From positions 41,252 through 105,251 of the forward strand of contig JARGFM010000010.1 in NCBI GenBank assembly GCA_029210725.1: a stretch of DNA of 64,000 bases, read 5' to 3'. The notes under the pieces were generated by a model. That model was not told the origin of the DNA, did not search any database, and saw only the letters and a program-made list of their open reading frames with translations. Origin of the DNA: Bacteroidales bacterium. GTDB taxonomy: Bacteria > Bacteroidota > Bacteroidia > Bacteroidales > GCA-2748055. Made by a program: the position numbers and the translations under genes. Numbering within the stretch: the stretch's first letter is position 1; every line of letters begins with the position of its first letter. Shown here piece by piece: positions 1 through 64,000 of this stretch.

Positions 1-332
1 TTTTTGTTATACCCGCTCGTCGCTTAAAATCTTTACTGCGTAAACATTTGTAGGCTATCTCACGGGTATAACTTTCATAGAGGTGCTATTGTACGGTCTC
101 TTTTTTAGGCGGGTCCGCCAGGGTTTTATTCTTGTAAGGAGCCTGTCTTTATAATTTGTTCAGGGCAATCAGAAAAACCTTTCCTGGCGAAAAGGAACCC
201 TCTCATGTTGGCTGATGAGAAAGATACACGTAGGACACATACTTTTACTTGTTGATATTTCCTTAAAAAGGCAGTTTGTTTTTTGTATAATTTCATTTCC
301 TGGACATAGACACCCCCTAAGGGACCAAATAT
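1..332. other. Non-coding left edge
   Basis: No convincing gene is visible in this stretch; the only open frame is a short antisense one with no recognisable domain. It holds a perfect 10-base inverted repeat (gttatacccg at 6-15 and its complement at 63-72) separated by 47 bases, and a short GC palindrome near 109-120. The gene to the left lies outside the window. It probably contains the promoter of the plus-strand gene starting at 333, but no TAnnTTTG element was found there. Confidence 0.4.
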
Positions 333-1316
333 ATGGCAGCTGAATTCCTCTCACCTGTTGGGACATCGTACCAGATTGATCGCCTGATTTCTGAGGCAAA
401 CAATGAAATTGTCTTTTGTGCCCCGGTGTTGAAGCTGCATGAGAGTGTGATTCTGCGATTGCAGCAGGCCGATCAGCGCAATATACGCATTACCCTGCTG
501 TACGGAAAAGAGAGGAACCAGATCAGGGGTCAGCGCTGGTTTAAGGAGTTCAGGAATCTCCGGGTCCTTTACCATGATAAATTGAATACCTTTCTTTTCA
601 GAAATGAAAAGGAGATGATTCTAACCTCCATGGGCCTTCTGGATTTGAGTGGAAGTCAGCATAGCGATATGGGACTGCTGATATCGAAATTAAGGGACAG
701 GAAGGCTTATGAGGATGGTATTTATGAACAGGAGCTGCTTGTTGAATATGCAGAAGAGGTATTCGCAGGGGCCAATTTTCAGAAGCCGGATGATTTTACG
801 CGACCCGATGAAATTATCAGAGATATGCCCTACCTGAACTATTTTGGTATTGAGGAGAGGGTTCTGGAGAATGGCAAAGTGAAAGCTCCCAGCGGGAAGT
901 TATATATTCCCGAAATGGAACTGTATAACGACGGGACCATCAAGATCCAGGGATTCAAAAAAACACGGCAAAGGCACGGGGAATGGATTTTTTATAGCTA
1001 CGAAGGTTTTGTCAGAGAGGTAGTGATCTATGAAAACGGAACTTACGTGGATAAGATCTACTGTGATTATGAAAATCCCGCAAAACCCATATCCAAATAC
1101 TATTTCCTGTTCGGTATCGGGAACTCCGTTAAAAAGCTCTATGGGAAAAATATAAGTGAGCTTTATTTTGACAGCCAAATTGAGATGTATGCGGGACCGG
1201 ATAAAACCAAGCTCCTTTACCACACGGAGCGCTTTCTGAAAAAGCGTTCCATCTTTGATCAGCCGGTGACCTTCCAGGACATGGTTGATCAGGTATATGC
1301 CGCCCTCTACGAATAA
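333..1316 (+). CDS. PLD-like protein with MORN-like tail
   Basis: A 327-residue soluble protein with no signal peptide. The first half resembles a phospholipase D-like fold: an opening segment on surface or substrate clusters, then HDK at residues 81-83 and TSMGLLDLS at 98-106, which match the H-x-K and following Ser/Thr-x-N-like parts of an HKD motif. The aspartate expected four residues after the lysine is absent and only one half-site is seen, so catalysis is doubtful. Residues about 190-240 (DGTIKIQG, HGEWIFY, YENG) look like a MORN/YwqK-type repeat. The ATG at 333 has no clear ribosome site, which is usual in Bacteroidota. The gene stands alone and converges on the ExbD operon. Function unknown; a nucleic-acid or lipid-binding role is only a guess. 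Confidence 0.7.
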   Translation: MAAEFLSPVGTSYQIDRLISEANNEIVFCAPVLKLHESVILRLQQADQRNIRITLLYGKERNQIRGQRWFKEFRNLRVLYHDKLNTFLFRNEKEMILTSMGLLDLSGSQHSDMGLLISKLRDRKAYEDGIYEQELLVEYAEEVFAGANFQKPDDFTRPDEIIRDMPYLNYFGIEERVLENGKVKAPSGKLYIPEMELYNDGTIKIQGFKKTRQRHGEWIFYSYEGFVREVVIYENGTYVDKIYCDYENPAKPISKYYFLFGIGNSVKKLYGKNISELYFDSQIEMYAGPDKTKLLYHTERFLKKRSIFDQPVTFQDMVDQVYAALYE

Positions 1317-1380
1317 GCACTCTATGACCACTGGGCTTTCCAGGGAATTTCAGCTGCGAGATCATATATGGCTCCGGGAA

Positions 1381-1420
1381 TAAAGAAAAAAAAGAGGGCA
1401 ACCCATCCGGGAGCCCTCTG
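1381..1420 (-). terminator. Rho-independent terminator of ExbB/ExbD operon
   Basis: A 7-bp stem (agagggc at 1393-1399 pairing with gccctct at 1413-1419) is followed on the minus strand by a run of eight T. It lies about 20 bases after the stop of the last ExbD gene. On the plus strand no T-run follows, so it works for the minus-strand operon. Confidence 0.8.
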
Positions 1421-1440
1421 TATGATTGGATCTTCTCCTG

Positions 1441-1941
1441 TTACCGTTGTCTTCCCTGCTCCCGGTATTCTTTACGGGCAGAGTAGTTAATGATCAGCGC
1501 TTTGGCACGCCTGAGTGCCTTCTTCACATCATCCACTTTTCCCATAGAGATGTTCTCATCGATTCGCAGGGACATGGTCATTCTGTTCTTATCCGATTCG
1601 GGAAGCTTTTCCCTCTCAAAAAGTACAAAGTCCTGGATCGACTCAAAGGGGATGCCCTCTTCATTTACCAGCTTGTCGTTCAGCTGAATCAGGGGCTCAG
1701 TTCCATACAACCTGGCCACGTGAGCCACGGGGCGTCCGATGTATATGTAACTAACAAGGGATTTCTTCTCCAGTTTCTTCACCTCTGTTGCCTCAGGCAC
1801 TTTTACCCTGACCTGCACCTCTGTTTCCCTCATTGTTGTCGCCACCATGAAAAAGAACAAAAGCATGAAAACAATGTCAGGCAGGGATGAGGTATTGATC
1901 GTCTGAAGACCCTTACCCTTTTTTCTTCTAAATTTAGACAT
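1441..1941 (-). CDS. ExbD/TolR-family proton-channel subunit (second copy)
   Basis: A 166-residue ExbD/TolR protein: a basic cytoplasmic N-terminus (KFRRKKGKG), one membrane helix at about residues 21-37 and a periplasmic domain. Asp22 at the start of the helix corresponds to the conserved proton-relay aspartate of the family. With ExbB it should form an inner-membrane motor that passes proton-motive force to an outer-membrane partner (TonB or Tol type). It is the last gene of a four-gene operon; its ATG overlaps the stop of the first ExbD by one base, pointing to translational coupling. No TonB gene is seen nearby. Confidence 0.88.
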   Translation of the reverse strand: MSKFRRKKGKGLQTINTSSLPDIVFMLLFFFMVATTMRETEVQVRVKVPEATEVKKLEKKSLVSYIYIGRPVAHVARLYGTEPLIQLNDKLVNEEGIPFESIQDFVLFEREKLPESDKNRMTMSLRIDENISMGKVDDVKKALRRAKALIINYSARKEYREQGRQR

Positions 1942-2570
1942 TAGTTACGTCCTCCTATGTTTTTGGGTTCCGACTCGGAAATGTTCATCTTATAGATATT
2001 CCTGATTCCTTCCTGGATCTCTTCTTCAATAGGATTGGCTGGATTTAAATCATCATATGCCTTATCGAAATAGAGCTTGCAGAAGTCGTCTCTCAAAGTG
2101 TTCACAGCGGCCACCAATTCATTCTGCACCTGGAGATATGCTCCATAGGTCGTAGTACGGTCGTTCTGAAGGGATATTACTCCTTTAGAGACCTTACCCC
2201 TCCACATTCCATCGGGGGGAAGCAGGGATGAACTGCCAGGAGGAAACTGAACCTCAGTATCTTCCATAACCGGCAAATCCGCTTTATTCATCGGATTGGT
2301 AAAGAACTCCATGGTCTTTTCTTTCAGCGCCAGCCTGTCCATCACTTCACCACCCACCATCAGCAGGTCGCTTCGGTTGAGAAGTACCACCAGTACATTT
2401 CTCTTGTTTACTTGTACATCCGTAATCTGGTCTTCCTCGGGTTCAGGAGGCAGCAGCCTGGTGATCCCGGTATCAATGTCCATGGTGGTGGTAACCAGGA
2501 AGAATATTAACAGAAGAAAGGCTATATCTGCCAGTGATCCTCCATTTACTTCCGGTGTTGATCTTGCCAT
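1941..2570 (-). CDS. ExbD/TolR-family proton-channel subunit (first copy)
   Basis: A 209-residue ExbD/TolR protein with a single membrane helix near residues 12-30 carrying the conserved Asp15 (SLADIAFLLLIFF). The periplasmic part is longer than in its neighbour and has a Pro/Glu-rich stretch (LLPPEPEEDQ) just after the helix. Paired, non-identical ExbD proteins behind one ExbB are a common Bacteroidota arrangement. They probably form a heteromeric channel with the ExbB upstream. The gene lies 24 bases after the unknown membrane protein gene and overlaps the next ExbD. Confidence 0.88.
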   Translation of the reverse strand: MARSTPEVNGGSLADIAFLLLIFFLVTTTMDIDTGITRLLPPEPEEDQITDVQVNKRNVLVVLLNRSDLLMVGGEVMDRLALKEKTMEFFTNPMNKADLPVMEDTEVQFPPGSSSLLPPDGMWRGKVSKGVISLQNDRTTTYGAYLQVQNELVAAVNTLRDDFCKLYFDKAYDDLNPANPIEEEIQEGIRNIYKMNISESEPKNIGGRN

Positions 2571-2594
2571 CGGTTTTTGTTTTTCTAGTGATTC

Positions 2595-3254
2595 TTATTT
2601 GAATGCCCTTGAAATAATGGCATAGAGAATTGACCCCAGGGCCAATCCAAATAGCATATATGTTACAAAAAGCACGGTATCGATCATTTTAAGGGTCCCG
2701 GGATCGCTGTTATCCGTTCCTGTGTAACCAATGATCTCAATGGGCGTGCCTTTTGCCAGCACATAGGAAATCACAATCAGCACTGCCGCTCCGGCCAGTA
2801 TGGCCAACAGCCTGATCAATGCTTTCGGATTGGAAATGACTGCGACAAGAGGGAATACGATAGCAGCCAACGCTGTTAAGATAATCAGGATATAGGCCCA
2901 TACCAGTGCGATATCGGTACGGAACCAAACCAGGTATTCCCATCCGGAGAGAACCTCACCCAGATCTGGAGGGGGAGTATTAAGTGCCTCAGCAGCTGCA
3001 ATTTCAGCTTCCTCCTCGGCTCTCTCTACTGCTGCAAGGTTTTCTGCAATAGCGACAGAATCCGTCAGGCTTGTATCTATTTCAGGAATTGCAGCCATAG
3101 GAGTCAGGTCCATGGGAGTCAGTGTTTCTTCCACCTTCAGCTCAAGCGCATCATAATTAAGCGTCTTGGGACCAATGTAGAAGAACAGAACCACCACCAG
3201 GGAGATTCCTGCAACCACAAAAAGTGTGATTCTTGTTAATTTTGAAAAAGCCAT
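2595..3254 (-). CDS. Four-helix membrane protein inside ExbB/ExbD operon
   Basis: A 219-residue protein with membrane segments at about residues 9-27, 114-140, 147-167 and 192-214. Between the first two is a roughly 85-residue loop that is acidic and Ala/Glu-rich (residues 70-92, probably helical or coiled) and ends in a PPP motif. It matches no family I can name. Its place between ExbB (6 bases away) and two ExbD genes suggests an accessory subunit of that proton-driven complex; this is inference from position only. ATG start. Confidence 0.75.
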   Translation of the reverse strand: MAFSKLTRITLFVVAGISLVVVLFFYIGPKTLNYDALELKVEETLTPMDLTPMAAIPEIDTSLTDSVAIAENLAAVERAEEEAEIAAAEALNTPPPDLGEVLSGWEYLVWFRTDIALVWAYILIILTALAAIVFPLVAVISNPKALIRLLAILAGAAVLIVISYVLAKGTPIEIIGYTGTDNSDPGTLKMIDTVLFVTYMLFGLALGSILYAIISRAFK

Positions 3255-3260
3255 AGCTTC

Positions 3261-4079
3261 TTATTTTTTAAGATTATGTTTTACCAGCATGTCCACGAGA
3301 GAGATAGAAGCATCTTCCATCTTATTGACGATTCCGTCAATCTGAGACACCAGGTAATTGTAGAAAATCTGGAGGATGATGGCCACCATCAGACCCGTTA
3401 CGGTTGTAATAAGGGCGATCTTGATACCACCGGCAACAACTGTCGGAGAAATATCTCCCTGCTCCTGTATTTTATCAAATGCATCGATCATACCAATTAC
3501 CGTACCCATGAAACCAAGCATAGGAGCGATGGCGATAAACAGAGAGATCCAGGAGAGGTTTTTCTCAAGGAGCCCCATTTGAACACTGCCATAAGATACA
3601 ACTGATTTTTCAACCACATCGATTCCCTGTTCAGCGCGGTCCAGACCCTGATAGAAAATACTCGCTACAGGTCCGCGGGTTTCGCGGCACACCTCTTTGG
3701 CAGCTTCAATTCCGCCATTATTCAGTGCTTCTTCCACAGCGTCAAGGAGTTTATCGGTATTGGTGGTTGCCAGGTTCAGGTAGATGACCCTTTCAAAAGC
3801 CAGGGCCAAACCAAAGATCAAAGTCAGCAGGACAGCGCCCATAAAGCCGGCACCACCTTCGATAAATTTGGTCTTCAGGGTGGTGTGCAGTACTGCAATT
3901 CCACCTTTTTCTTCGGCAGCTGTTGTTTCAACAGCAGCCACTGGCTCAGTTACAACCTCTTCAGCAAGCTGTGTGGTCTCTTCAGCGTCAGGAGTTTCGG
4001 TAGTTTCGTCCTGCGCAAAGATCGATGCTCCCATAAAAAGCATCCCGAATACGGCTATCAATGCAAATAATTTTTTCAT
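3261..4079 (-). CDS. exbB: ExbB/TolQ/MotA-family proton channel
   Basis: A 272-residue protein. Residues 1-22 look like a cleavable signal peptide (MKKLFALIAV...SIFAQ), followed by a Thr/Glu-rich stretch to about 58, then membrane helices near 78-97, 158-180 and 208-232. The MotA/TolQ/ExbB domain covers the C-terminal half (MGTVIGMIDAF, TTVTGLMVAI). The open frame runs 76 codons further upstream, but that part reads through tRNA-Ser, so the ATG at 4079 is chosen. The N-terminal signal and spacer are extra compared with short proteobacterial ExbB but are usual in Bacteroidota. It is the first gene of the ExbB-X-ExbD-ExbD operon. Confidence 0.88.
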   Translation of the reverse strand: MKKLFALIAVFGMLFMGASIFAQDETTETPDAEETTQLAEEVVTEPVAAVETTAAEEKGGIAVLHTTLKTKFIEGGAGFMGAVLLTLIFGLALAFERVIYLNLATTNTDKLLDAVEEALNNGGIEAAKEVCRETRGPVASIFYQGLDRAEQGIDVVEKSVVSYGSVQMGLLEKNLSWISLFIAIAPMLGFMGTVIGMIDAFDKIQEQGDISPTVVAGGIKIALITTVTGLMVAIILQIFYNYLVSQIDGIVNKMEDASISLVDMLVKHNLKK

Positions 4080-4156
4080 GGTGTTGTTTGTTTGTTTTAC
4101 TTTATTATTTAACGTGAATAATTCTCTAATATACTTCAGACTTATACAATTTAGCA

Positions 4157-4164
4157 CAAATATA
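4157..4164 (-). promoter_or_regulatory. Candidate -7 element for exbB operon
   Basis: TATATTTG on the minus strand fits the Bacteroidota consensus TAnnTTTG and lies about 78 bases before the exbB ATG, just after the tRNA-Ser gene. No clear TTTG -33 element is seen at the expected distance. Read-through from the tRNA promoter is an alternative source of transcripts. Confidence 0.45.
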
Positions 4165-4186
4165 AGACATGTAAAAGAACTTTTTG

Positions 4187-4274
4187 CGGAGAGAGAGGGA
4201 TTCGAACCCTCGGTACCCTTTAGGGGTACACACGCTTTCCAGGCGTGCCAGTTCAACCACTCCTGCACCTCTCC
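4187..4274 (-). tRNA. tRNA-Ser (anticodon GGA)
   Basis: An 88-base class II tRNA. The acceptor stem pairs GGAGAGG with TCTCTCC (one G-T pair) and has a G discriminator. The anticodon stem CACGC/GCGTG holds the loop CTGGAAA (anticodon GGA, reading TCC). There is a long variable arm (GTACCCC...GGGTAC) and a T-arm GAGGG-TTCGAAT-CCCTC. CCA is not encoded. Confidence 0.97.
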
Positions 4275-4415
4275 GATATACCAGTAAAGACTAACTGGGT
4301 CGCTCAAACCCGCTTATCTTCAGAATTTTGTAAGAACTACTCCCGTTACCCAACACTGTCTTTCCCTCGGAAGAAATTTGCGGCGAAAAATACAAAAAAA
4401 TATTAAAACAAGCAC

Positions 4416-5453
4416 TCAAGGCAGTGTGATTTCTCCTTTAAGCGATTTATTTAAAAGCATTTTAACCTCATCCATCTTCAGACCCTGAGCCAGCAGTACC
4501 ATCATTTTGGCTGTGGCAGCTTCTGTCGTAATATCATAACCACTTATTACTCCGGTGTTTAAAAGGTGTCTGCTGGTTTCGTATCTTCCCATCTCCACAC
4601 TACCCCGACGGCACTGGGTAACATCTAAAATGACAATACCTTTATCAACCGCCGATTTTATTCTTTCGAGGAACCAGGATTCTGTGGGCGCATTACCTGC
4701 CCCGTAGGTTTCCAGGATCAAGCCTTTCATTTCCTGATAACTCAGAACTGAATCCATGTACTGCGGGGTGATACCCGGAAACAGTTTCAGGATGGCGATA
4801 TGATTGTTCAATTGCTTATGAACGATAAACTCCTTGATTTCAAGCGGGTAACGGATGGCTTCCCGGTTGTATACAATGTGCACTCCTGCATCGGCGAGAT
4901 AGGGATAGTTGGCCGATTGAAAAGCATTAAACTGCTCGGCGCTCACTTTGGTGGTTCTGTTCCCGCGAAGCAGCTTGCTCTCGAAATAGATGCATACTTC
5001 CGGAACCACCGGCCGGCCGGACTCTTTTGCCGCTGCAATTACAATGGAGGTGATCAGGTTCTCTTTTCCGTCAGTTCTGAGGGCTCCGATGGGTAACTGG
5101 GAACCTGTGAAGATGACCGGTTTGGCCAGGTCGTCCAGCATAAAACTGAGTGCGGAGGCCGAATAGGCCATGGTATCGGTTCCATGCAATATGATAAATC
5201 CGTCAAACTCCGTATAGTTCTTTTCAATGATTTCTGCAATCCGTATCCAGACGGCCGGATTGATCTCTGAGGAATCTATGGGCGGATCAAAACTATATGA
5301 TTCGATCCGGTAGCCCAGGGTTTTGATTTCGGGAATCTGTTTCAGGATCTTATTCAGGTCAAAGGGCTTTAAGGAGCCATTGGCCGGGTCATTGATCATT
5401 CCGATGGTGCCACCGGTGTAGATGATTAGAATCGAGGCTCTTTCAGCGTTCAT
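4416..5453 (-). CDS. ansA: Type I L-asparaginase
   Basis: A 345-residue enzyme hydrolysing L-asparagine to aspartate and ammonia. It has both threonine motifs of the family: TGGTIG (Thr16) near the N-terminus and HGTDTM at residues 90-95 (Thr92-Asp93), plus the downstream RGNRTTK stretch with the catalytic-type lysine. There is no signal peptide, so it is cytoplasmic; length and termini fit the AnsA (type I) branch rather than the periplasmic type II. Its ATG lies inside the 3' end of tatD (11-base overlap), so the two are co-translated. Confidence 0.92.
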   Translation of the reverse strand: MNAERASILIIYTGGTIGMINDPANGSLKPFDLNKILKQIPEIKTLGYRIESYSFDPPIDSSEINPAVWIRIAEIIEKNYTEFDGFIILHGTDTMAYSASALSFMLDDLAKPVIFTGSQLPIGALRTDGKENLITSIVIAAAKESGRPVVPEVCIYFESKLLRGNRTTKVSAEQFNAFQSANYPYLADAGVHIVYNREAIRYPLEIKEFIVHKQLNNHIAILKLFPGITPQYMDSVLSYQEMKGLILETYGAGNAPTESWFLERIKSAVDKGIVILDVTQCRRGSVEMGRYETSRHLLNTGVISGYDITTEAATAKMMVLLAQGLKMDEVKMLLNKSLKGEITLP

Positions 5454-6225
5454 GCCGGGGGTTTAGTCGAAACAATTGTTCCGCGTTTGAAGTGGTGATC
5501 CTGGCAAGCTCTTCCAGGGTCAAGTTATAAATTTCTGCCGCTTTTTCAGCAGTTCGTAAGAGGTAACTGCTCTCATTTCTTTTTCCCCTGTAGGGAGCGG
5601 GTGCCAGGAACGGGGAGTCGGTCTCCAGCAGGAGCCTGTCCAGGGGGATTGCCCTGACCACCTGGCCCAGGCTGGAATTTTTAAAGGTGAGGATGCCATT
5701 GATCCCGATCAAAAAGTTGAAGGAAAGAGCCTGTTCCAGTTCATTCATTCCGCCTGTAAAGCTGTGAAACACGCCTCGGAGTCCGGGGCCTCCTTCCCTG
5801 TGGAGGATCCGGAATATCTCCTGAAACGAGTCCCGCGCATGGATCACCAGGGGCAGATCCAGCTCCATGGCCCATTCAATTTGTGCGGCAAAAACCTCCT
5901 CCTGTTCTTTCAGGAAAGTATGATCCCAGTAAAGGTCTATTCCGGTTTCGCCAATGGCAATGATCCCCGGCCTTTGCAGTCCTGTTTTCACCAGTGCCAG
6001 CTCCTCCCGGTAATTCTCTTTAACCGAGGTGGGATGCAGTCCCATCATTGGGAAGCAGTGGCTGGGGTATTTTTCCGCCAGGGCGAACAAGGGGTCTATG
6101 GACCGGCTGTCAATATTGGGCAGCAGCATACGGTTTACCCGTGCATCCAGCGCTCTCTGTATCATCTCCTCCCTGTCGGCATCAAAGGCATCCAGATAGA
6201 GGTGGGTATGTGAGTCGGTAAACAT
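5443..6225 (-). CDS. tatD: TatD-family metal-dependent hydrolase
   Basis: A 260-residue TatD/YcfH-type protein, a metal-dependent DNase or hydrolase with a TIM-barrel fold. Visible metal-site motifs are SHTHLY near the N-terminus, IGETGID (a glutamate ligand), VIHARDS, FHSFTGG and LLETDSPFLAP. An in-frame start exists nine codons upstream at 6252, but the TAnnTTTG element at 6239-6246 lies between the two, so the ATG at 6225 is preferred. It overlaps ansA and probably forms a two-gene operon with it. Confidence 0.9.
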   Translation of the reverse strand: MFTDSHTHLYLDAFDADREEMIQRALDARVNRMLLPNIDSRSIDPLFALAEKYPSHCFPMMGLHPTSVKENYREELALVKTGLQRPGIIAIGETGIDLYWDHTFLKEQEEVFAAQIEWAMELDLPLVIHARDSFQEIFRILHREGGPGLRGVFHSFTGGMNELEQALSFNFLIGINGILTFKNSSLGQVVRAIPLDRLLLETDSPFLAPAPYRGKRNESSYLLRTAEKAAEIYNLTLEELARITTSNAEQLFRLNPRHER

Positions 6226-6238
6226 TTTTTTTCGGCTA

Positions 6239-6246
6239 CAAACATA
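6239..6246 (-). promoter_or_regulatory. -7 element for tatD-ansA
   Basis: TATGTTTG on the minus strand matches TAnnTTTG. It ends 13 bases before the preferred tatD ATG, giving a very short leader, and argues against the upstream in-frame start. Confidence 0.5.
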
Positions 6247-6268
6247 CAACATTGATTGAAACAGCCGG

Positions 6269-6327
6269 AAAAAATCCAGGGTGTATTACTTCGCAGCAGA
6301 TTCACGCCACTTTTAATACACCCTGGA
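6269..6327 (-). terminator. Rho-independent terminator of gdhA
   Basis: A perfect 14-bp inverted repeat (tccagggtgtatta at 6275-6288 and taatacaccctgga at 6314-6327) with a 25-base loop is followed on the minus strand by six T. It lies 40 bases after the gdhA stop and also separates gdhA from tatD. Confidence 0.82.
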
Positions 6328-6366
6328 AAAACTACTCCTTATACGGTATTCCCTTCCGGGAAGGAA

Positions 6367-7716
<1,350 letters not shown>

Positions 7717-7741
7717 TTAAAAGGTTCAGGTGCAGTAAATC

Positions 7742-7761
7742 TAGCCTGAATTATTCATAAA
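7742..7761 (+). repeat. Left terminal inverted repeat of IS1380 element
   Basis: tagcctgaattattcataaa; pairs with 9347-9366 with two mismatches. It sits 97 bases before the transposase start and 34 bases from the gdhA ATG. Confidence 0.85.
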
Positions 7762-7838
7762 TAAAGAGGATTTTGTTACCTGAACTACTGAAAAGTCAGT
7801 AAATTCAGGGTGTATAGAACAAAAACCCCCTTTCTACA

Positions 7839-9120
7839 ATGTTAAAGAATAATTCTGAGATCAGCCCCTTAAATCTCGATCTTTTTCCAGCATCTGGCAA
7901 ACCAGTTGAGCTTTCCTTTACCGGCGACCAGATCAGCAGCGATGGCGGCCTGTTATTGCTCCGGGAGGTTGAAAACCAGTTAGGACTCATTGATCGCATA
8001 AGCAACTGTATTACAGATAGTAAGGATCAACGATATACTGACCATTCCATAAAAGAGATGCTTCTCCAACGTGTATTTCAAATAGCCGCCGGATATGAGG
8101 ACTGCAACGACTGTAATGATCTGCGCGATGATATGATTTTCAAGATGTGTGCAGGACGATTGCCACAAAGTGGTCATGAGCTTGCTTCCCAGCCAACGAT
8201 GAGCCGTCTGGAGAACTCCGAAAGTAATTATCCTGGACTGTGACGATACCAATAATAATACCTATGGTCAGCAGGAATTGAGTCTGTTCAATAATTATTA
8301 CCACGATTACTGCTACATGCCACTGCATATCTCTGAAGGACTGTCGGGAAGTCTGATCGCCACCATCCTCAAACCAGGCAGAAGGAGCAAGCAAAACGAT
8401 GTTGCTTCTCTGTTGAAGAAGATCATTGGCCGCCTCAGGGAGGAGTTGGCCAATACGATGATCATTGTCAGGGGTGATGGTCATTTTGCATCTGCAGATT
8501 TCATGCAGTGGTGCGATGACCAGTACAATACTGGTTATATTACCGGATTGAGCGGGAACAGCAAACTGCATAAACTGGCCGGTGTAACCATCAAGAGTGC
8601 AGAAAGGGAATTTAAGCAATATGGCAAACCTGTAAAACGTTACCATTCCTTTTGGTACCAGGCCGGGAGTTGGGCAAAGCCACAGAAAGTAGTTGTCAAA
8701 GTCGAGGTCTCCGATTTAGGTACCAATATCTGCTACATTGTTACCGATCTGGTTCATTTCAGAGCAAGGGATCTGTATGAAAAAGGGTACTGTGCACGGG
8801 GTGCAATGGAACTGAGGATAAAGGAGCATAAGTTGTATCTCAAATCCGACCGTTCTTCGTGTAATAGTTTTAAAGCAAACCAGTTCAGGCTGTACCTGCA
8901 CTCAATGGCATATGTATTACTGCATACCTTGCAAAAAGAGGTGCTACGTGGAACTGAGTTTGTCAATGCAACTTTCAAGACCATCCAGAATAAGATCATC
9001 AAAACCGCAGCATTGGTCAAAGAGCTGAAAACCAAGATCAAAATTGAGCTCCCAAGATGCTGTCCGACAAAATCCATACAGTCAAACTGCCTGGAGATGT
9101 TCTCCATAATGAGAGTCTAG
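7839..9120 (+). pseudogene. IS1380 transposase, internal deletion and frameshift
   Basis: Two open pieces form one transposase. The first (7839 to about 8222) ends after SRLENS; the second resumes in another frame at about 8224 with VIILDCDDTNNNTYGQQ and runs to the natural C-terminus (EMFSIMRV). IS1380 transposases normally have roughly 30 more residues between these points, so a small deletion removed them and shifted the frame. The DDE residues appear present in the second part (DCDDT; RGDGHFAS; the glutamate of MELRIKEHK). The protein cannot be made as one chain, so the element should be unable to move by itself, though it may still respond to an intact copy elsewhere. Confidence 0.9.
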
Positions 9121-9458
9121 CCTGAGCCATCTCACTGAATCACTGACATATGCATAAGAACGACAGCAGTCGTACAAGAAAACTATGCTCATAAATCACA
9201 GAATCAGCAGATTGTCGCACAAAATTCAGCCAGAGTAAATGAAAACAACCTGTATCATGTAAGATTTTGCCGCCAAACTGTGGTGCAGATACTATGATGA
9301 CCTATCTTAGAGTGAAAATCGCGGTGAAATATCCCAGATTTTGGTGTTTATGAATTAATCAGGCTAAAATTATTTACCACAGTTGGATATGTCCTTTATC
9401 ATGTAGTTTGTATGTCATTAAACAATGTCAGACAACATGTTTACGGCATATGACTTCT
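9121..9458. other. IS tail and flanking non-coding DNA
   Basis: The first 226 bases are the non-coding 3' part of the IS1380 element. A second copy of its end core (tctagcctga) lies at the transposase stop codon near 9115-9125, in the same orientation as the left end. Bases 9347-9366 are the right inverted repeat. Bases 9367-9458 are flanking DNA, presumably the former upstream region of gdhA or the downstream region of dprA; no gene or clear regulatory site is visible. Confidence 0.5.
9347..9366 (-). repeat. Right terminal inverted repeat of IS1380 element
   Basis: tttatgaattaatcaggcta; complement of the left repeat at 7742-7761 with 18 of 20 bases matching. Confidence 0.85.
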
Positions 9459-10586
9459 TCAGGGAAGACTGATCATGCTTTGATACAGCTTTCCCGGTTC
9501 GGCGAATACCCATCGCTTCAGTTCCATTTCTGTGAGCCTGGACAGCACCACCTGTATGGGAAGCTCCGATAAGCTGCTGAGCTCTTCCACTCTCAGAGTA
9601 CCATGATGCGTAAGTAGTTCCAGCAGCCGCAATTCCTGTTCCGTAAAGGAGATTTTTCCGGAAGGTGTGCCGGCATGCTGATTTCCGTCTTCCGGCCAGT
9701 TCAGGTGGCCGATCACATCTTCAGCGGATTCTACCATGCCGGCCAGATTTTCCTTGATCAGTCTGTTACACCCTTTCGAACGGTCATCTGTCGCACGTCC
9801 CGGGACTGCCAGAACATCCCGCTGATAGGAAGAGGCCATGGCCGCCGTGATCAGGGCGCCTCCCGATGCTGCCGATTCCACCACCAGTGTGGCGCTGGCC
9901 ATGCCGGCAATAATTCTGTTCCGGCGCAAAAAATTATTACGTTCGGGGCCCATACCGGAGGGGAAATCAGTGACCAGGGCCCCCTGACTGCGAATCTTTT
10001 TAGAGGTTTCGCGGTGAGCATTTGGGTACAGTGTATGAAAGCCATGGCCCAGCACGGCTACGGTGGGAATCCCTCCTTCCAGGGCTGCCCGGTGGGCGAT
10101 AACATCAATGCCAAAAGCCAGTCCGCTGATAATCACCAGGTCTTTGATCCTGCTACTCAGATCCAGAACGATGGAACGGCACATTTCTTTTCCGTAAAAG
10201 GAGGCCCTCCGGGTTCCAACCACGCTTAAAGCCCTGCCGTGGCGGAGCCCGTCACTTCCCTGGCAATAAAGCAAGATGGGGGCGTCCTCGCATTCTTTTA
10301 AGCGTTGTGGGTATTCTGCATCCTCCAGATACAGGGCCGAGACCTGGTTTTTCTCCATAAATGCCATCTCCTTCTCCGCCTTTCCCAGCAGGGAGGATGA
10401 ATGGATGGATTCGGACATCAGCGGGCCAATTCCCGGGATCTTCTCCAGGGTGGTCCTGCTCATCCGGAATACCTCACGGGCCGAACCTGCTTCTTTGATC
10501 AGTTTTCGTGCGGTAACCGGCCCGATGGCAGGGGCCAGAGTCAGTGCTATCTGGTACTGAAGTTCAGGATGGAAGGAGCCGGACAT
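9459..10586 (-). CDS. dprA: DNA-processing protein DprA
   Basis: A 375-residue DprA/Smf protein, which binds incoming single-stranded DNA and loads RecA during transformation. An N-terminal helix-hairpin-helix part (LEKIPGIGPL) is followed by the Rossmann-like core: VVGTRRASFYG, ISGLAFGID, AVLGHGFHTLYP, FLRRNRIIAGM and VVESAASGGALITA. A C-terminal winged-helix domain spans roughly residues 310-370. All parts are intact. It is the last gene of an operon after proline dehydrogenase and a small membrane protein, 61 bases after the latter. Confidence 0.93.
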   Translation of the reverse strand: MSGSFHPELQYQIALTLAPAIGPVTARKLIKEAGSAREVFRMSRTTLEKIPGIGPLMSESIHSSSLLGKAEKEMAFMEKNQVSALYLEDAEYPQRLKECEDAPILLYCQGSDGLRHGRALSVVGTRRASFYGKEMCRSIVLDLSSRIKDLVIISGLAFGIDVIAHRAALEGGIPTVAVLGHGFHTLYPNAHRETSKKIRSQGALVTDFPSGMGPERNNFLRRNRIIAGMASATLVVESAASGGALITAAMASSYQRDVLAVPGRATDDRSKGCNRLIKENLAGMVESAEDVIGHLNWPEDGNQHAGTPSGKISFTEQELRLLELLTHHGTLRVEELSSLSELPIQVVLSRLTEMELKRWVFAEPGKLYQSMISLP

Positions 10587-10647
10587 CGTTTTTTGGGTTG
10601 ATGTGACGGGCGCCCTGCTTATCGATACATCGTCAGGAAAATCTGAC

Positions 10648-11133
10648 TCATGAACCGCTCCCTGAATACTTATTTAGTGAATCGAGCATTTTTTCCCTGA
10701 GCTCTTTGTCCATGGCCGACAGGCTGATTTTTGGGTAGGAGGCTATTTTGCCCCGGAAATTCTGGTGAAGGATCAGCATTTGCTGTGTTCCGAACAGAAA
10801 TGGTTTGAGCTCATATTTCACAAATTGCTTTTTCGGAATCTCGATGGAGTTCTTCCGGCTGGTAAACATACTTATCGGGTAGTAACGTACCACGATCATC
10901 TCTCCCCGGTCGCTGTAGGCAACAAAGTAGGGACGTTTCAAATAATTGATCCAGTTGATGGCCAGGTAAACCACCGAAATCAGAATCATGATGTGGTATT
11001 TGCCAAAGGGCGAACCCGAAAAGTCAAACCAGTCTACAAACACCAGGAGCAGGATGATCAGGGCAAAGACAGTGGTCATTACCAGCCTGCTCAACCAGAT
11101 GTGGTAGGTGTTTTTCTGGTTATCTATGTTCAT
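10648..11133 (-). CDS. Two-helix membrane protein with PH-like tail
   Basis: A 161-residue protein with two membrane helices at about residues 15-34 and 46-62, followed by a mainly beta-strand cytoplasmic region (ADRGEMI-type turn, VVRYYPIS, KKQFVKYEL) resembling the bacterial PH-like fold. Family not identified with certainty. Its start overlaps the end of the proline dehydrogenase gene by 14 bases, so the two are probably co-translated. Confidence 0.7.
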   Translation of the reverse strand: MNIDNQKNTYHIWLSRLVMTTVFALIILLLVFVDWFDFSGSPFGKYHIMILISVVYLAINWINYLKRPYFVAYSDRGEMIVVRYYPISMFTSRKNSIEIPKKQFVKYELKPFLFGTQQMLILHQNFRGKIASYPKISLSAMDKELREKMLDSLNKYSGSGS

Positions 11134-12298
11134 TTTTTCTCCGTTGCCGCTCCCTTTTGATCAGGGCAAGTTCCCTGCCGGTCTGCCCTTTAACCGAAGT
11201 ATTCTCTTCCACCCGTCGCATCAGGTAGGGCAGTACAAAACGAACCGGACCGTAAGGTACATATTTTGCAACATTAAAACCAGCAGCCGACAAATTGAAA
11301 CTGATGTGTTCGCTCATGCCATAGAGCTGGGAGAACCAGATCCGTTTATCCGCAGGATCCACCCCCTGCCCGATCATCATCTCGGCCAGGTATTTGCTGC
11401 TGAATTCGTTATGTGTTCCGTTGAAAATGGAGACCACATCCAGGTTTTCCATGGAGATCTTCAGGGCCAGGTTGTAATCCCTGTCCGTACTTTCCCGGTC
11501 GGGCTGTATGGGATCTTCATAGCCCATGCTGGCCGCTCGTGCCCGTTCCCTCTCCATATAGGCTCCTCTGACAAACTTGGCTCCCAGGAAGAATTTCTCT
11601 TTGCGGGCCGTTTCAATGTCCTTTTCGAGAATGGAGATCCGGTCGTGCCGGTACATCTGGTAAGTGTTGAATACAATGCATTTTTCTTTGTTATACAGCT
11701 GCATCATTTCCATCACCACTGTATCGATAAAATGCTGGATATAAGTATCCTCTGCATCGATCATAATGGGGATGTCATGTTCATAGGCCGTACGGCAGAG
11801 CGTATTGATCCTTTGACGGAATTTTTCACCCTCCTCCAGGATTTTTTTATCGGGAGTTGTATCACTGCTGAGGATTTCAAGGGCCTTATGACTTCCGAAC
11901 GCAGTGGGCTTGAATACCGCAAAGGGAATGTCCGGATTACTGCCTGCATTCTTCACGGCCCGGAGCGTCTCCTCCAGTGCCGCATTTATGGCTTTCTCTG
12001 TTTCCTTTCCTTCCACCGAGTAATCGAGAATGGAATAAACATTGGCCTTCTTGAGCTTTTCAACAGCCCCCTGGCAGTCCTCCAGCGTTTCACCTCCCAC
12101 AAAATGTTTGAACGCGGTGGGCTTAACGATCCAGCCCACGGGGATCCTGAGTGCCGAGAACACTTTGATCACGGGGTTGCCAATTTTCACCAGGATGGGG
12201 TAGGAGATCAGTTTAAACAATATATATGCCCTGCGAAGATCGCGGTCCGACTTGATCCGGAAAGCCGTCTTTGTATCTTCAAAATTGATTTCTTTCAT
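11120..12298 (-). CDS. Proline dehydrogenase
   Basis: A 392-residue FAD-dependent proline dehydrogenase, first step of proline breakdown to glutamate through P5C; it passes electrons to the quinone pool. The beta-alpha barrel shows MIDAEDTYIQ, NTYQMYRHD, KFVRGAYMERER (the conserved basic and Arg residues of the active site), FNGTHNE and SQLYGMSEHIS near the C-terminal substrate lid. It is the stand-alone enzyme, with no fused P5C dehydrogenase. First gene of an operon with the PH-like membrane protein and dprA; divergent from aroA. Confidence 0.92.
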   Translation of the reverse strand: MKEINFEDTKTAFRIKSDRDLRRAYILFKLISYPILVKIGNPVIKVFSALRIPVGWIVKPTAFKHFVGGETLEDCQGAVEKLKKANVYSILDYSVEGKETEKAINAALEETLRAVKNAGSNPDIPFAVFKPTAFGSHKALEILSSDTTPDKKILEEGEKFRQRINTLCRTAYEHDIPIMIDAEDTYIQHFIDTVVMEMMQLYNKEKCIVFNTYQMYRHDRISILEKDIETARKEKFFLGAKFVRGAYMERERARAASMGYEDPIQPDRESTDRDYNLALKISMENLDVVSIFNGTHNEFSSKYLAEMMIGQGVDPADKRIWFSQLYGMSEHISFNLSAAGFNVAKYVPYGPVRFVLPYLMRRVEENTSVKGQTGRELALIKRERQRRKNEHR

Positions 12299-12321
12299 GG
12301 TATACGTTCGCTTGCTTTTAG

Positions 12322-12355
12322 TTGAGGCCGCAATATATGCTAATTATTATCTTTG
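12322..12355 (+). promoter_or_regulatory. Candidate aroA promoter, ATG-adjacent
   Basis: TATCTTTG (12348-12355) fits TAnnTTTG and ends only four bases before the aroA ATG. A TTG at 12322-12324 lies 23 bases upstream, slightly far for a -33 element. If used, the mRNA would start at or within a few bases of the start codon. Confidence 0.5.
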
Positions 12356-12359
12356 ATAT

Positions 12360-13586
12360 ATGAAAAAAGTCATTTCTGCTCCCAAAAAAGCAGTCAGGGA
12401 TACCATTTATATCCCCTCCTCCAAAAGCATCTCCAACCGGATGCTGATTATCCGCGCCCTCGCTTCTTCGGGAGGATCCCTGTATAATTTGTCGGACAGT
12501 GATGACACCCTTGTTTTACGTATGGCGCTTGATAATGCAGGAGATGTAAAAGACGTGGGACATGCAGGAACCGCCATGCGTTTCCTGGCTGCCTACCTCT
12601 CCACACGACGCGGGGAGGTGATCCTGACAGGCTCCCGGAGGATGAAACAGCGCCCGGTAGGGCCCCTGGTGGATGCACTAAAACAGCTTGGGGCCCGTGT
12701 GAGCTACCTGGAGTCGGAAGGTTGCCCTCCGCTGAAGATAACAGGGGGAGATCTGAAGGGGGGAAGGCTGGAAATCGACGCAGGAATCAGCAGTCAGTTC
12801 ATCAGTGCCCTGATGATGATCGGACCGGTGCTGGAGGGGGGGCTTATCATTCATCTGAAGGGAGAGGTGGTTTCGGCCTCTTATCTGCAGATGACCCTGG
12901 CATTGATGAACCGTTGCGGTGCGGGAGCAAGTTTTGATGGCAGGAGGATCGTCGTGCCACAGGGAACCTACCAGGTGAAGGATTTCAGGGTGGAATCGGA
13001 CTGGAGCGGGGCTTCTTACTGGTTCCAGGTGGCCGCACTTTTTCCCGGTTCCGATATTCTCTTACCCAATTTGTGCGCGGACAGCCTTCAGGGGGATGCG
13101 GCTCTGGTCCGGATTTTTGAACCTTTAGGTGTCCTGGCCACCTTTGGTGAGGAGGGGCTGAGAATACGCTCTCAAATCATGGAATTGCCGGATCGCGTTG
13201 AATATGATTTTACCCTTTGCCCCGATCTGGTGCAGACCCTGGCAGTTAGCCTCTGTGCCCTGGGGATTCCCTTCCGTTTTACCGGTACCATCACCCTGCG
13301 GGTGAAGGAGACAGACCGCCTGGCAGCTCTTCAGAACGAACTGAAGCGGACAGGTTTTGTGCTTAGCGCCGATCGCCGGGGGGAATGGCTGGACTGGGAC
13401 GGAATGCACTGCGAGCCTGATGCCAGTCCGGTCATAAAGACGTATCACGATCATCGCATGGCCCTGGCCTTTGCCCCGCTGGCCATCAAACTGGGGAAGA
13501 TTGTCATTGAAGATCCCTCCGTGGTGAGCAAATCCTATCCCGGATACTGGAACGACCTGGAAAAGGCGGGTTTCAGAATCACTTAA
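12360..13586 (+). CDS. aroA: EPSP synthase (3-phosphoshikimate 1-carboxyvinyltransferase)
   Basis: A 408-residue enzyme that joins PEP to shikimate-3-phosphate in the pathway to aromatic amino acids. Family marks are IPSSKSISNRM near the N-terminus, GHAGTAMRFLAAYL, GSRRMKQRPVGPL, GGISSQFISALMM-like text, VKETDRLAALQNEL and YHDHRMALAFAPLA. At 408 residues it is slightly shorter than the usual 420-430. The stop shares the tetramer TTAA with the stop of convergent tadA. Confidence 0.93.
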   Translation: MKKVISAPKKAVRDTIYIPSSKSISNRMLIIRALASSGGSLYNLSDSDDTLVLRMALDNAGDVKDVGHAGTAMRFLAAYLSTRRGEVILTGSRRMKQRPVGPLVDALKQLGARVSYLESEGCPPLKITGGDLKGGRLEIDAGISSQFISALMMIGPVLEGGLIIHLKGEVVSASYLQMTLALMNRCGAGASFDGRRIVVPQGTYQVKDFRVESDWSGASYWFQVAALFPGSDILLPNLCADSLQGDAALVRIFEPLGVLATFGEEGLRIRSQIMELPDRVEYDFTLCPDLVQTLAVSLCALGIPFRFTGTITLRVKETDRLAALQNELKRTGFVLSADRRGEWLDWDGMHCEPDASPVIKTYHDHRMALAFAPLAIKLGKIVIEDPSVVSKSYPGYWNDLEKAGFRIT

Positions 13587-14041
13587 TTCTGCTTGTTTCG
13601 CTGATTTCGAAAAAACTCTTTCAGGAGGCCGGATGCCTCCTTCTCCAGGATGCCGGAGTTCTGTTCTGTTCGCTTATGCAGGAGCTTCCCGTCCATTCGT
13701 GAAAAGCCCTCTTTGGGATCTGAAGCTGCAAAGACTATCCTGGAAAGCTGAGCCCACCTGGTAGCCGCGGCACACATTATGCAGGGCTCCAGGGTCACAT
13801 AGAGGGTGCACCCGCTCAGGTATTTGGCCCCCAGATAGTTGGATGCTGCAGTGATAGCAATCATTTCGGCATGGGCGGTCACATCATTCAGCTGCTGGGT
13901 CATGTTATGGGCCCTGGCAATGATCCGCTTCTGATTCACCACCACGGCACCTACAGGAACCTCATCCAGCTCCAGGGCTTTGTGCGCTTCCTTAAGTGCT
14001 TCATTCATAAAATATTCGTCCGAGAACAGGGGATAAGTCAT
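13583..14041 (-). CDS. tadA: tRNA adenosine deaminase / nucleoside deaminase
   Basis: A 152-residue zinc deaminase of the cytidine-deaminase fold. The zinc site is HAEMIAI (His and catalytic Glu) and LEPCIMCAAA (two Cys). Closest type is TadA, which makes inosine at tRNA-Arg position 34; a guanine-deaminase-like role cannot be excluded, and the C-terminal FSRMDGKLLHK segment is somewhat unlike E. coli TadA. Ten upstream in-frame codons exist to 14071, but they run into the -7 element at 14069-14076, so the ATG at 14041 is chosen. Divergent from aspS. Confidence 0.82.
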   Translation of the reverse strand: MTYPLFSDEYFMNEALKEAHKALELDEVPVGAVVVNQKRIIARAHNMTQQLNDVTAHAEMIAITAASNYLGAKYLSGCTLYVTLEPCIMCAAATRWAQLSRIVFAASDPKEGFSRMDGKLLHKRTEQNSGILEKEASGLLKEFFRNQRNKQN

Positions 14042-14052
14042 CTTAAAGTTGC

Positions 14053-14060
14053 TAAATTTG
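14053..14060 (+). promoter_or_regulatory. Candidate aspS -7 element
   Basis: TAAATTTG on the plus strand, 31 bases before the aspS ATG. No good -33 partner is seen. It lies back to back with the tadA element at 14069-14076. Confidence 0.4.
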
Positions 14061-14068
14061 CAGCTCAA

Positions 14069-14076
14069 CAAAGTTA
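14069..14076 (-). promoter_or_regulatory. Candidate tadA -7 element
   Basis: TAACTTTG on the minus strand, 27 bases before the tadA ATG at 14041. Confidence 0.4.
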
Positions 14077-14091
14077 CAAAAATAGAATCTT

Positions 14092-15846
14092 ATGTACAGG
14101 ACACACCATTGCGGACAGTTGAATATGAAGAAGGTGGGTGAGAGAGTGATACTCTCCGGCTGGGTTCAGAAATCGAGAGACCTGGGAGGAATGACCTTTG
14201 TCGACCTGCGCGACCGCTATGGAATCACGCAACTGGTTTTTAACATGGAAAGCGATTCAGGCCTGTGTAAAAAGGCCCGGAAGCTGGGAAGGGAATTTGT
14301 CATCAGGGTGGAAGGAAGTGTGGCAGAGCGAAGCAATAAAAATCCACAGATGAGCACCGGTGATATTGAGATTCTGGTGGAAAACCTGGAGGTCCTGAAC
14401 AGCTCCATAACGCCTCCCTTTACCATTGAGGAAAATACAGACGGGGGAGATGATCTCCGTATGAAATACCGGTACCTGGATCTGCGGCGGAAGGTGGTCA
14501 GGGAAAACCTCCAACTGCGGCACCGTATGGCCTTTGAAATCCGGAAATACCTGAGTGAAGAAGGATTCCTGGAGGTGGAAACCCCGGTTCTGATCAAGTC
14601 CACCCCGGAAGGGGCCCGGGACTTTGTGGTGCCATCGCGGATGAATCCGGGAGAATTCTATGCGCTGCCCCAATCCCCCCAGACCTTTAAGCAGTTGCTG
14701 ATGGTGGCAGGCTTCGATAAATATTTTCAGATCGTTAAGTGCTTCAGGGATGAAGACCTGCGGGCCGACCGCCAGCCGGAATTTACCCAGATCGACTGCG
14801 AAATGTCCTTTGTCGAACGCGACGATGTGCTGGCCGCTTTCGAGGGACTGGCCAGGCACCTGTTCCGAACGATCAAAGAGGTGGACATTGATGGAGATTT
14901 TCCAAAGATGCCTTATTCCGAGGCCAAAAGCCGGTATGGAAACGACAAGCCCGATATACGCTTTGGCATGGAGCTCAGTGAGTTGTCTGATCTGGTGAAA
15001 GGGAAAGGCTTCCAGGTATTTGACTCGGTGGAATATGTGGGTGGAATATGTGCCCGGGGCTGTGCGGAATACAGCCGCAAGCAGCTGGATGCATTGACCG
15101 ACTGGGTGAAGCGTCCCCAATTAGGAATGAAAGGATTGGTTTATGTGAAATACAACGAAGACGGCACCCTGAAATCGTCGGTAGACAAGTTTTACGATGA
15201 AGCTGCCCTGAAGCAGTGGACGGATCTTTTCGGGGCCAGGCCGGGTGATCTGATCCTGGTACTTGCCGGCGAACAGGAGCTAACTCTGAAAGCCCTCAGT
15301 GAACTGAGACTGGAGATGGGAGAGAGACTGGGACTGCGCGATCCAAATATCTTCAGACCTTTGTGGGTGGTAGATTTTCCATTGCTGGAGTGGGACGAGG
15401 AGACGAAGAGGTTCCATGCCATGCATCATCCCTTTACCAGTCCCTACGAGGAGGACCTGGAACTCTTCCGGACCGATCCGGGTAAAGTTCGTGCCAAGGC
15501 CTACGACCTAGTCATTAACGGGGTGGAGATTGGTGGAGGCTCCATCCGGATCCATGATGAAGAAATGCAGAAACTGATGTTCGATAAACTGGGTTTCACC
15601 GGGGAAGAGGCCCGGAAGCAGTTCGGCTTTCTGATGAGCGCTTTTCGTTACGGGGCACCTCCTCACGGGGGGATCGCTTTTGGCTTCGACCGTTGGGTGG
15701 CCCTTTTTGCAGGCATTGAATCGATTCGTGATGTGATTGCTTTCCCGAAAAACAACGCGGGTCGCGATATGATGATCGATACTCCTTCTGCCATCTCCGA
15801 AGATCAACTTAAGGAACTCTTCCTGAAGGTGGATCTGAAGCTCTGA
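14092..15846 (+). CDS. aspS: Aspartyl-tRNA synthetase
   Basis: A 584-residue class IIb synthetase charging tRNA-Asp. The N-terminal OB-fold anticodon domain ([15 protein letters not shown]) is followed by the catalytic core with motif 2 ([18 protein letters not shown]) and motif 3 ([12 protein letters not shown]). The bacterial GAD insertion domain lies between, at roughly residues 290-420, as expected for the bacterial-length enzyme. ATG start at 14092; divergent from tadA. Confidence 0.96.
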
Positions 15847-15911
15847 GACATGCAGGCTGTATCAGGATCCATACAGGTTTCTGATTTCTGCCCTGCACCA
15901 TGTTTCCGGCA

Positions 15912-15945
15912 CCATGGTCTTCACCTTCGGGTGCTGTCATGGCAC
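15912..15945. other. UUCG-type hairpin after aspS
   Basis: The palindrome ccatg...cacc-ttcg-ggtg...catgg can fold into a two-part stem capped by a TTCG tetraloop. No T-run follows on either strand, so it is not a clear terminator; it may stabilise the aspS 3' end. Confidence 0.3.
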
Positions 15946-15965
15946 GGCGACCGAAGATGAACCGC

Positions 15966-15996
15966 TTGTATTAGAATTAGCTATGCACTATTTTTG
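15966..15996 (+). promoter_or_regulatory. Promoter of acyltransferase-like gene, ATG-adjacent
   Basis: TTG (15966-15968), a 20-base spacer, then TATTTTTG (15989-15996) fits the Bacteroidota promoter pattern well. The -7 element ends six bases before the ATG at 16003, so the transcript should have almost no leader; this also rules out the TTG start at 15994. Confidence 0.6.
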
Positions 15997-16002
15997 ATAG
16001 CT

Positions 16003-17109
16003 ATGACTGATTTATCTTCCTCCCCAAAACCGGAACGGCTGTTATCGCTTGATTTTTTCCGGGGCGCGACCATGTTTTTGTTGATCGCCGAATTTACCCA
16101 CCTGTTCTCTTATCTGTACGATCCTTCGCTGGAAGGGTCATTCATCCATACCATTGCTGAGCAGTTCCATCACCATCCCTGGAACGGACTTCGTTTCTGG
16201 GACCTGATACAGCCCTACTTCATGTTTATTGTGGGGGTGGCCATGCCCTACTCATTTTCGAATCGTATAAAGCGCGGCCATTCCCGGGCACAAATCACCC
16301 GGCATGCCATCCAGAGAGCCTTTCTGCTCCTGTTTCTTGGATGGGCGCTTTACTGCATCGATCCGGGGGAGATCGTATTTCGTTTTCAGAATGTACTGGC
16401 TCAGCTTTCCGTGACTTATATCCTGGCCTTCCTGGTCATGAAGAAAAAGCCGTGGGTTCAGATTGGCTTCTCCTTTGCGCTTATTGCTCTGACTGAAATT
16501 ATATACAGAGGTTTTTGGGTGGAAGGCTTTAACCATGCCTTCGTGCCCAATGAGAATTTCGGAACCTGGCTGGATTTGCAATACGGAGGCGCCGATCTGC
16601 ATGGACACTGGGTCTCATTTAATGCCATTCCCACCACGGCCCATACCATCTGGGGAGTTCTCGCTGGCCAGTTGCTTATGAGCCAGAGAAGGGCGGGCCA
16701 AAAGCTGAAGATCTTAATAATAGCCGGGGTTATTGGTGTTGTTGTCGGGTATGGTCTCAGTCCCATTACACCGATTATCAAGAGAATAAGCACCTCTACT
16801 TTTGTTATAGTGACCGGAGGCTGGACCTTTCTGACACTGGCCTTTTCCTACTGGCTGATTGATATGAAAAAGCGGCAGAAGTGGTCGGTCTTTTTCAGGG
16901 TGGTGGGAATGAACCCTCTTTTTATATACCTTTTTGCCCATGTGGGCGGGGCGGTCTTTATTGAAGCTATCCTGCATCCCTTTACCTTTGCCCTCTTTGG
17001 CTGGATGGGAACACTAAGCGCATCCATTCTGACCAGCGCCCTCGTTTTGTTTATCCTGTGGTATATATGTCAATGGCTCCATAAGCATAAGATTTACATA
17101 AGGATTTAA
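16003..17109 (+). CDS. Heparan-glucosaminide acetyltransferase-like membrane protein (DUF5009 type)
   Basis: A 368-residue polytopic membrane protein with about ten helices. The opening LSLDFFRGATMFLLI and the following GLRFWDLIQPYFMFIVGVAMPYSF match the NagX/HGSNAT-like group, which carries acetyl groups across membranes onto sugars in the characterised eukaryotic member. The bacterial substrate is unknown. It is followed 22 bases later by a lipoprotein amidohydrolase, and the two probably form an operon, which would fit work on an envelope or periplasmic substrate (inference). Confidence 0.82.
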   Translation: MTDLSSSPKPERLLSLDFFRGATMFLLIAEFTHLFSYLYDPSLEGSFIHTIAEQFHHHPWNGLRFWDLIQPYFMFIVGVAMPYSFSNRIKRGHSRAQITRHAIQRAFLLLFLGWALYCIDPGEIVFRFQNVLAQLSVTYILAFLVMKKKPWVQIGFSFALIALTEIIYRGFWVEGFNHAFVPNENFGTWLDLQYGGADLHGHWVSFNAIPTTAHTIWGVLAGQLLMSQRRAGQKLKILIIAGVIGVVVGYGLSPITPIIKRISTSTFVIVTGGWTFLTLAFSYWLIDMKKRQKWSVFFRVVGMNPLFIYLFAHVGGAVFIEAILHPFTFALFGWMGTLSASILTSALVLFILWYICQWLHKHKIYIRI

Positions 17110-17131
17110 GCACTTATTAAAAGCACAGATC

Positions 17132-18190
17132 ATGATCAGAAGACTATTAATTCCTGTTTTGGCAGGCTTCCTGACGGGATGCTCCCTCACTTCCGGTAAG
17201 CAGGAACTTTATCACCTGATGACCAAAACGGATGCCCATGTGCATATCCGCACTGCGGATCCGGCCATCATGGAGTTTGCCCGTTCGGAAGGGTTTAAGC
17301 TGCTCACCATCAATACACGCTCCGAAAGCCAGAAGAATATTGATGAACAGCGTGAATATGCCATGAATATGAAGGACCGGTACCCGGATGATATCAGCTG
17401 GCTGGCCACCTTTTCCATGGAAGGTTTTGAGGAGTCCGGATGGGCGGAGGAGGTGGTCCGCAAACTCCGGGAGGATCTGGACCGGGGTGCTTCCGGATTT
17501 AAGATCTGGAAGGACATCGGGATGACCTTTCGCGACAGTCTGGGACATTTTGTTTTTCTGGATGATCCCCTTTTTGAGCCTGTGCTGAGTTTTATGCAGG
17601 CCAGTGGAAAACCACTGCTGACCCATATCGGAGAACCGAGGAACTGCTGGCTTCCGGTCGATTCGATGACCGTAAACGGCGATAAGAGCTACTTCACCAA
17701 CAACCCGCAATACCACATGTACCTGCATCCCGATTATCCCTCCCACGAAAGGCTGATGGAATCCAGGGATCATGTGCTGGCTACCTACCCCGCCCTGAAC
17801 ATGATCGGGGCCCACCTGGGCAGCCTGGAGTGGGATGTGGATGTGCTGGCAGGAAGGCTGGAACGCTATCCCAATTTTGCAGTGGACCTGGCAGCCCGGG
17901 TTTGCCATCTCCAGGTCCAGGATAGAGAGAAGGTCCGCGCATTTATGATCCGCTTCCAGGACCGGATCCTTTATGCCACCGACCTGGGGGTCACCGATAA
18001 CAACGTTGAGAACAGGATTGAATGGCTGGAGAAGGAGTGGCATTACGACTGGGCCTATTTTGCCGGCGACAGCCTGATGAGCTCCCGGAACGTGGAGCAT
18101 GCATTCATGGGACTGGACCTGGATGAAGAAGTTCTCCGGAAAATCTTTTACAGCAATGCCTTGGAATGGTATCCGGGGGTTTTTGAGTGA
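17132..18190 (+). CDS. Lipoprotein of amidohydrolase family
   Basis: A 352-residue protein with a lipoprotein signal (lipobox LTGC, Cys17), so it should be anchored in an envelope membrane. The rest is an amidohydrolase-2 type TIM barrel: DAHVHIR near the N-terminus, GFKIWKDIG, LLTHIGEPRN, MIGAHLGSLEW and LYATDLG near the end. The metal-binding His and Asp positions are present, so it is likely active. Substrate unknown. It sits just after the acyltransferase-like membrane gene with the same orientation. Confidence 0.82.
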   Translation: MIRRLLIPVLAGFLTGCSLTSGKQELYHLMTKTDAHVHIRTADPAIMEFARSEGFKLLTINTRSESQKNIDEQREYAMNMKDRYPDDISWLATFSMEGFEESGWAEEVVRKLREDLDRGASGFKIWKDIGMTFRDSLGHFVFLDDPLFEPVLSFMQASGKPLLTHIGEPRNCWLPVDSMTVNGDKSYFTNNPQYHMYLHPDYPSHERLMESRDHVLATYPALNMIGAHLGSLEWDVDVLAGRLERYPNFAVDLAARVCHLQVQDREKVRAFMIRFQDRILYATDLGVTDNNVENRIEWLEKEWHYDWAYFAGDSLMSSRNVEHAFMGLDLDEEVLRKIFYSNALEWYPGVFE

Positions 18191-18256
18191 TCCATACAGA
18201 AACGGTGGCCAGAAGGCTCGGATTGTTGAAGCACTCTCAGAATGATTATTTGTGCA

Positions 18257-18264
18257 TAACTTTG
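18257..18264 (+). promoter_or_regulatory. Candidate -7 element for STAS gene
   Basis: TAACTTTG, matching TAnnTTTG. It lies downstream of the first possible start codon (18252), which argues that translation begins at 18291 or 18336. Confidence 0.4.
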
Positions 18265-18335
18265 CGGCATTTAATTTCGGGGTGAAAAAGATGCCCGTTA
18301 CTTTGTACCTGTATATTTGTGACCCACATAGAGAG

Positions 18336-18683
18336 ATGCTAAAAATTGCAAAAGACGATAATCAGTACCGGGTGGAGTTGTTCCAGGTAAACAAACTGAA
18401 TATCCTGGTTTCAGAGCTGGTCAGGCAACAGTTGCTTGAACTGGTCGAAACACCCGGTGTAAGCGTGGTTTTTAATCTGGATGATGTTCGGTTTATCGAC
18501 TCTGCCGGCTTTCATGTGCTTGTGGAGCTTGCCGACCGGGCCAGGGAGGCCGGGAGCCAGTTTAAACTCAGCAATATCACCGATGAGGTCATGGAACTCA
18601 TTAAGCTGACGGAGCTGGGGAACCGTTTTGATATGATCAGCTGCGCGAATACCGGAGAAAAGATACTGATGGAGCTGGACTAG
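18336..18683 (+). CDS. STAS-domain anti-anti-sigma-like protein
   Basis: A 115-residue single STAS domain: strand LNILVSEL, the central VVFNLDDVRFIDSAGFHVLVEL with the serine of the D-S-A-G site that is phosphorylated in SpoIIAA-type antagonists, and KLSNITDEVMELIKLTEL. It probably regulates a partner by phosphorylation-controlled binding. Starts at 18252 (GTG) and 18291 (ATG) are possible in the same frame; 18336 gives a clean domain start. No partner kinase or sigma factor is adjacent. The stop tetramer CTAG is shared with miaB. Confidence 0.8.
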   Translation: MLKIAKDDNQYRVELFQVNKLNILVSELVRQQLLELVETPGVSVVFNLDDVRFIDSAGFHVLVELADRAREAGSQFKLSNITDEVMELIKLTELGNRFDMISCANTGEKILMELD

Positions 18684-19999
18684 GATCCGATCAGGGTAGC
18701 CGAAGTACAATCGTAAATTGTAACTTCTGTATAGTCGCCCGGCTTCAGGTCCCTTTTTGGAAAAACTACTACCTTATTCTGGGAGGTGCGTCCAAAAAGC
18801 TGCTCCTCCGATTTTTTAGAAGTGCCCTCCACCAGCACTTCAAAGGTCTTTCCAAGATCCTTTTTCTTACTGTTCAGGGAAAGTCTCGATTGCAGCTTTA
18901 TGATCTCATTCAGCCTGCGGGTCTTGACTGCTTCCGGAACATCATCCTTTAATTTGTCGGCCGCATAGGTGTCTGGTCGTTCACTGTATTTGAACATATA
19001 GGCAAAGTCATAGTCCGCCCACTCCATCAGGCTGAGCGTCTGCTGGTGCTCCTCTTCGGTCTCCCCGCAAAAACCGGCAATGATATCTGTGGAGATCGTG
19101 GCCTCCGGAAGGTAGGTACGGATGGCCGAAATACGGTCCATGTAATGTTCCCTGGTATACTTTCGCTTCATTCTTTTTAGTACGGTGGAACTGCCCGACT
19201 GCACGGGAAGGTGGATCGACCTGCACAGGTTGGGATATTGTGAAATGACTTTCAGCAGCTCATCCGACATATCCTTGGGATGTGAGGTGGCAAAGCGCAC
19301 TCTGAACGCCGGGTTGATTCCCGCCACTCTTTCCAGCAGCTCCTCGAATTTTATCAGATTGCCGTCCTCTTTCCAACGGTAGGAATTCACATTTTGTCCC
19401 AGCAGGGTTACTTCCCGGTAGCCTTGTTCAAAGAGCCCGGTGCTTTCCCGGATGATGGTTTCCGGATCGCGACTCCGTTCCCTGCCCCGGGTTCCCGGTA
19501 CTACGCAGTAGGCGCAGAAATTATTGCAGCCCCGCATGATAGCCACAAAGGAGGTCACGTGGTTGCGGTCCATCCGGACCGGCCGGATATCGCCGTAAGT
19601 CTCCTCCAGCGACAGGAGGGTATTGATGCCCTTCTGACCGCTTTCCACCTCTGTCAGCAGGGAAGGCAGATCGCGGTAGGCATCGGGCCCCACTACCAGG
19701 TCGACCGTGTTTTCTTCCTCCAGCAGCTTCTCTTTGAGCCGTTCTGCCATGCAGCCGATCACTCCAACCTTAAAGCTGTGGTTCAGCTCTTTGAGGCGGC
19801 CAAATTCCCGTATCCTGGTTCTGACCCGCTGCTCGGCATTGTCCCGGATGGAACAGGTATTCACCAGCACCAGGTCGGCCTCATCCAGGGTTTCAGTTAC
19901 CTGGTAATTATGCTGTTGGAGGATGGCAGCTACCACTTCGCTGTCCACCACATTCATCTGGCAGCCATAGGTTTCTATATAGAGCTTGCGCTTTGACAT
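18680..19999 (-). CDS. miaB: tRNA-2-methylthio-N6-dimethylallyladenosine synthase
   Basis: A 439-residue radical-SAM methylthiotransferase modifying A37 of tRNA. The N-terminal domain has the three cluster cysteines (ETYGCQMN, NTCSIRDNA, GVIGCMAE). The radical-SAM motif is CNNFCAYC, followed by PGTRGRERSR, and a C-terminal TRAM domain starts near KDLGKTFEVLVEG. Twelve in-frame codons exist upstream, but a -7 element lies at 20005-20012, so the ATG at 19999 (MSKRKLYIETYG) is chosen. Confidence 0.95.
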   Translation of the reverse strand: MSKRKLYIETYGCQMNVVDSEVVAAILQQHNYQVTETLDEADLVLVNTCSIRDNAEQRVRTRIREFGRLKELNHSFKVGVIGCMAERLKEKLLEEENTVDLVVGPDAYRDLPSLLTEVESGQKGINTLLSLEETYGDIRPVRMDRNHVTSFVAIMRGCNNFCAYCVVPGTRGRERSRDPETIIRESTGLFEQGYREVTLLGQNVNSYRWKEDGNLIKFEELLERVAGINPAFRVRFATSHPKDMSDELLKVISQYPNLCRSIHLPVQSGSSTVLKRMKRKYTREHYMDRISAIRTYLPEATISTDIIAGFCGETEEEHQQTLSLMEWADYDFAYMFKYSERPDTYAADKLKDDVPEAVKTRRLNEIIKLQSRLSLNSKKKDLGKTFEVLVEGTSKKSEEQLFGRTSQNKVVVFPKRDLKPGDYTEVTIYDCTSATLIGS

Positions 20000-20004
20000 G
20001 GACG

Positions 20005-20012
20005 CAAAGGTA
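20005..20012 (-). promoter_or_regulatory. miaB -7 element, ATG-adjacent
   Basis: TACCTTTG on the minus strand ends five bases before the miaB ATG, implying a leaderless or nearly leaderless message. Confidence 0.5.
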
Positions 20013-20128
20013 GAAAAAAGACCATTGACCGGCAATTTGAAACAGTTTACCGATTTAAGCTTCTCGAGTGCTTAAAGATGCTTTATACTTGCAATAGATA
20101 ATGAAGTCTTATTTATAAATTTAAACAA

Positions 20129-20662
20129 ATGAAAATGGGAGCAGGATTATTTTGGGGGGCGTTTTTACTCCTTCTGGGGGTGGCCCTGATCATAAAGGTG
20201 GTCTTTCATGTAGACTTCCCGGTATTTAAAGTTCTGATTGGGATTTTCCTGGTTGTGCTTGGATTGAAAGTGATCTTTGGTAAATTCTTAATATCGCCCG
20301 GGCATTTTAAAAGTGAGGAAACAATTTTCAATGAACGGGTATACGACAATCCTGAATCGGGTAAGGAGTACACGGTGCTGTTTGGCAAGGGGGTGTATGA
20401 TTTTACCAATGTGGACCTGGAGCAGGGTAGTTTTCGGGCCAAGGTAAGCACGGTTTTCGGAGGTACTCAGATTATTATTCCGCGGGATAAGCCGGTCAGG
20501 ATCCAGGCCGATGCCGTGTTTGCAGGGGCCGAGCTGCCGGGAGGCAACAATGCCGTATTTGGCACCAGCACCTATGAAAGTGACTCCTGGCGTCCGGATA
20601 CAGCCTCCATTGATATCAAGGTGGATGTGGTTTTTGGCGGAGTTCAGGTGATCCGGCGCTGA
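20129..20662 (+). CDS. LiaF-like membrane protein
   Basis: A 177-residue protein with two membrane helices (about residues 7-26 and 32-50) and a C-terminal beta-helix-like domain of the LiaF / cell-wall-active antibiotic response type (FGKGVYDFTNV, VSTVFGGTQIIIP, DAVFAGAELPGGN, VVFGGVQVI). LiaF proteins in Firmicutes restrain an envelope-stress two-component system; no LiaRS pair is visible here, so the role is open. A weak -7-like TATACTTG lies near 20086. Confidence 0.75.
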   Translation: MKMGAGLFWGAFLLLLGVALIIKVVFHVDFPVFKVLIGIFLVVLGLKVIFGKFLISPGHFKSEETIFNERVYDNPESGKEYTVLFGKGVYDFTNVDLEQGSFRAKVSTVFGGTQIIIPRDKPVRIQADAVFAGAELPGGNNAVFGTSTYESDSWRPDTASIDIKVDVVFGGVQVIRR

Positions 20663-20687
20663 TGTTTTTAAAAGAGCGGCATTTTTC

Positions 20688-20695
20688 TAATTTTG
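20688..20695 (+). promoter_or_regulatory. yebC -7 element
   Basis: TAATTTTG fits TAnnTTTG and ends 23 bases before the yebC ATG. Confidence 0.5.
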
Positions 20696-20718
20696 CAATA
20701 AATTATTGATTCAGAATT

Positions 20719-21459
20719 ATGTCAGGACACAGCAAATGGTCGACTATCAAGCGCAAGAAAGGCGCCAATGATGCCAAAAGAGGAAAGCTTTTCACCAAAT
20801 TGATCAAAGAAATCACGGTGGCAGCCAGCGAGGGAGGTATGGATGTAGAATCTAATCCGAGACTACGCTCCGCTGTTCAGAATGCCAGGGGGATGAATAT
20901 GCCCAAGGATACCATCCAGCGGGCGATTAACAAGGCAGATAAAGACAACTCTTCGTTTCTGGAACTTAGCTTTGAAGGGAAACTTCCCCATGGCATCCTG
21001 GTGTTTGTCGATTGTCTGACCGACAACCGGAACCGGACCGTAAGCAATATCAGGGCCATCTTTAATAAGCGTGGCGGAGAACTGGGAACCAACGGATCGC
21101 TCAGTTACATGTTCGAGCGAAAAGGGATCATTAGTCTGGCCAAAGGAAACCTGGATCCCGATGAATTTGAGCTGGAACTTATCGATGCGGGTGTGGAAGA
21201 GCTTGAACTGGAAGATGATATTTTTATGATCACCACGCCCATGGAGGACTTTCACAGTGTACAGTTAAAGCTGCAGGAAATGGGGCTGGAGCCGGAAAGC
21301 GCCGAGCTTCAGAGGATCGCAAATGATATGGTGGACCTCTCCGTGGAGCAGGCCTTACAAATCATGAAGATCATTGAGGAGTTTGAAGATGATGACGATG
21401 TGCAATCGGTCTGGCACAACCTGAACATCACAGACGAACTCTCCGATGCCATGGAATAG
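20719..21459 (+). CDS. yebC: YebC/PmpR-family protein (TACO1-like)
   Basis: A 246-residue YebC-family protein. The signature N-terminus SGHSKWSTIKRKKGANDAKRGK is present, as are NPRLRSAVQNARGMNMP and the acidic C-terminal domain. Members have been described as DNA-binding regulators and as translation factors easing ribosome stalls at proline runs; which role applies here cannot be told. Normal family length. Confidence 0.93.
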   Translation: MSGHSKWSTIKRKKGANDAKRGKLFTKLIKEITVAASEGGMDVESNPRLRSAVQNARGMNMPKDTIQRAINKADKDNSSFLELSFEGKLPHGILVFVDCLTDNRNRTVSNIRAIFNKRGGELGTNGSLSYMFERKGIISLAKGNLDPDEFELELIDAGVEELELEDDIFMITTPMEDFHSVQLKLQEMGLEPESAELQRIANDMVDLSVEQALQIMKIIEEFEDDDDVQSVWHNLNITDELSDAME

Positions 21460-21475
21460 GACGCCCGGAGTTGGC

Positions 21476-22150
21476 CTATAAGCCCCTGTTAATTATTCTT
21501 ACCGAAAAGGTGGATACCCCGATCATGATGCCAGCCATGGCAGCGGTTCTGATCACGTGATCGGGATCGGACCAGTTGAAATAAATCATGGCTGGTCCAC
21601 AGAGGATCATTAGCGCCGCGGCAAGGAGGGGAACCCCTTTGATTTTGAACCGGGTAAGTGCCAGCCCGATCGCAAACAGGCCAACAAAGCTGCTTCCAAT
21701 TCGCCTGTAGAACTGTTCCTCCTGAAAAAGTCCCAGCAGCCTGATCCATATCTGCTCATCTGTTTCCTCCATAGCGGTTTGCATCCCATCGCCCAATTCC
21801 TGGTAGAGATGAATTCCGGCCTTTCCCATCCATAGAAACCCCAATGCAGCACCCAGCAGGCAGAAGGCAATAACATAGTGAAAAAATTTCATCCTTTTAT
21901 GGAAGAGCTGCAGGAAAGGTGGAATGGACAGGAAAGTGATGACGGAGGTTCCCAGCCAGGCCCAGACACTAATCTGAAGGTTTTGCTGGTGGGTGAATAG
22001 ATAGGAGAGGTCCTCCTCCAGGGTGGCATAAGGACTTACAAAATTGAAATCCAGCAGAAGGGAGGTCACATAGCTGCCCACTGCCAGAATCATGGTTAAA
22101 CCGGCCAGCACTCCTCTGCGTCTCATTTTTCTGCGTTCTTCCTTCTGCAT
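21476..22150 (-). CDS. Six-helix membrane protein, unknown
   Basis: A 224-residue protein with about six membrane helices and a basic N-terminus (KEERRKMRRRG). I do not recognise the family. The ATG at 22150 is chosen over the TTG at 22153. It stands alone between yebC (17 bases downstream, convergent) and the SPOR gene (divergent). Confidence 0.6.
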   Translation of the reverse strand: MQKEERRKMRRRGVLAGLTMILAVGSYVTSLLLDFNFVSPYATLEEDLSYLFTHQQNLQISVWAWLGTSVITFLSIPPFLQLFHKRMKFFHYVIAFCLLGAALGFLWMGKAGIHLYQELGDGMQTAMEETDEQIWIRLLGLFQEEQFYRRIGSSFVGLFAIGLALTRFKIKGVPLLAAALMILCGPAMIYFNWSDPDHVIRTAAMAGIMIGVSTFSVRIINRGL

Positions 22151-22179
22151 CAAGTGAATGTAATCAATTTATTAATGGA

Positions 22180-22212
22180 TTGACAAACAGTGGGCAAATT
22201 TGATTAATTTTG
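22180..22212 (+). promoter_or_regulatory. Promoter of SPOR-purF-like operon
   Basis: TTG (22180-22182), a 22-base spacer and TAATTTTG (22205-22212) fit the Bacteroidota pattern. It lies 18 bases before the ATG at 22231 and covers the alternative TTG start at 22210. Confidence 0.5.
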
Positions 22213-22230
22213 TCCCCACAAAATATCAGG

Positions 22231-22692
22231 ATGACACGCTTTTTCGCAGCTATCTTATTTATTTTTCTTTCCATCACACTGGTAAAGGCGCAGGACGGGC
22301 AGAACAGCTCTCAGGGCGATCTGCTGCAGTCATTGATGGAGGAGGGCCCCCGTGGCCAGGTGACCCTGGAACTGGACAGCCAGCTGCTGGCTAATTATAA
22401 TAAAATGATAGCCAGGAATATGGGATCCACCGGTGTGCCGGGTTACCGGATCCGGATCTATTCCGGAAGTGGGGTTGGTGCCAAGGAAGAACAGCAGCGG
22501 GTCAGGGCCCGGTTTCTTTCTCTCTACCGGGGTTTGGATGCCTATAACCGCTATGATGAACCTTTTTTCAAAGTCTACATCGGAGACTGCCGCACCAGGA
22601 GCGAGGCACTGAAATTGAACGATCGCATAAAAAAGGATTTCCCCAACCCGATTATTGTTTCGGATTATATTAATCTAAAGAGTACTGAATAG
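22231..22692 (+). CDS. SPOR-like secreted protein
   Basis: A 153-residue protein with an N-terminal signal peptide (FFAAILFIFLSITLVKAQ). The C-terminal 75 residues look like a SPOR domain, which binds peptidoglycan stripped of stem peptides: YRIRIYSGSG near its start and FKVYIGDCRTRSEAL with DRIKKDFP at the end. Likely periplasmic. It is followed 11 bases later by the PurF-type gene and shares its promoter. Confidence 0.78.
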   Translation: MTRFFAAILFIFLSITLVKAQDGQNSSQGDLLQSLMEEGPRGQVTLELDSQLLANYNKMIARNMGSTGVPGYRIRIYSGSGVGAKEEQQRVRARFLSLYRGLDAYNRYDEPFFKVYIGDCRTRSEALKLNDRIKKDFPNPIIVSDYINLKSTE

Positions 22693-22703
22693 CGGATTGT
22701 TAT

Positions 22704-24605
22704 ATGACTGACGAGTTAAAACACAAGTGTGGCATTGCACTGATCCGCTTACTTAAGCCGCTGGAATACTATCAGCTACAGCATGGATCCTGGAGGTACG
22801 GACTGGAAAAGCTGTACCTGCTGATGGAGAAGCAGCGGAACCGGGGACAGGATGGCGCGGGCCTGGTCAGCCTGAAACTGGATGTTCCCCCGGGGAACAA
22901 GTATTTCAACCACCTCCGGGAAACCGGTTCTTCGGCCATCAATGAAATTTTCAGGAAGATCTACTCCCGCTTCGGAAAGGAAGAGAAACAGCATCCGGAT
23001 ACCTTTATGGATCCAAACTGGGCAAAAACGAACCTGCCCTTTGTCGGAGAGGCCTACCTGGGTCATCTGCGTTATGGCACCTTCGGGGCCAATAATCCGG
23101 ATAACCTTCACCCCGTCATGCGGGAGAATAACTGGCGCACACGCAACCTGGTTTTGGCCGGAAACTTCAACCTGACCAATGTGGATGAACTGTTTAATAT
23201 TCTCGTCGACCTGGGCCAGTATCCAAAGGAATACTCCGATACGGTGACCATGCTGGAGAAGGTGGGGCATTTTCTGGATAATGAGAACCAGAGGCTCTTT
23301 GATCTTTACAAATCCAGGGGTTTTTCAAACAGGGACATCACCGGACAGATCGGGAAGAACCTGGATGTGGCCAAGATTCTGGAAGGAGCCAGCAGGCGTT
23401 GGGACGGCGGGTACACCGTGGCCGGAATGATGGGTCACGGGGATGTTTTTGCCATGCGCGATCCCTGGGGGATCAGGCCTGCATTTTATTATCATGACGA
23501 GGAAATCGTCATTGTCACTTCAGAGCGCCCGGTCATTCAGACAGCCATGAATGTGGAATTTGAGCAGGTGAAAGAATTGCCTCCGGGTCACGCTCTGGTG
23601 GTGAAAAAAAGCGGTGAGATCTCCCTGGAACGTATCAGGGAGGAGCAGGAAAAGAAATCATGCTCCTTCGAACGCATCTATTTCTCCAGGGGAAGTGACA
23701 GGGAGATATACAGTGAGCGAAAGAAACTGGGCGAACTTCTGGTGCCCCAGATTCTGGAGGCCATCGATTACGAGGTGGAAGACACGGTCTTCTCCTTTAT
23801 TCCCAATACGGCCGAATCTGCTTTCTACGGGATGATCAAGGGGATTGAGGATCACATGGTCGTTAAGAAAATGGATGAGTTGATGAAGTTGAAAGGGAAG
23901 TGCAGTCCGGAGGATATCCTGAAAGTAATGAAGGAGCGGGCCCGCATTGAGAAAGTGGCCATTAAGGACCTGAAACTGCGGACCTTTATCTCCCAGGACC
24001 AGGGTCGTAAAGATATGGTAAGCCATGTCTACGATATTACCTATGGGACTATCCGGCCGGGACTCGACAACCTGGTGATCATCGACGACAGCATTGTCAG
24101 GGGCACCACGCTGAAGCAGAGTATTATCAAGATTCTGGACCGTCTGGAGCCCAAAAGGATCGTGGTGGTCTCCTCCTCACCCCAGATCCGGTATCCCGAT
24201 TGCTATGGCATAGATATGGCCAGACTGGCAGATTTTGCCGCCTTCCAGGCGGCCATCGAATTGCTGAAGGAGAAGGAGATGGAGCATGTGATTAATGAGG
24301 TATATAAGAAGTGCGATCAGCAAAGGGGCCTTCCCAAAGAAGAGTATGTCAACTATGTGAAGGATATCTACAAGCCCTTCACCAGGCAGGAGGTGAGCAG
24401 GAAAATCGCCGAGATGCTAACGGATCCGGAGGTGAAGGCCGAGGTGACCATCGTATACCAGAGTATTGAAAATCTGCATAAGGCGGTGCCGGATGATCTG
24501 GGCGACTGGTATTTCACCGGCGATTATCCTACTCCGGGAGGAAACAAAGTGGTCAGCACCTCTTTCCTGAATTATATTCACGGAATCCATACCCGGGCCT
24601 ATTAG
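22704..24605 (+). CDS. Long PurF-type amidophosphoribosyltransferase
   Basis: A 633-residue relative of PurF, the enzyme making phosphoribosylamine from PRPP and glutamine. The N-terminal glutaminase would begin at Cys9 after eight residues (KHKCGIALI), suggesting removal of a short propeptide. RNRGQDGAGL and LGHLRYGTFG are glutaminase motifs. The PRPP loop VIIDDSIVRGTT is at about residues 457-468. It is some 150 residues longer than E. coli PurF because of inserts in the first domain and a C-terminal extension; Bacteroidota commonly carry such a long form besides a normal PurF. Whether it works in purine synthesis or another role is not known from sequence. Confidence 0.85.
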   Translation: MTDELKHKCGIALIRLLKPLEYYQLQHGSWRYGLEKLYLLMEKQRNRGQDGAGLVSLKLDVPPGNKYFNHLRETGSSAINEIFRKIYSRFGKEEKQHPDTFMDPNWAKTNLPFVGEAYLGHLRYGTFGANNPDNLHPVMRENNWRTRNLVLAGNFNLTNVDELFNILVDLGQYPKEYSDTVTMLEKVGHFLDNENQRLFDLYKSRGFSNRDITGQIGKNLDVAKILEGASRRWDGGYTVAGMMGHGDVFAMRDPWGIRPAFYYHDEEIVIVTSERPVIQTAMNVEFEQVKELPPGHALVVKKSGEISLERIREEQEKKSCSFERIYFSRGSDREIYSERKKLGELLVPQILEAIDYEVEDTVFSFIPNTAESAFYGMIKGIEDHMVVKKMDELMKLKGKCSPEDILKVMKERARIEKVAIKDLKLRTFISQDQGRKDMVSHVYDITYGTIRPGLDNLVIIDDSIVRGTTLKQSIIKILDRLEPKRIVVVSSSPQIRYPDCYGIDMARLADFAAFQAAIELLKEKEMEHVINEVYKKCDQQRGLPKEEYVNYVKDIYKPFTRQEVSRKIAEMLTDPEVKAEVTIVYQSIENLHKAVPDDLGDWYFTGDYPTPGGNKVVSTSFLNYIHGIHTRAY

Positions 24606-24634
24606 GCAGCGGTCTGTTTCTTACAGCGACCTTT

Positions 24635-25654
24635 TTATCTCCGTTTGGAAATATGGAATCGGGTAATCAGTTTCTGGACTTTCAGGTTTCTTCTCCTGAT
24701 ATTCCTGATCTTTTGCAGTTGCTTGGGCACATAATTTAATACATGGCGTTCCACTTTGGCCTTGTAGAGGTCATTGACCGTGATCATGATCCCGGTTTCC
24801 TCTACATCACCAAATCCTTTGTTCAGAACCGTGCCAAAAGTTTTCATGGAAGGCGAAAGATTCATATAGGCATTTATAAGGGGCGGAATATTTTCCCCGT
24901 ATGCCCGCACCTCTTTGGACAGGATTTTATAGTCCTCCGAATAATTCTGACCTTTAAAGATTGCAGTGAGTTTGGCCCTGTCTGTGGCCATTGTCAGAGG
25001 TTCTTTGGGAGTAACCAGACCTTCTGTGTCGGGAAAGTGCTTGTTCAGAAAAAAGAGGATCATATCCCTGGCCATCTGATGATAGTGCAGGTACATGGTC
25101 ACTTTTCCAAACAAATATTTCTTACTGGGATAATCGAGTACCAGGGTTCCCAGACCGTCCCAGAGATTGTCAAGTGCATACAGGCCTTTTCGTCTCAGGG
25201 AAGTACTCTGGTACTTGGGTTGAACAAAGGAGCGTCCCAGTTCAATCATATGCGGGACATAGTTTTTTACAAACTCGTCTGAGAAGTTGAAAAGTTTGGA
25301 AGTGGCCAGCCTCACTTTTCCGTCTTTAATGCATTTTCCGGGATCACAGATATAAAAACGGTATCCTCCAAGAATGGCCTGCTCATCAGGGTCCCAGACA
25401 ATAAGCTGCTGGTAGGCCTTCTCGCCGGTATCGAAAGCATCCAGGTCGCATTCCAGGCCTGTACCGCCCCCGGCATTCCGGAAGGATAGTTCCCTGAGCC
25501 GCCCGATCTCCCTCATGGTATGGGGGGAATTTTCGGCATTAATGATATAGATTTTATTCCCGGCTTTATTTGTTTTTCGGATCAACCGTTCCTGAGTAAG
25601 TTCCGCTTTGAGGGCTTCCAGGGGAACAGGAGGTATAATATCTTTCATTTTCAT
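24635..25654 (-). CDS. glsB: N-acyltransferase GlsB (glycine lipid synthesis)
   Basis: A 339-residue GNAT-fold acyltransferase of the hemolysin-like/OlsB type: RELSFRNAGGGTG, GGYRFYICDPG, IELGRSFVQPKYQ. In Bacteroides the homologous GlsB attaches a 3-hydroxy fatty acid to glycine, giving commendamide, and GlsA then adds a second acyl chain. Here a GlsA-like gene lies 10 bases upstream in the same orientation, so the assignment rests on both similarity and the pair. The lipids would be envelope components. Confidence 0.82.
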   Translation of the reverse strand: MKMKDIIPPVPLEALKAELTQERLIRKTNKAGNKIYIINAENSPHTMREIGRLRELSFRNAGGGTGLECDLDAFDTGEKAYQQLIVWDPDEQAILGGYRFYICDPGKCIKDGKVRLATSKLFNFSDEFVKNYVPHMIELGRSFVQPKYQSTSLRRKGLYALDNLWDGLGTLVLDYPSKKYLFGKVTMYLHYHQMARDMILFFLNKHFPDTEGLVTPKEPLTMATDRAKLTAIFKGQNYSEDYKILSKEVRAYGENIPPLINAYMNLSPSMKTFGTVLNKGFGDVEETGIMITVNDLYKAKVERHVLNYVPKQLQKIRNIRRRNLKVQKLITRFHISKRR

Positions 25655-25664
25655 GATTAACAGC

Positions 25665-26534
25665 TTATGTGGTTATTTCGCTGAATACTCCTTCAGGGTT
25701 TTCAACCAGGGTATAGGTATAATCCTTGATCAGGGCAGCCCACTCAAGAGCTGTATGGCGCTTATCAAATGTAGAATAAGGAATCGGTTTCCCGAAAGTA
25801 ATCACAAAATGTTTATTGCGGTGTTTGTAGGATTCGTTGGGAAGGAAGAACATTTCCATGTTGGCCTTGATTCCCAGGAATTTTCTGGTGTTGGCCAGGT
25901 TGTAAAAGAAATTAGAGCACCGGCCTGTAACGTGGATGGGGATAATATCCCTTTTGGTCTGTACCGCCTTGGTAATAATACTCTTTTGCCACTGTGTATC
26001 CCTGATTATTCCTTTTTTCCGCCGGGAAACCAGGCCGGCCGGAAAGGTCATCACCTGCTGGTCGGACTCAAAAATGGCCTGGATACGCCGGACATTTTCG
26101 ATTGCCTGGGCCCCGTGCTTATTGATGGGTACAAAAATGCCGTCCATGTTCTTCACATTGGTCAGCAAGTCGTTGACCAGGACTTTCAGATGCGGGTAGT
26201 TTTTGGATAACTCACTGATTATCATCATACCATCGAAGCCCCCAAGGGGGTGGTTTGCCACAAAAATAAAGCGTCCCTCCGGGGGAAGATGTTCCCTTCC
26301 CTTGACCTCCAGGCTTACACCGAAGACTTCAATGGAAGCCATGGCAAAGTCCACATCCTTTTTATATCCATGGTTGTAAAGAATGGGATCATTCATAAAA
26401 TCGATCCTGAGAATGCGGGACAAAAGCCTGTATACAAAGCCAGGTATCCAGCGGGCCATTCCGGGATTCTTATCCATGAATAAGTCCTTGATATTGATTG
26501 GCTTAAAGTTAAGTTTGTGAGTTTTTTCGTCCAT
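25665..26534 (-). CDS. glsA: O-acyltransferase GlsA (glycine lipid synthesis)
   Basis: A 289-residue PlsC-like lysophospholipid acyltransferase domain protein. The catalytic region reads VANHPLGGFDG (His95, Asp101); the spacing between His and Asp is five residues rather than the four of classical HX4D enzymes. MTFPAGLVSRR and IIPIHVTGR follow as later blocks. By homology with Bacteroides GlsA it acylates the hydroxy group of the N-acyl glycine made by GlsB. First gene of the glsA-glsB operon, divergent from mraZ, with its promoter next to the MraZ operator. Confidence 0.82.
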   Translation of the reverse strand: MDEKTHKLNFKPINIKDLFMDKNPGMARWIPGFVYRLLSRILRIDFMNDPILYNHGYKKDVDFAMASIEVFGVSLEVKGREHLPPEGRFIFVANHPLGGFDGMMIISELSKNYPHLKVLVNDLLTNVKNMDGIFVPINKHGAQAIENVRRIQAIFESDQQVMTFPAGLVSRRKKGIIRDTQWQKSIITKAVQTKRDIIPIHVTGRCSNFFYNLANTRKFLGIKANMEMFFLPNESYKHRNKHFVITFGKPIPYSTFDKRHTALEWAALIKDYTYTLVENPEGVFSEITT

Positions 26535-26575
26535 GGGTATCCGCTTAAGGGCTATCCCGCTCTATAGTGCAAAGA

Positions 26576-26606
26576 CAAAAGTATTAAAAGATAAGTTATT
26601 AACAAA
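26576..26606 (-). promoter_or_regulatory. glsA-glsB promoter
   Basis: On the minus strand TTTG (26606-26603), a 19-base spacer and TACTTTTG (26583-26576) match the full Bacteroidota -33/-7 consensus. The glsA ATG is 42 bases downstream. The -33 element directly abuts the MraZ repeat array. Confidence 0.72.
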
Positions 26607-26641
26607 GTGGGAAAAAGTGGGGTAAAATGGTACAAAGTGGT
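26607..26641 (+). promoter_or_regulatory. MraZ operator (10-bp spaced repeats)
   Basis: Four boxes at ten-base intervals: GTGGG (26607), GTGGG (26617), ATGGT (26627), GTGGT (26637), each followed by five A-rich bases. This matches the TGGGN5 direct repeats bound by MraZ upstream of its own operon. The array ends 40 bases before the mraZ ATG and touches the divergent glsA promoter. Confidence 0.78.
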
Positions 26642-26681
26642 GAAAAAGTATTACTTTTATCCTTAAACCCGTGATAACCCT

Positions 26682-27146
26682 ATGATTACGTTTATCGGAG
26701 ACTATACAGTAAGACTCGATTCAAAGGGACGGCTCTCCTTTCCGGCGGCTTTTAAAAAGCAGTGCAGAGAGATGGTTTCCGATGGGTTTGTGCTGAAACG
26801 TGATCTGTTCGAGAACTGCCTGATTTTGTATCCCATGGATGAGTGGGAGCGGCAGAATAAGATCATACGCTCGCGTACCAATCCCTACAATAAAGAGCAT
26901 GCACGTTTTCTCAGGATGTTTTTTTCCGGGACCGCTGAGGTATCTCTGGATGCCAATAACCGGATGCTTCTTCCAAAGCGTCTGATGGAATATGCCGGAA
27001 TCAGTGATGAGGTGGTTCTGGCGGGTCAGTCCGGAAAGATTGAAATCTGGGCCTCTGAGCAGTATGGAAGAGTCAGTGCGGCAGATGATGATTTTGCAGC
27101 CATGGCCGAGAAAATATTAGGTGGAACAATTGATGAACAGGAATAA
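26682..27146 (+). CDS. mraZ: Transcriptional regulator MraZ
   Basis: A 154-residue protein with two AbrB/SpoVT-like halves, each with the family DXXXR-type motif (DSKGRLSFPAAFK and DANNRMLLPKRL). MraZ binds repeats ahead of the dcw operon and represses it. The expected operator is visible upstream. First gene of the dcw cluster, two bases before rsmH. A near-consensus -7 element (TACTTTTA, 26652-26659) lies between operator and start. Confidence 0.93.
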   Translation: MITFIGDYTVRLDSKGRLSFPAAFKKQCREMVSDGFVLKRDLFENCLILYPMDEWERQNKIIRSRTNPYNKEHARFLRMFFSGTAEVSLDANNRMLLPKRLMEYAGISDEVVLAGQSGKIEIWASEQYGRVSAADDDFAAMAEKILGGTIDEQE

Positions 27147-27148
27147 TA

Positions 27149-28054
27149 ATGGGCTATCATAAGCCAGCATTATTGCATGAAAGCATCGACGGACTATACA
27201 TTAAACCAAAGGGCACTTATGTTGATTTGACCTTTGGAGGGGGGGGACACTCCCTCGAAGTTCTAAAAAAGTTGGGTAAAAATGGCAAACTTGTGGTATT
27301 TGATCAGGATCAGGATGCCCTGGCCAATGTTCCGGATGACAAGCGGCTCATTTTTGTCGGGGCAAACTTCAGATACTTAAAACATTTCCTGAGATATCAT
27401 GCCATTGAGAAAGTAGACGGTATTCTGGCGGATCTGGGTATCTCCTCTTTTCAAATCGACCAGCCCGGGAGGGGTTTTTCCTTCAAATCAGATACTGCAC
27501 TGGATATGCGAATGGATGTACGCAACAGGCGGACTGCGTCGCAGTTGTTGAATGAGGCCCCCCGGGAAGAGCTGGTCAGAATCTTCAAATCATTCGGAGA
27601 GCTTGGAAACGCATCTGCGATCTCCGGTGCTATAGAGGAGTCGAGGATGCAGGGTGCCATTGAAACGACCGTGGACCTGGAGGAGGTGCTCAGAAGGTTT
27701 ATACCCCGGCAGCATCCCAGTAAATTTCTGGCCAGGGTCTATCAGGCCCTGCGCATCGAGGTAAACAGGGAGATGGAGGCTCTCAGGGAGATGCTGATAC
27801 AGACGGCAGCCTGTATGAATACAGGAGGCAGGCTGGTGGTGATTACTTACCATTCCATTGAGGACCGGGTCGTGAAAAACTATATGCGGTCGGGGAATCT
27901 GGAGGGTGAGATAGAGAAGGATTTTTATGGAAATATTCAATCGCCCTGGAAACTGGTGAACCGGAGCGTGATTACCCCCTCGGAAGAGGAGATTAAGGAG
28001 AACAACAGGGCCCGGAGTGCCAAACTGAGAATTGCTGAACGAACCGGACTATGA
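27149..28054 (+). CDS. rsmH: 16S rRNA m4C1402 methyltransferase
   Basis: A 301-residue SAM-dependent methyltransferase (MraW). It opens with HKPALLHESIDGL-type text and the SAM-binding segment VDLTFGGGGHS; DGILADLGISSFQID and the C-terminal RSAKLRIAER are also typical. It methylates C1402 in the ribosomal decoding centre. The stop overlaps the start of ftsL (ATGA). Confidence 0.95.
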   Translation: MGYHKPALLHESIDGLYIKPKGTYVDLTFGGGGHSLEVLKKLGKNGKLVVFDQDQDALANVPDDKRLIFVGANFRYLKHFLRYHAIEKVDGILADLGISSFQIDQPGRGFSFKSDTALDMRMDVRNRRTASQLLNEAPREELVRIFKSFGELGNASAISGAIEESRMQGAIETTVDLEEVLRRFIPRQHPSKFLARVYQALRIEVNREMEALREMLIQTAACMNTGGRLVVITYHSIEDRVVKNYMRSGNLEGEIEKDFYGNIQSPWKLVNRSVITPSEEEIKENNRARSAKLRIAERTGL

Positions 28055-28425
28055 GCAGGGACAGGAAGAACATAGAATTTGACCAGTCTGTCGAGGAGAA
28101 GGAAAAGAGTTTTTCCTTTCGTGACCTGGTGGATGGAAATGTACTGACCCGCAAAGCGGTGATCAAACAGTCCCGTTTTATCCTGCTGCTGGTTCTGATC
28201 GCTTTTCTTTCTATCGCCAACAGGAATCATGCGGAAAAGACGGTGATTCGTCTGAATCAGCTGCAGAGTGATGTGAAAGAGATGCGGGCAAAATCAATCT
28301 CTACCTCTTCAGAACTGGTAAGAATCAGCCGGCAGTCGGAGGTAAAGCAACTGGTGAACCGGTATGGACTGAGTCTGGAAGAGAATCTGGAGCCCCCAAA
28401 ACAACTGATTGAAACCGAAGAATAA
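28051..28425 (+). CDS. ftsL: FtsL-like division protein
   Basis: A 124-residue bitopic protein: about 45 cytoplasmic residues, one membrane helix near residues 47-64 (FILLLVLIAFLSIA) and a periplasmic stretch with a heptad-like pattern (LNQLQSDVKEMRAKSISTSSEL), as expected for the FtsL coiled coil that joins FtsB and FtsQ. The sequence is weakly conserved; position between rsmH and ftsI is the main support. Confidence 0.83.
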   Translation: MSRDRKNIEFDQSVEEKEKSFSFRDLVDGNVLTRKAVIKQSRFILLLVLIAFLSIANRNHAEKTVIRLNQLQSDVKEMRAKSISTSSELVRISRQSEVKQLVNRYGLSLEENLEPPKQLIETEE

Positions 28426-28426
28426 G

Positions 28427-30538
28427 ATGTCACTGAAGCGGGATATACTGATTCGGACCTCCCTGATTTATCTGGGAGTTTTGATGATTGCCCTTCTGAT
28501 TCTGGGAAAAGCTCTGCACCTTCAGTTTTTTGAGAAGGAGAAGTGGGCCCGGGAGGAGAACAGTACCATCCGTCACATGGTGATCGAACCCAACCGGGGG
28601 AGCATCTATTCGTCCGATGGCAGATTGCTGGCCGTTTCGGTCCCCTATTACGAGATACGGATGGATTTCCGTTCAGAATCCTTTACCCGGGATATTTTTG
28701 ATGCCGGGGTGGATGAGCTTTCAAAGTCCCTTTCCGGACTCTTTGGCGACCGCCACTGGACCACCTATAAAAGAGAACTGGTCAGGGCGCGGGAAAACGG
28801 ACACCGTTACTACCTGGTAAAACGAAATGTCACCTACACCCAGCTGCAGCAGGTGAAGCAATTCCCTATCTATAAGCTGGGAAGATTCCGGGGGGGAGTC
28901 CAGTATATTCAGCAAAACCGCAGGGACACTCCTTATGACTGGCTGGCTTACCGAACCATCGGATATCTCATGGAAGATGAATATAAAAGCGTGGTAGGAC
29001 TTGAGGGAGCTTACGATACCGAACTGAAAGGTATTGAGGGTTACAGGTTGATGCGAAAGATCCGTGGTGACGACTGGATGCCTATCAATGGCGCCAACGA
29101 AATAGAGCCCGAAGATGGCCAGGATGTGGTTACCACTCTGGATCTGGATCTCCAGGATGTGGCCGAGAATGCGCTCTATGAACAGCTTAACCGGCATGGG
29201 GCCGATCATGGTACGGTAGTTCTGATGGAAGTGGAGACCGGGAAGGTACGGGCTATTGCCAACCTCTCCAGGGATGAGGACGGCGACTACGTCGAGGATT
29301 ACAATTATGCCATCGGGGAGTCCACAGAGCCTGGTTCCACTTTCAAACTGGTCTCCATCATTGCCCTGCTGGAGGATGGCCATGTCCGGCCCGACGATAT
29401 CGTGGATGTGGGAACGGGGGTGACCTATTTCTATGGACATAAGGTGGAGGACAGCCAGCATGAGGCTTTGGGAAAGATTACCATTCAGCGCGCTTTTGAG
29501 GTGTCGTCCAATGTGGGCATAACCAAAACAGTCGATGCCTCCTATAAAGAGAATCCGGAACGTTTCGTCAACCGCCTCTATGAGATGAGGCTCAACCAGA
29601 AGCTGGGTATAGAGATCAAGGGAGAGGGTCAGCCCGACATCAAGTATCCCGATAATAAACAGTGGTCGGGTATCTCCCTTCCATGGATGTCTATGGGATA
29701 CGAGGTCATGCTGACACCCATGCAGATTCTTGCCTTTTATAATGCGGTGGCCAACAACGGGAAGATGGTAAAGCCGGTCTTCCTCGAAGAGATCCGTTCT
29801 CATGGAAAAGTAGTCAGACGGGGGGAGACCCAAGTGTTAAATAATCATATCTGTTCCAGGGAAACCCTGACACAGGTAAAAAGAATGCTGGAAGGAGTGG
29901 TGGAAAACGGGACCGCCAGGAACCTGGCCAACAGCCACTATAAGATTGCAGGGAAAACGGGTACCGCGCTGGTCTCGCTCAGTAAGGAGGGCTATACCAA
30001 ATTATACCAGGCCTCTTTTGTCGGGTACTTCCCGGCCGATCAGCCCAAATATTCCTGTATCGTGGTGGTCAATGCCCCTTCCCAGCAGATCTATTACGGG
30101 AACGTGGTGGCCGGACCCATATTCCGGGCCATTACCGACCGGATCTATGTCAGGGAATACGAGCTGCATAAAGCCCGGATCCAGCTGGCCGGGCAGGACC
30201 TTCAGGCTCCTTATTCCAAGAGTGGCAGCAGCGAGGCTCTCAGTGCGGCCTTTGAATATCTCCGGCTCCCTTTGATGCAACAGGGAGAGGAAAGTCCCTG
30301 GGTTTCCACCCAGAGCACTCCCGAAGGTGTCATCTACTCCTCCAGGGAGATTTCTTCCCAACTGGTACCCAACGTGGTGGACATGGGATTAAAAGATGCG
30401 GTTTACCTGCTGGAAAGCAGCGGATTAAAGGTGGTGGTAAATGGAAGGGGTACGGTGCGTGGCCAGTCGCAGGCTCCGGGGAGCCTGGTACGAAGGGGAA
30501 GCATGATAGAATTGAATATGAGTTTAAATGAAGGATAA
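28427..30538 (+). CDS. ftsI: Septal transpeptidase FtsI (PBP3) with PASTA domain
   Basis: A 703-residue class B penicillin-binding protein that cross-links septal peptidoglycan. N-terminal membrane helix at about residues 9-31, dimerisation domain (EPNRGSIYSSDGRLLA), and transpeptidase motifs S-T-F-K (EPGSTFKLVS), SSN (EVSSNVGITK) and KTG (AGKTGTAL). The last 60 residues (VPNVVDMGLKDAVYLLESSGL...) form one PASTA domain, unlike proteobacterial FtsI but common in Bacteroidota. The ATG at 28427 follows the ftsL stop by one base; an upstream TTG at 28409 is less likely. The stop is directly followed by the murE start in the same frame. Confidence 0.94.
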   Translation: MSLKRDILIRTSLIYLGVLMIALLILGKALHLQFFEKEKWAREENSTIRHMVIEPNRGSIYSSDGRLLAVSVPYYEIRMDFRSESFTRDIFDAGVDELSKSLSGLFGDRHWTTYKRELVRARENGHRYYLVKRNVTYTQLQQVKQFPIYKLGRFRGGVQYIQQNRRDTPYDWLAYRTIGYLMEDEYKSVVGLEGAYDTELKGIEGYRLMRKIRGDDWMPINGANEIEPEDGQDVVTTLDLDLQDVAENALYEQLNRHGADHGTVVLMEVETGKVRAIANLSRDEDGDYVEDYNYAIGESTEPGSTFKLVSIIALLEDGHVRPDDIVDVGTGVTYFYGHKVEDSQHEALGKITIQRAFEVSSNVGITKTVDASYKENPERFVNRLYEMRLNQKLGIEIKGEGQPDIKYPDNKQWSGISLPWMSMGYEVMLTPMQILAFYNAVANNGKMVKPVFLEEIRSHGKVVRRGETQVLNNHICSRETLTQVKRMLEGVVENGTARNLANSHYKIAGKTGTALVSLSKEGYTKLYQASFVGYFPADQPKYSCIVVVNAPSQQIYYGNVVAGPIFRAITDRIYVREYELHKARIQLAGQDLQAPYSKSGSSEALSAAFEYLRLPLMQQGEESPWVSTQSTPEGVIYSSREISSQLVPNVVDMGLKDAVYLLESSGLKVVVNGRGTVRGQSQAPGSLVRRGSMIELNMSLNEG

Positions 30539-31990
30539 TTGAGACTGAAAGAGATCATACAGGGTTTGGAGATCACTTCCTTAAACGGTGATCAGGATCC
30601 CCTTATCGGGAAGATCACTTTCGATTCCCGGGAGATACAAGCGGGGGATCTTTTTGTAGCTATCAGGGGGCTGAAGGCCGACGGTCACCGGTATATAGAT
30701 AAAGCCATTGCCTCAGGTGCAGCTGCAGTGCTTTGTGAGGAGATTGGCGAAGAATCCGGTTCCGGCATCCCCGTGATCTGTGTGCCCGACAGCCGGAAAG
30801 CTTTGGCGCTGGCCGCATCCAACTGGCACCATCACCCCTCCAGCGAACTAAGCCTGGTGGGTGTGACGGGAACCAACGGGAAAACCACCATTGCCACCCT
30901 CCTGCATCAGATGCATCAAAGGATGGGCTTCAGGGCCGGATTGATCTCGACTATTCAGATCCTGATCGGTGAGGAGCCCAGGCCGGCCACACATACCACT
31001 CCCGATCCACTCCGGATCAATGCGGTTTTAAGGGAGATGGTCGATAGCGGTTGTGAATACTGCTTTATGGAGGTTTCCTCCCACGCCATCGACCAGGAAC
31101 GGGTGGAGGGTCTGAAGTTCAGCGGGGGCATCTTCACCAACCTGACCAGGGACCACCTGGACTATCACAAGGATTTCAGGGCCTATCTGAATGTGAAGAA
31201 ACGATTTTTTGACCAGTTGCCCGCAAAGGCCTTTGCTCTGGTGAACGGGGATGATAAGAACGGGAGGGTGATGATTCAGAATTGCAGGGCTGAAAAACAT
31301 ATCTACAGCCTGCGTTTCATGTGCGATTTTAGAGCCAGGATCACTGAAATGCACCTGGAGGGTTCGGCCATGGAGATCAATGGCAGGGAGGTATGGATCA
31401 GACTGCCTGGAAAGTTTAATGCCTCAAACCTGCTCTGCACCTACGGGAGCTCAGTTTTACTCGGACATCATCCCGACGAGGTGATAGCCGTGCTGAGTGA
31501 AATGGATCCGGTCAGAGGAAGATTTGAGACTTTTCGGTCCGGGAAGGGAATTACAGCCATCGTCGACTATGCACATACTCCGGATGCCCTGCAAAATGTG
31601 CTGGATACCATTCATGAAGTACAGACAGGCGGCGGTGAGATTATCACCGTAGTGGGTGCCGGAGGAAACAGGGACAGGGGGAAACGCCCGGCCATGGCAA
31701 AGATTGCTGCTGAAGCCAGCCATAAGCTGATCCTCACCTCCGATAATCCCAGGGATGAAGATCCGGAGTTGATCCTGGATGATATGATGAAGGGCGTGCC
31801 AAAGCCTTTGCTCGATCGCACCATGCGCATAGTGAGCCGCGAAGAGGCCATCCGCACTGCATGCATCATTGCGCGTCAGAAAGACATTATTCTGGTGGCA
31901 GGCAAGGGCCACGAGCTAACACAGGAGATTGCCGGTGAGCTCAGGGCATTTGATGATATGGCATTGTTAAAGAAAAATTTAAGGGGATAG
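30539..31990 (+). CDS. murE: UDP-MurNAc-tripeptide synthetase MurE
   Basis: A 483-residue Mur ligase adding the third stem-peptide residue. ATP site GVTGTNGKTTIATL; DHLDYH; and the DNPR motif (TSDNPRDEDPE) that marks meso-diaminopimelate specificity. The start is a TTG at 30539: it lies immediately after the ftsI stop, in the same frame, and no in-frame ATG occurs until far inside the first domain. Translation probably depends on ribosomes ending ftsI. Confidence 0.92.
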   Translation: MRLKEIIQGLEITSLNGDQDPLIGKITFDSREIQAGDLFVAIRGLKADGHRYIDKAIASGAAAVLCEEIGEESGSGIPVICVPDSRKALALAASNWHHHPSSELSLVGVTGTNGKTTIATLLHQMHQRMGFRAGLISTIQILIGEEPRPATHTTPDPLRINAVLREMVDSGCEYCFMEVSSHAIDQERVEGLKFSGGIFTNLTRDHLDYHKDFRAYLNVKKRFFDQLPAKAFALVNGDDKNGRVMIQNCRAEKHIYSLRFMCDFRARITEMHLEGSAMEINGREVWIRLPGKFNASNLLCTYGSSVLLGHHPDEVIAVLSEMDPVRGRFETFRSGKGITAIVDYAHTPDALQNVLDTIHEVQTGGGEIITVVGAGGNRDRGKRPAMAKIAAEASHKLILTSDNPRDEDPELILDDMMKGVPKPLLDRTMRIVSREEAIRTACIIARQKDIILVAGKGHELTQEIAGELRAFDDMALLKKNLRG

Positions 31991-31993
31991 ATC

Positions 31994-33244
31994 ATGATAT
32001 ATCACCTGTTTGAATACTTAGATAAATTCGATGTTCCGGGAGCGGGGATGTTCCAGTACCTCTCTTTCAGGGCTTCTTTCTCGGTGATTGCGTCGCTGCT
32101 TATCTCCATGCTGGTGGGTAAGAGAATCATCAAGTTGCTTCACCGCAAGCAGATCGGGGAGTCGGTCCGCGACCTCGGCCTTGACGGGCAGAAACAGAAA
32201 CAGGGAACACCCACCATGGGAGGGATCATCATCCTGGCATCCATCATCCTGCCGGTGCTGCTTTTCGCTGATCTCACCAACATCTATATCATTTTAATGC
32301 TGGTGGCAACCATCTGGATGGGACTGATCGGCTTCCTGGACGATTATATCAAAGTATTCAAGAAGAATAAGAAGGGCCTGCGTGGAACCTTCAAGGTGAT
32401 CGGCCAGGTGGGCCTTGGTTTGATTGTGGGGATCACCCTCTATCTCAGTGACGATGTGATGATCCGCGAGCGGATACAGGTAACCCAGGAGAATTTTGAT
32501 GAATTCAAAACGGAGGAGATGAAGGTTGACCAGGCCGGTAATCTCTATATTGTACAGGAGCATAAGAAGCCGCTTACCACTATTCCCTTTGTCAAGAACA
32601 ACGAATTTGATTACTCCTGGCTGGTCTGGTTCAGCGGAAAGTATGCCGATCAGCTGGTGTGGATCATCTTTGTACTGGCCGTCATTTTTATTGTAACCGC
32701 GGTATCCAACGGAGCCAATATAACTGATGGACTCGACGGACTTACCACGGGATCGGCGGCCATAATCGGGATCACATTGGGAGTGCTGGCCTGGTTGTCG
32801 GGAAACGCCATCTACTCCAATTATTTGAACATCATGCATATTCCCAATGCCGGCGAGCTTGTGGTTTTCGCCGGTGCCTTTATCGGTGCCACGGTCGGAT
32901 TTCTCTGGTATAATTCGTATCCGGCACAGGTATTTATGGGCGATACGGGGAGCCTGGCCCTGGGAGGGGTTATCGCAGTATTTGCGGTGGTCATCCGGAA
33001 AGAACTCTTAATCCCTGTTCTTTGCGGGGTATTTCTGGTGGAGAGCCTCTCGGTGATCCTTCAGGTGGGATGGTTCAAAAGAACCAAACATAAATTCGGG
33101 GAAGGACGACGGTTGTTTTTAATGGCTCCCATACATCATCACTACCAGATGAAAGGATTCCCGGAACCCAAGATTGTGACCCGGTTCTGGATTGTGGGAA
33201 TCATGTTGGCGGTGATATCTATTGTAACCCTGAAGATGAGATAA
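31994..33244 (+). CDS. mraY: Phospho-MurNAc-pentapeptide transferase MraY
   Basis: A 416-residue polytopic membrane enzyme making lipid I. Motifs include [41 protein letters not shown] and [12 protein letters not shown]. Longer than E. coli MraY (360) owing to a hydrophilic loop at about residues 160-210, a common Bacteroidota feature. It follows murE by three bases. Confidence 0.95.
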
Positions 33245-33262
33245 TAAAATAAAACGAACCCT

Positions 33263-34609
33263 ATGGAAAACAGAGAACGGATAGTCATCCTTGGTGCAGG
33301 TGAAAGTGGGACGGGAGCAGCCATTCTGGCCCGAACAAAAGGAATGGATGTTTTTGTTTCGGATGCCGGAAAGATTAAGCCTTTCTACCGGGAGATGCTG
33401 GACGAGTACCAGGTGATCTATGAATCGGGCGGTCATACCGAGCGTCTGATCACCTCTGCCACGGAGGTGATCAAAAGCCCTGGAATCCCCGAAAGCGCTC
33501 CCATTATCAAATTGCTGCGAAAGAAAGAGATCCCGATCATTTCTGAAATTGAGTTTGCCGGGCGCTATACCAATGCAAAAACGATATGCATAACAGGCAG
33601 TAACGGCAAAACAACGACAACCTCATTGATCCACCATATGATGCGAAAGGCCGGCCTGAATGTAGGAATGGCGGGTAACGTGGGACGGAGTTTCGCTTTC
33701 CTGGTGGCCACAGAGGCATATGATTACTACGTATTGGAACTGAGCAGCTTTCAGCTGGACGGAATGTATCAGTTCAAGGCAGACATAGCCATTTTACTCA
33801 ATATCACCCCCGATCACCTGGACCGCTACGATTATAATTTTCAGAACTATGTGGACTCAAAGTTCCGGGTTGCGCAGAACCTGACCGAGGAGGAGTACTT
33901 TGTGTTTTGTTCCGACGATGAAATTACGATCAAAGAGCTGGAAAAGATAGTGACCCGGGCAGAGCAACTCCCTTTTGCCTATCAGAAAAAGCCCTATGAT
34001 GTGGCCTGGGTAGAGAAGGAGGAAGAGCTTCGTATCGAGTTTGATGATGTGGATTTCAGCTTGTCAGTTCAGGAACTGTCTCTGAAGGGAAGACACAACA
34101 CCTATAATAGTATGGCTGCCGGTATCGCCGGCAATGTCCTGAAGATCCGCAATGATGTGATCCGGGAGGCCCTGATGGATTTCCAGGGAGTGGAGCACCG
34201 GCTGGAAAACGTCATGAAAGTTCATGGGATCAACTTTATCAATGATTCCAAGGCCACCAATGTAAACTCTACCTGGTATGCCTTGGAGAGCGTAAAAGGA
34301 ACCACGGTATGGATTGTGGGGGGAGTGGATAAGGGCAATGATTACAGCGAGCTTTACAACCTGGTGGAGAATAAGGTGAAAGCCATTGTCTGTCTGGGAA
34401 AGGACAACGAACGAGTAATCCAGGCTTTCAGAAAAAAGGTGGAATCCATTGTGGAGACCCGGAGTATGGAGGAAGCTGTAAAAGCCGCCTACTACCTGGC
34501 CAGGGACGGGGAGACTGTGCTACTCTCACCAGCCTGTGCCAGTTTCGATTTGTTTGAGAGTTTCGAGGACCGGGGACGGCAGTTTAAGGAAGCAGTCAGG
34601 GCACTCTGA
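33263..34609 (+). CDS. murD: UDP-MurNAc-L-alanine:D-glutamate ligase MurD
   Basis: A 448-residue Mur ligase adding D-glutamate. Domain 1 opens with VILGAGESGTG; the ATP site is ITGSNGKTTTTS; LDRYDYN and INDSKATNVNSTW are typical later motifs. It lies between mraY and ftsW with short gaps. Confidence 0.95.
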   Translation: MENRERIVILGAGESGTGAAILARTKGMDVFVSDAGKIKPFYREMLDEYQVIYESGGHTERLITSATEVIKSPGIPESAPIIKLLRKKEIPIISEIEFAGRYTNAKTICITGSNGKTTTTSLIHHMMRKAGLNVGMAGNVGRSFAFLVATEAYDYYVLELSSFQLDGMYQFKADIAILLNITPDHLDRYDYNFQNYVDSKFRVAQNLTEEEYFVFCSDDEITIKELEKIVTRAEQLPFAYQKKPYDVAWVEKEEELRIEFDDVDFSLSVQELSLKGRHNTYNSMAAGIAGNVLKIRNDVIREALMDFQGVEHRLENVMKVHGINFINDSKATNVNSTWYALESVKGTTVWIVGGVDKGNDYSELYNLVENKVKAIVCLGKDNERVIQAFRKKVESIVETRSMEEAVKAAYYLARDGETVLLSPACASFDLFESFEDRGRQFKEAVRAL

Positions 34610-34621
34610 TAAACCTGGGTG

Positions 34622-35878
34622 ATGAAGATCAGAAGGTATATAAAAGGTGACAGGATTATCTGGATCGTGGTATTGATCCTCCTGGTAATTTCCCTCTTAT
34701 CGGTGTACAGTTCAACCGGGTCGCTGGCATACCAGCACCGGTCGGGGAATACCTTCTTTTACCTTTTCCGGCAACTTAAGTTCATCCTGCTGGGTGTGCT
34801 GATTATATTCTTTGTTCACCTGGTTCCCTACCGCATATTCAGCCGGGTATCGGTCTTTGCGCTCTACTTCACCATTCCTTTGCTGATCCTGACACTGATA
34901 GCCGGAACCAATTACAATGAGGCCACCCGCTGGCTGCAAATACCGGGGACCGGACTCACCATTCAGCCTTCCGATTTCGCCAAGATCGCCCTGGTGATGT
35001 ATGTGGCTAAGATACTCTCGGTGAATCAGAATAATATAAAAGATTTCAAAGGAGTCTTCGGAAAGATATCCCTGGCCATTACAGGAACCTGTGTTTTGAT
35101 CCTGCCGGCTAACTTTTCTACGGCTGCGATTGTTTTTATAACTGCTATCAGCCTGATGTTCGTGGGGCGAATTCCCTTCAGGTACCTGTTTCTGATGATT
35201 TTCACAGGGGTCTTTGCCCTTTCTGTCTTTATCGGGGGATCGCTTCTGTTTGACCGGGATGGACGGTTATCCACCTGGAAGAACCGGATTGAGAATTTTG
35301 TGGATGGCGAGGGAGACAATTACCAGGCCGATCAGGCCAAGGTGGCTATTGTACAGGGTGGGCTCTTCGGGAAGGGGCCCGGCAACAGCACCCAGAGAAA
35401 TCTTCTGCCCCATCCCTACTCCGATTTTATCTATGCCATTATCATTGAAGAGTATGGAACCCTGATCGGAGGGATCCTGGTGATTGCACTATATCTCTGG
35501 TTGTTTTTCAGGGCCGGAATGATTATCCGCCGGAGCAAGAGCACCTATGGAGCCTTCCTGGCCTTTGGCCTCTCCATGGGGCTGGTCCTGCAGGCCTTTG
35601 TGAATATGGCGGTGGCGGTGGGACTGGTGCCGGTTACCGGCCAGACCCTGCCGCTGGTCAGTATGGGTGGTTCATCCATCTTCTTTACCAGTATGGCCAC
35701 CGGGATGATCCTTTCGGTGAGCTGGGGTACCAGGGAGCAGTCCGGGGCGACAGGCGAAGGAGGGGAAGAACCCGCTTCTGAAAGAGATTCAGGGCCCTTA
35801 GCCGGCGAGGCTGCCCCGGCCGGAGCAAGGCCGGAAAAGAAGGATTATACACGGACCGAATTTGAAGCAGATGCATAA
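34622..35878 (+). CDS. ftsW: Lipid II polymerase FtsW (SEDS)
   Basis: A 418-residue SEDS membrane protein with about ten helices, the septal glycosyltransferase partner of FtsI. Typical parts are YSSTGSLA, QPSDFAKIALVMY, HSDFI-like PYSDFIYAIIIEEYG, and GQTLPLVSMGGSS. About 55 hydrophilic residues follow the last helix. A GTG three bases upstream is possible; ATG at 34622 is preferred. Confidence 0.94.
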   Translation: MKIRRYIKGDRIIWIVVLILLVISLLSVYSSTGSLAYQHRSGNTFFYLFRQLKFILLGVLIIFFVHLVPYRIFSRVSVFALYFTIPLLILTLIAGTNYNEATRWLQIPGTGLTIQPSDFAKIALVMYVAKILSVNQNNIKDFKGVFGKISLAITGTCVLILPANFSTAAIVFITAISLMFVGRIPFRYLFLMIFTGVFALSVFIGGSLLFDRDGRLSTWKNRIENFVDGEGDNYQADQAKVAIVQGGLFGKGPGNSTQRNLLPHPYSDFIYAIIIEEYGTLIGGILVIALYLWLFFRAGMIIRRSKSTYGAFLAFGLSMGLVLQAFVNMAVAVGLVPVTGQTLPLVSMGGSSIFFTSMATGMILSVSWGTREQSGATGEGGEEPASERDSGPLAGEAAPAGARPEKKDYTRTEFEADA

Positions 35879-36986
35879 GAAACCTTCATATCGCATACTG
35901 ATCGGAGGGGGTGGAACCGGCGGGCATGTCTTCCCGGCCATCGCTATCGCCGATGCACTGAAGGAGCAGGATCCGCACCTGGAGTTTCTGTTTGTGGGAG
36001 CCCTGGGAAAACTGGAGATGGAGAAGGTGCCCGAGGCAGGCTATCCCATTGAGGGTTTGCCGGTGGCCGGATTCCAACGCAGGCTTACCCTAAAAAACAT
36101 CACCTTCTTCTATAAACTTCTGGCCAGTATGCTCCGGTCGCGAAGGATCATTTCAAGATTTTCCCCTGATCTGGCCATCGGTGTGGGAGGATATGCAAGC
36201 GGACCCATTCTGAAGGCTGCAGCCAGAAAAGGAGTGCCCCTGGTGATCCAGGAACAGAATTCACTGGCTGGTGTGACCAACCGCCTGCTTGGCCGTTCGG
36301 CCCGGACCATTTGTGTGGCCTATGAAAAAATGGAGCGCTACTTCCCTGCGGACCGGATCGTGATTACGGGAAATCCTGTACGCCGGAACCTGTTAGAACT
36401 CCGGGACCATCCGGAGAAGGCTTACCGGGAATTTGACCTGGAGAGGGGAAAGAAGGTTTGCCTGGTGCTGGGTGGCAGTCTGGGTGCCCGGACACTGAAC
36501 CAGAGCTTTTTGGGTGGACTGGAGAAACTGGACCGGGACGACCTGGTGGTGATCTGGCAGTGCGGGAAGTTTTATCAGCAGGAGGTGGAGGAGAAGGTGA
36601 GGAAAAGCGGACAGAAGAATATCCGTGTCCTGCCGTTTATTTCACGAATGGACCTGGCTTACGGGGTGGCAGATGTTATTGTCTCCCGGGCCGGAGCCAT
36701 TACCGTTTCCGAACTCTGTGTGGTGGGAAAACCGGCCATACTTGTTCCCTCACCCAATGTGGCCGAAGATCATCAGACACATAATGCCGAGGCACTGGTA
36801 AGCAGGAATGCGGCTCTGATGGTAGCCGATGCAGAGGCCGGGGAGAAGCTGGTGGATTGTTTGCTCAGGCTGATGGAGGATGAGGAGGAAAAGGAAAATT
36901 TATCTAATAACATCAAAGTACTTGGCATTGCCGATGCATCGCAAAGGATCGCAGCCGAGGTACAAAAAATACTAACTCAACCATGA
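35871..36986 (+). CDS. murG: UDP-GlcNAc transferase MurG
   Basis: A 371-residue GT28 glycosyltransferase converting lipid I to lipid II at the inner membrane. The glycine loop GGGGTGGHVFPA, GVGGYASGP, VLGGSLGARTLN and SRAGAITVSEL are present. The ATG at 35871 overlaps the ftsW stop by eight bases; the TTG at 35862 is an alternative. Its stop overlaps murC (ATGA). Confidence 0.95.
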   Translation: MHKKPSYRILIGGGGTGGHVFPAIAIADALKEQDPHLEFLFVGALGKLEMEKVPEAGYPIEGLPVAGFQRRLTLKNITFFYKLLASMLRSRRIISRFSPDLAIGVGGYASGPILKAAARKGVPLVIQEQNSLAGVTNRLLGRSARTICVAYEKMERYFPADRIVITGNPVRRNLLELRDHPEKAYREFDLERGKKVCLVLGGSLGARTLNQSFLGGLEKLDRDDLVVIWQCGKFYQQEVEEKVRKSGQKNIRVLPFISRMDLAYGVADVIVSRAGAITVSELCVVGKPAILVPSPNVAEDHQTHNAEALVSRNAALMVADAEAGEKLVDCLLRLMEDEEEKENLSNNIKVLGIADASQRIAAEVQKILTQP

Positions 36987-38356
36987 TCTGGACAAATCTC
37001 GATAATGTCTATTTTATTGGAGCGGGGGGCATCGGAATGAGTGCCCTGGCCCGCTATTTTGTGAGTCAGGGCAAGACTGTGGCCGGATATGACCGGGTCT
37101 CCACCACACTGACCGATGAGCTGGTACGTGAGGGAATTACAATCAGTTTCGAGGACCGTTCCCAGCTCATCCCTCCGGTATTCCGGGATCCGGAACACAC
37201 CCTGGTCATTTACACACCGGCGGTTCCTGAAACCCATCAGCAATTAAATTATTTCCGGAAGGGAGGATTCCGGGTGATCAAACGCTCGGTGGCGCTGGGA
37301 GAGGTTTTTAATACAGGCAGGGGCGTTGGTGTGGCCGGAACGCACGGAAAGACCTCCATCTCCAGCATGCTGGCCCACATACTTCACAGCTCCACTCTGG
37401 GATGCAATGCTTTCCTGGGGGGGATCAGTAAAAACAGTTCCAGCAATCTCTATCTCGATCCGGCTTCCCGGGTAATTATTGCGGAGGCAGACGAATACGA
37501 TCGTTCCTTCCTGACTCTGTACCCGGAGATTGCTGTGGTCTCCTCCATGGATGCGGACCACCTGGACATCTACCATTCCCCGGAGAATATGCGCAAAGGA
37601 TTCGAATCCTATATATCGCAGATCAGGGAGAAGGGGAAGCTGATACTAAAGTACGGGCTTAACCCGGCCATACCCGATCATGTTAGCTCATTTACCTATT
37701 CGGTCGACCGGGCCGAGGCTGACTATCATGTGGAGAACCTTAGCATCGACGGACTGGATCACAGCTTTACTGTAATCACCCCGCGTTCCGTGATGCCTGG
37801 GATCAAACTGAAGATACCGGGGCTGCTGAATGTGGAGAATGCACTGGCAGCAGTGGCTGTGGCACATCAATTGGGCTTAACGCCCGATATTATTGCCCAT
37901 GCCCTTCTGGATTACCAGGGTGTGCGGCGGAGATTCGATATACAGGTAAATAATCAGAGAAGGGTTTATATCGACGATTATGCGCATCATCCTGCTGAGA
38001 TTACAGCTTTTTTGTCTTCGGTCAGGAGACTCTTTCCGGGTAAAAGGATTACGGGGATCTTCCAGCCACACCTTTTCACCCGGACCCGCGATTTTGCGGA
38101 TGAATTTGCCCGCAGCCTGGAAATGCTCGATCAATTGATCCTGATGGAGATTTACCCGGCCAGGGAGGAACCGATCCCAGGGGTAGATGCGGGCATGCTG
38201 CTGGAACGGGTTCAGCTCGATGAAAAGGTGCTGATAGAAAGAGAGCAGCTTATGAGAGTGGTGAAAGAGAGGGATCCCGAGGTTCTGGTGAGCATGGGAG
38301 CGGGAGATATTAACCAGTTTGTAAAACCATTGCAAGAATGGTGCGCAAGAATATGA
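36983..38356 (+). CDS. murC: UDP-MurNAc-L-alanine ligase MurC
   Basis: A 457-residue Mur ligase adding the first L-alanine. It opens with YFIGAGGIGMSALARY, has the ATP site VAGTHGKTSISSML, EADEYDRSF, and DDYAHHPAEI. Starts in the ATGA overlap with murG and ends in an ATGA overlap with ftsQ. Confidence 0.95.
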   Translation: MIWTNLDNVYFIGAGGIGMSALARYFVSQGKTVAGYDRVSTTLTDELVREGITISFEDRSQLIPPVFRDPEHTLVIYTPAVPETHQQLNYFRKGGFRVIKRSVALGEVFNTGRGVGVAGTHGKTSISSMLAHILHSSTLGCNAFLGGISKNSSSNLYLDPASRVIIAEADEYDRSFLTLYPEIAVVSSMDADHLDIYHSPENMRKGFESYISQIREKGKLILKYGLNPAIPDHVSSFTYSVDRAEADYHVENLSIDGLDHSFTVITPRSVMPGIKLKIPGLLNVENALAAVAVAHQLGLTPDIIAHALLDYQGVRRRFDIQVNNQRRVYIDDYAHHPAEITAFLSSVRRLFPGKRITGIFQPHLFTRTRDFADEFARSLEMLDQLILMEIYPAREEPIPGVDAGMLLERVQLDEKVLIEREQLMRVVKERDPEVLVSMGAGDINQFVKPLQEWCARI

Positions 38357-39108
38357 TACGCAGGATCTTAAAAACAGGCACCTGGATAGGTATTGCTGCA
38401 TGGTTTGTGGTGATCCTGGGATTTGTTGCCAGTGAAGCGGATCAGGTATTGTGTACCCGGATCGATGTGGTACTGTCCGATACGGTGAACAACCGCTTTG
38501 TGACCGAGACAGATATCAGGGACATGTTTCAGTCGGAAGGAATGGAGCTGCAGGGTTACCCGCTGAGCGGGATCAATACCAGGGAGCTTGAGAGCCTTCT
38601 GGAAAAGAACGCCTATATTAAACGTGCTGAGGTGAATACGGATGTGACGGGTCGAATGGAGATAAGGCTGGAGCAGAGAATCGCCCGGGTCCGCATTTTG
38701 CCCGAAGGCAGGGAAGGATTCTATCTCGATACAGAAGGAAAAGTACTCCCCCTGTCAAAGCAGTATGTGCCTCATATTATGCTGGTTTCCGGAAGCATTC
38801 AGCCTCCGGACAGGGAGGGGGAGCCGGGAAAACAACTGGATGAAATCCACCGCTTTTGTACCTATATCACGGAACATCCCTTCTGGAGCGAACAAATCGT
38901 GCAGATTTACGTGAATCGCAAGGGGGAATATGAGCTGATTCCCAGAGTCGGAGCCCACCAGATTCTAATGGGAAGCATGGAGCATTGGGACAGAAAACTG
39001 AGAAATCTGGAACTGCTTTATAAGCAGGGCCTCTCCATCTACGGGTGGAACAACTATCAGACCATTAATTTGAAATATACCAATCAAGTAATATGTACTA
39101 AACGTTAA
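38353..39108 (+). CDS. ftsQ: Division protein FtsQ
   Basis: A 251-residue bitopic protein: membrane helix near residues 9-27, then a POTRA-like domain (about 35-105) and the FtsQ beta domain. Sequence conservation is low; KRAEVNTDVTGRMEIRLEQRIARVRI is the best-matching segment. The ATG at 38353 overlaps the murC stop as ATGA; an ATG 15 bases upstream is less likely. Confidence 0.88.
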   Translation: MIRRILKTGTWIGIAAWFVVILGFVASEADQVLCTRIDVVLSDTVNNRFVTETDIRDMFQSEGMELQGYPLSGINTRELESLLEKNAYIKRAEVNTDVTGRMEIRLEQRIARVRILPEGREGFYLDTEGKVLPLSKQYVPHIMLVSGSIQPPDREGEPGKQLDEIHRFCTYITEHPFWSEQIVQIYVNRKGEYELIPRVGAHQILMGSMEHWDRKLRNLELLYKQGLSIYGWNNYQTINLKYTNQVICTKR

Positions 39109-39112
39109 GACT

Positions 39113-40444
39113 ATGGCAACAAAAGACAAAATTGTAGCTGCGGTTGATATCGGTACAACCAAGATCGTTAGCCTGGTAGGCCGGTTGAATGAACAGGGCA
39201 AACTGGAAGTCCTGGGCATCAGTCAGACTCCTTCCAAGGGAGTCAAACGAGGGGTTGTATTGAATATCGAAGAGACCGTTAATGCAATTCAGACCACCTC
39301 CTCCGAGGCCAGTAAACAATCGGGGATTAAATTTAGTGAAGTGTTTGTGGGTATCGCCGGACAGCATATCAAATCTGTAAAGAACAGGGGATATATAAAC
39401 CGCGACTCCTACGACGTGGAGATCACCAGGGACGATCTTCAAAATCTGATCGATGACATGCATAAGATCCCCGTGGATGTGGGTGAAGAGATTCTTCATG
39501 TTTTGCCGCAGAGTTATATCGTCGATAACGAGACCGGTGTGAAGAACCCTGTCGGAATGTTCGGGAAGCGGCTGGAGGCCAATTTCCATATTGTGATCGG
39601 TCAGATCTCCTCGGCAAGAAATATTGAGAAGTGTATCAACAGGGTCGGATTGGATGTGAAACAGCTGGTTCTCGAGCCCCTGGCTTCCAGTGCTGCGGTG
39701 CTCACCGAAGATGAAAAGGAGGCGGGTGTTGCTCTGGTGGATATTGGGGGTGGTACCACCGATGTGGCGGTTTACTATGATGATGTGATCCGCCATACAG
39801 CCGTCATTCCGTTTGGAGGGAATGTGATTACGCGTGATATCAAGGAGGGATGTGCCATTCTGCAGCGACAGGCAGAATCGCTGAAGGTCCAGTTCGGGTC
39901 GGCACTGGGCGATCTGGCCCAGGAGGATAAGGTAGTCACCATCCCGGGAATCTCCGGAAGGGAACCCAAGGAGATCAGTTTCCGGAGTCTGGCCTATATT
40001 ATCCAGTCGCGTATGGAGGAGATCATTGATGCAGTCAGCTACGAGATTGAGAATTCTGGCTATATGGATAAGCTGAGTGCAGGGATTGTATTGACAGGGG
40101 GTGGCTCCATGCTGAAACATCTGAATCAGCTGGTGAAATTTAAAACAGGAATGGATGTGCGCATTGGATTTCCTGGTGAAATGATGGCAGCAAGCTCCTC
40201 CGAAGAGATCAATCAACCCATGTTTTCCACTTCGGTGGGTCTTCTTTTGAAAGGCCTGGAGTACTATGAGGAAAAGCCGGAAGAGATGAAGGTCAGCCAG
40301 CCTCTGGCCGGCGGGGAACCGGAAGCTGAGGAAATACCGGTTGAGGAAAGGAGGGTTAGGAAAGGGATGAAGAAAGGCAGGATCCTGGAAAACCTGAAAA
40401 ACACCCTGAGTGATATATTTGACGAGACTGATGTGAAAATGTAG
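39113..40444 (+). CDS. ftsA: Division protein FtsA
   Basis: A 443-residue actin-like ATPase that ties FtsZ to the membrane. Phosphate-1 motif AVDIGTTKIVSLVG, the SHS2/1C region, phosphate-2 VDIGGGTTDVAVY, and adenosine motif VLTGGGSML. The basic, amphipathic C-terminal tail (KKGRILENLKNTLSDIF) fits a membrane-targeting helix, preceded by a Glu-rich linker. Confidence 0.95.
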   Translation: MATKDKIVAAVDIGTTKIVSLVGRLNEQGKLEVLGISQTPSKGVKRGVVLNIEETVNAIQTTSSEASKQSGIKFSEVFVGIAGQHIKSVKNRGYINRDSYDVEITRDDLQNLIDDMHKIPVDVGEEILHVLPQSYIVDNETGVKNPVGMFGKRLEANFHIVIGQISSARNIEKCINRVGLDVKQLVLEPLASSAAVLTEDEKEAGVALVDIGGGTTDVAVYYDDVIRHTAVIPFGGNVITRDIKEGCAILQRQAESLKVQFGSALGDLAQEDKVVTIPGISGREPKEISFRSLAYIIQSRMEEIIDAVSYEIENSGYMDKLSAGIVLTGGGSMLKHLNQLVKFKTGMDVRIGFPGEMMAASSSEEINQPMFSTSVGLLLKGLEYYEEKPEEMKVSQPLAGGEPEAEEIPVEERRVRKGMKKGRILENLKNTLSDIFDETDVKM

Positions 40445-40457
40445 AAAATCCAAACTC

Positions 40458-41894
40458 ATGGAAGATTTAATGAATTTTGACCTGCCACCTGAGCGGTCGT
40501 CCGTTATCAAGGTAATTGGCGTAGGAGGCGGCGGAAGCAACGCGGTGAACCATATGTTCAAGAAGGGGATCCGGGATGTCAATTTTGTGGTTTGCAATAC
40601 AGATGCCCAGGCGCTGCATAACAGCCCGGTGGCTGTGAAACTGCAACTGGGAGATGCGCTGACCGAAGGGAGAGGTGCCGGCAGCAAATCTGAGATTGGA
40701 AGAGAAGCAGCCCTGGAGAGCATTGACAGGATCAGGGAGGTACTATCCAGTAATACCAACATGGTCTTTATTACCGCCGGTATGGGTGGAGGAACCGGCA
40801 CCGGTGCGGCGCCCGTCATTGCCAGTGTAGCGAAAGAAATGGGAATACTGACTGTTGCCATAGTCACCATACCTTTCCGCTTTGAGGGTCCTGAGCGTAT
40901 CAACCAGGCCATAGATGGAATCAATCTGCTGAAAGATCATGTGGATTCCCTGCTGGTGATTAATAATGAGAAGTTAAGAGAGATCTTTGGAAACCTTACG
41001 GTGAGCAAGTCTTTTGAACAGGCCGATGATGTGCTGGCTATCGCTGCCAAGGGGATCGCTGAGATCATTACAGTTCACGGGTATATCAACGTGGATTTTG
41101 CAGATGTTCAGACAGTAATGAGCAACAGTGGTGTGGCCATCATGGGTTCCGCCACTGCCAGAGGCGAAGAGAGGGCTCGTCTGGCCATTGAACAGGCTCT
41201 TACTTCACCTCTTTTGAACAACAACGATATCGAGGGGGCCAGGAGCGTATTGCTCAATATTACCTCGGGATCGGAGGAGATCACCATGGATGAGGTCAGT
41301 GAAATCACGGACTACGTGGTCAGTGCAACCTCCCGTGATACCACCCTGATCTGGGGAATCGGTAATGACGAATCTCTGGGAGAAGAGATCAGTGTAACTA
41401 TCATCGCCACCGGTTTCCGGATGAATAGCATCCCGGAGCTTTATGTGGGGAGGAAACAGACACACAAGGTTCCCCTGCGTGATTCAGGCAGGAATGCCGG
41501 TTTGACAGAGGAACAATCCAACGTGATCCCCCGGCAGGGCTCCCTCTCTTTCGGAGTGAAGGACAAAGAGGATTCGGAGGAGTATATCCTGATGGATCAG
41601 TCTGATGAGACAGATCCCGGGGCCAGGGAAAAGAAGATGGCCGACCGGGTAAGGAGACTTCGCGAGACCCATGAGAAGCTCAGGGACAGGGGCTACCTCA
41701 GTGCTTCGGGCGATGATGAGATTGAGGAGCTGGAGAATGTGCCGGCCTATGTCCGCAAAAATATTCCTATCGACCATCAGAAGCACTCGGAGGAGAAGGA
41801 GGTTTCCCGCTATCGTCTTACCGACAACAAGGATGGAGAAGAGGGCCCCAAATTGCGCCCGGACAACTCCTACCTGCACGACAATGTCGATTGA
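40458..41894 (+). CDS. ftsZ: Division GTPase FtsZ
   Basis: A 478-residue tubulin homologue forming the division ring. GTP-binding motif GVGGGGSNAVNHM, tubulin signature GGGTGTGAAPV, PFRFEGPER. The core ends near residue 330; a roughly 140-residue charged, probably unstructured linker follows, longer than in E. coli. Near the end ENVPAYVRKN resembles the conserved FtsA-binding peptide, but it is followed by another 40 residues. Last gene of the dcw cluster; no gatB/yqeY-like gene follows. Confidence 0.95.
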   Translation: MEDLMNFDLPPERSSVIKVIGVGGGGSNAVNHMFKKGIRDVNFVVCNTDAQALHNSPVAVKLQLGDALTEGRGAGSKSEIGREAALESIDRIREVLSSNTNMVFITAGMGGGTGTGAAPVIASVAKEMGILTVAIVTIPFRFEGPERINQAIDGINLLKDHVDSLLVINNEKLREIFGNLTVSKSFEQADDVLAIAAKGIAEIITVHGYINVDFADVQTVMSNSGVAIMGSATARGEERARLAIEQALTSPLLNNNDIEGARSVLLNITSGSEEITMDEVSEITDYVVSATSRDTTLIWGIGNDESLGEEISVTIIATGFRMNSIPELYVGRKQTHKVPLRDSGRNAGLTEEQSNVIPRQGSLSFGVKDKEDSEEYILMDQSDETDPGAREKKMADRVRRLRETHEKLRDRGYLSASGDDEIEELENVPAYVRKNIPIDHQKHSEEKEVSRYRLTDNKDGEEGPKLRPDNSYLHDNVD

Positions 41895-41964
41895 TGTACC
41901 CCGAAGGGATACGATGTCGCCGCTGCCGTCAGCTTCTTAAATAAACAGGGCTGTTCTTATGGAC

Positions 41965-42006
41965 GAAGCCTAAGCCAGCCGCAGGGAAGCCTAAGCCAGC
42001 CGCAGG
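41965..42006. repeat. Perfect 21-bp tandem duplication
   Basis: gaagcctaagccagccgcagg occurs twice without a gap (41965-41985, 41986-42006). The second copy runs into ccagcc-gca-ggctgg (41996-42010), a perfect six-base hairpin. It lies in the convergent gap between ftsZ and ppiD. No T-run follows, so it is not a standard terminator. Confidence 0.8.
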
Positions 42007-42038
42007 CTGGGTTCAGCGAGGAGATAACATATACGTAG

Positions 42039-44195
42039 CTAGTTGTAGAAGATCTCCAGCCGGTTGTCTTCTACCTTGGCCGCATCCACCAGTGCATTGT
42101 AAGCTTCATAATTGCTTCTGGATTCCAGGGCGTATTTTAGCCTGGCCTTTACAGCCGGATCATCTCCCACTGCCGCAGGATCTTCGCTGCGGTTGGTCAC
42201 AGAAATAACAAATACACCGCTTTCACCCACCAGCGGATCAGAGATCTGGTCCAGAGGCAGGTACATGGAAGCTCCAACCACATAGGGCTCCAGCCCAACT
42301 CCCGCCACATAGGTATTGGCAAACTTGATCTGCGTGGCTTCACCGACGTTCACATTGTTTTCTGTTCCATACCGGGAGAGATCATTTACGCCGGCCAGTT
42401 GATCCTTCAGCAGCTCAACCAGTTTTTCGGCCTTTTTCTTCTTTTTGAGGGCCAGAGTCAGCTCTGCCCGCACACTCTCCAGTTTTGCATATCCCTCTTC
42501 TTTAGCTTCGGTTAGCACGGCAACAATGTATTTATCGTCGTTTTGGCTGAAGATGTTACTTACGCTGTTTACCTCCGAGGTATAAGCCCACTTGGTAATC
42601 CTGATGGGATCCTCTATTCCCGGAATAGTCGCCTGGTCCCTGGTAATGTTCGGAGCAAAGCGGGGGTCCAGACCGAATTCCCTGGCCTGCTCTGTGAATT
42701 TTTCCAGGTCGGTGGCCTTTCCCCTGAATTTCACGGCCCGGTTATAGTAATCCTGGTTGGTTTCGTCGCTGGCAAAAATATGTCTCACCACGGTGGCTAA
42801 CTGGATTTTCCGGACGGGCCGGCTTTGATCTTCAATCTTGATGATATGAGTGCCAAACTGAGTTTCAGCAGTTATCACATCTCCTTTGTTGTTTTCAAAG
42901 CAGGCATCGTTAAAAGCCGTAACCATGTTCCCTTCGGTGAACCAACCCAGATCGCCACCAATGGCCCGGTTGCTTTCATCGGCGGAATATTCCAGGGCTA
43001 TCTGGTTAAAGTTACCCCCATTTTCAATGACTGTCCTCAGGCTGTCGGCCAGGTCATTCATCAGCGGCCTGTTTCCTCCGTAGGCCTGAAGAGAGAGCAG
43101 GATATGCCTGGCCCTCACTGAATCGGGCCTCATTTCCGGATTAAACGCGCGGGCCAGCTTGAAGGATTCCTGATCACGATAGGGTCCCACAATGGTCGAT
43201 TCATCTGCCTGGAACACCGAATCTCTGATCATCCCCGGTAACTCTTCGTAGGTATAGTACCTGGTGTCAAAAGGCTCATCCGAGGTTCCGTTTACATACC
43301 GGGGAATCTCATCACCGGATATCCTGCTGTACTCGGCCTTGGTTTGATTGGCCCAGTACAAGGCACTTTCCACATCCTTTTCGCTGGGCTTTACTTCAAA
43401 AACAACATATTGAAAGGTTCTGGAGGCATTCTGTTTGTATGATTCCCGGTGCTCCTTGTAGTATGCTTTCAGGTCCGCCTCAGTGATCGTAATGTCCTCG
43501 TCAGCAATTTCGGTGAATGGTTCCGAGATATAGGCAAAGTCAGTGCTTTTTGCAGTTTCAGTGATATAGTCTTTCAGATCAAGAGAAGAAGGTTGAAATC
43601 CCTTTCTTACCAGATTAAAATATTTCTGGTTCATCTTCTCCTCAACAATTTCATTCTCAATAAATAGCCAGCGTCTCTTCTCCTGTGCAAACTGTGGATT
43701 ATCCAGGCTGTTGAAGTAGTTGGTCATTACGGCACGGTTTAGTTCCCCGGTTTCCGGATTGGTAAACATCTGGCGAATAATCGGATGAGGTTCGCTGAGT
43801 GCGGGATTGCCGTTTAAAGCCATGGACTGATCTCCGGTTACCATGGTCTTAAGCTCATCGGCACTGACGTAGAGTCCCAGATTTTCATAGGAGCGCTCCA
43901 TGATGGTTTCTCTGATAAGCCTTCTCCAGGTTTCCTGCTGGATCTGCTTTTCAAGTTCTGCATCCAGGGACTGTCCGCCTGCATTAAGCTCATAGAATTC
44001 CCGCAGGGCTTTTTCCCGGTTCATGTAGTCGGTCACACCCACCCCTTTTCCATTGATCTCTGCAACGGATTTCTTCCCTATGGTGCTTGATCCTGATCCC
44101 ATCATATCCCCCAGGATAAATGCAAACAGGGCAAGTCCGATTACGACGGCTACAAGCAGTCCCGCTTTGTTTCTGATATTCTGTAATGTTGCCAT
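42039..44195 (-). CDS. ppiD: Periplasmic PpiD-type peptidyl-prolyl isomerase
   Basis: A 718-residue membrane-anchored chaperone. One N-terminal helix (residues about 12-30), a SurA-like N-terminal domain, then a parvulin domain (SVRARHILLSLQAYGG, GGDLGWFTEGNMV, FGTHIIKIED) and a second, less conserved parvulin-like part. It helps fold envelope proteins. Last gene of the lptC operon; its own ATG is 100 bases after the hemolysin gene stop. Confidence 0.88.
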   Translation of the reverse strand: MATLQNIRNKAGLLVAVVIGLALFAFILGDMMGSGSSTIGKKSVAEINGKGVGVTDYMNREKALREFYELNAGGQSLDAELEKQIQQETWRRLIRETIMERSYENLGLYVSADELKTMVTGDQSMALNGNPALSEPHPIIRQMFTNPETGELNRAVMTNYFNSLDNPQFAQEKRRWLFIENEIVEEKMNQKYFNLVRKGFQPSSLDLKDYITETAKSTDFAYISEPFTEIADEDITITEADLKAYYKEHRESYKQNASRTFQYVVFEVKPSEKDVESALYWANQTKAEYSRISGDEIPRYVNGTSDEPFDTRYYTYEELPGMIRDSVFQADESTIVGPYRDQESFKLARAFNPEMRPDSVRARHILLSLQAYGGNRPLMNDLADSLRTVIENGGNFNQIALEYSADESNRAIGGDLGWFTEGNMVTAFNDACFENNKGDVITAETQFGTHIIKIEDQSRPVRKIQLATVVRHIFASDETNQDYYNRAVKFRGKATDLEKFTEQAREFGLDPRFAPNITRDQATIPGIEDPIRITKWAYTSEVNSVSNIFSQNDDKYIVAVLTEAKEEGYAKLESVRAELTLALKKKKKAEKLVELLKDQLAGVNDLSRYGTENNVNVGEATQIKFANTYVAGVGLEPYVVGASMYLPLDQISDPLVGESGVFVISVTNRSEDPAAVGDDPAVKARLKYALESRSNYEAYNALVDAAKVEDNRLEIFYN

Positions 44196-44295
44196 TTATA
44201 TATAACTGTTTAACTGATTCTCCTAATTTTTTAAGGGTACGAATATAGTAATAATTAGAGGTTTAATGCACATAGAATGGATGAAAATTGCGGAT

Positions 44296-45573
44296 TCAGG
44301 AACGGATCACCTTTAACTCTGCTTCTTCGATGCGGTTAGAACTGACATCTGTGATGGTTATCAGGAAATTATCCACCTGAAGGGCAGTCTCCTTTTCGGG
44401 GATACTCTCCAGGTGGTAGATAATGTATCCTGCCAGGGTATCATACTCATCCGAGACCGGAATGCCCAGGAAGTACTTTTCGTTCAGGTAATCAATCTCA
44501 TGCCGGCCGGAAAGCAGCAAATGATTATTTCCAAGTTCTTTTTCAACCAGGTCGATGGTGTCATGTTCATCCTCTATCTCTCCAAATATCTCTTCAATGA
44601 TATCTTCGGTGGTGATCAGCCCGGAGGTGCCCCCAAACTCATCCACTACCAGGGCTATGCTTTTACCCTCCTTGATAAACCGGGTCAGTAACTTGTTAAC
44701 CGGCAGTGTTTCCGGAACAATGTGAATGGGTTTGAGGAGAGATTTGATCTTTTCCGGCTTTCTGAAAAGATCTTTGGAGTTCACATAGCCGATCACATTG
44801 TCAATGGTGTCGCTGTAAATAAGAATTCTGCTTAAACCTGTTTCAATAAAACGTTCGGCCAGGTCGTCCAGTGGAGCATTTGTTTCCAGGGCAATCATCT
44901 CGGTTCTCGGAATCATACATTCCCGGACTTTCAGTCCGGAGAACTCCAGGGCATTTTTAAATATCCTCAGATCCTCCGTCTCTTCACCAGTGGTGGTTTG
45001 TTGTGGTTTTACAGTGGTAAGGAAGTGGTCCAGGTCCACCTTTCCAAACACCGGTTTTGCCGCTTTTGCATCGGGTTTGATCCGGAGCAGGTATTTCATG
45101 GTAAAGTTGGAGAGCCCGATGGTGAGAATGGTTACGGGATAAAGCAGCGCATAGAACAGCAGGATGGGAGGGCTCAGTATACGCAGCGAATTATTGGGAT
45201 TTATCCGGAACAGGGCCTTGGGCAGAAATTCTGCAGTAAGTAAAATGATCAGGGTGGAGATCAGGGTTTGTATCAGCAGCACAGCTGCATCGGCCTGCTC
45301 TCCCACAAGGTCCCGTATAGGCTCTTCCAGCAGCATGGCAAAGGCGATCCCGTAAATAACCAGAGCAATATTATTACCCACCAGCATAGTGGCAATGAAC
45401 CGGGAGGGGTGCTTGATAAAGTAACTGACCAGACCAGCAAAGGCTTTCTTCTGCTTCCGGTCGATCTCAATCCTTAATTTATTGGAGGATACGAAGGCGA
45501 TTTCCATTCCCGAAAAAAAGGCCGAGAACAGAATGGATATTAGTATGAGGGTGATCAGATTCAGAAAGTTCAT
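44296..45573 (-). CDS. CorC/hemolysin-family membrane protein with CBS domains
   Basis: A 425-residue protein: DUF21/CNNM membrane domain with four helices in the first 165 residues, two CBS domains at about 205-325 (MIPRTEMIAL, DEFGGTSGLITTEDIIEEIFG) and a C-terminal CorC-HlyC domain. The family is linked to magnesium or cobalt efflux in some bacteria; the hemolysin name is historical. GldE of gliding Bacteroidota has the same layout but this context does not identify it as GldE. Confidence 0.88.
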   Translation of the reverse strand: MNFLNLITLILISILFSAFFSGMEIAFVSSNKLRIEIDRKQKKAFAGLVSYFIKHPSRFIATMLVGNNIALVIYGIAFAMLLEEPIRDLVGEQADAAVLLIQTLISTLIILLTAEFLPKALFRINPNNSLRILSPPILLFYALLYPVTILTIGLSNFTMKYLLRIKPDAKAAKPVFGKVDLDHFLTTVKPQQTTTGEETEDLRIFKNALEFSGLKVRECMIPRTEMIALETNAPLDDLAERFIETGLSRILIYSDTIDNVIGYVNSKDLFRKPEKIKSLLKPIHIVPETLPVNKLLTRFIKEGKSIALVVDEFGGTSGLITTEDIIEEIFGEIEDEHDTIDLVEKELGNNHLLLSGRHEIDYLNEKYFLGIPVSDEYDTLAGYIIYHLESIPEKETALQVDNFLITITDVSSNRIEEAELKVIRS

Positions 45574-45576
45574 GGC

Positions 45577-45771
45577 TTAGCGGCGTGTGATTCTCGAACG
45601 TCTTCGCATAAAATACATGACAAAAGCCAGAAAGGAGAAGAGGAAATAGTACCAGCTTTCCTTTATGCCCGATTCCAGCAGCAAATCCACAGCCATAAAA
45701 AGCATCAGTCCACCGAGGACGAACCAGACCACTTCGAAAAAACCGGATATACTACTCTTCATCCTGAACAT
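45577..45771 (-). CDS. Small two-helix membrane protein
   Basis: A 64-residue protein with two membrane helices (about 11-30 and 38-54) and a basic tail (RRRSRITRR). It overlaps the end of lptC by 20 bases and is three bases before the CorC-type gene, so it is clearly part of this operon. No known family. Confidence 0.72.
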   Translation of the reverse strand: MFRMKSSISGFFEVVWFVLGGLMLFMAVDLLLESGIKESWYYFLFSFLAFVMYFMRRRSRITRR

Positions 45772-46315
45772 TTATGGTTCCACTTGAACCCAGTAACTGC
45801 CAGTTGGACAGGTTCTGGTGTGATCTGAATCCATTTTTTCCGTACAGGATATTGTCTTCACTATGTACCCTGGTATAAGAATCGGAATAGATCAACTCTT
45901 CGCTTTCGTCCCAGAAAAGCTCATCGGTATAGAGGGCGTCCCCGGTTTCAAATTGCTGTGCGACCACATTTCCCGTGGCATGCCAGAGCCTTTCCTCCAT
46001 GTAGTAAATGGTATAGTCGGCCCTGATTTCCGATTCTATCTTTGCCGAGTCGTCATAGAAGTAGACCTCCAGGCCTTTCTCAAACTCCATATAGGGACGT
46101 TCGGCATTGGGGTATCGTTTATAGAGGGGTGCCAGGATCTGGACTTCTACCCTGGCAGAATCGCTGTAGATTACCCTGATGTTCTTTCCCTGAAGGGTAG
46201 GCGCTTCGGTCTCATCGGTAAGCAGGTTGATCCGTTCAATATCATTCTCACATGCAACCAGCCACAGGAGCGGGAAGAGCAGAAGAGCAGCACGAATATG
46301 AGAGCCGGTTCGCAT
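45752..46315 (-). CDS. lptC: LPS export protein LptC (lipoprotein-like)
   Basis: A 187-residue protein with a signal ending in a lipobox-like LVAC (Cys22). The rest matches the LptC/OstA-like beta-jellyroll (EVYFYDDSAKIESEIRADYTIYY, DELFWDESEELIYSD). LptC carries LPS from the inner membrane LptBFG complex toward LptA. In this group it is often annotated as a lipoprotein rather than a single-helix membrane protein. Start and promoter: a -7 element lies five bases before its ATG. Confidence 0.88.
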   Translation of the reverse strand: MRTGSHIRAALLLFPLLWLVACENDIERINLLTDETEAPTLQGKNIRVIYSDSARVEVQILAPLYKRYPNAERPYMEFEKGLEVYFYDDSAKIESEIRADYTIYYMEERLWHATGNVVAQQFETGDALYTDELFWDESEELIYSDSYTRVHSEDNILYGKNGFRSHQNLSNWQLLGSSGTINVQDEE

Positions 46316-46320
46316 AACTG

Positions 46321-46328
46321 CAAAGATA
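46321..46328 (-). promoter_or_regulatory. lptC -7 element, ATG-adjacent
   Basis: TATCTTTG on the minus strand, ending five bases before the lptC ATG. It follows the terminator of the upstream TPR gene, so lptC starts a new transcript, probably with no leader. Confidence 0.55.
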
Positions 46329-46330
46329 GG

Positions 46331-46366
46331 GAAAAAAAAAAGGCCATCCTGACGGAGATGGCCTTT
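46331..46366 (-). terminator. Terminator after TPR gene
   Basis: Stem aaaggccatc / gatggccttt with an eight-base loop, followed on the minus strand by nine or more T. It lies 20 bases after the TPR gene stop and separates the mfd-coaX-OMP-TPR operon from lptC. Confidence 0.85.
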
Positions 46367-46386
46367 CCAAATGATCTTTTCCGGTA

Positions 46387-47742
46387 TTATTTTCTGGACC
46401 GGACGGTCGTGTATTCATTGATGCATCCTTTCACCTGGTAGGAGTCGCCATCTTTGATATCCCTGAAAAAAACCTCCTCATGATTGGGATACTGGGACGC
46501 ATAATCGTTCAGTTTCTTGTTGGCATCGTCCGCCACACTCGGATCCACAGATTTGGCTTTGGCATACTTGTCGGCGGCCACCCAGAATGCGGTCCGCTTC
46601 TCAAAATCATCACCCAGGTTATCCCTGGAGGCGATCATGGCATCACCAAGGGCGATATAAGCTTTCCCGTATTCGCTATTATAGGCGATGGCTTCACGGG
46701 CATAGCTGATGGCATCGCAATAGTCTTTGTTGGCCAGGCTTACAATGGTAAGTTTGTAGAACCATTCGGCCCGGGTATCATTATCAATATTCTCTCCAAT
46801 TACAGCCATCTTCAGGTAGTTGGCAGCTTTTTCGAAGTCATTTTTAGCGATCAGCAGGATGCCCAGCTGGTGGGCCGATTCCGGGCCCGGATTGATCCGG
46901 TACATTTGTTCCGATGCAGCCACGTAAAGGTCGGCCCTGTCGCAACCTGCCGAATTATAGAACCTGATTACATTATCCAGGAATGCAGGATCACTCTTTT
47001 TGGCCTCAAACTGAGGTTCAAAATAGCCGTTAAGGGCATCGCAGGTGAGCAGGCCGCTCTGGATCATGTTATCATCAATGGCCTGCTTAGCCCTTGGCCA
47101 GCGGGAGCTCTTATCCAGCAAGGCATCTACAATATCGGTGACCATGAAATAGTCTTCAATCACCTGGTTGTCATCGATCCTGCCTTTCTGGTTCAGGGTA
47201 ATACTGGCCGAGATAAAAGTAACTATGGTAGGATCCCGGGTTTTATTTTTCTCCAGCTCGATGCTCCGCTTCAGGTCATTGTAACCCTGGTTGACTGCTT
47301 CGGTGTTTACGGATCCGTCTGCTCCGAGCCTCCGGTAGCGCAGGATGTCAATTCCCTTTCTTCCCAGAATATTGCCTTCTCCCCCGAAATACTCCATCCG
47401 CCGGTCGTAGATCAGAAGCAGGGTGTCGATCAGCTCCTCGGTACGTGCGGGCACAGAAGACGCTCCGATAAATGTCCGATACATAGTGATTCCCTCCACA
47501 TACATACGCTCACTGGAGGCCGGGCATTCGTCAAACACTTTCCGCCAGGGCTGAATGGCATCTTTATAGTTGCTGTGTTTGAAAAATTCCCGGTAGAGCG
47601 ACAGGTTCTTGATACAATTAATACTGTCCTGGCCTTTACCATATTTCGACCCGTCCTCAACTCCCTTCTGTGAAACAGCAGGCAGGGCAAACACAAGAGC
47701 CATTGTTGTTAATAGGATGGTTTTGAGGGCTTTCATTTTCAT
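46387..47742 (-). CDS. Secreted TPR-repeat protein
   Basis: A 451-residue protein with a signal peptide (TILLTTMALVFALPAVSQ) and tetratricopeptide-like helical repeats, clearest in the last third (AHQLGILLIAKNDFEKAANYLKMA; GKAYIALGDAMIAS). Likely periplasmic or outer-membrane associated, acting as a scaffold. An in-frame ATG lies three codons upstream at 47751. It follows the outer-membrane protein gene in an operon next to LPS-export genes, which suggests an envelope role. Confidence 0.82.
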   Translation of the reverse strand: MKMKALKTILLTTMALVFALPAVSQKGVEDGSKYGKGQDSINCIKNLSLYREFFKHSNYKDAIQPWRKVFDECPASSERMYVEGITMYRTFIGASSVPARTEELIDTLLLIYDRRMEYFGGEGNILGRKGIDILRYRRLGADGSVNTEAVNQGYNDLKRSIELEKNKTRDPTIVTFISASITLNQKGRIDDNQVIEDYFMVTDIVDALLDKSSRWPRAKQAIDDNMIQSGLLTCDALNGYFEPQFEAKKSDPAFLDNVIRFYNSAGCDRADLYVAASEQMYRINPGPESAHQLGILLIAKNDFEKAANYLKMAVIGENIDNDTRAEWFYKLTIVSLANKDYCDAISYAREAIAYNSEYGKAYIALGDAMIASRDNLGDDFEKRTAFWVAADKYAKAKSVDPSVADDANKKLNDYASQYPNHEEVFFRDIKDGDSYQVKGCINEYTTVRSRK

Positions 47743-47768
47743 ACAGTTCAATTATACGGTATACGGAT

Positions 47769-49073
47769 TTAATCAAATCTCCTTTTTCTAAACCACAAGT
47801 CATGTAAAGTTACATTAAATGTAATAATTCCATAATTTTCTTTCACTAAATTATACTCGGTAGTACCTCTGGTGCCCAGAGTGAAAGCCACATTTAGGCT
47901 TGACCGGAGAGTTTTTACCGGTAATCCTACTCCAAAAGTTATGCCATAGTCCTGCAGCTGCTGTTCATTCACCATAAGGTAGGAGTTGGAGTAATACCCT
48001 CCCAGCCTGTAGCTCATCAGTTTATGATAGCCTCTGATGGCCTCCACGTCGGGGGTATACTCTGCCCCGAAATGCATGGAGGTGGCCCTGGTTGTGCTGT
48101 AGTTCTCGCCCGACATGGATCCGCTCCAGTCCTGGATATAATAGTCGCCGGTGATCGTCAGTTTGTCGGGTATCCCAAACGCAATTCCCACTCCCATTTT
48201 CTGTGGTATACTCAGTGTGTTATAGGCGGTATCCTCGCCCAGGATATAGACCGGGTCAATCTGTACCGAATCATTGATCCAGACGGGATCATCCGGGTAA
48301 AATTCGTTATGGATCAGATATTCGTTTGCAATCTCCGTGCCTGCTTTGAAATCATAGATCCCTCCCACGGTGAAGAAGAACTTGTATCCAAATACCTCCC
48401 TGTATTGAAGACCCAGGGTGAATACGGGTTTTCGCAGGTTCAGGTTCTCGGTGGAGGTCACATCCGAGTAGCTGGAGTTCATCGGAAAATTAACGGCTCT
48501 TTCACGGGTTAATTTGCCCATCAGGTAGTTCATGGTTACCCCCAGGGAGAGGCGATCCAGCAGTTTGACCGAAGTCCCCATGTAAAAGTTTATGATTCCC
48601 CCTTCTCCCTCGAAGTAAGTGTCCATGGCCAGGCCATGGGTAAAGTCATCATACTCCTGTTTAATGTTGTAGCCAACGCTGCTGTAGGGAACAATTCCGG
48701 CTGAAAATCCCAGGTACTTGCCCATGGAGGAGGCAAATGCCACATGGTGCAGGTTCATATTCCACCAGCTATTGGAGTAATTCCGGGTCTCATACTGGTT
48801 GTGAAATGAATTGGCTCCGAAGTCAAAATAGACCGAAGTGCTGTCAAGTGCAGCAAAAGAGGCCGGGTTCAGGAAGTTGATCCTGTTGCCTTCATGCATG
48901 GCCAGTCCGCTTCCTCCCATGGCCTGGTTCTGAGCCACGCCATGCCTGGCAAGATCGCCCAGGGCAAAGCGTGTATAGGGCGAATAAGTATTAAACTGGC
49001 TAAAAAGCGGAGTGGAAATAATCAGGGCGAATCCTAAACTGACTAAAAATGAACTATATCTCTCTTTCTGCAT
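47769..49073 (-). CDS. Outer-membrane beta-barrel protein
   Basis: A 434-residue protein with a signal peptide (LGFALIISTPLFSQ) and alternating aromatic beta-strands through to the end (WNMNLHHVAF, YYIQDWSGSM, FNVTLHDLWF). The opening NTYSPYTRFALGDLARHG and MGGSGLAMHEGNRINFLNPAS resemble FadL/PorV-like barrels. Transport of a hydrophobic substrate is possible but unproven. It overlaps coaX by 20 bases. Confidence 0.83.
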   Translation of the reverse strand: MQKERYSSFLVSLGFALIISTPLFSQFNTYSPYTRFALGDLARHGVAQNQAMGGSGLAMHEGNRINFLNPASFAALDSTSVYFDFGANSFHNQYETRNYSNSWWNMNLHHVAFASSMGKYLGFSAGIVPYSSVGYNIKQEYDDFTHGLAMDTYFEGEGGIINFYMGTSVKLLDRLSLGVTMNYLMGKLTRERAVNFPMNSSYSDVTSTENLNLRKPVFTLGLQYREVFGYKFFFTVGGIYDFKAGTEIANEYLIHNEFYPDDPVWINDSVQIDPVYILGEDTAYNTLSIPQKMGVGIAFGIPDKLTITGDYYIQDWSGSMSGENYSTTRATSMHFGAEYTPDVEAIRGYHKLMSYRLGGYYSNSYLMVNEQQLQDYGITFGVGLPVKTLRSSLNVAFTLGTRGTTEYNLVKENYGIITFNVTLHDLWFRKRRFD

Positions 49074-49794
49074 TGTGTTCCAATATTCTGTTAAGTCCGA
49101 TCAGGTTCAGATTTGGGTCCACAAATATGCTACTTTTTAACTTTCCAACAAAGTATTTTGCATCGCCCCCGGTTAAAACAACCTGTAATTTAGGATATTT
49201 CTCGCTGAGAGCCCCAATAAAACCATCCATTTCGAACAGTAAACCGTTTATAACTCCCGACTGAATGGCCTCACGAGTAGTGCTTCCCACCAGGCCCGGC
49301 ACCTTATCGGGCCGTTCCAGCTGTGGCAGGCGATTGGTGAATTTATGCAGGGATTTAAACCGTATATCCACGCCCTGGGAGATGTTTCCCCCCAGAAACT
49401 CGCCCCTGGAAGTCACTATATCATAGGTAATAGCCGTGCCGGCATCTATGACCAGAACGTTTTTTCCGGGGTAAATCGTATATGCTCCAACGGCAGCTGC
49501 AATACGATCATATCCCAGGGTCTCTGTAGTGACATACCTGTTGATAAGCGGAAGGGGGGTGGAATGGTTCAGTTCGATGCAGGGTTCATAGAGGTTGCTC
49601 AGGTAATCGATGATCTCCCTGGAGTAATTGACCACCGAGGAGATTATGGCTCCTTTCAGTCCGCCGTACCGCAAATGAAAGTAGGAGATCTCCCGGCTGG
49701 TGATTTTTTCATAGCTGGCCGCTTCGACCACCCCTTTATGGTCGCATACGGCAATCTTCCCACAGGTGTTTCCAAGGTCAAGTACCAGGTTCAT
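49054..49794 (-). CDS. coaX: Type III pantothenate kinase
   Basis: A 246-residue CoaX, first enzyme of coenzyme A synthesis. Phosphate loop LVLDLGNTCGKIAV, LGYDRIAAAVGAY, and VIDAGTAITYDIV are the family motifs. Lies eight bases after mfd and overlaps the outer-membrane protein gene. Confidence 0.94.
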   Translation of the reverse strand: MNLVLDLGNTCGKIAVCDHKGVVEAASYEKITSREISYFHLRYGGLKGAIISSVVNYSREIIDYLSNLYEPCIELNHSTPLPLINRYVTTETLGYDRIAAAVGAYTIYPGKNVLVIDAGTAITYDIVTSRGEFLGGNISQGVDIRFKSLHKFTNRLPQLERPDKVPGLVGSTTREAIQSGVINGLLFEMDGFIGALSEKYPKLQVVLTGGDAKYFVGKLKSSIFVDPNLNLIGLNRILEHNAEREI

Positions 49795-49802
49795 CTCTTA
49801 TA

Positions 49803-52800
49803 TCAGTTACTCAGTCTCTCCAAAATCTGACAGGCTTCACCCACACTGTTCACAGCTTCGCTTCTCAGGCTTAGTTTTTCCTGGTCTTCCCGCATTCTGA
49901 AGATCCCCGGATTGGCCTGTATATTCCTGATCACTTCTTTAAATTTCCCGGAGCGATAAAAGGGCGATTCAGGATTACTTACAAAATACGTGATCAGAAC
50001 GTTCTTTTTCAATACTATTTTTTCAACACCCGTGCGTTGTGCCAGCCAGCGGAGCTTTACGACCTTGAGCAATTCTTCAGAAGATGCGGGGAGGGCGCCG
50101 AAGCGGTCCAGGAGCATCTCCCTGAAGGACTCCAGCCCCTGTTCATCGGTGATGGCATCCAGGTTCCTGTAGAGTTCCACCCGCTCGCTGATGTTGGAAA
50201 CATAACGATCCGGGAAAAGCAGTTCCAGGTCCGTATCGATATGGCAGTCAGTTAGAAACAGGGTGTCTTCCTGTTTGCTTTCAGCCGCTTGCTCATAGAG
50301 TCCGCTGAACTCGGTCTCTTTCAGTTCGGTGATGGCTTCGTTGAGAATCCGGTTATAGGTGTCAAACCCCATATCGGCAATAAAACCGCTTTGTTCAGCT
50401 CCCAGCAGGTTGCCTGCCCCCCGGATGTCCAGGTCCTGCAAGGCGATGTTAAACCCGCTTCCCAGCGTGGAAAACTCTTCAACAGCCTTTAGCCTTCTCC
50501 GGGCTTCCTGCGACAGAATGGTTAAGGGCGGGGCAAAAATATAGCAAAAGGCCTTTTTGTTTGAACGCCCTACACGGCCCCGGAGCTGATGCAGATCACT
50601 CAATCCGAAGTTTTGACCGTTGTTGATAATTATTGTATTGGCATTGGGGATATCCAGGCCCGATTCCACAATGGTAGTGGCAATGAGTACATCGTATTCC
50701 CCCTGCATAAAATCAAGCATCAGCGATTCCAGCTTTCTTCCTTCCATCTGACCATGGGCGACCACCGAGCGGATTCCGGGGACCACCCGGTTGACGATCT
50801 CCTGGATCTCCATGATATTCTGCACCCTGTTATGAATAAAGAAGACCTGTCCTCCCCGGCTTACTTCATATTCAATAGCCTCTCTGATAATCTCCTCGTT
50901 AAAGGAATGTAATTCGGTGATAATGGGATGCCGGTTAGGCGGGGGGGTATTGATGATGGAGAGGTCCCTTGAGCCCATCAGCGAGAACTGCAGGGTTCTT
51001 GGAATGGGAGTGGCCGTCAGGGTGAGGGTATCCACATTCAGTTTCAGCTGCTTCAGCTTCTCCTTGACGCTCACTCCGAATTTCTGCTCCTCATCGATAA
51101 TCAGCAGCCCCAGGTCCCTGAACCCGATCTCCTTACCCACTAGCTTATGGGTTCCGATGATGATATCGATCTTTCCTTCCTTCAGCTTTGTTATAATTTT
51201 TCGCTGATCGGCCTGACTGCGGAAACGGCTCAGGTAATCCACCGTACACGGGAGCCCTTTGAGGCGATCCCGGAAGGTATTGTGATGCTGGAAGGCCAGG
51301 ATGGTGGTGGGGACCAGTACCGCCACCTGCTTGCTGTCGGCAACGGCCTTGAAGGCTGCCCGGATAGCCACTTCGGTCTTCCCGAATCCCACATCACCGC
51401 ACACCAGCCGGTCCATGGGGAATTTCGCTTCCATGCCGGCTTTAACCTCTTCGGTAGCTTTAAGCTGGTCGTGGGTGTCCTCGTAGATAAAGGAGGATTC
51501 CAGCTCCTGTTGCAGGTAGGTGTCGGCCGAAAAGGCAAAGCCCTGCTGTTCCTTTCTTTTGGCATAGAGCAGGATCAGTTCCCGGGCAATGTCCTGCACC
51601 TTCTTTTTGGTGTTGCTCTTCAGTTTCTGCCAGGCCCCGGTCCCCAGCTTATAGATTTTCGGAGGACCCGTATCCTTTCCTTTGTATTTGCTGATTCGAT
51701 GCAGGGAGTGGATATTTACAAAGAGTACATCCTTGTCCTTATAGACCAGTTTGATGGCCTCCTGCATCTTTCCGTTTACATCAATCTTTTCGAGTCCCCC
51801 GAAGATACCGATCCCGTGATCCACATGCACGACGTAGTCGCCGGGATTAAGGCCGATCAGCTCCTTGACCGAAACCGATTCCTTCTTGCTGAAGCGGTCG
51901 TGGAACCTGAATTTGTGATAGCGTTCAAAAATCTGGTGGTCGGTGTAGTAGGAGAGCTTGAGATCATAATCTGTAAACCCTTCGTGGAGCGTTTTTGACA
52001 GGGTCTGGTACTGCAGTTCCGGGTCTGTTTCCTCAAAGATGGCCCGCAATCGCTCCAGCTGCTTCTCATTATCGGAAAGGAGGTAGCTGCTGATCCCTGA
52101 GGCCGTCTGCTCTTTCATGGTGGAAGCCAGCAGATCGAAGTTTTTGTTAAATGCCGGTTGAGGAGCCGTATTAAAACGCCAGGAGCGTTCTTCATCCTGA
52201 TTCAGGTGAACCCCGAAAACCACCTGGCTGAAGCGCTTCATCTGCTCGCCGATTCTGGTTCCGGGAATCAGGAAAAGTTCCTTGTGGATCGGTTTTTCCT
52301 CCTCTGTGTGAAAGTCGGTTTTGTCGTACAGGGACTGTACCTGCCCGGTGATGAGTCCGGGGTTATCCAGCCAGAGGATGGTCCCCGAGGGGATATAGTC
52401 CAGAAAAGAGATCCGCTCAGTGCCCAACTCGTGTTCCCACTGGATATTGGGAATGATATTCACCTTTTTTACCGTTTCAAGCGAACGTTGGGTGTCGGTA
52501 TCGAAGGTCCGGATGGAGTCCACCTCCTCATCGAAAAAGTCGATGCGGCAGGGATGGGATGATGCGTAGGAAAACACGTCCACGATCCCTCCCCGGATGG
52601 AATACTGTCCGGGTTCGTACACAAAATCGACCAGTTGGAAGTCATAGGTCCGCAGAATTTCCTCCAGGAATTCCCGGTCAATTTTCTCCCCCTTTTTTAG
52701 TTCGAGGGTGGTTTCCCCCAGTTGTTTTTTGGTCACCACCGATTCCACCAGCGCCTCTGCATAAGTAATAATGAAGCTGGCCACCCTTCGCTCCGAGAGT

Positions 52801-53126
52801 CTTCGCAGGGTTTGTGTCCGGGTGATAATGTTGGCTTCATCGGTCTGCTGATACTGAACAGAGCGCCTGTAGGAGGAAGGGAAAAAGAGAGTTCGGTCGG
52901 GGCTTCCTTCCAGTGTCACCAGGTCGGTATAGAAAAATGCAGCTTCCTCCTTGTCGTTGAAGATGACCAGGTGGGAGCCTTTCAGTTCGTTCAGGCAAGC
53001 CTGTATCAGTGCCGAGCGTGCCGACCCCGCCAGTCCTTCCAGGTACTGAACCGGTAGCTTCTCCTCTTTGAGCGACGCACTGAGTTCAGTGAAAAGCGGA
53101 TGCTTTGAATAAGGATTGCGGATCAT
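49803..53126 (-). CDS. mfd: Transcription-repair coupling factor Mfd
   Basis: A 1,107-residue translocase that removes stalled RNA polymerase and recruits UvrA. UvrB-like N-terminal region, CarD-type RNA polymerase-binding domain (GDYVVHVDHGIGIFGGLEKI), Walker A VCGDVGFGKTEVAIR, Walker B LLIIDEEQKFGV, helicase motif QLRGRVGRS, and a C-terminal TRCF domain (DCHIDTDLELLFP). First gene of the mfd-coaX-OMP-TPR operon. Confidence 0.96.
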   Translation of the reverse strand: MIRNPYSKHPLFTELSASLKEEKLPVQYLEGLAGSARSALIQACLNELKGSHLVIFNDKEEAAFFYTDLVTLEGSPDRTLFFPSSYRRSVQYQQTDEANIITRTQTLRRLSERRVASFIITYAEALVESVVTKKQLGETTLELKKGEKIDREFLEEILRTYDFQLVDFVYEPGQYSIRGGIVDVFSYASSHPCRIDFFDEEVDSIRTFDTDTQRSLETVKKVNIIPNIQWEHELGTERISFLDYIPSGTILWLDNPGLITGQVQSLYDKTDFHTEEEKPIHKELFLIPGTRIGEQMKRFSQVVFGVHLNQDEERSWRFNTAPQPAFNKNFDLLASTMKEQTASGISSYLLSDNEKQLERLRAIFEETDPELQYQTLSKTLHEGFTDYDLKLSYYTDHQIFERYHKFRFHDRFSKKESVSVKELIGLNPGDYVVHVDHGIGIFGGLEKIDVNGKMQEAIKLVYKDKDVLFVNIHSLHRISKYKGKDTGPPKIYKLGTGAWQKLKSNTKKKVQDIARELILLYAKRKEQQGFAFSADTYLQQELESSFIYEDTHDQLKATEEVKAGMEAKFPMDRLVCGDVGFGKTEVAIRAAFKAVADSKQVAVLVPTTILAFQHHNTFRDRLKGLPCTVDYLSRFRSQADQRKIITKLKEGKIDIIIGTHKLVGKEIGFRDLGLLIIDEEQKFGVSVKEKLKQLKLNVDTLTLTATPIPRTLQFSLMGSRDLSIINTPPPNRHPIITELHSFNEEIIREAIEYEVSRGGQVFFIHNRVQNIMEIQEIVNRVVPGIRSVVAHGQMEGRKLESLMLDFMQGEYDVLIATTIVESGLDIPNANTIIINNGQNFGLSDLHQLRGRVGRSNKKAFCYIFAPPLTILSQEARRRLKAVEEFSTLGSGFNIALQDLDIRGAGNLLGAEQSGFIADMGFDTYNRILNEAITELKETEFSGLYEQAAESKQEDTLFLTDCHIDTDLELLFPDRYVSNISERVELYRNLDAITDEQGLESFREMLLDRFGALPASSEELLKVVKLRWLAQRTGVEKIVLKKNVLITYFVSNPESPFYRSGKFKEVIRNIQANPGIFRMREDQEKLSLRSEAVNSVGEACQILERLSN

Positions 53127-53140
53127 AATTTAAAACAGCG

Positions 53141-53148
53141 CAAACTTA
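53141..53148 (-). promoter_or_regulatory. Candidate mfd -7 element
   Basis: TAAGTTTG on the minus strand, 14 bases before the mfd ATG and just before the cupin stop. Confidence 0.45.
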
Positions 53149-53149
53149 C

Positions 53150-53530
53150 TTATTTTCCGCTTAGGTAGGAGGGCTGCGATCCATCCAGGAAATCCTCCCG
53201 CACGGGGCTGAACACATCCAGGACTGTGCCAGCTTCCAGACACAGCGCACCGTGGACCAGGTTGGGAGCAATATAGAGGCCATCCCCTGCCTCAATCACC
53301 TGCTTTTCTCCATCGATGAAAAATTCAAATTTCCCGCTGTGGCAAAAGGTGGTCTGGGTGTGAAAGTGGGCATGCTGCGCTGCGACGGCTCCCTTTTCAA
53401 ACCGGACCTTAACCATCATGATCTGATTGTCCCATCCCAGAATCTGCCGGGAAAGTCCGGGCCCGAGTGGTTCCCACTCCCCGCTCCGGCCCGGGATCAT
53501 AGTTTTACTGGCTCTGTTCATTCCATTCAT
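53150..53530 (-). CDS. Cupin-domain protein
   Basis: A 126-residue single cupin. First metal-binding motif AAQHAHFHTQTTFCHSG (His, His and later residues), second motif GLYIAPNLVHGALCLEAG. Small cupins of this kind bind a metal and may be isomerases, dioxygenases or sensors; no function can be given. ATG starts at 53530, 53521 or 53500 are all possible. Confidence 0.8.
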   Translation of the reverse strand: MNGMNRASKTMIPGRSGEWEPLGPGLSRQILGWDNQIMMVKVRFEKGAVAAQHAHFHTQTTFCHSGKFEFFIDGEKQVIEAGDGLYIAPNLVHGALCLEAGTVLDVFSPVREDFLDGSQPSYLSGK

Positions 53531-53601
53531 TTTAGTTTACAGGAGTAAAAGTAAGGATAATACTGGATGAGACCTGCTTTTCTCCACGGGATCCCGAGGG
53601 A

Positions 53602-55689
53602 TTAAAACAAACCCTTGCTTCTGGTATTTTCCGTAAAATCATCCGATCGTTCAATCCGCTTATTCTTCCGTCCGGAAGAGAAGGTGTATTTGAATTTTAT
53701 CCATATGGGAATCAGAGACATTTGAATATTGCCTTCGGAATATTCGCTGTAAGCTCTCATGCTGGTCTCAGAGCCCTGGAAGGTAAATGTTTTACGGAAG
53801 GGGACAGCACTGCTCAGCCCTATTATGTACTTGTCTTTAAACGTTTTTTCAAGTGAAATAAAATAGAGCATATCATCAAAGGAGTTCCCCTGGATGCTGA
53901 CCCTGGCACTATTATATTTAAACATGGTACTTAAAACAAAATCTTTCCGGAAGAGGGCAGAGAGGGAGAATCCTGACTCCAGCACCATTTTTTTCTGATC
54001 CTCTATACCATGCTCACGGGCCAATTGGTTTCCCCTGGAAAATGCCGCATAGACTTTCATAAACGGATTGAAGGAAACATTTTTCAAGGGCTTCAGACTC
54101 CCCAGGAATTTAATTCCGGCCTGGTCAATGCGGCCCAGATTTTGCATGCTGTACCTGGTATGTGTCTCATTTGAAACCCTCGCCAGGTATTCCATTCGAT
54201 TCTCTGAGCGACTATAAAAGCTGGCCATGGAGAGGTAATTGTTGTTTAACAGGATGGAGTAATCCAGGGAAAGCTCCTGGTATGTTTCCGGTGCCAGTTC
54301 AGGGTTTCCCTGCATTGAACTGTAGGGATCAAGGACTTTGATATTTGAATTCAGTTACGTAATGGAGGGTCTTTCCAGAGTTTTTTGATACGATATCCCC
54401 AGAGTGCTTTTAGTGGTCAACTCAAATTTGGCAGAAAAGCGGGGCAAGAGGCCCAGGTGCTGTATGGATTGTGAATCCGGAAGATCCTGAACGGCATGTT
54501 CTGTCCTTAGTCCTCCATTCAGGTGAATTTTTTCCCTGTTCCAGGCCAGGGAAGCATATCCTGCCGAGATCAGTTCGCGGAATTGAAAGGTATTCCAGTC
54601 CGCATCGCTCATCTCCTGACTCATCTCCCTGATTCATGCTTTTAGCATCAGTCCCTCGGTCAGGGCTAACTGAAGATTTATTCGTGTGCTGAATGAACGA
54701 TGTATGGGATGGGAATTGCTCCATAGTGTTTCCCCGTTTTCCTCACCCAGAAAGCTGTTATTTTCTCCCCTGTAATGGTAATAGTTCAAATCCACCGAAA
54801 AATCGCTGTCCGGTTTGCGAAACAGGTGCTTGTAATAGGCGGTCCCGTAGGCCGTCAGGTTCCGGTCTCTGTCATCCTGCCTGGCGGTCCAGCTGTTCAT
54901 CAGGGATTCTCCCTGGTACTCCATCAAACTTACGGATCCGTCAAACTCACTGGAGTAGGGATTCAGGAATCCGTATACAGATATCTTATTCCGTTTGTCC
55001 TGAAGAATGTCCAGGCCATAGTGGATTTTGTGGGACCAGTATTCCTGGTTTTTTTTTGTGGAGCGGGCAATCAGGATATTCTGATCCGGAAGGGTGATGT
55101 TCCTGTTGTTTTTTCCCTTAATATCAAAATAACTGAGTTCTCCGCTATAGGAGGCATAGATGTTTACCTTCTTCAAGGAGAGATTGAAGTTTGCCGAAGG
55201 AAAGGCATAAATCTCATTTTGCCGGACGGGAATCTCGCTGTAGAGGTGGCCACTGATGCCACGTCTTTCTTCGTCCTTCAAAATGACATGGATCACCCCC
55301 GAAACGCCGGATCTGAATTCAGCACCAGGCTGGTTCCTGATTTCTATTTTATCGATCCTTGCCGGATCCAGTTGATTCAGGAAATTTCCATCCCGCTCCT
55401 TCCCGTTGACCAGGATCAGGATCCTGTTATTGCCTTCCAGGGAGATATTATGAAAAAGGTCTACCTGGATGCCTGGAATGTATTTTAAAAGATCCACAGC
55501 CGTGCTGGAAACCTTTTCCATTTGCTTATATACATAGTAGGTGGTTTTGTCGGCCTCCTGCCTGGCTTTGATTCGCTCGCCGATGATGCTTGCTTCAGCA
55601 AGCTCGATTCGCTCTTCAGAAAGCTGGATAGTTCCCAATTCGACAGAAGCTTTTTCCTGAAGCCGGATCTTTTCCAGACTGGTTTCAAA
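53602..55689 (-). pseudogene. Outer-membrane beta-barrel (TonB-receptor-like) gene, truncated, two stops
   Basis: Three open pieces in one unbroken frame make up a CarboxypepD-regulatory/plug/beta-barrel protein of the Bacteroidota OMP type: IQVDLFHNISLEGNNRILILVNG and GAEFRSGVSGVIHVILKD are plug motifs, RPSIT-LNS and GNPELAPETYQELSLDYS are typical barrel motifs, and the natural C-terminus is present. Two in-frame stops interrupt it: TGA at 54634-54636 (likely from GGA) and TAA at 54355-54357 (likely from CAA). No frameshift is needed. The 5' end, with signal peptide and most of the regulatory domain, is missing; several stops occur upstream of 55690. The LytTR regulator lies just upstream and is also broken. 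Confidence 0.85.
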
Positions 55690-55838
55690 TCATTGTTAAT
55701 GAATCGACTAAACAAATAGACGAAAGCTTTTAAGACCTGTCAAATTATTGGGATACTCTGAAAGGAATTGTGACGGGTGACAAACGGGACTCCCCTTTCT
55801 GAGATAAAAAGCAAGGAGTTGTGACAAATGGCAAAGCC
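55690..55838. promoter_or_regulatory. Gap with two 24-bp direct repeats
   Basis: Between the LytTR and outer-membrane genes lie two imperfect direct repeats: 55764-55787 (ggaattgtgacgggtgacaa...) and 55815-55838 (ggagttgtgacaaatggcaa...), about 17 of 24 bases alike and starting 51 bases apart, roughly five helical turns. Candidate binding sites for the LytTR protein. Confidence 0.45.
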
Positions 55839-56705
55839 CTAAGAGGCCACTTCGCGGTATAGCTTGTCAAAGGCTTTGACCTTCTGGCGGAATACGGGAA
55901 TCTTTTGATGGCAATCCTGAAGTGTAAGCTGGTAGCCCAGAGAATTTCCTTTTTTTGATACTACGGTCTTCAAGTTTACAATGAAGGCCCGGTGGTACCT
56001 GAAATAATGTGGAATGTCCCTGAACTGTTGTTCAATGTTGGTGATCGAATTCCGGATGGGTATTTTCCTGGCCGGCTTGCCGTTCCGGAGGCAGAACTCC
56101 ACATAGTTGCCATCTGAGCTCACAAAAAGCAATTTACTGAGCTCAAAGCTAAGGGATTCTTTTTTCAGGGAAGAGCTTACATGGATCAGGGGCTCTGTGT
56201 TATCTTTATTTTCCTCCTCCAGGTCTATAAAAGAGGGACCGTCCCCGGTCAGCAGGTACCTGTAATTCGTTCCCGTAAAAAGGGCGAAGGGGAGGATTCC
56301 GATAAGAAAGGCTTATTTGCAAGAATCAAGGAAAGTCTGCAGGTTCCAGCGGCTCATCTCAGAGTGATCCTCCAGAACAAAACCAAGCAGGAAAAGGGTA
56401 ATTCCCATGCCCAGTAGCACCAGGAAGATGAAAAAGAGTTCCCGGGCAAGGGTCCAGTGTTTCTTTTGGCCAAAGAACCGGGTCTTTTTTAAAAGGAGGA
56501 TGAGCAATAAGGCGGTCAGAGATACGGTAAAGGCATAAACCAACATGCTTGAGCGGAAGTTGAACCAGCGGCTCTCCATGGCATTAAATGGCTGGTATAA
56601 TACCATAAATACCGATAAAAAGAAGAACAGGATCAGTGTTCCCCACAGGGGTTGCCGGAGAATATAATTTTGGGGATATCTGGCCTTCAGGTTTATTTTA
56701 CGCAT
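55839..56705 (-). pseudogene. Membrane LytTR regulator, interrupted by one in-frame stop
   Basis: One frame from 56705 to 55839 encodes about four membrane helices (LWGTLILFFFLSVFM, MLVYAFTVSLTALLLILLL, ELFFIFLVLLGMGITLFLLG, FLIGILPFALFTG), a linker, and a C-terminal LytTR DNA-binding domain (KLLFVSSDGNYVEFCL, FRYHRAFIVNLKTV). A TAA at 56313-56315 after FLDSCK splits it; a tyrosine codon (TAT or TAC) is likely in the ancestor. Everything else is intact. Membrane LytTR regulators of this layout are common in Bacteroidota. The ATG at 56705 is chosen; the -7 element at 56712-56719 rules out starts further upstream. The target is likely the neighbouring outer-membrane gene. Confidence 0.82.
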
Positions 56706-56711
56706 TCCCTG

Positions 56712-56719
56712 CAAATATA
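56712..56719 (-). promoter_or_regulatory. LytTR gene -7 element, ATG-adjacent
   Basis: TATATTTG on the minus strand ends six bases (caggga) before the ATG at 56705. Confidence 0.5.
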
Positions 56720-56741
56720 CAAGGTTTTTTTGTGAGCCTTT

Positions 56742-58421
56742 TCAGATCATACCCTGGCCCACCGTATAGACCAGGATCAGGCCGATAATTCCTACAATTC
56801 CGCCCACGATGGCCATGGGCAGCAGGTTGCGCCGGATCAGCAGGCCTTCCACTCCGGCCAGCCCCACCGTGGCACAGGCTGCAATTACATTGTGCACACA
56901 AATCATATTGCCCATGGCACCGCCGATGTTCTGCAGGCTTACGATCAGGATGGTGGAAAAGCCCAGCTGCTCGGCCACGGAAAACTGGAAGAGGGAAAAA
57001 AGCATATTGGAAACCGTATTGGATCCGGCCATAAAGGAGCCCAGTGCCCCGATGAAGGAGTCCACCAGCGGCCAGCTACCCTGGAAGATGCTGCTCATGG
57101 CAGCAGCCATGGCAATGGGCATGCCCGTGATCCCCTCCGGATTATTTCCCGACTGCATCATGATCCGGACCATAGGGACCGCGAAGATCAATGCGATCAC
57201 CGGATTCTTGATTCTTCTCAGGGCCTCTGACCAGGCGGCCCCGATCTCTCTTCTTTTCATCCGGAAGAGGGGGATGCAAAGCAGGGAGACCAGGATAAAT
57301 GGAAGGATACCAGGATTATACAGCGGATCAATCGTGCCGCTGACCGTGGTGCCAAACAGGCCGGTATAGGGAATATCTGCCGATTTCACCCATTCATAGA
57401 GAGGGAGGGTGCGAACCCTGGTGAGGACAAGCAAGAGGCCAATCAGCATATAAGGGATCCAGGCTTTTAGTATGGAACTTTTTGCGGCTTCAGGTTTTTC
57501 CATGCTGATGGTTCCTGTCCAGTTCTTTTCCCATTGCGACCTGTCGGGAAAATTCCAGGTGGTTTTAGGAACCAGGAAGCCAGCCCTGGTGGCCGGGATA
57601 AGGATCAGCAGTCCCAGCAATCCTCCCAGCAGGCTGGGGAACTCGGGTCCGAGCAACAGGGCCACGGCCACATAGGGCCCTACAAAACAGAAGCCGGCAA
57701 ACAGGGCATAGGGCCAGATGGCCAGTCCGTCCCGGATGCTTCGTTTCTCTCCGAAGAAGCGGGTCATCATGACCACCATGATCAGCGGCAGCAGCAGTCC
57801 GGGAAGGGCATGCTGTAAGGCGGTCCACACTCCGATTTGTTGCATATACTCTGCATAACTCAGGCCCGATTGGGCGATGTACTCCTGTACGGAGGGGATG
57901 TCCAGCGAGGGCTGAATTCCCAACAGCGTGGGGGTGCCCACCGATCCAAAAGATACGGGAGTTACATTGGCGATCAGGGCCACCATAACGGCAGCCAGGG
58001 CCGGAAATCCCAGGGAGAGCAGCAGGGGCGCGGCCAGTGCAGCCGGAGTACCAAAGCCTGCAGATCCTTCAATAAAACCGCCAAAAAGCCAGGCAATAAT
58101 AATGGCCTGCACTCTCTTGTCGGCAGAGATATTGGTAAATCCCCGGTTAATGGCCTTAATGGCACCGCTTTCGCGCAGGGTAAAGAGCAGTAGCAGCGCT
58201 CCGAAGACGATAAACAGGATCTTAAAGGCGATTACCACCCCGTTCAGCGAGGCAGCTGCGATCCAGTTCCCCGGTGTTTTCCAGATGAAAAGGGCCAGGA
58301 GGAGTGTAAGGATAAAGGCCAGGGGCATCGCCCTGGTGGCGGGCCAGCGAAAACCCACCATAAAAACAAATATAGCGAATATGGGCAGGGCGGCCAGCAG
58401 GGCCAGGATTCCGGCAGACAT
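56742..58421 (-). CDS. lctP: L-lactate permease family transporter
   Basis: A 559-residue polytopic protein with about 13 helices, of the LctP/LldP family that imports L-lactate (and glycolate in E. coli) with protons. Typical parts: [48 protein letters not shown] and [16 protein letters not shown]. The ATG at 58421 is preferred to a TTG at 58457. Divergent from glycerate kinase, which might suggest a shared theme of hydroxy-acid use (inference). Confidence 0.93.
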
Positions 58422-58482
58422 AGGACAGAGTTTTGTAAGAGAGATCAAAATATCCAAAAAAATCCAATAATTTTAAAGGGAG

Positions 58483-59616
58483 ATGAATATTCTGATTGCA
58501 CCCGATTCGTTTAAGGACTCGCTGAGCGCCATGGAGGTGGCTGTCGCCCTGGGCCGGGGGATCCAAAAGATTCTTCCGGATGCTTCCTGCGTCCTGCTTC
58601 CAATGGCAGATGGGGGCGAAGGAACCGTGGAGGCTCTGATCGATGCCACTAAAGGCAGGCGGGTTGAATTGAAGGTAATGGATCCTCTGATGAGGGAGAT
58701 TGGCTCCTTTTACGGGATTACCGGGGATGGAAAGACCGCTGTCATTGAGATGGCCGCCGCCTCGGGCATTGAGCTTCTGAAGGCCGGTGAGCGGAATCCC
58801 TGGGTTACCTCCACCTATGGTACCGGACAGTTGATCGGGGATGCCCTGGATCATGGGGTGAAAAAAATTCTGTTGGGTATCGGGGGGAGTGCCACCAACG
58901 ACGGAGGAGCCGGCATGGCCCAGGCACTCGGGGTAAGGTTCAGGGGGAAGTCCGGACTCCTGGATGTTCAGGGGGGAGGTGTACTCGGGGAGGTGGTCCG
59001 GATCGGAATGGAAGGACTGGATCCCAGGCTGGCTGAGGTGGAGATCGTGGCGGCCTGCGATGTGGATAATCCACTGACCGGTCCGAGGGGGGCTTCTTTC
59101 ACCTATGGCCCGCAAAAAGGGGCCCATGAAGAGATGGCCGGCAAACTGGACCGGAATCTTTTTCATCTGGCAGAGTTGGTCAGGAATCAACTGGGCAAAG
59201 AAGTGGATCAGCTTCCCGGCGCGGGGGCGGCCGGCGGACTGGGAGCAGGTTTGATGGCTTTCCTGGGCGCACGACTGGTAGGGGGCTTTGATATGATTGC
59301 CGCTTTGGTCGGACTGGAGGAGAAGATCAGGGAAGCAGACCTGGTAATTACCGGAGAGGGAAAGATGGATGCCCAGACCCCATACGGGAAAACGCCTTTC
59401 GGAGTTGCACAGATAGCCAGGAAGGCAGGTTTACCGGTTATCGGGGTAGCCGGCACACTGGATGAAGGTGCCAGTGTTTTGTATGAAATGGGTTTTGATC
59501 TGCTGATGCCTATTCAGGAAAAACCCGGTGATCTGGAAGCTTCGCTCAAAAATGGGGAACAGCTCCTGGAGCGATGCGGGGAACGTATGGCCAGGTTGCT
59601 CAGAATGCAGATTTAG
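58483..59616 (+). CDS. Glycerate kinase
   Basis: A 377-residue glycerate kinase of the GlxK/GarK fold, phosphorylating D-glycerate (to 2- or 3-phosphoglycerate; type not decided). It begins with ILIAPDSFKDSLSAMEVA and has PMADGGEGTVEAL, GIGGSATNDGGAGMAQALG and GAGAAGGLGAGL. An AAAGGGAG stretch just before the ATG is a rare Shine-Dalgarno-like site in this window. The promoter of the next gene lies inside its 3' end. Confidence 0.93.
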   Translation: MNILIAPDSFKDSLSAMEVAVALGRGIQKILPDASCVLLPMADGGEGTVEALIDATKGRRVELKVMDPLMREIGSFYGITGDGKTAVIEMAAASGIELLKAGERNPWVTSTYGTGQLIGDALDHGVKKILLGIGGSATNDGGAGMAQALGVRFRGKSGLLDVQGGGVLGEVVRIGMEGLDPRLAEVEIVAACDVDNPLTGPRGASFTYGPQKGAHEEMAGKLDRNLFHLAELVRNQLGKEVDQLPGAGAAGGLGAGLMAFLGARLVGGFDMIAALVGLEEKIREADLVITGEGKMDAQTPYGKTPFGVAQIARKAGLPVIGVAGTLDEGASVLYEMGFDLLMPIQEKPGDLEASLKNGEQLLERCGERMARLLRMQI

Positions 59617-59625
59617 TTAATTTTG
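59596..59625 (+). promoter_or_regulatory. Aspartate kinase promoter
   Basis: TTG (59596-59598), a 19-base spacer and TAATTTTG (59618-59625) match the Bacteroidota consensus; the -33 part lies within the glycerate kinase gene. The ATG is 28 bases after the -7 element. Confidence 0.65.
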
Positions 59626-59652
59626 CCATTTATCCAGAGATAATCATTAGCT

Positions 59653-60918
59653 ATGCTTGTATTCAAATTTGGAGGAGCTTCCGTGAAGAGCGCCGGGGCC
59701 GTTAGAAATATGGTGGAGATACTCCGGCGATACCCCGGGGAGGAGATAGTGGTGGTGGTATCGGCCATGGGCAAGACCACCAATGCCATGGAGCGGATCA
59801 TCGATCTTTACACTTCCGGGAAGAGTGAGCAGTTGAAGAAGGAGTTCGGAGAGTTAAAATCCTTCCACCTGGAGGTGGTCCGGGGGCTCTTTGAAAATGA
59901 GGAGGCCAGGGTATACGCGGAGCTGGAGCAGTTATTTGAAAATCTGGCCGGCCGGCTGGCCGGCGAGCCAACGCTAAATTACGATTTTGACTACGATCAG
60001 CTGATTTGTTACGGGGAGCTGCTTTCGACCACCATCATTGCGCATTACCTGAATCTTGTGAAAATCCCTGCCCGCTGGATGGATATCCGCCGTTCACTCA
60101 AAACCGACAATACCTGGCGTGAGGCAAAAATAGACTGGGAGCTGTCGAACCAGTTGGTTAACGGGCAGTTTGTCTTTACCGGGGAGCGGATACTGATCAC
60201 CCAGGGTTTTCTGGGTTCTACCATTAATGATCAGTCTACTTCTCTGGGCAGGGAGGGCTCGGACTATACCGCGGCCATTCTGGCATACCTGCTGAAAGCA
60301 GACAGTGTAACCATCTGGAAAGATGTACCGGGCGTGCTGAATGCAGATCCCAAATATTTTGAAAACACCGTCCTGCTTAAAGAACTCTCCTACCTGGATG
60401 CCATTGAACTGGCCTATTTCGGCACCAGTGTGATCCATCCCAAGACCATTAAGCCCCTTCAGAACAAGAATATCAATTTGCATGTAAAGTCATTTCTGGA
60501 TCCTGATGCACCCGGGACCCTGGTAGGGAACCTCTCCTATAAAAGGCTGACTCCCTCCTTCATTTTTAAAATGGATCAGGTACTGATCCGCATTTCTCCC
60601 CTGGATTTTTCTTTTATTAATGAAGGGAACCTGGAGGAGATTTTCGGAATCTTCAGCAAATATGGATTAAAGATCAACCTCATGCAGAACTCGGCCATCA
60701 GCTTCAAGATGATCGTGAACAACGATAAAAGGAGGTTAAGGCTGGTTATCGATGAGCTGGAGGAGAAGTTCAGGGTGGCCTACCAGACAGGACTGGAACT
60801 GGTCACCATCCGTTACTTTGACCAGTCGACCATCGACCGGGTTATGATCAATAAGGAGCTGATCCTGGAGCAGCGAGGGCTTCAGAACATCGAGCTGTTG
60901 ATCCGTGACCTGGGTTAA
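59653..60918 (+). CDS. lysC: Aspartate kinase (monofunctional)
   Basis: A 421-residue aspartokinase, first step to lysine, threonine and methionine. Nucleotide motif VFKFGGASVKSAGAVRN, VVVVSAMGKTTN, the substrate loop GREGSDYTAA with DVPGVLNADPK, and TSVIHPKT are visible. The C-terminal 130 residues form tandem ACT-type regulatory domains. No homoserine dehydrogenase part is fused. It has its own promoter although only 36 bases follow the glycerate kinase stop. Confidence 0.92.
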   Translation: MLVFKFGGASVKSAGAVRNMVEILRRYPGEEIVVVVSAMGKTTNAMERIIDLYTSGKSEQLKKEFGELKSFHLEVVRGLFENEEARVYAELEQLFENLAGRLAGEPTLNYDFDYDQLICYGELLSTTIIAHYLNLVKIPARWMDIRRSLKTDNTWREAKIDWELSNQLVNGQFVFTGERILITQGFLGSTINDQSTSLGREGSDYTAAILAYLLKADSVTIWKDVPGVLNADPKYFENTVLLKELSYLDAIELAYFGTSVIHPKTIKPLQNKNINLHVKSFLDPDAPGTLVGNLSYKRLTPSFIFKMDQVLIRISPLDFSFINEGNLEEIFGIFSKYGLKINLMQNSAISFKMIVNNDKRRLRLVIDELEEKFRVAYQTGLELVTIRYFDQSTIDRVMINKELILEQRGLQNIELLIRDLG

Positions 60919-60958
60919 AACTATTCATAAAAAAGCCTGATATCTCGGAAAGATGAGT

Positions 60959-60966
60959 TAATTTTG
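60959..60966 (+). promoter_or_regulatory. -7 element of glycosidase-like gene
   Basis: TAATTTTG fits TAnnTTTG; it ends 26 bases before the ATG at 60993. No -33 element is obvious. Confidence 0.45.
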
Positions 60967-60992
60967 ATCTTTCATATCCTATCCTGGTGCCA

Positions 60993-63632
60993 ATGAAGAA
61001 TTCCATGCCTTCTGTTCGTTTGACACTTTTCACACTTTTTATTGCAAGTCAGGGTTTTTTCGGCTCAGGGTTTGCTCAGCATATGATGGATGTGGCTGAA
61101 CCTGAACCCTATCGTGGCGATTTTGCCATAAAAGGAGACCAGTTCGCCATATGGAACGGGTTCAACTATATCCCGGTTTTTATAAAGGGGATCAACCTGG
61201 GAGTTGCGGTTCCCGGAACACAGCCCGGAGAGCTGGCTGCCACGGCTGAAGACTACAGGCGCTGGTTTGATCTCATCAAGGAAGCAGGCTACAATACCAT
61301 CCGCTTGTACACCCTTCATTATCCGAGGTTCTACCAGGAGTTAAGGACCTATAACCTGGAACATCCGCAAAATCCCCTGCTGGTTATTCACGGGGTCTGG
61401 CTTGAGGAGAATGAGACAGCTGCCGATCTTTACGGGCAGACAGCATTTTTCGACAATGAGATCAGGGAAGTGGTATCGGCCGTCCATGGCGACATCAGCA
61501 TTGCGCACCGTTTCGGGAAAGCTTACGGCGACTTTAACTCGGATATCTCCCCCTGGGTTCTGGCTTACCTGCCAGGCAGGGAGATTTATCCCTCAGAGGT
61601 GCGTTTAAGCAATGAGGCTCATCCCGGTGAAACCAGCTATGACGGAGTTTTCTTCCGGCTTCAGTCAGGCGATCCGGTGGAGGTCTGGCTGGCTCAGCGT
61701 CTGGATGGCCTGCTGCAATATGAACAGGAGCATTATCAATCGATCAGGCCCTGTGGTTTCTCCTCCTGGCCCACCCTGGATCCCATTTATCATCCTACGG
61801 AGCATCTGCTGGAGGGAAGCTCGGAAGACCTGGAACAAATCGATCTGGCCAATCTGCTGAGTACAGAAAATTCTCCGGGCTTCTTTATTGGCTACCATGC
61901 CTATCCCTATTATCCCGATTTCATTGTTCAGGACCCTTCGTACCTGGCGGAATCAGATTCCCTGGGGCCCAATAATTACCTGGGCTACCTGATGGACCTG
62001 AAGGCTCATTATCAGGATATTCCCCTGATCATTGCCGAATTCGGAGTGCCTTCCAGCTGGGGCAGCGGACACCTTTCGCCTTCCGGAATGCACCATGGAG
62101 GGATATCCGAGGAGGAGCAGGGGAGATGGAACATCCGGATGTTCGACAATATAGAACATTCAGGTTGTGCAGGTGGGCTGCAGTTCTCCCTGATTGACGA
62201 ATGGTTCAAGCAGACCTGGATCACAAACCCTTATTCGGACAAGCAATACCGCTATTTGTGGCACAACATCACTTCTCCCGAGCAGAATTTCGGCATCCTG
62301 GCCTATGCCCCTCCTCCGGCGGCTTTTACCGAGACAGCCTCTTACCCGGACAGTTCCATTACCAGCATACAGGTGCATTCCGATTACACCTTTTTCAGAG
62401 TGCGCCTTCTTATGAAAACGGCCTTGTACATGGAGGATACGCTCTGGGTGGCCTTTGATACCTACGAATCGAACCTGGGGGAGTCTGTACTCCCCGATGG
62501 CCAATCCATCGGAGTGGCACCGGATACCCTGCGGGCCGAGTTTGCTCTCCGGATTCCCATGGCCGGTGAGCATGCCCAGCTCTATGTGATCCCCTCTTAT
62601 GATGTGTTCGGAGTTAAGGATCCGGACAGGCTGGATACCGTGGTATCCGCTGCCAGTGATGCCGGACTCTGGAATCCGGTAAAGTGGCAGACCAGCTACT
62701 TTTATAACAGTATCCAGTATATCGGGGAACTGAACATGTCCTCTTCGGAGGATCCCTACCAGTTCCTCAACGCGGTTACGCTGTTTAACGACAGCATGGA
62801 GATCCGGATCCCCTGGACCCTGATCAATTTTCCGGCTCCCACGGTGGGCCGGGCCATGCACTATCAGTCGCATATGGAAGGGCAGGACCTGGTCATCGAC
62901 AGGCGGGATACACTTTCCGACGGGATTGCCGTATCTGTGGTCCTGCAGGAGGACGTATATCAATCCGCAAAATATCAATGGAGCCCCTGGGATTATGAGC
63001 AGATCCTCAGCGAAGCTCCCATTGAACGCAAAAAGCAGACCTTTCACTACATGAAACAGAGATTACCACTGTTTAACTCCCCACCCATTGGACTGGCCGA
63101 TACCTTTCATCTCAATCCGGGGGATATCCTGGAGCCGGGACCAGAAATGGGATTGTTGCGTAACGATTTCGACATAGACGGGAACACGATGCAGGTCCGC
63201 CTCCCCTTTGGGAGTATCACCGGACACGGGAGCCTGTTTCTCCATCCCGACGGGAGCTTTCTGTATGATCCGGATCCCGGCTTCCAGGGGAGTGATTTCT
63301 TTATGTATTACCTCGAAGATGGAGCTGCAAGCTCTGCCCTGGTTCCCGTACTGCTGGAGGTGAGATATCCCTTATATGCAGAGGATGAGCTGCTGGCCGG
63401 AAGGTCCTCGGTTTATCCCAATCCCGGCAGAGACCGGTTCCATATCACGATCCGGGAGCCCTTCCGGGAGGCTCAGTTAAAAGTAGTGGACATGCTTGGG
63501 AAGGAGATTCTCTTATTGCAGCTTGAGGAGGCAAGGAGCTGGATAGAGATTGAAAATATAAAACCCGGAGTTTATCTATTTATTTTGAACATTGACCAAA
63601 ACATTGAACAATATCGAATCATAATCCAGTAA
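60993..63632 (+). CDS. Secreted glycosidase-like protein with T9SS tail
   Basis: An 879-residue protein with a signal peptide (LTLFTLFIASQGFFGSGFAQ). Residues about 40-470 look like a TIM-barrel glycoside hydrolase: GINLGVAVPG, GYNTIRLYTLHYPRFY, YLPGREIYP (Glu197, possible acid/base) and IIAEFGVPSSWG (Glu349, possible nucleophile). A middle region has beta-sandwich character; about 700-790 resembles a cadherin/Big_9-like module (GSLFLHPDGSFLYDPDPGFQGSD). The last 75 residues are a T9SS type A sorting tail (VYPNPGRDRFHI ... GVYLFIL). It should be secreted or put on the cell surface. Family and sugar substrate not recognised. ATG at 60993 preferred to the GTG at 60987. Confidence 0.8.
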   Translation: MKNSMPSVRLTLFTLFIASQGFFGSGFAQHMMDVAEPEPYRGDFAIKGDQFAIWNGFNYIPVFIKGINLGVAVPGTQPGELAATAEDYRRWFDLIKEAGYNTIRLYTLHYPRFYQELRTYNLEHPQNPLLVIHGVWLEENETAADLYGQTAFFDNEIREVVSAVHGDISIAHRFGKAYGDFNSDISPWVLAYLPGREIYPSEVRLSNEAHPGETSYDGVFFRLQSGDPVEVWLAQRLDGLLQYEQEHYQSIRPCGFSSWPTLDPIYHPTEHLLEGSSEDLEQIDLANLLSTENSPGFFIGYHAYPYYPDFIVQDPSYLAESDSLGPNNYLGYLMDLKAHYQDIPLIIAEFGVPSSWGSGHLSPSGMHHGGISEEEQGRWNIRMFDNIEHSGCAGGLQFSLIDEWFKQTWITNPYSDKQYRYLWHNITSPEQNFGILAYAPPPAAFTETASYPDSSITSIQVHSDYTFFRVRLLMKTALYMEDTLWVAFDTYESNLGESVLPDGQSIGVAPDTLRAEFALRIPMAGEHAQLYVIPSYDVFGVKDPDRLDTVVSAASDAGLWNPVKWQTSYFYNSIQYIGELNMSSSEDPYQFLNAVTLFNDSMEIRIPWTLINFPAPTVGRAMHYQSHMEGQDLVIDRRDTLSDGIAVSVVLQEDVYQSAKYQWSPWDYEQILSEAPIERKKQTFHYMKQRLPLFNSPPIGLADTFHLNPGDILEPGPEMGLLRNDFDIDGNTMQVRLPFGSITGHGSLFLHPDGSFLYDPDPGFQGSDFFMYYLEDGAASSALVPVLLEVRYPLYAEDELLAGRSSVYPNPGRDRFHITIREPFREAQLKVVDMLGKEILLLQLEEARSWIEIENIKPGVYLFILNIDQNIEQYRIIIQ

Positions 63633-63656
63633 TTTGCATAGAAAGTATGAATGCAT

Positions 63657-64000
63657 ATGAATATCCTTGTTTGTGAAGATAATACAATGATGTTACGAAC
63701 CATTGAATTTTCCCTGAAGAAGGCGGGCTACGAAGTATTCAAGGCCACGGACGGATTTCAGGGAATAAGGATTCTTGGTGAGAAGAAGGTGGACCTGGTC
63801 ATTACCGATATCAATATGCCCTATACCAAGGGATTGGAGCTGATACGCCATATCAATACAAAGATGAAGCAGAAGATACCCGTGATCGTGGTTACCGGAA
63901 TTACCAATGCGGAGACCAGGAAGCATGCGGAAGAGCTTGGAGCCAGCGGATATCTGACCAAGCCTTTTGACCTGGATGAGATTGTGGACATGGTTAATTC
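63657..64000 (+). CDS. Response regulator receiver protein (cut by window end)
   Basis: The first 114 codons of a CheY-like receiver domain: LVCEDNTMMLRTIEF with the acidic pair, VDLVITDINMP with the phosphorylated Asp, VIVVTGITN with the Thr switch position, and YLTKPFD with the conserved Lys. It runs past the window end, so any output domain is unseen. An ATG two codons upstream (63651) is in the same frame. No partner kinase is visible. Confidence 0.88.
   Translation, partial: MNILVCEDNTMMLRTIEFSLKKAGYEVFKATDGFQGIRILGEKKVDLVITDINMPYTKGLELIRHINTKMKQKIPVIVVTGITNAETRKHAEELGASGYLTKPFDLDEIVDMVN

Follow-up and report, generated by a model that had tools for sequence, protein, structure and literature searches.

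The unexpected result of this analysis is a conserved sequence that flanks the MraZ operator in the Bacteroidales. In the window, the whole 64,000 nucleotide stretch of a Bacteroidales genome that was analysed, four MraZ boxes lie between the divergent genes glsA and mraZ. From sequence comparison these boxes are probably the autoregulatory operator of mraZ with a flank of its own, and glsA a conserved neighbour outside the MraZ circuit; a glsA-MraZ regulatory link as a general feature is not supported by the loci compared. If this explanation alone holds, a plausible regulon claim is corrected, and two genes whose pairing is conserved and whose promoters touch can evidently be controlled separately. 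The flank, and the fact that the boxes stand upstream, raise a testable question, namely whether MraZ of the Bacteroidales represses, activates, or acts together with a partner.

The MraZ operator and its gene neighbourhood

The features of the window that bear on the argument are as follows.

24635..25654, minus strand: glsB, glycine N-acyltransferase (NF053696, 484 bits, cut-off 300)
25665..26534, minus strand: glsA, lyso-glycine lipid O-acyltransferase (NF053697, 336 bits, cut-off 260; PF19576)
26576..26583, minus strand: glsA promoter -7 element TACTTTTG (TAnnTTTG upstream of glsA at a roughly fixed distance in linked and unlinked loci)
26593..26604, plus strand: operator flank AAGTTATTAACA (order consensus AAAAGTTATYAACA), its GTT starting 12 nt ahead of the box 1 GTGG, the usual distance in the order (flank in 96 of 144 mraZ upstreams)
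26603..26606, minus strand: candidate glsA -33 TTTG, within the flank and box 1 (from its spacing to the -7)
26604..26640, plus strand: MraZ operator, four boxes AAAGTGG/AAAGTGG/AAAATGG/AAAGTGG with a 10-base period (pattern match; like arrays before mraZ across the order)
26652..26659, plus strand: probable mraZ promoter -7 element TACTTTTA, 57 nt past the flank GTT, with box 3 at -33 and no TTTG (read from consensus)
26682..27146, plus strand: mraZ, which opens the division and cell wall cluster (TIGR00242, 108 bits, cut-off 98; PF02381)
27149..28054, plus strand: rsmH (mraW) (TIGR00006, 301 bits)

The identities given to glsA, glsB and mraZ by an earlier sequence-only reading of this DNA are borne out by profile scores that are all above cut-off (NF053697, NF053696 and TIGR00242). 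glsA on the minus strand and mraZ on the plus strand stand head-to-head on either side of the intergenic stretch 26535-26681, and an FtsL-like gene follows mraZ and rsmH. The mraZ of the window is the one MraZ gene counted in the whole genome; its product matches the family profile and contains DSKGR and DANNR among four D...R matches, two DXXXR motifs being what we take to mark the MraZ family. Rfam gave no match in 26400-26800, and a scan for sigma-70 promoters and terminators gave none above the shuffled level. Further along the window, 22704-24605 encodes a 633-aa amidophosphoribosyltransferase-like protein, possibly a divergent paralogue, that scores 120.8 bits against the PurF equivalog cut-off of 350. 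A second GlsA-like match in the same genome, outside the window (G000:C17:61753-62481, 136.7 bits), lies in a 635-aa open frame that, judged by its length, is perhaps a fused OlsF-like aminolipid synthase.

The four ten-base-spaced boxes that had been proposed are present: AAAGTGG stands at 26604-26610, 26614-26620 and 26634-26640 and AAAATGG, box 3, at 26624-26630, so that only a detail is altered, box 3 reading ATGG and not GTGG. The four-box pattern has a single match in the window, with 0 mismatches, against 0.00 expected (100 shuffles). Of 30 box-pair matches in the whole genome, those with no more than one mismatch (3) are confined to this array, the remaining 27 carrying two mismatches and a reversed control pattern giving 59 matches; the genome thus has one evident MraZ operator. 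Direct repeats of AAAGTG[G/T] at a 10-base period, placed upstream of mraZ and rsmH and rare or unique in the genome, are the features by which a MraZ operator is recognised, and all of them are found here, box 3 reading AAAATGG. By sequence, the array of the window is a real MraZ operator, that is, a putative binding site. The first box lies about 65-80 nt ahead of the mraZ start in most loci, whether glsA adjoins or not.

A conserved flank beside the first box

We assign the flank to the predicted MraZ operator and not to glsA. It was first spotted by eye in aligned mraZ upstreams and then counted with the pattern AGTT[AT][TG].AACA, which is matched in 96 of the 144 distinct upstreams that were left after removal of duplicates and of very short or N-filled upstreams. 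These comprise 78 of 107 upstreams that face glsA and 18 of 37 that do not, the 37 including loci in which glsA is merely unseen in the fetched stretch; another 9 upstreams match in inverted form. The chance of a match per 200-nt sample is 0.5% (Markov-1 samples). Conservation extends beyond the columns of the search pattern to an AAA ahead of the flank and to the GTGG 12 nt past its GTT, although in 12 of the 96 flank loci none of five in-register positions reads GTGG or ATGG. Four boxes are found in 60 of the 96 loci with the flank versus 7 of the 48 without it, as raw counts of related sequences. Its placing is the same at loci with glsA some 400 nt off and at loci without glsA. It is present in 33 of the 57 families of the order sample and in 0 of the 30 loci of the phylum sample, none of which belong to the order sample. 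The centre of the flank would be on the same side of the helix as box 1, roughly one turn ahead of it. In L061, L101, L243 and L252 a flank-like sequence is inverted (TGTTGAAAACTTTT) and its spacing to the boxes differs.

Genome-wide, the flank pattern gives 2 matches in the genome of the window versus 3 for the control, the second copy being at one unrelated place (L290, with a gyrB-like frame on one side and a further frame on the other) where it looks like chance. Among 24 relatives the flank has 86 matches, of which 20 are at mraZ and 32 in two genomes, and the control has 42; in 22 of the 24 relatives, taken together, the flank is not found beyond the control level. A 13-mer of the flank, AAAGTTATYAACA, occurs 16 times in each of the genomes G389 and G279 (controls 5 and 0), several of the G389 copies being some 90-110 nt away from where a contig begins; these copies perhaps mark the termini of a mobile or repeated element.

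The glsA promoter and its distance from the boxes

The consensus promoter that had been read upstream of glsA-glsB has a real -7 element, but its -33 TTTG is absent from nearly all other glsA promoters. A distance of 19-21 nt between -33 and -7 is here presumed for the Bacteroidota primary-sigma promoter, and TTTG-N19-TACTTTTG is indeed present on the minus strand of the window (26606-26576), reading toward glsA. TTTG-N19..21-TAnnTTTG has two matches in 64 kb versus 0.63 expected by chance, at least two occurring in 14 of 100 shuffles, so that the pattern alone is not significant. PMC7366714 gives TAnnTTTG as the -7 consensus of the Bacteroidota primary sigma factor and states that for Flavobacterium johnsoniae no -33 could be identified. 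A TAnnTTTG of this kind is directed toward glsA in 75 of 105 distinct mraZ-linked loci and in 49 of 64 unlinked ones. TTTG stands 18-22 nt before the -7 in 10 of the 105 linked glsA promoters and 19-21 nt before it in 0 of the 64 unlinked. When 125 glsA promoters are aligned into a profile, the -7 is conserved and little beyond it. The glsA starts used for these loci were extrapolated from a match to a protein profile, and the estimate for the window falls 24 nt inside the gene. Outside the subclade of the window the -33 TTTG of glsA is probably fortuitous. In the window the -33 was said to lie directly beside the boxes; its location, 26603-26606, stands, but it overlaps the AAA of box 1 (26604-26606) by three bases rather than abutting it. 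Since a conserved flank of the mraZ operator lies before box 1, this candidate -33 TTTG is the far end of that flank.

The distance between the glsA -7 and box 1, taken for the match nearest glsA, is at most 30 nt in 5 of the 105 linked loci, which are the window and four congeners, and it is 23 nt in all five. These close-set loci (L129, L130, L131, L132 and L135) keep the 19-nt spacing of TTTG-N19-TACTTTTG unchanged, and the MraZ proteins of the five same-genus close-set loci are 82-94% identical to that of the window. Over the 75 loci with a -7 the median distance is 155 nt, with quartiles of 92 and 199.5, and it follows the distance from the boxes to glsA with a slope of 0.95 (r 0.97, n=75); thus the -7 stays with glsA and the boxes stay with mraZ. 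A second TAnnTTTG in L074 lies 29 nt from box 1, without TTTG or TTG at the right spacing. Within the genus, glsA is faced in 10 loci, of which 5 are close-set and 5 are without the close spacing; in four same-genus facing loci 43-68 nt separate the -7 and box 1, L134 (identical with L067) faces glsA with no exact TAnnTTTG, and in L139 no glsA was seen. A tree of MraZ and GlsA groups the window (L129) at bootstrap 100 with L063, L064 and L065, the numbers under which three more of the five close-set loci stand in the tree, and places L068 outside this group, paired with L067 (79). The glsA promoters of the 64 unlinked loci are without boxes, their best scores being 2-5 versus 2-6 when shuffled.

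Conservation of the head-to-head pair

The order sample contains 295 genomes, 279 of which match the GlsA model, 258 above cut-off. The divergence of glsA and mraZ is conserved in part. The pair is head-to-head in 40 of 46 mraZ loci of named genomes. From the 279 genomes with a match, the 130 best-scoring glsA loci among the matches listed were taken, a non-random set from which G374 and G280 (contig starts) were left out; 6 of the 130 are truncated where the contig or locus stops, and of the 124 testable loci 65 face mraZ and 59 do not within the stretch seen. About 1.5 kb of upstream sequence was covered in most of L033-L062, and at most 2.5 kb in the other loci; locus counts throughout are drawn from related sequences, so they count non-independent events. 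The unlinking of glsA from mraZ in relatives, which the sequence-only reading had itself named as evidence against its proposal, is accordingly seen in those 59 of 124 best-scoring listed loci. Of the 59 non-facing genomes, 31 have MraZ elsewhere and 28 show none, some of the 28 being incomplete. In the phylum sample GlsA is above cut-off in 7 of 198 and MraZ in 186 of 198. Roughly half of the sampled genomes retain the head-to-head arrangement, which could point to a functional tie of some kind. In L066 the glsA frame is interrupted (218 aa versus about 280 in relatives) by either a real frameshift or an assembly error.

It had been proposed that one regulator could set both glsA and the division cluster. 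MraZ as a common glsA regulator across the order is rejected, on the unlinked loci, the lack of a detectable mraZ in many glsA genomes (28 of 59, best-scoring loci), the drifting distances, the mostly missing -33 and the box-free unlinked promoters; a member of the MraZ regulon should have boxes close to its promoter in one relative after another, and for glsA this is not found. As to precedent, only PMC5643525, among the matches listed in the open-access literature searched, concerns the glsA-mraZ pair. The earlier reader had not seen the link described, and among those matches neither a glsA-MraZ regulatory link nor the flank was found described, but the adjacency of rsmH, mraZ, an acyltransferase and a "hemolysin" side by side in Bacteroides vulgatus had already been printed in what is available of PMC5643525. 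That glsA/glsB (choA) locus resembles the one studied here in its neighbours; unlike the present analysis, the accessible text describes no operator or regulation for it (PMC5643525). No MraZ study in the Bacteroidales was found among the matches listed in the same literature.

The mraZ promoter and other MraZ systems

Measured from the flank GTT, a TA..TTT[AG] stands at +57/+58 in 71 of the 96 flank loci and at +47/+48 in 9. Where the mraZ -7 is thus 10 nt nearer, there is one box fewer between, and the flank stays beside the first box. A MraZ ring filling the four boxes would sit upstream of the mraZ -7 and occlude the -33 region, and the filled boxes would most likely limit the access of sigma at -33 and so repress the division cluster. 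Occupation by a MraZ octamer and repression would follow here by analogy with MraZ work in other bacteria. Blocking of sigma at -33 would be the simplest mechanism; MraZ may instead have an activating role.

According to the parts available of three reports on other bacteria, MraZ forms an octamer on (AAAGTGK-N3) repeats, and the division cluster is repressed by it (PMC8475190, PMC5282649, PMC7761207). The boxes of Mollicutes, as excerpted, agree with those of the window in the AAAGTG[G/T] unit, the 10-base period, the placing in the mraZ promoter and the presence of a sole genomic site (PMC8475190, PMC5282649); the window differs in having four boxes and a conserved flank on their promoter-distal side. 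Burkholderia cenocepacia likewise has four 7-base repeats with 3-base spacers, and in it and in Escherichia coli MraZ regulates the division cluster, to judge from the available portion of PMC7761207. The same portion places the repeats of Escherichia coli and Burkholderia downstream of the -10 (in Burkholderia over the start site), whereas those of the window are upstream of the -7 and over the -33 (PMC7761207). It follows that repression by the same geometry is not to be assumed. In other lineages of the phylum sample (e.g. L009-L011, L014 and L017) the boxes come directly after a TTGACA/TACATT-like promoter. Within the phylum, then, the operator seems to have moved from one side of the core promoter to the other.

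Alternative explanations

The suggestion that MraZ lies against polymerase at the glsA promoter fails across the order and is possible solely in the small subclade of the window. There, MraZ bound to box 1 would keep polymerase off the glsA -33, and polymerase there would keep MraZ off box 1, so that MraZ would repress glsA as well as the division cluster. We consider such sharing unlikely: the TTTG does overlap box 1 by three bases, and the TTTG-N19-TACTTTTG spacing retained in five related loci, four of them a bootstrap-100 clade, lends it mild support, but 5 of 10 facing loci of the same genus are without the arrangement, a TTTG at one of the three permitted spacings has a probability of about 2% by local composition, the -33 TTTG is no feature of glsA promoters elsewhere (10/105 and 0/64), and the TTTG comes from a flank that is kept for mraZ. 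The flank might instead be the -33 of a leftward promoter conserved throughout the order, as it reads TTGTTRATAACTTTT leftward and has the exact -33/-7 spacing in the window. This was rejected as most improbable, for just 6 of 105 linked loci have a TAnnTTTG in the 30 nt to the left of box 1, against a flank in 78 of 107, and the position of the flank is unchanged when glsA is absent or some 400 nt away.

That the flank, AAAAGTTATYAACA, is a site for a second regulator, or for DnaA, acting with MraZ on the division cluster is a tentative possibility, and one that is compatible with the boxes being an autoregulatory operator. The near-palindromic core GTTATYAAC, the set spacing to box 1 and the occasional inversion are in keeping with it, but neither the genome of the window (2 matches versus 3) nor 22 of the 24 relatives together show extra flank sites over the control. 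The consensus of the DnaA box is TTATNCACA, and apart from a change of C6 to A the flank resembles TTATCCACA, which we take to be a DnaA box. DnaA itself is disfavoured by this mismatch (the flank reads TTATYAACA) and also because TTATCCACA is enriched in the own genome (57 versus 13) and the flank is not. A composite operator of the whole order has also been considered, in which the boxes and a hitherto undescribed flank lie over the -33 region of a promoter without a -33, the flank is bound by a partner or by MraZ in a second mode, MraZ may help polymerase instead of blocking it, and the assembly reaches the glsA promoter in the subclade and so ties glycine-lipid synthesis to division; to this we give little credence. 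The autoregulatory mraZ operator with its own flank, and glsA as its neighbour, is the explanation we prefer.

Outside the order, a canonical TTATCCACA occurs 186-196 nt before mraZ in L006, L018, L022 and L029, which belong to one family of the class (f3), and L023 of the same family has two copies, at -173 and -161 before mraZ; a DnaA input to the division cluster in f3 is possible, as is shared ancestry.
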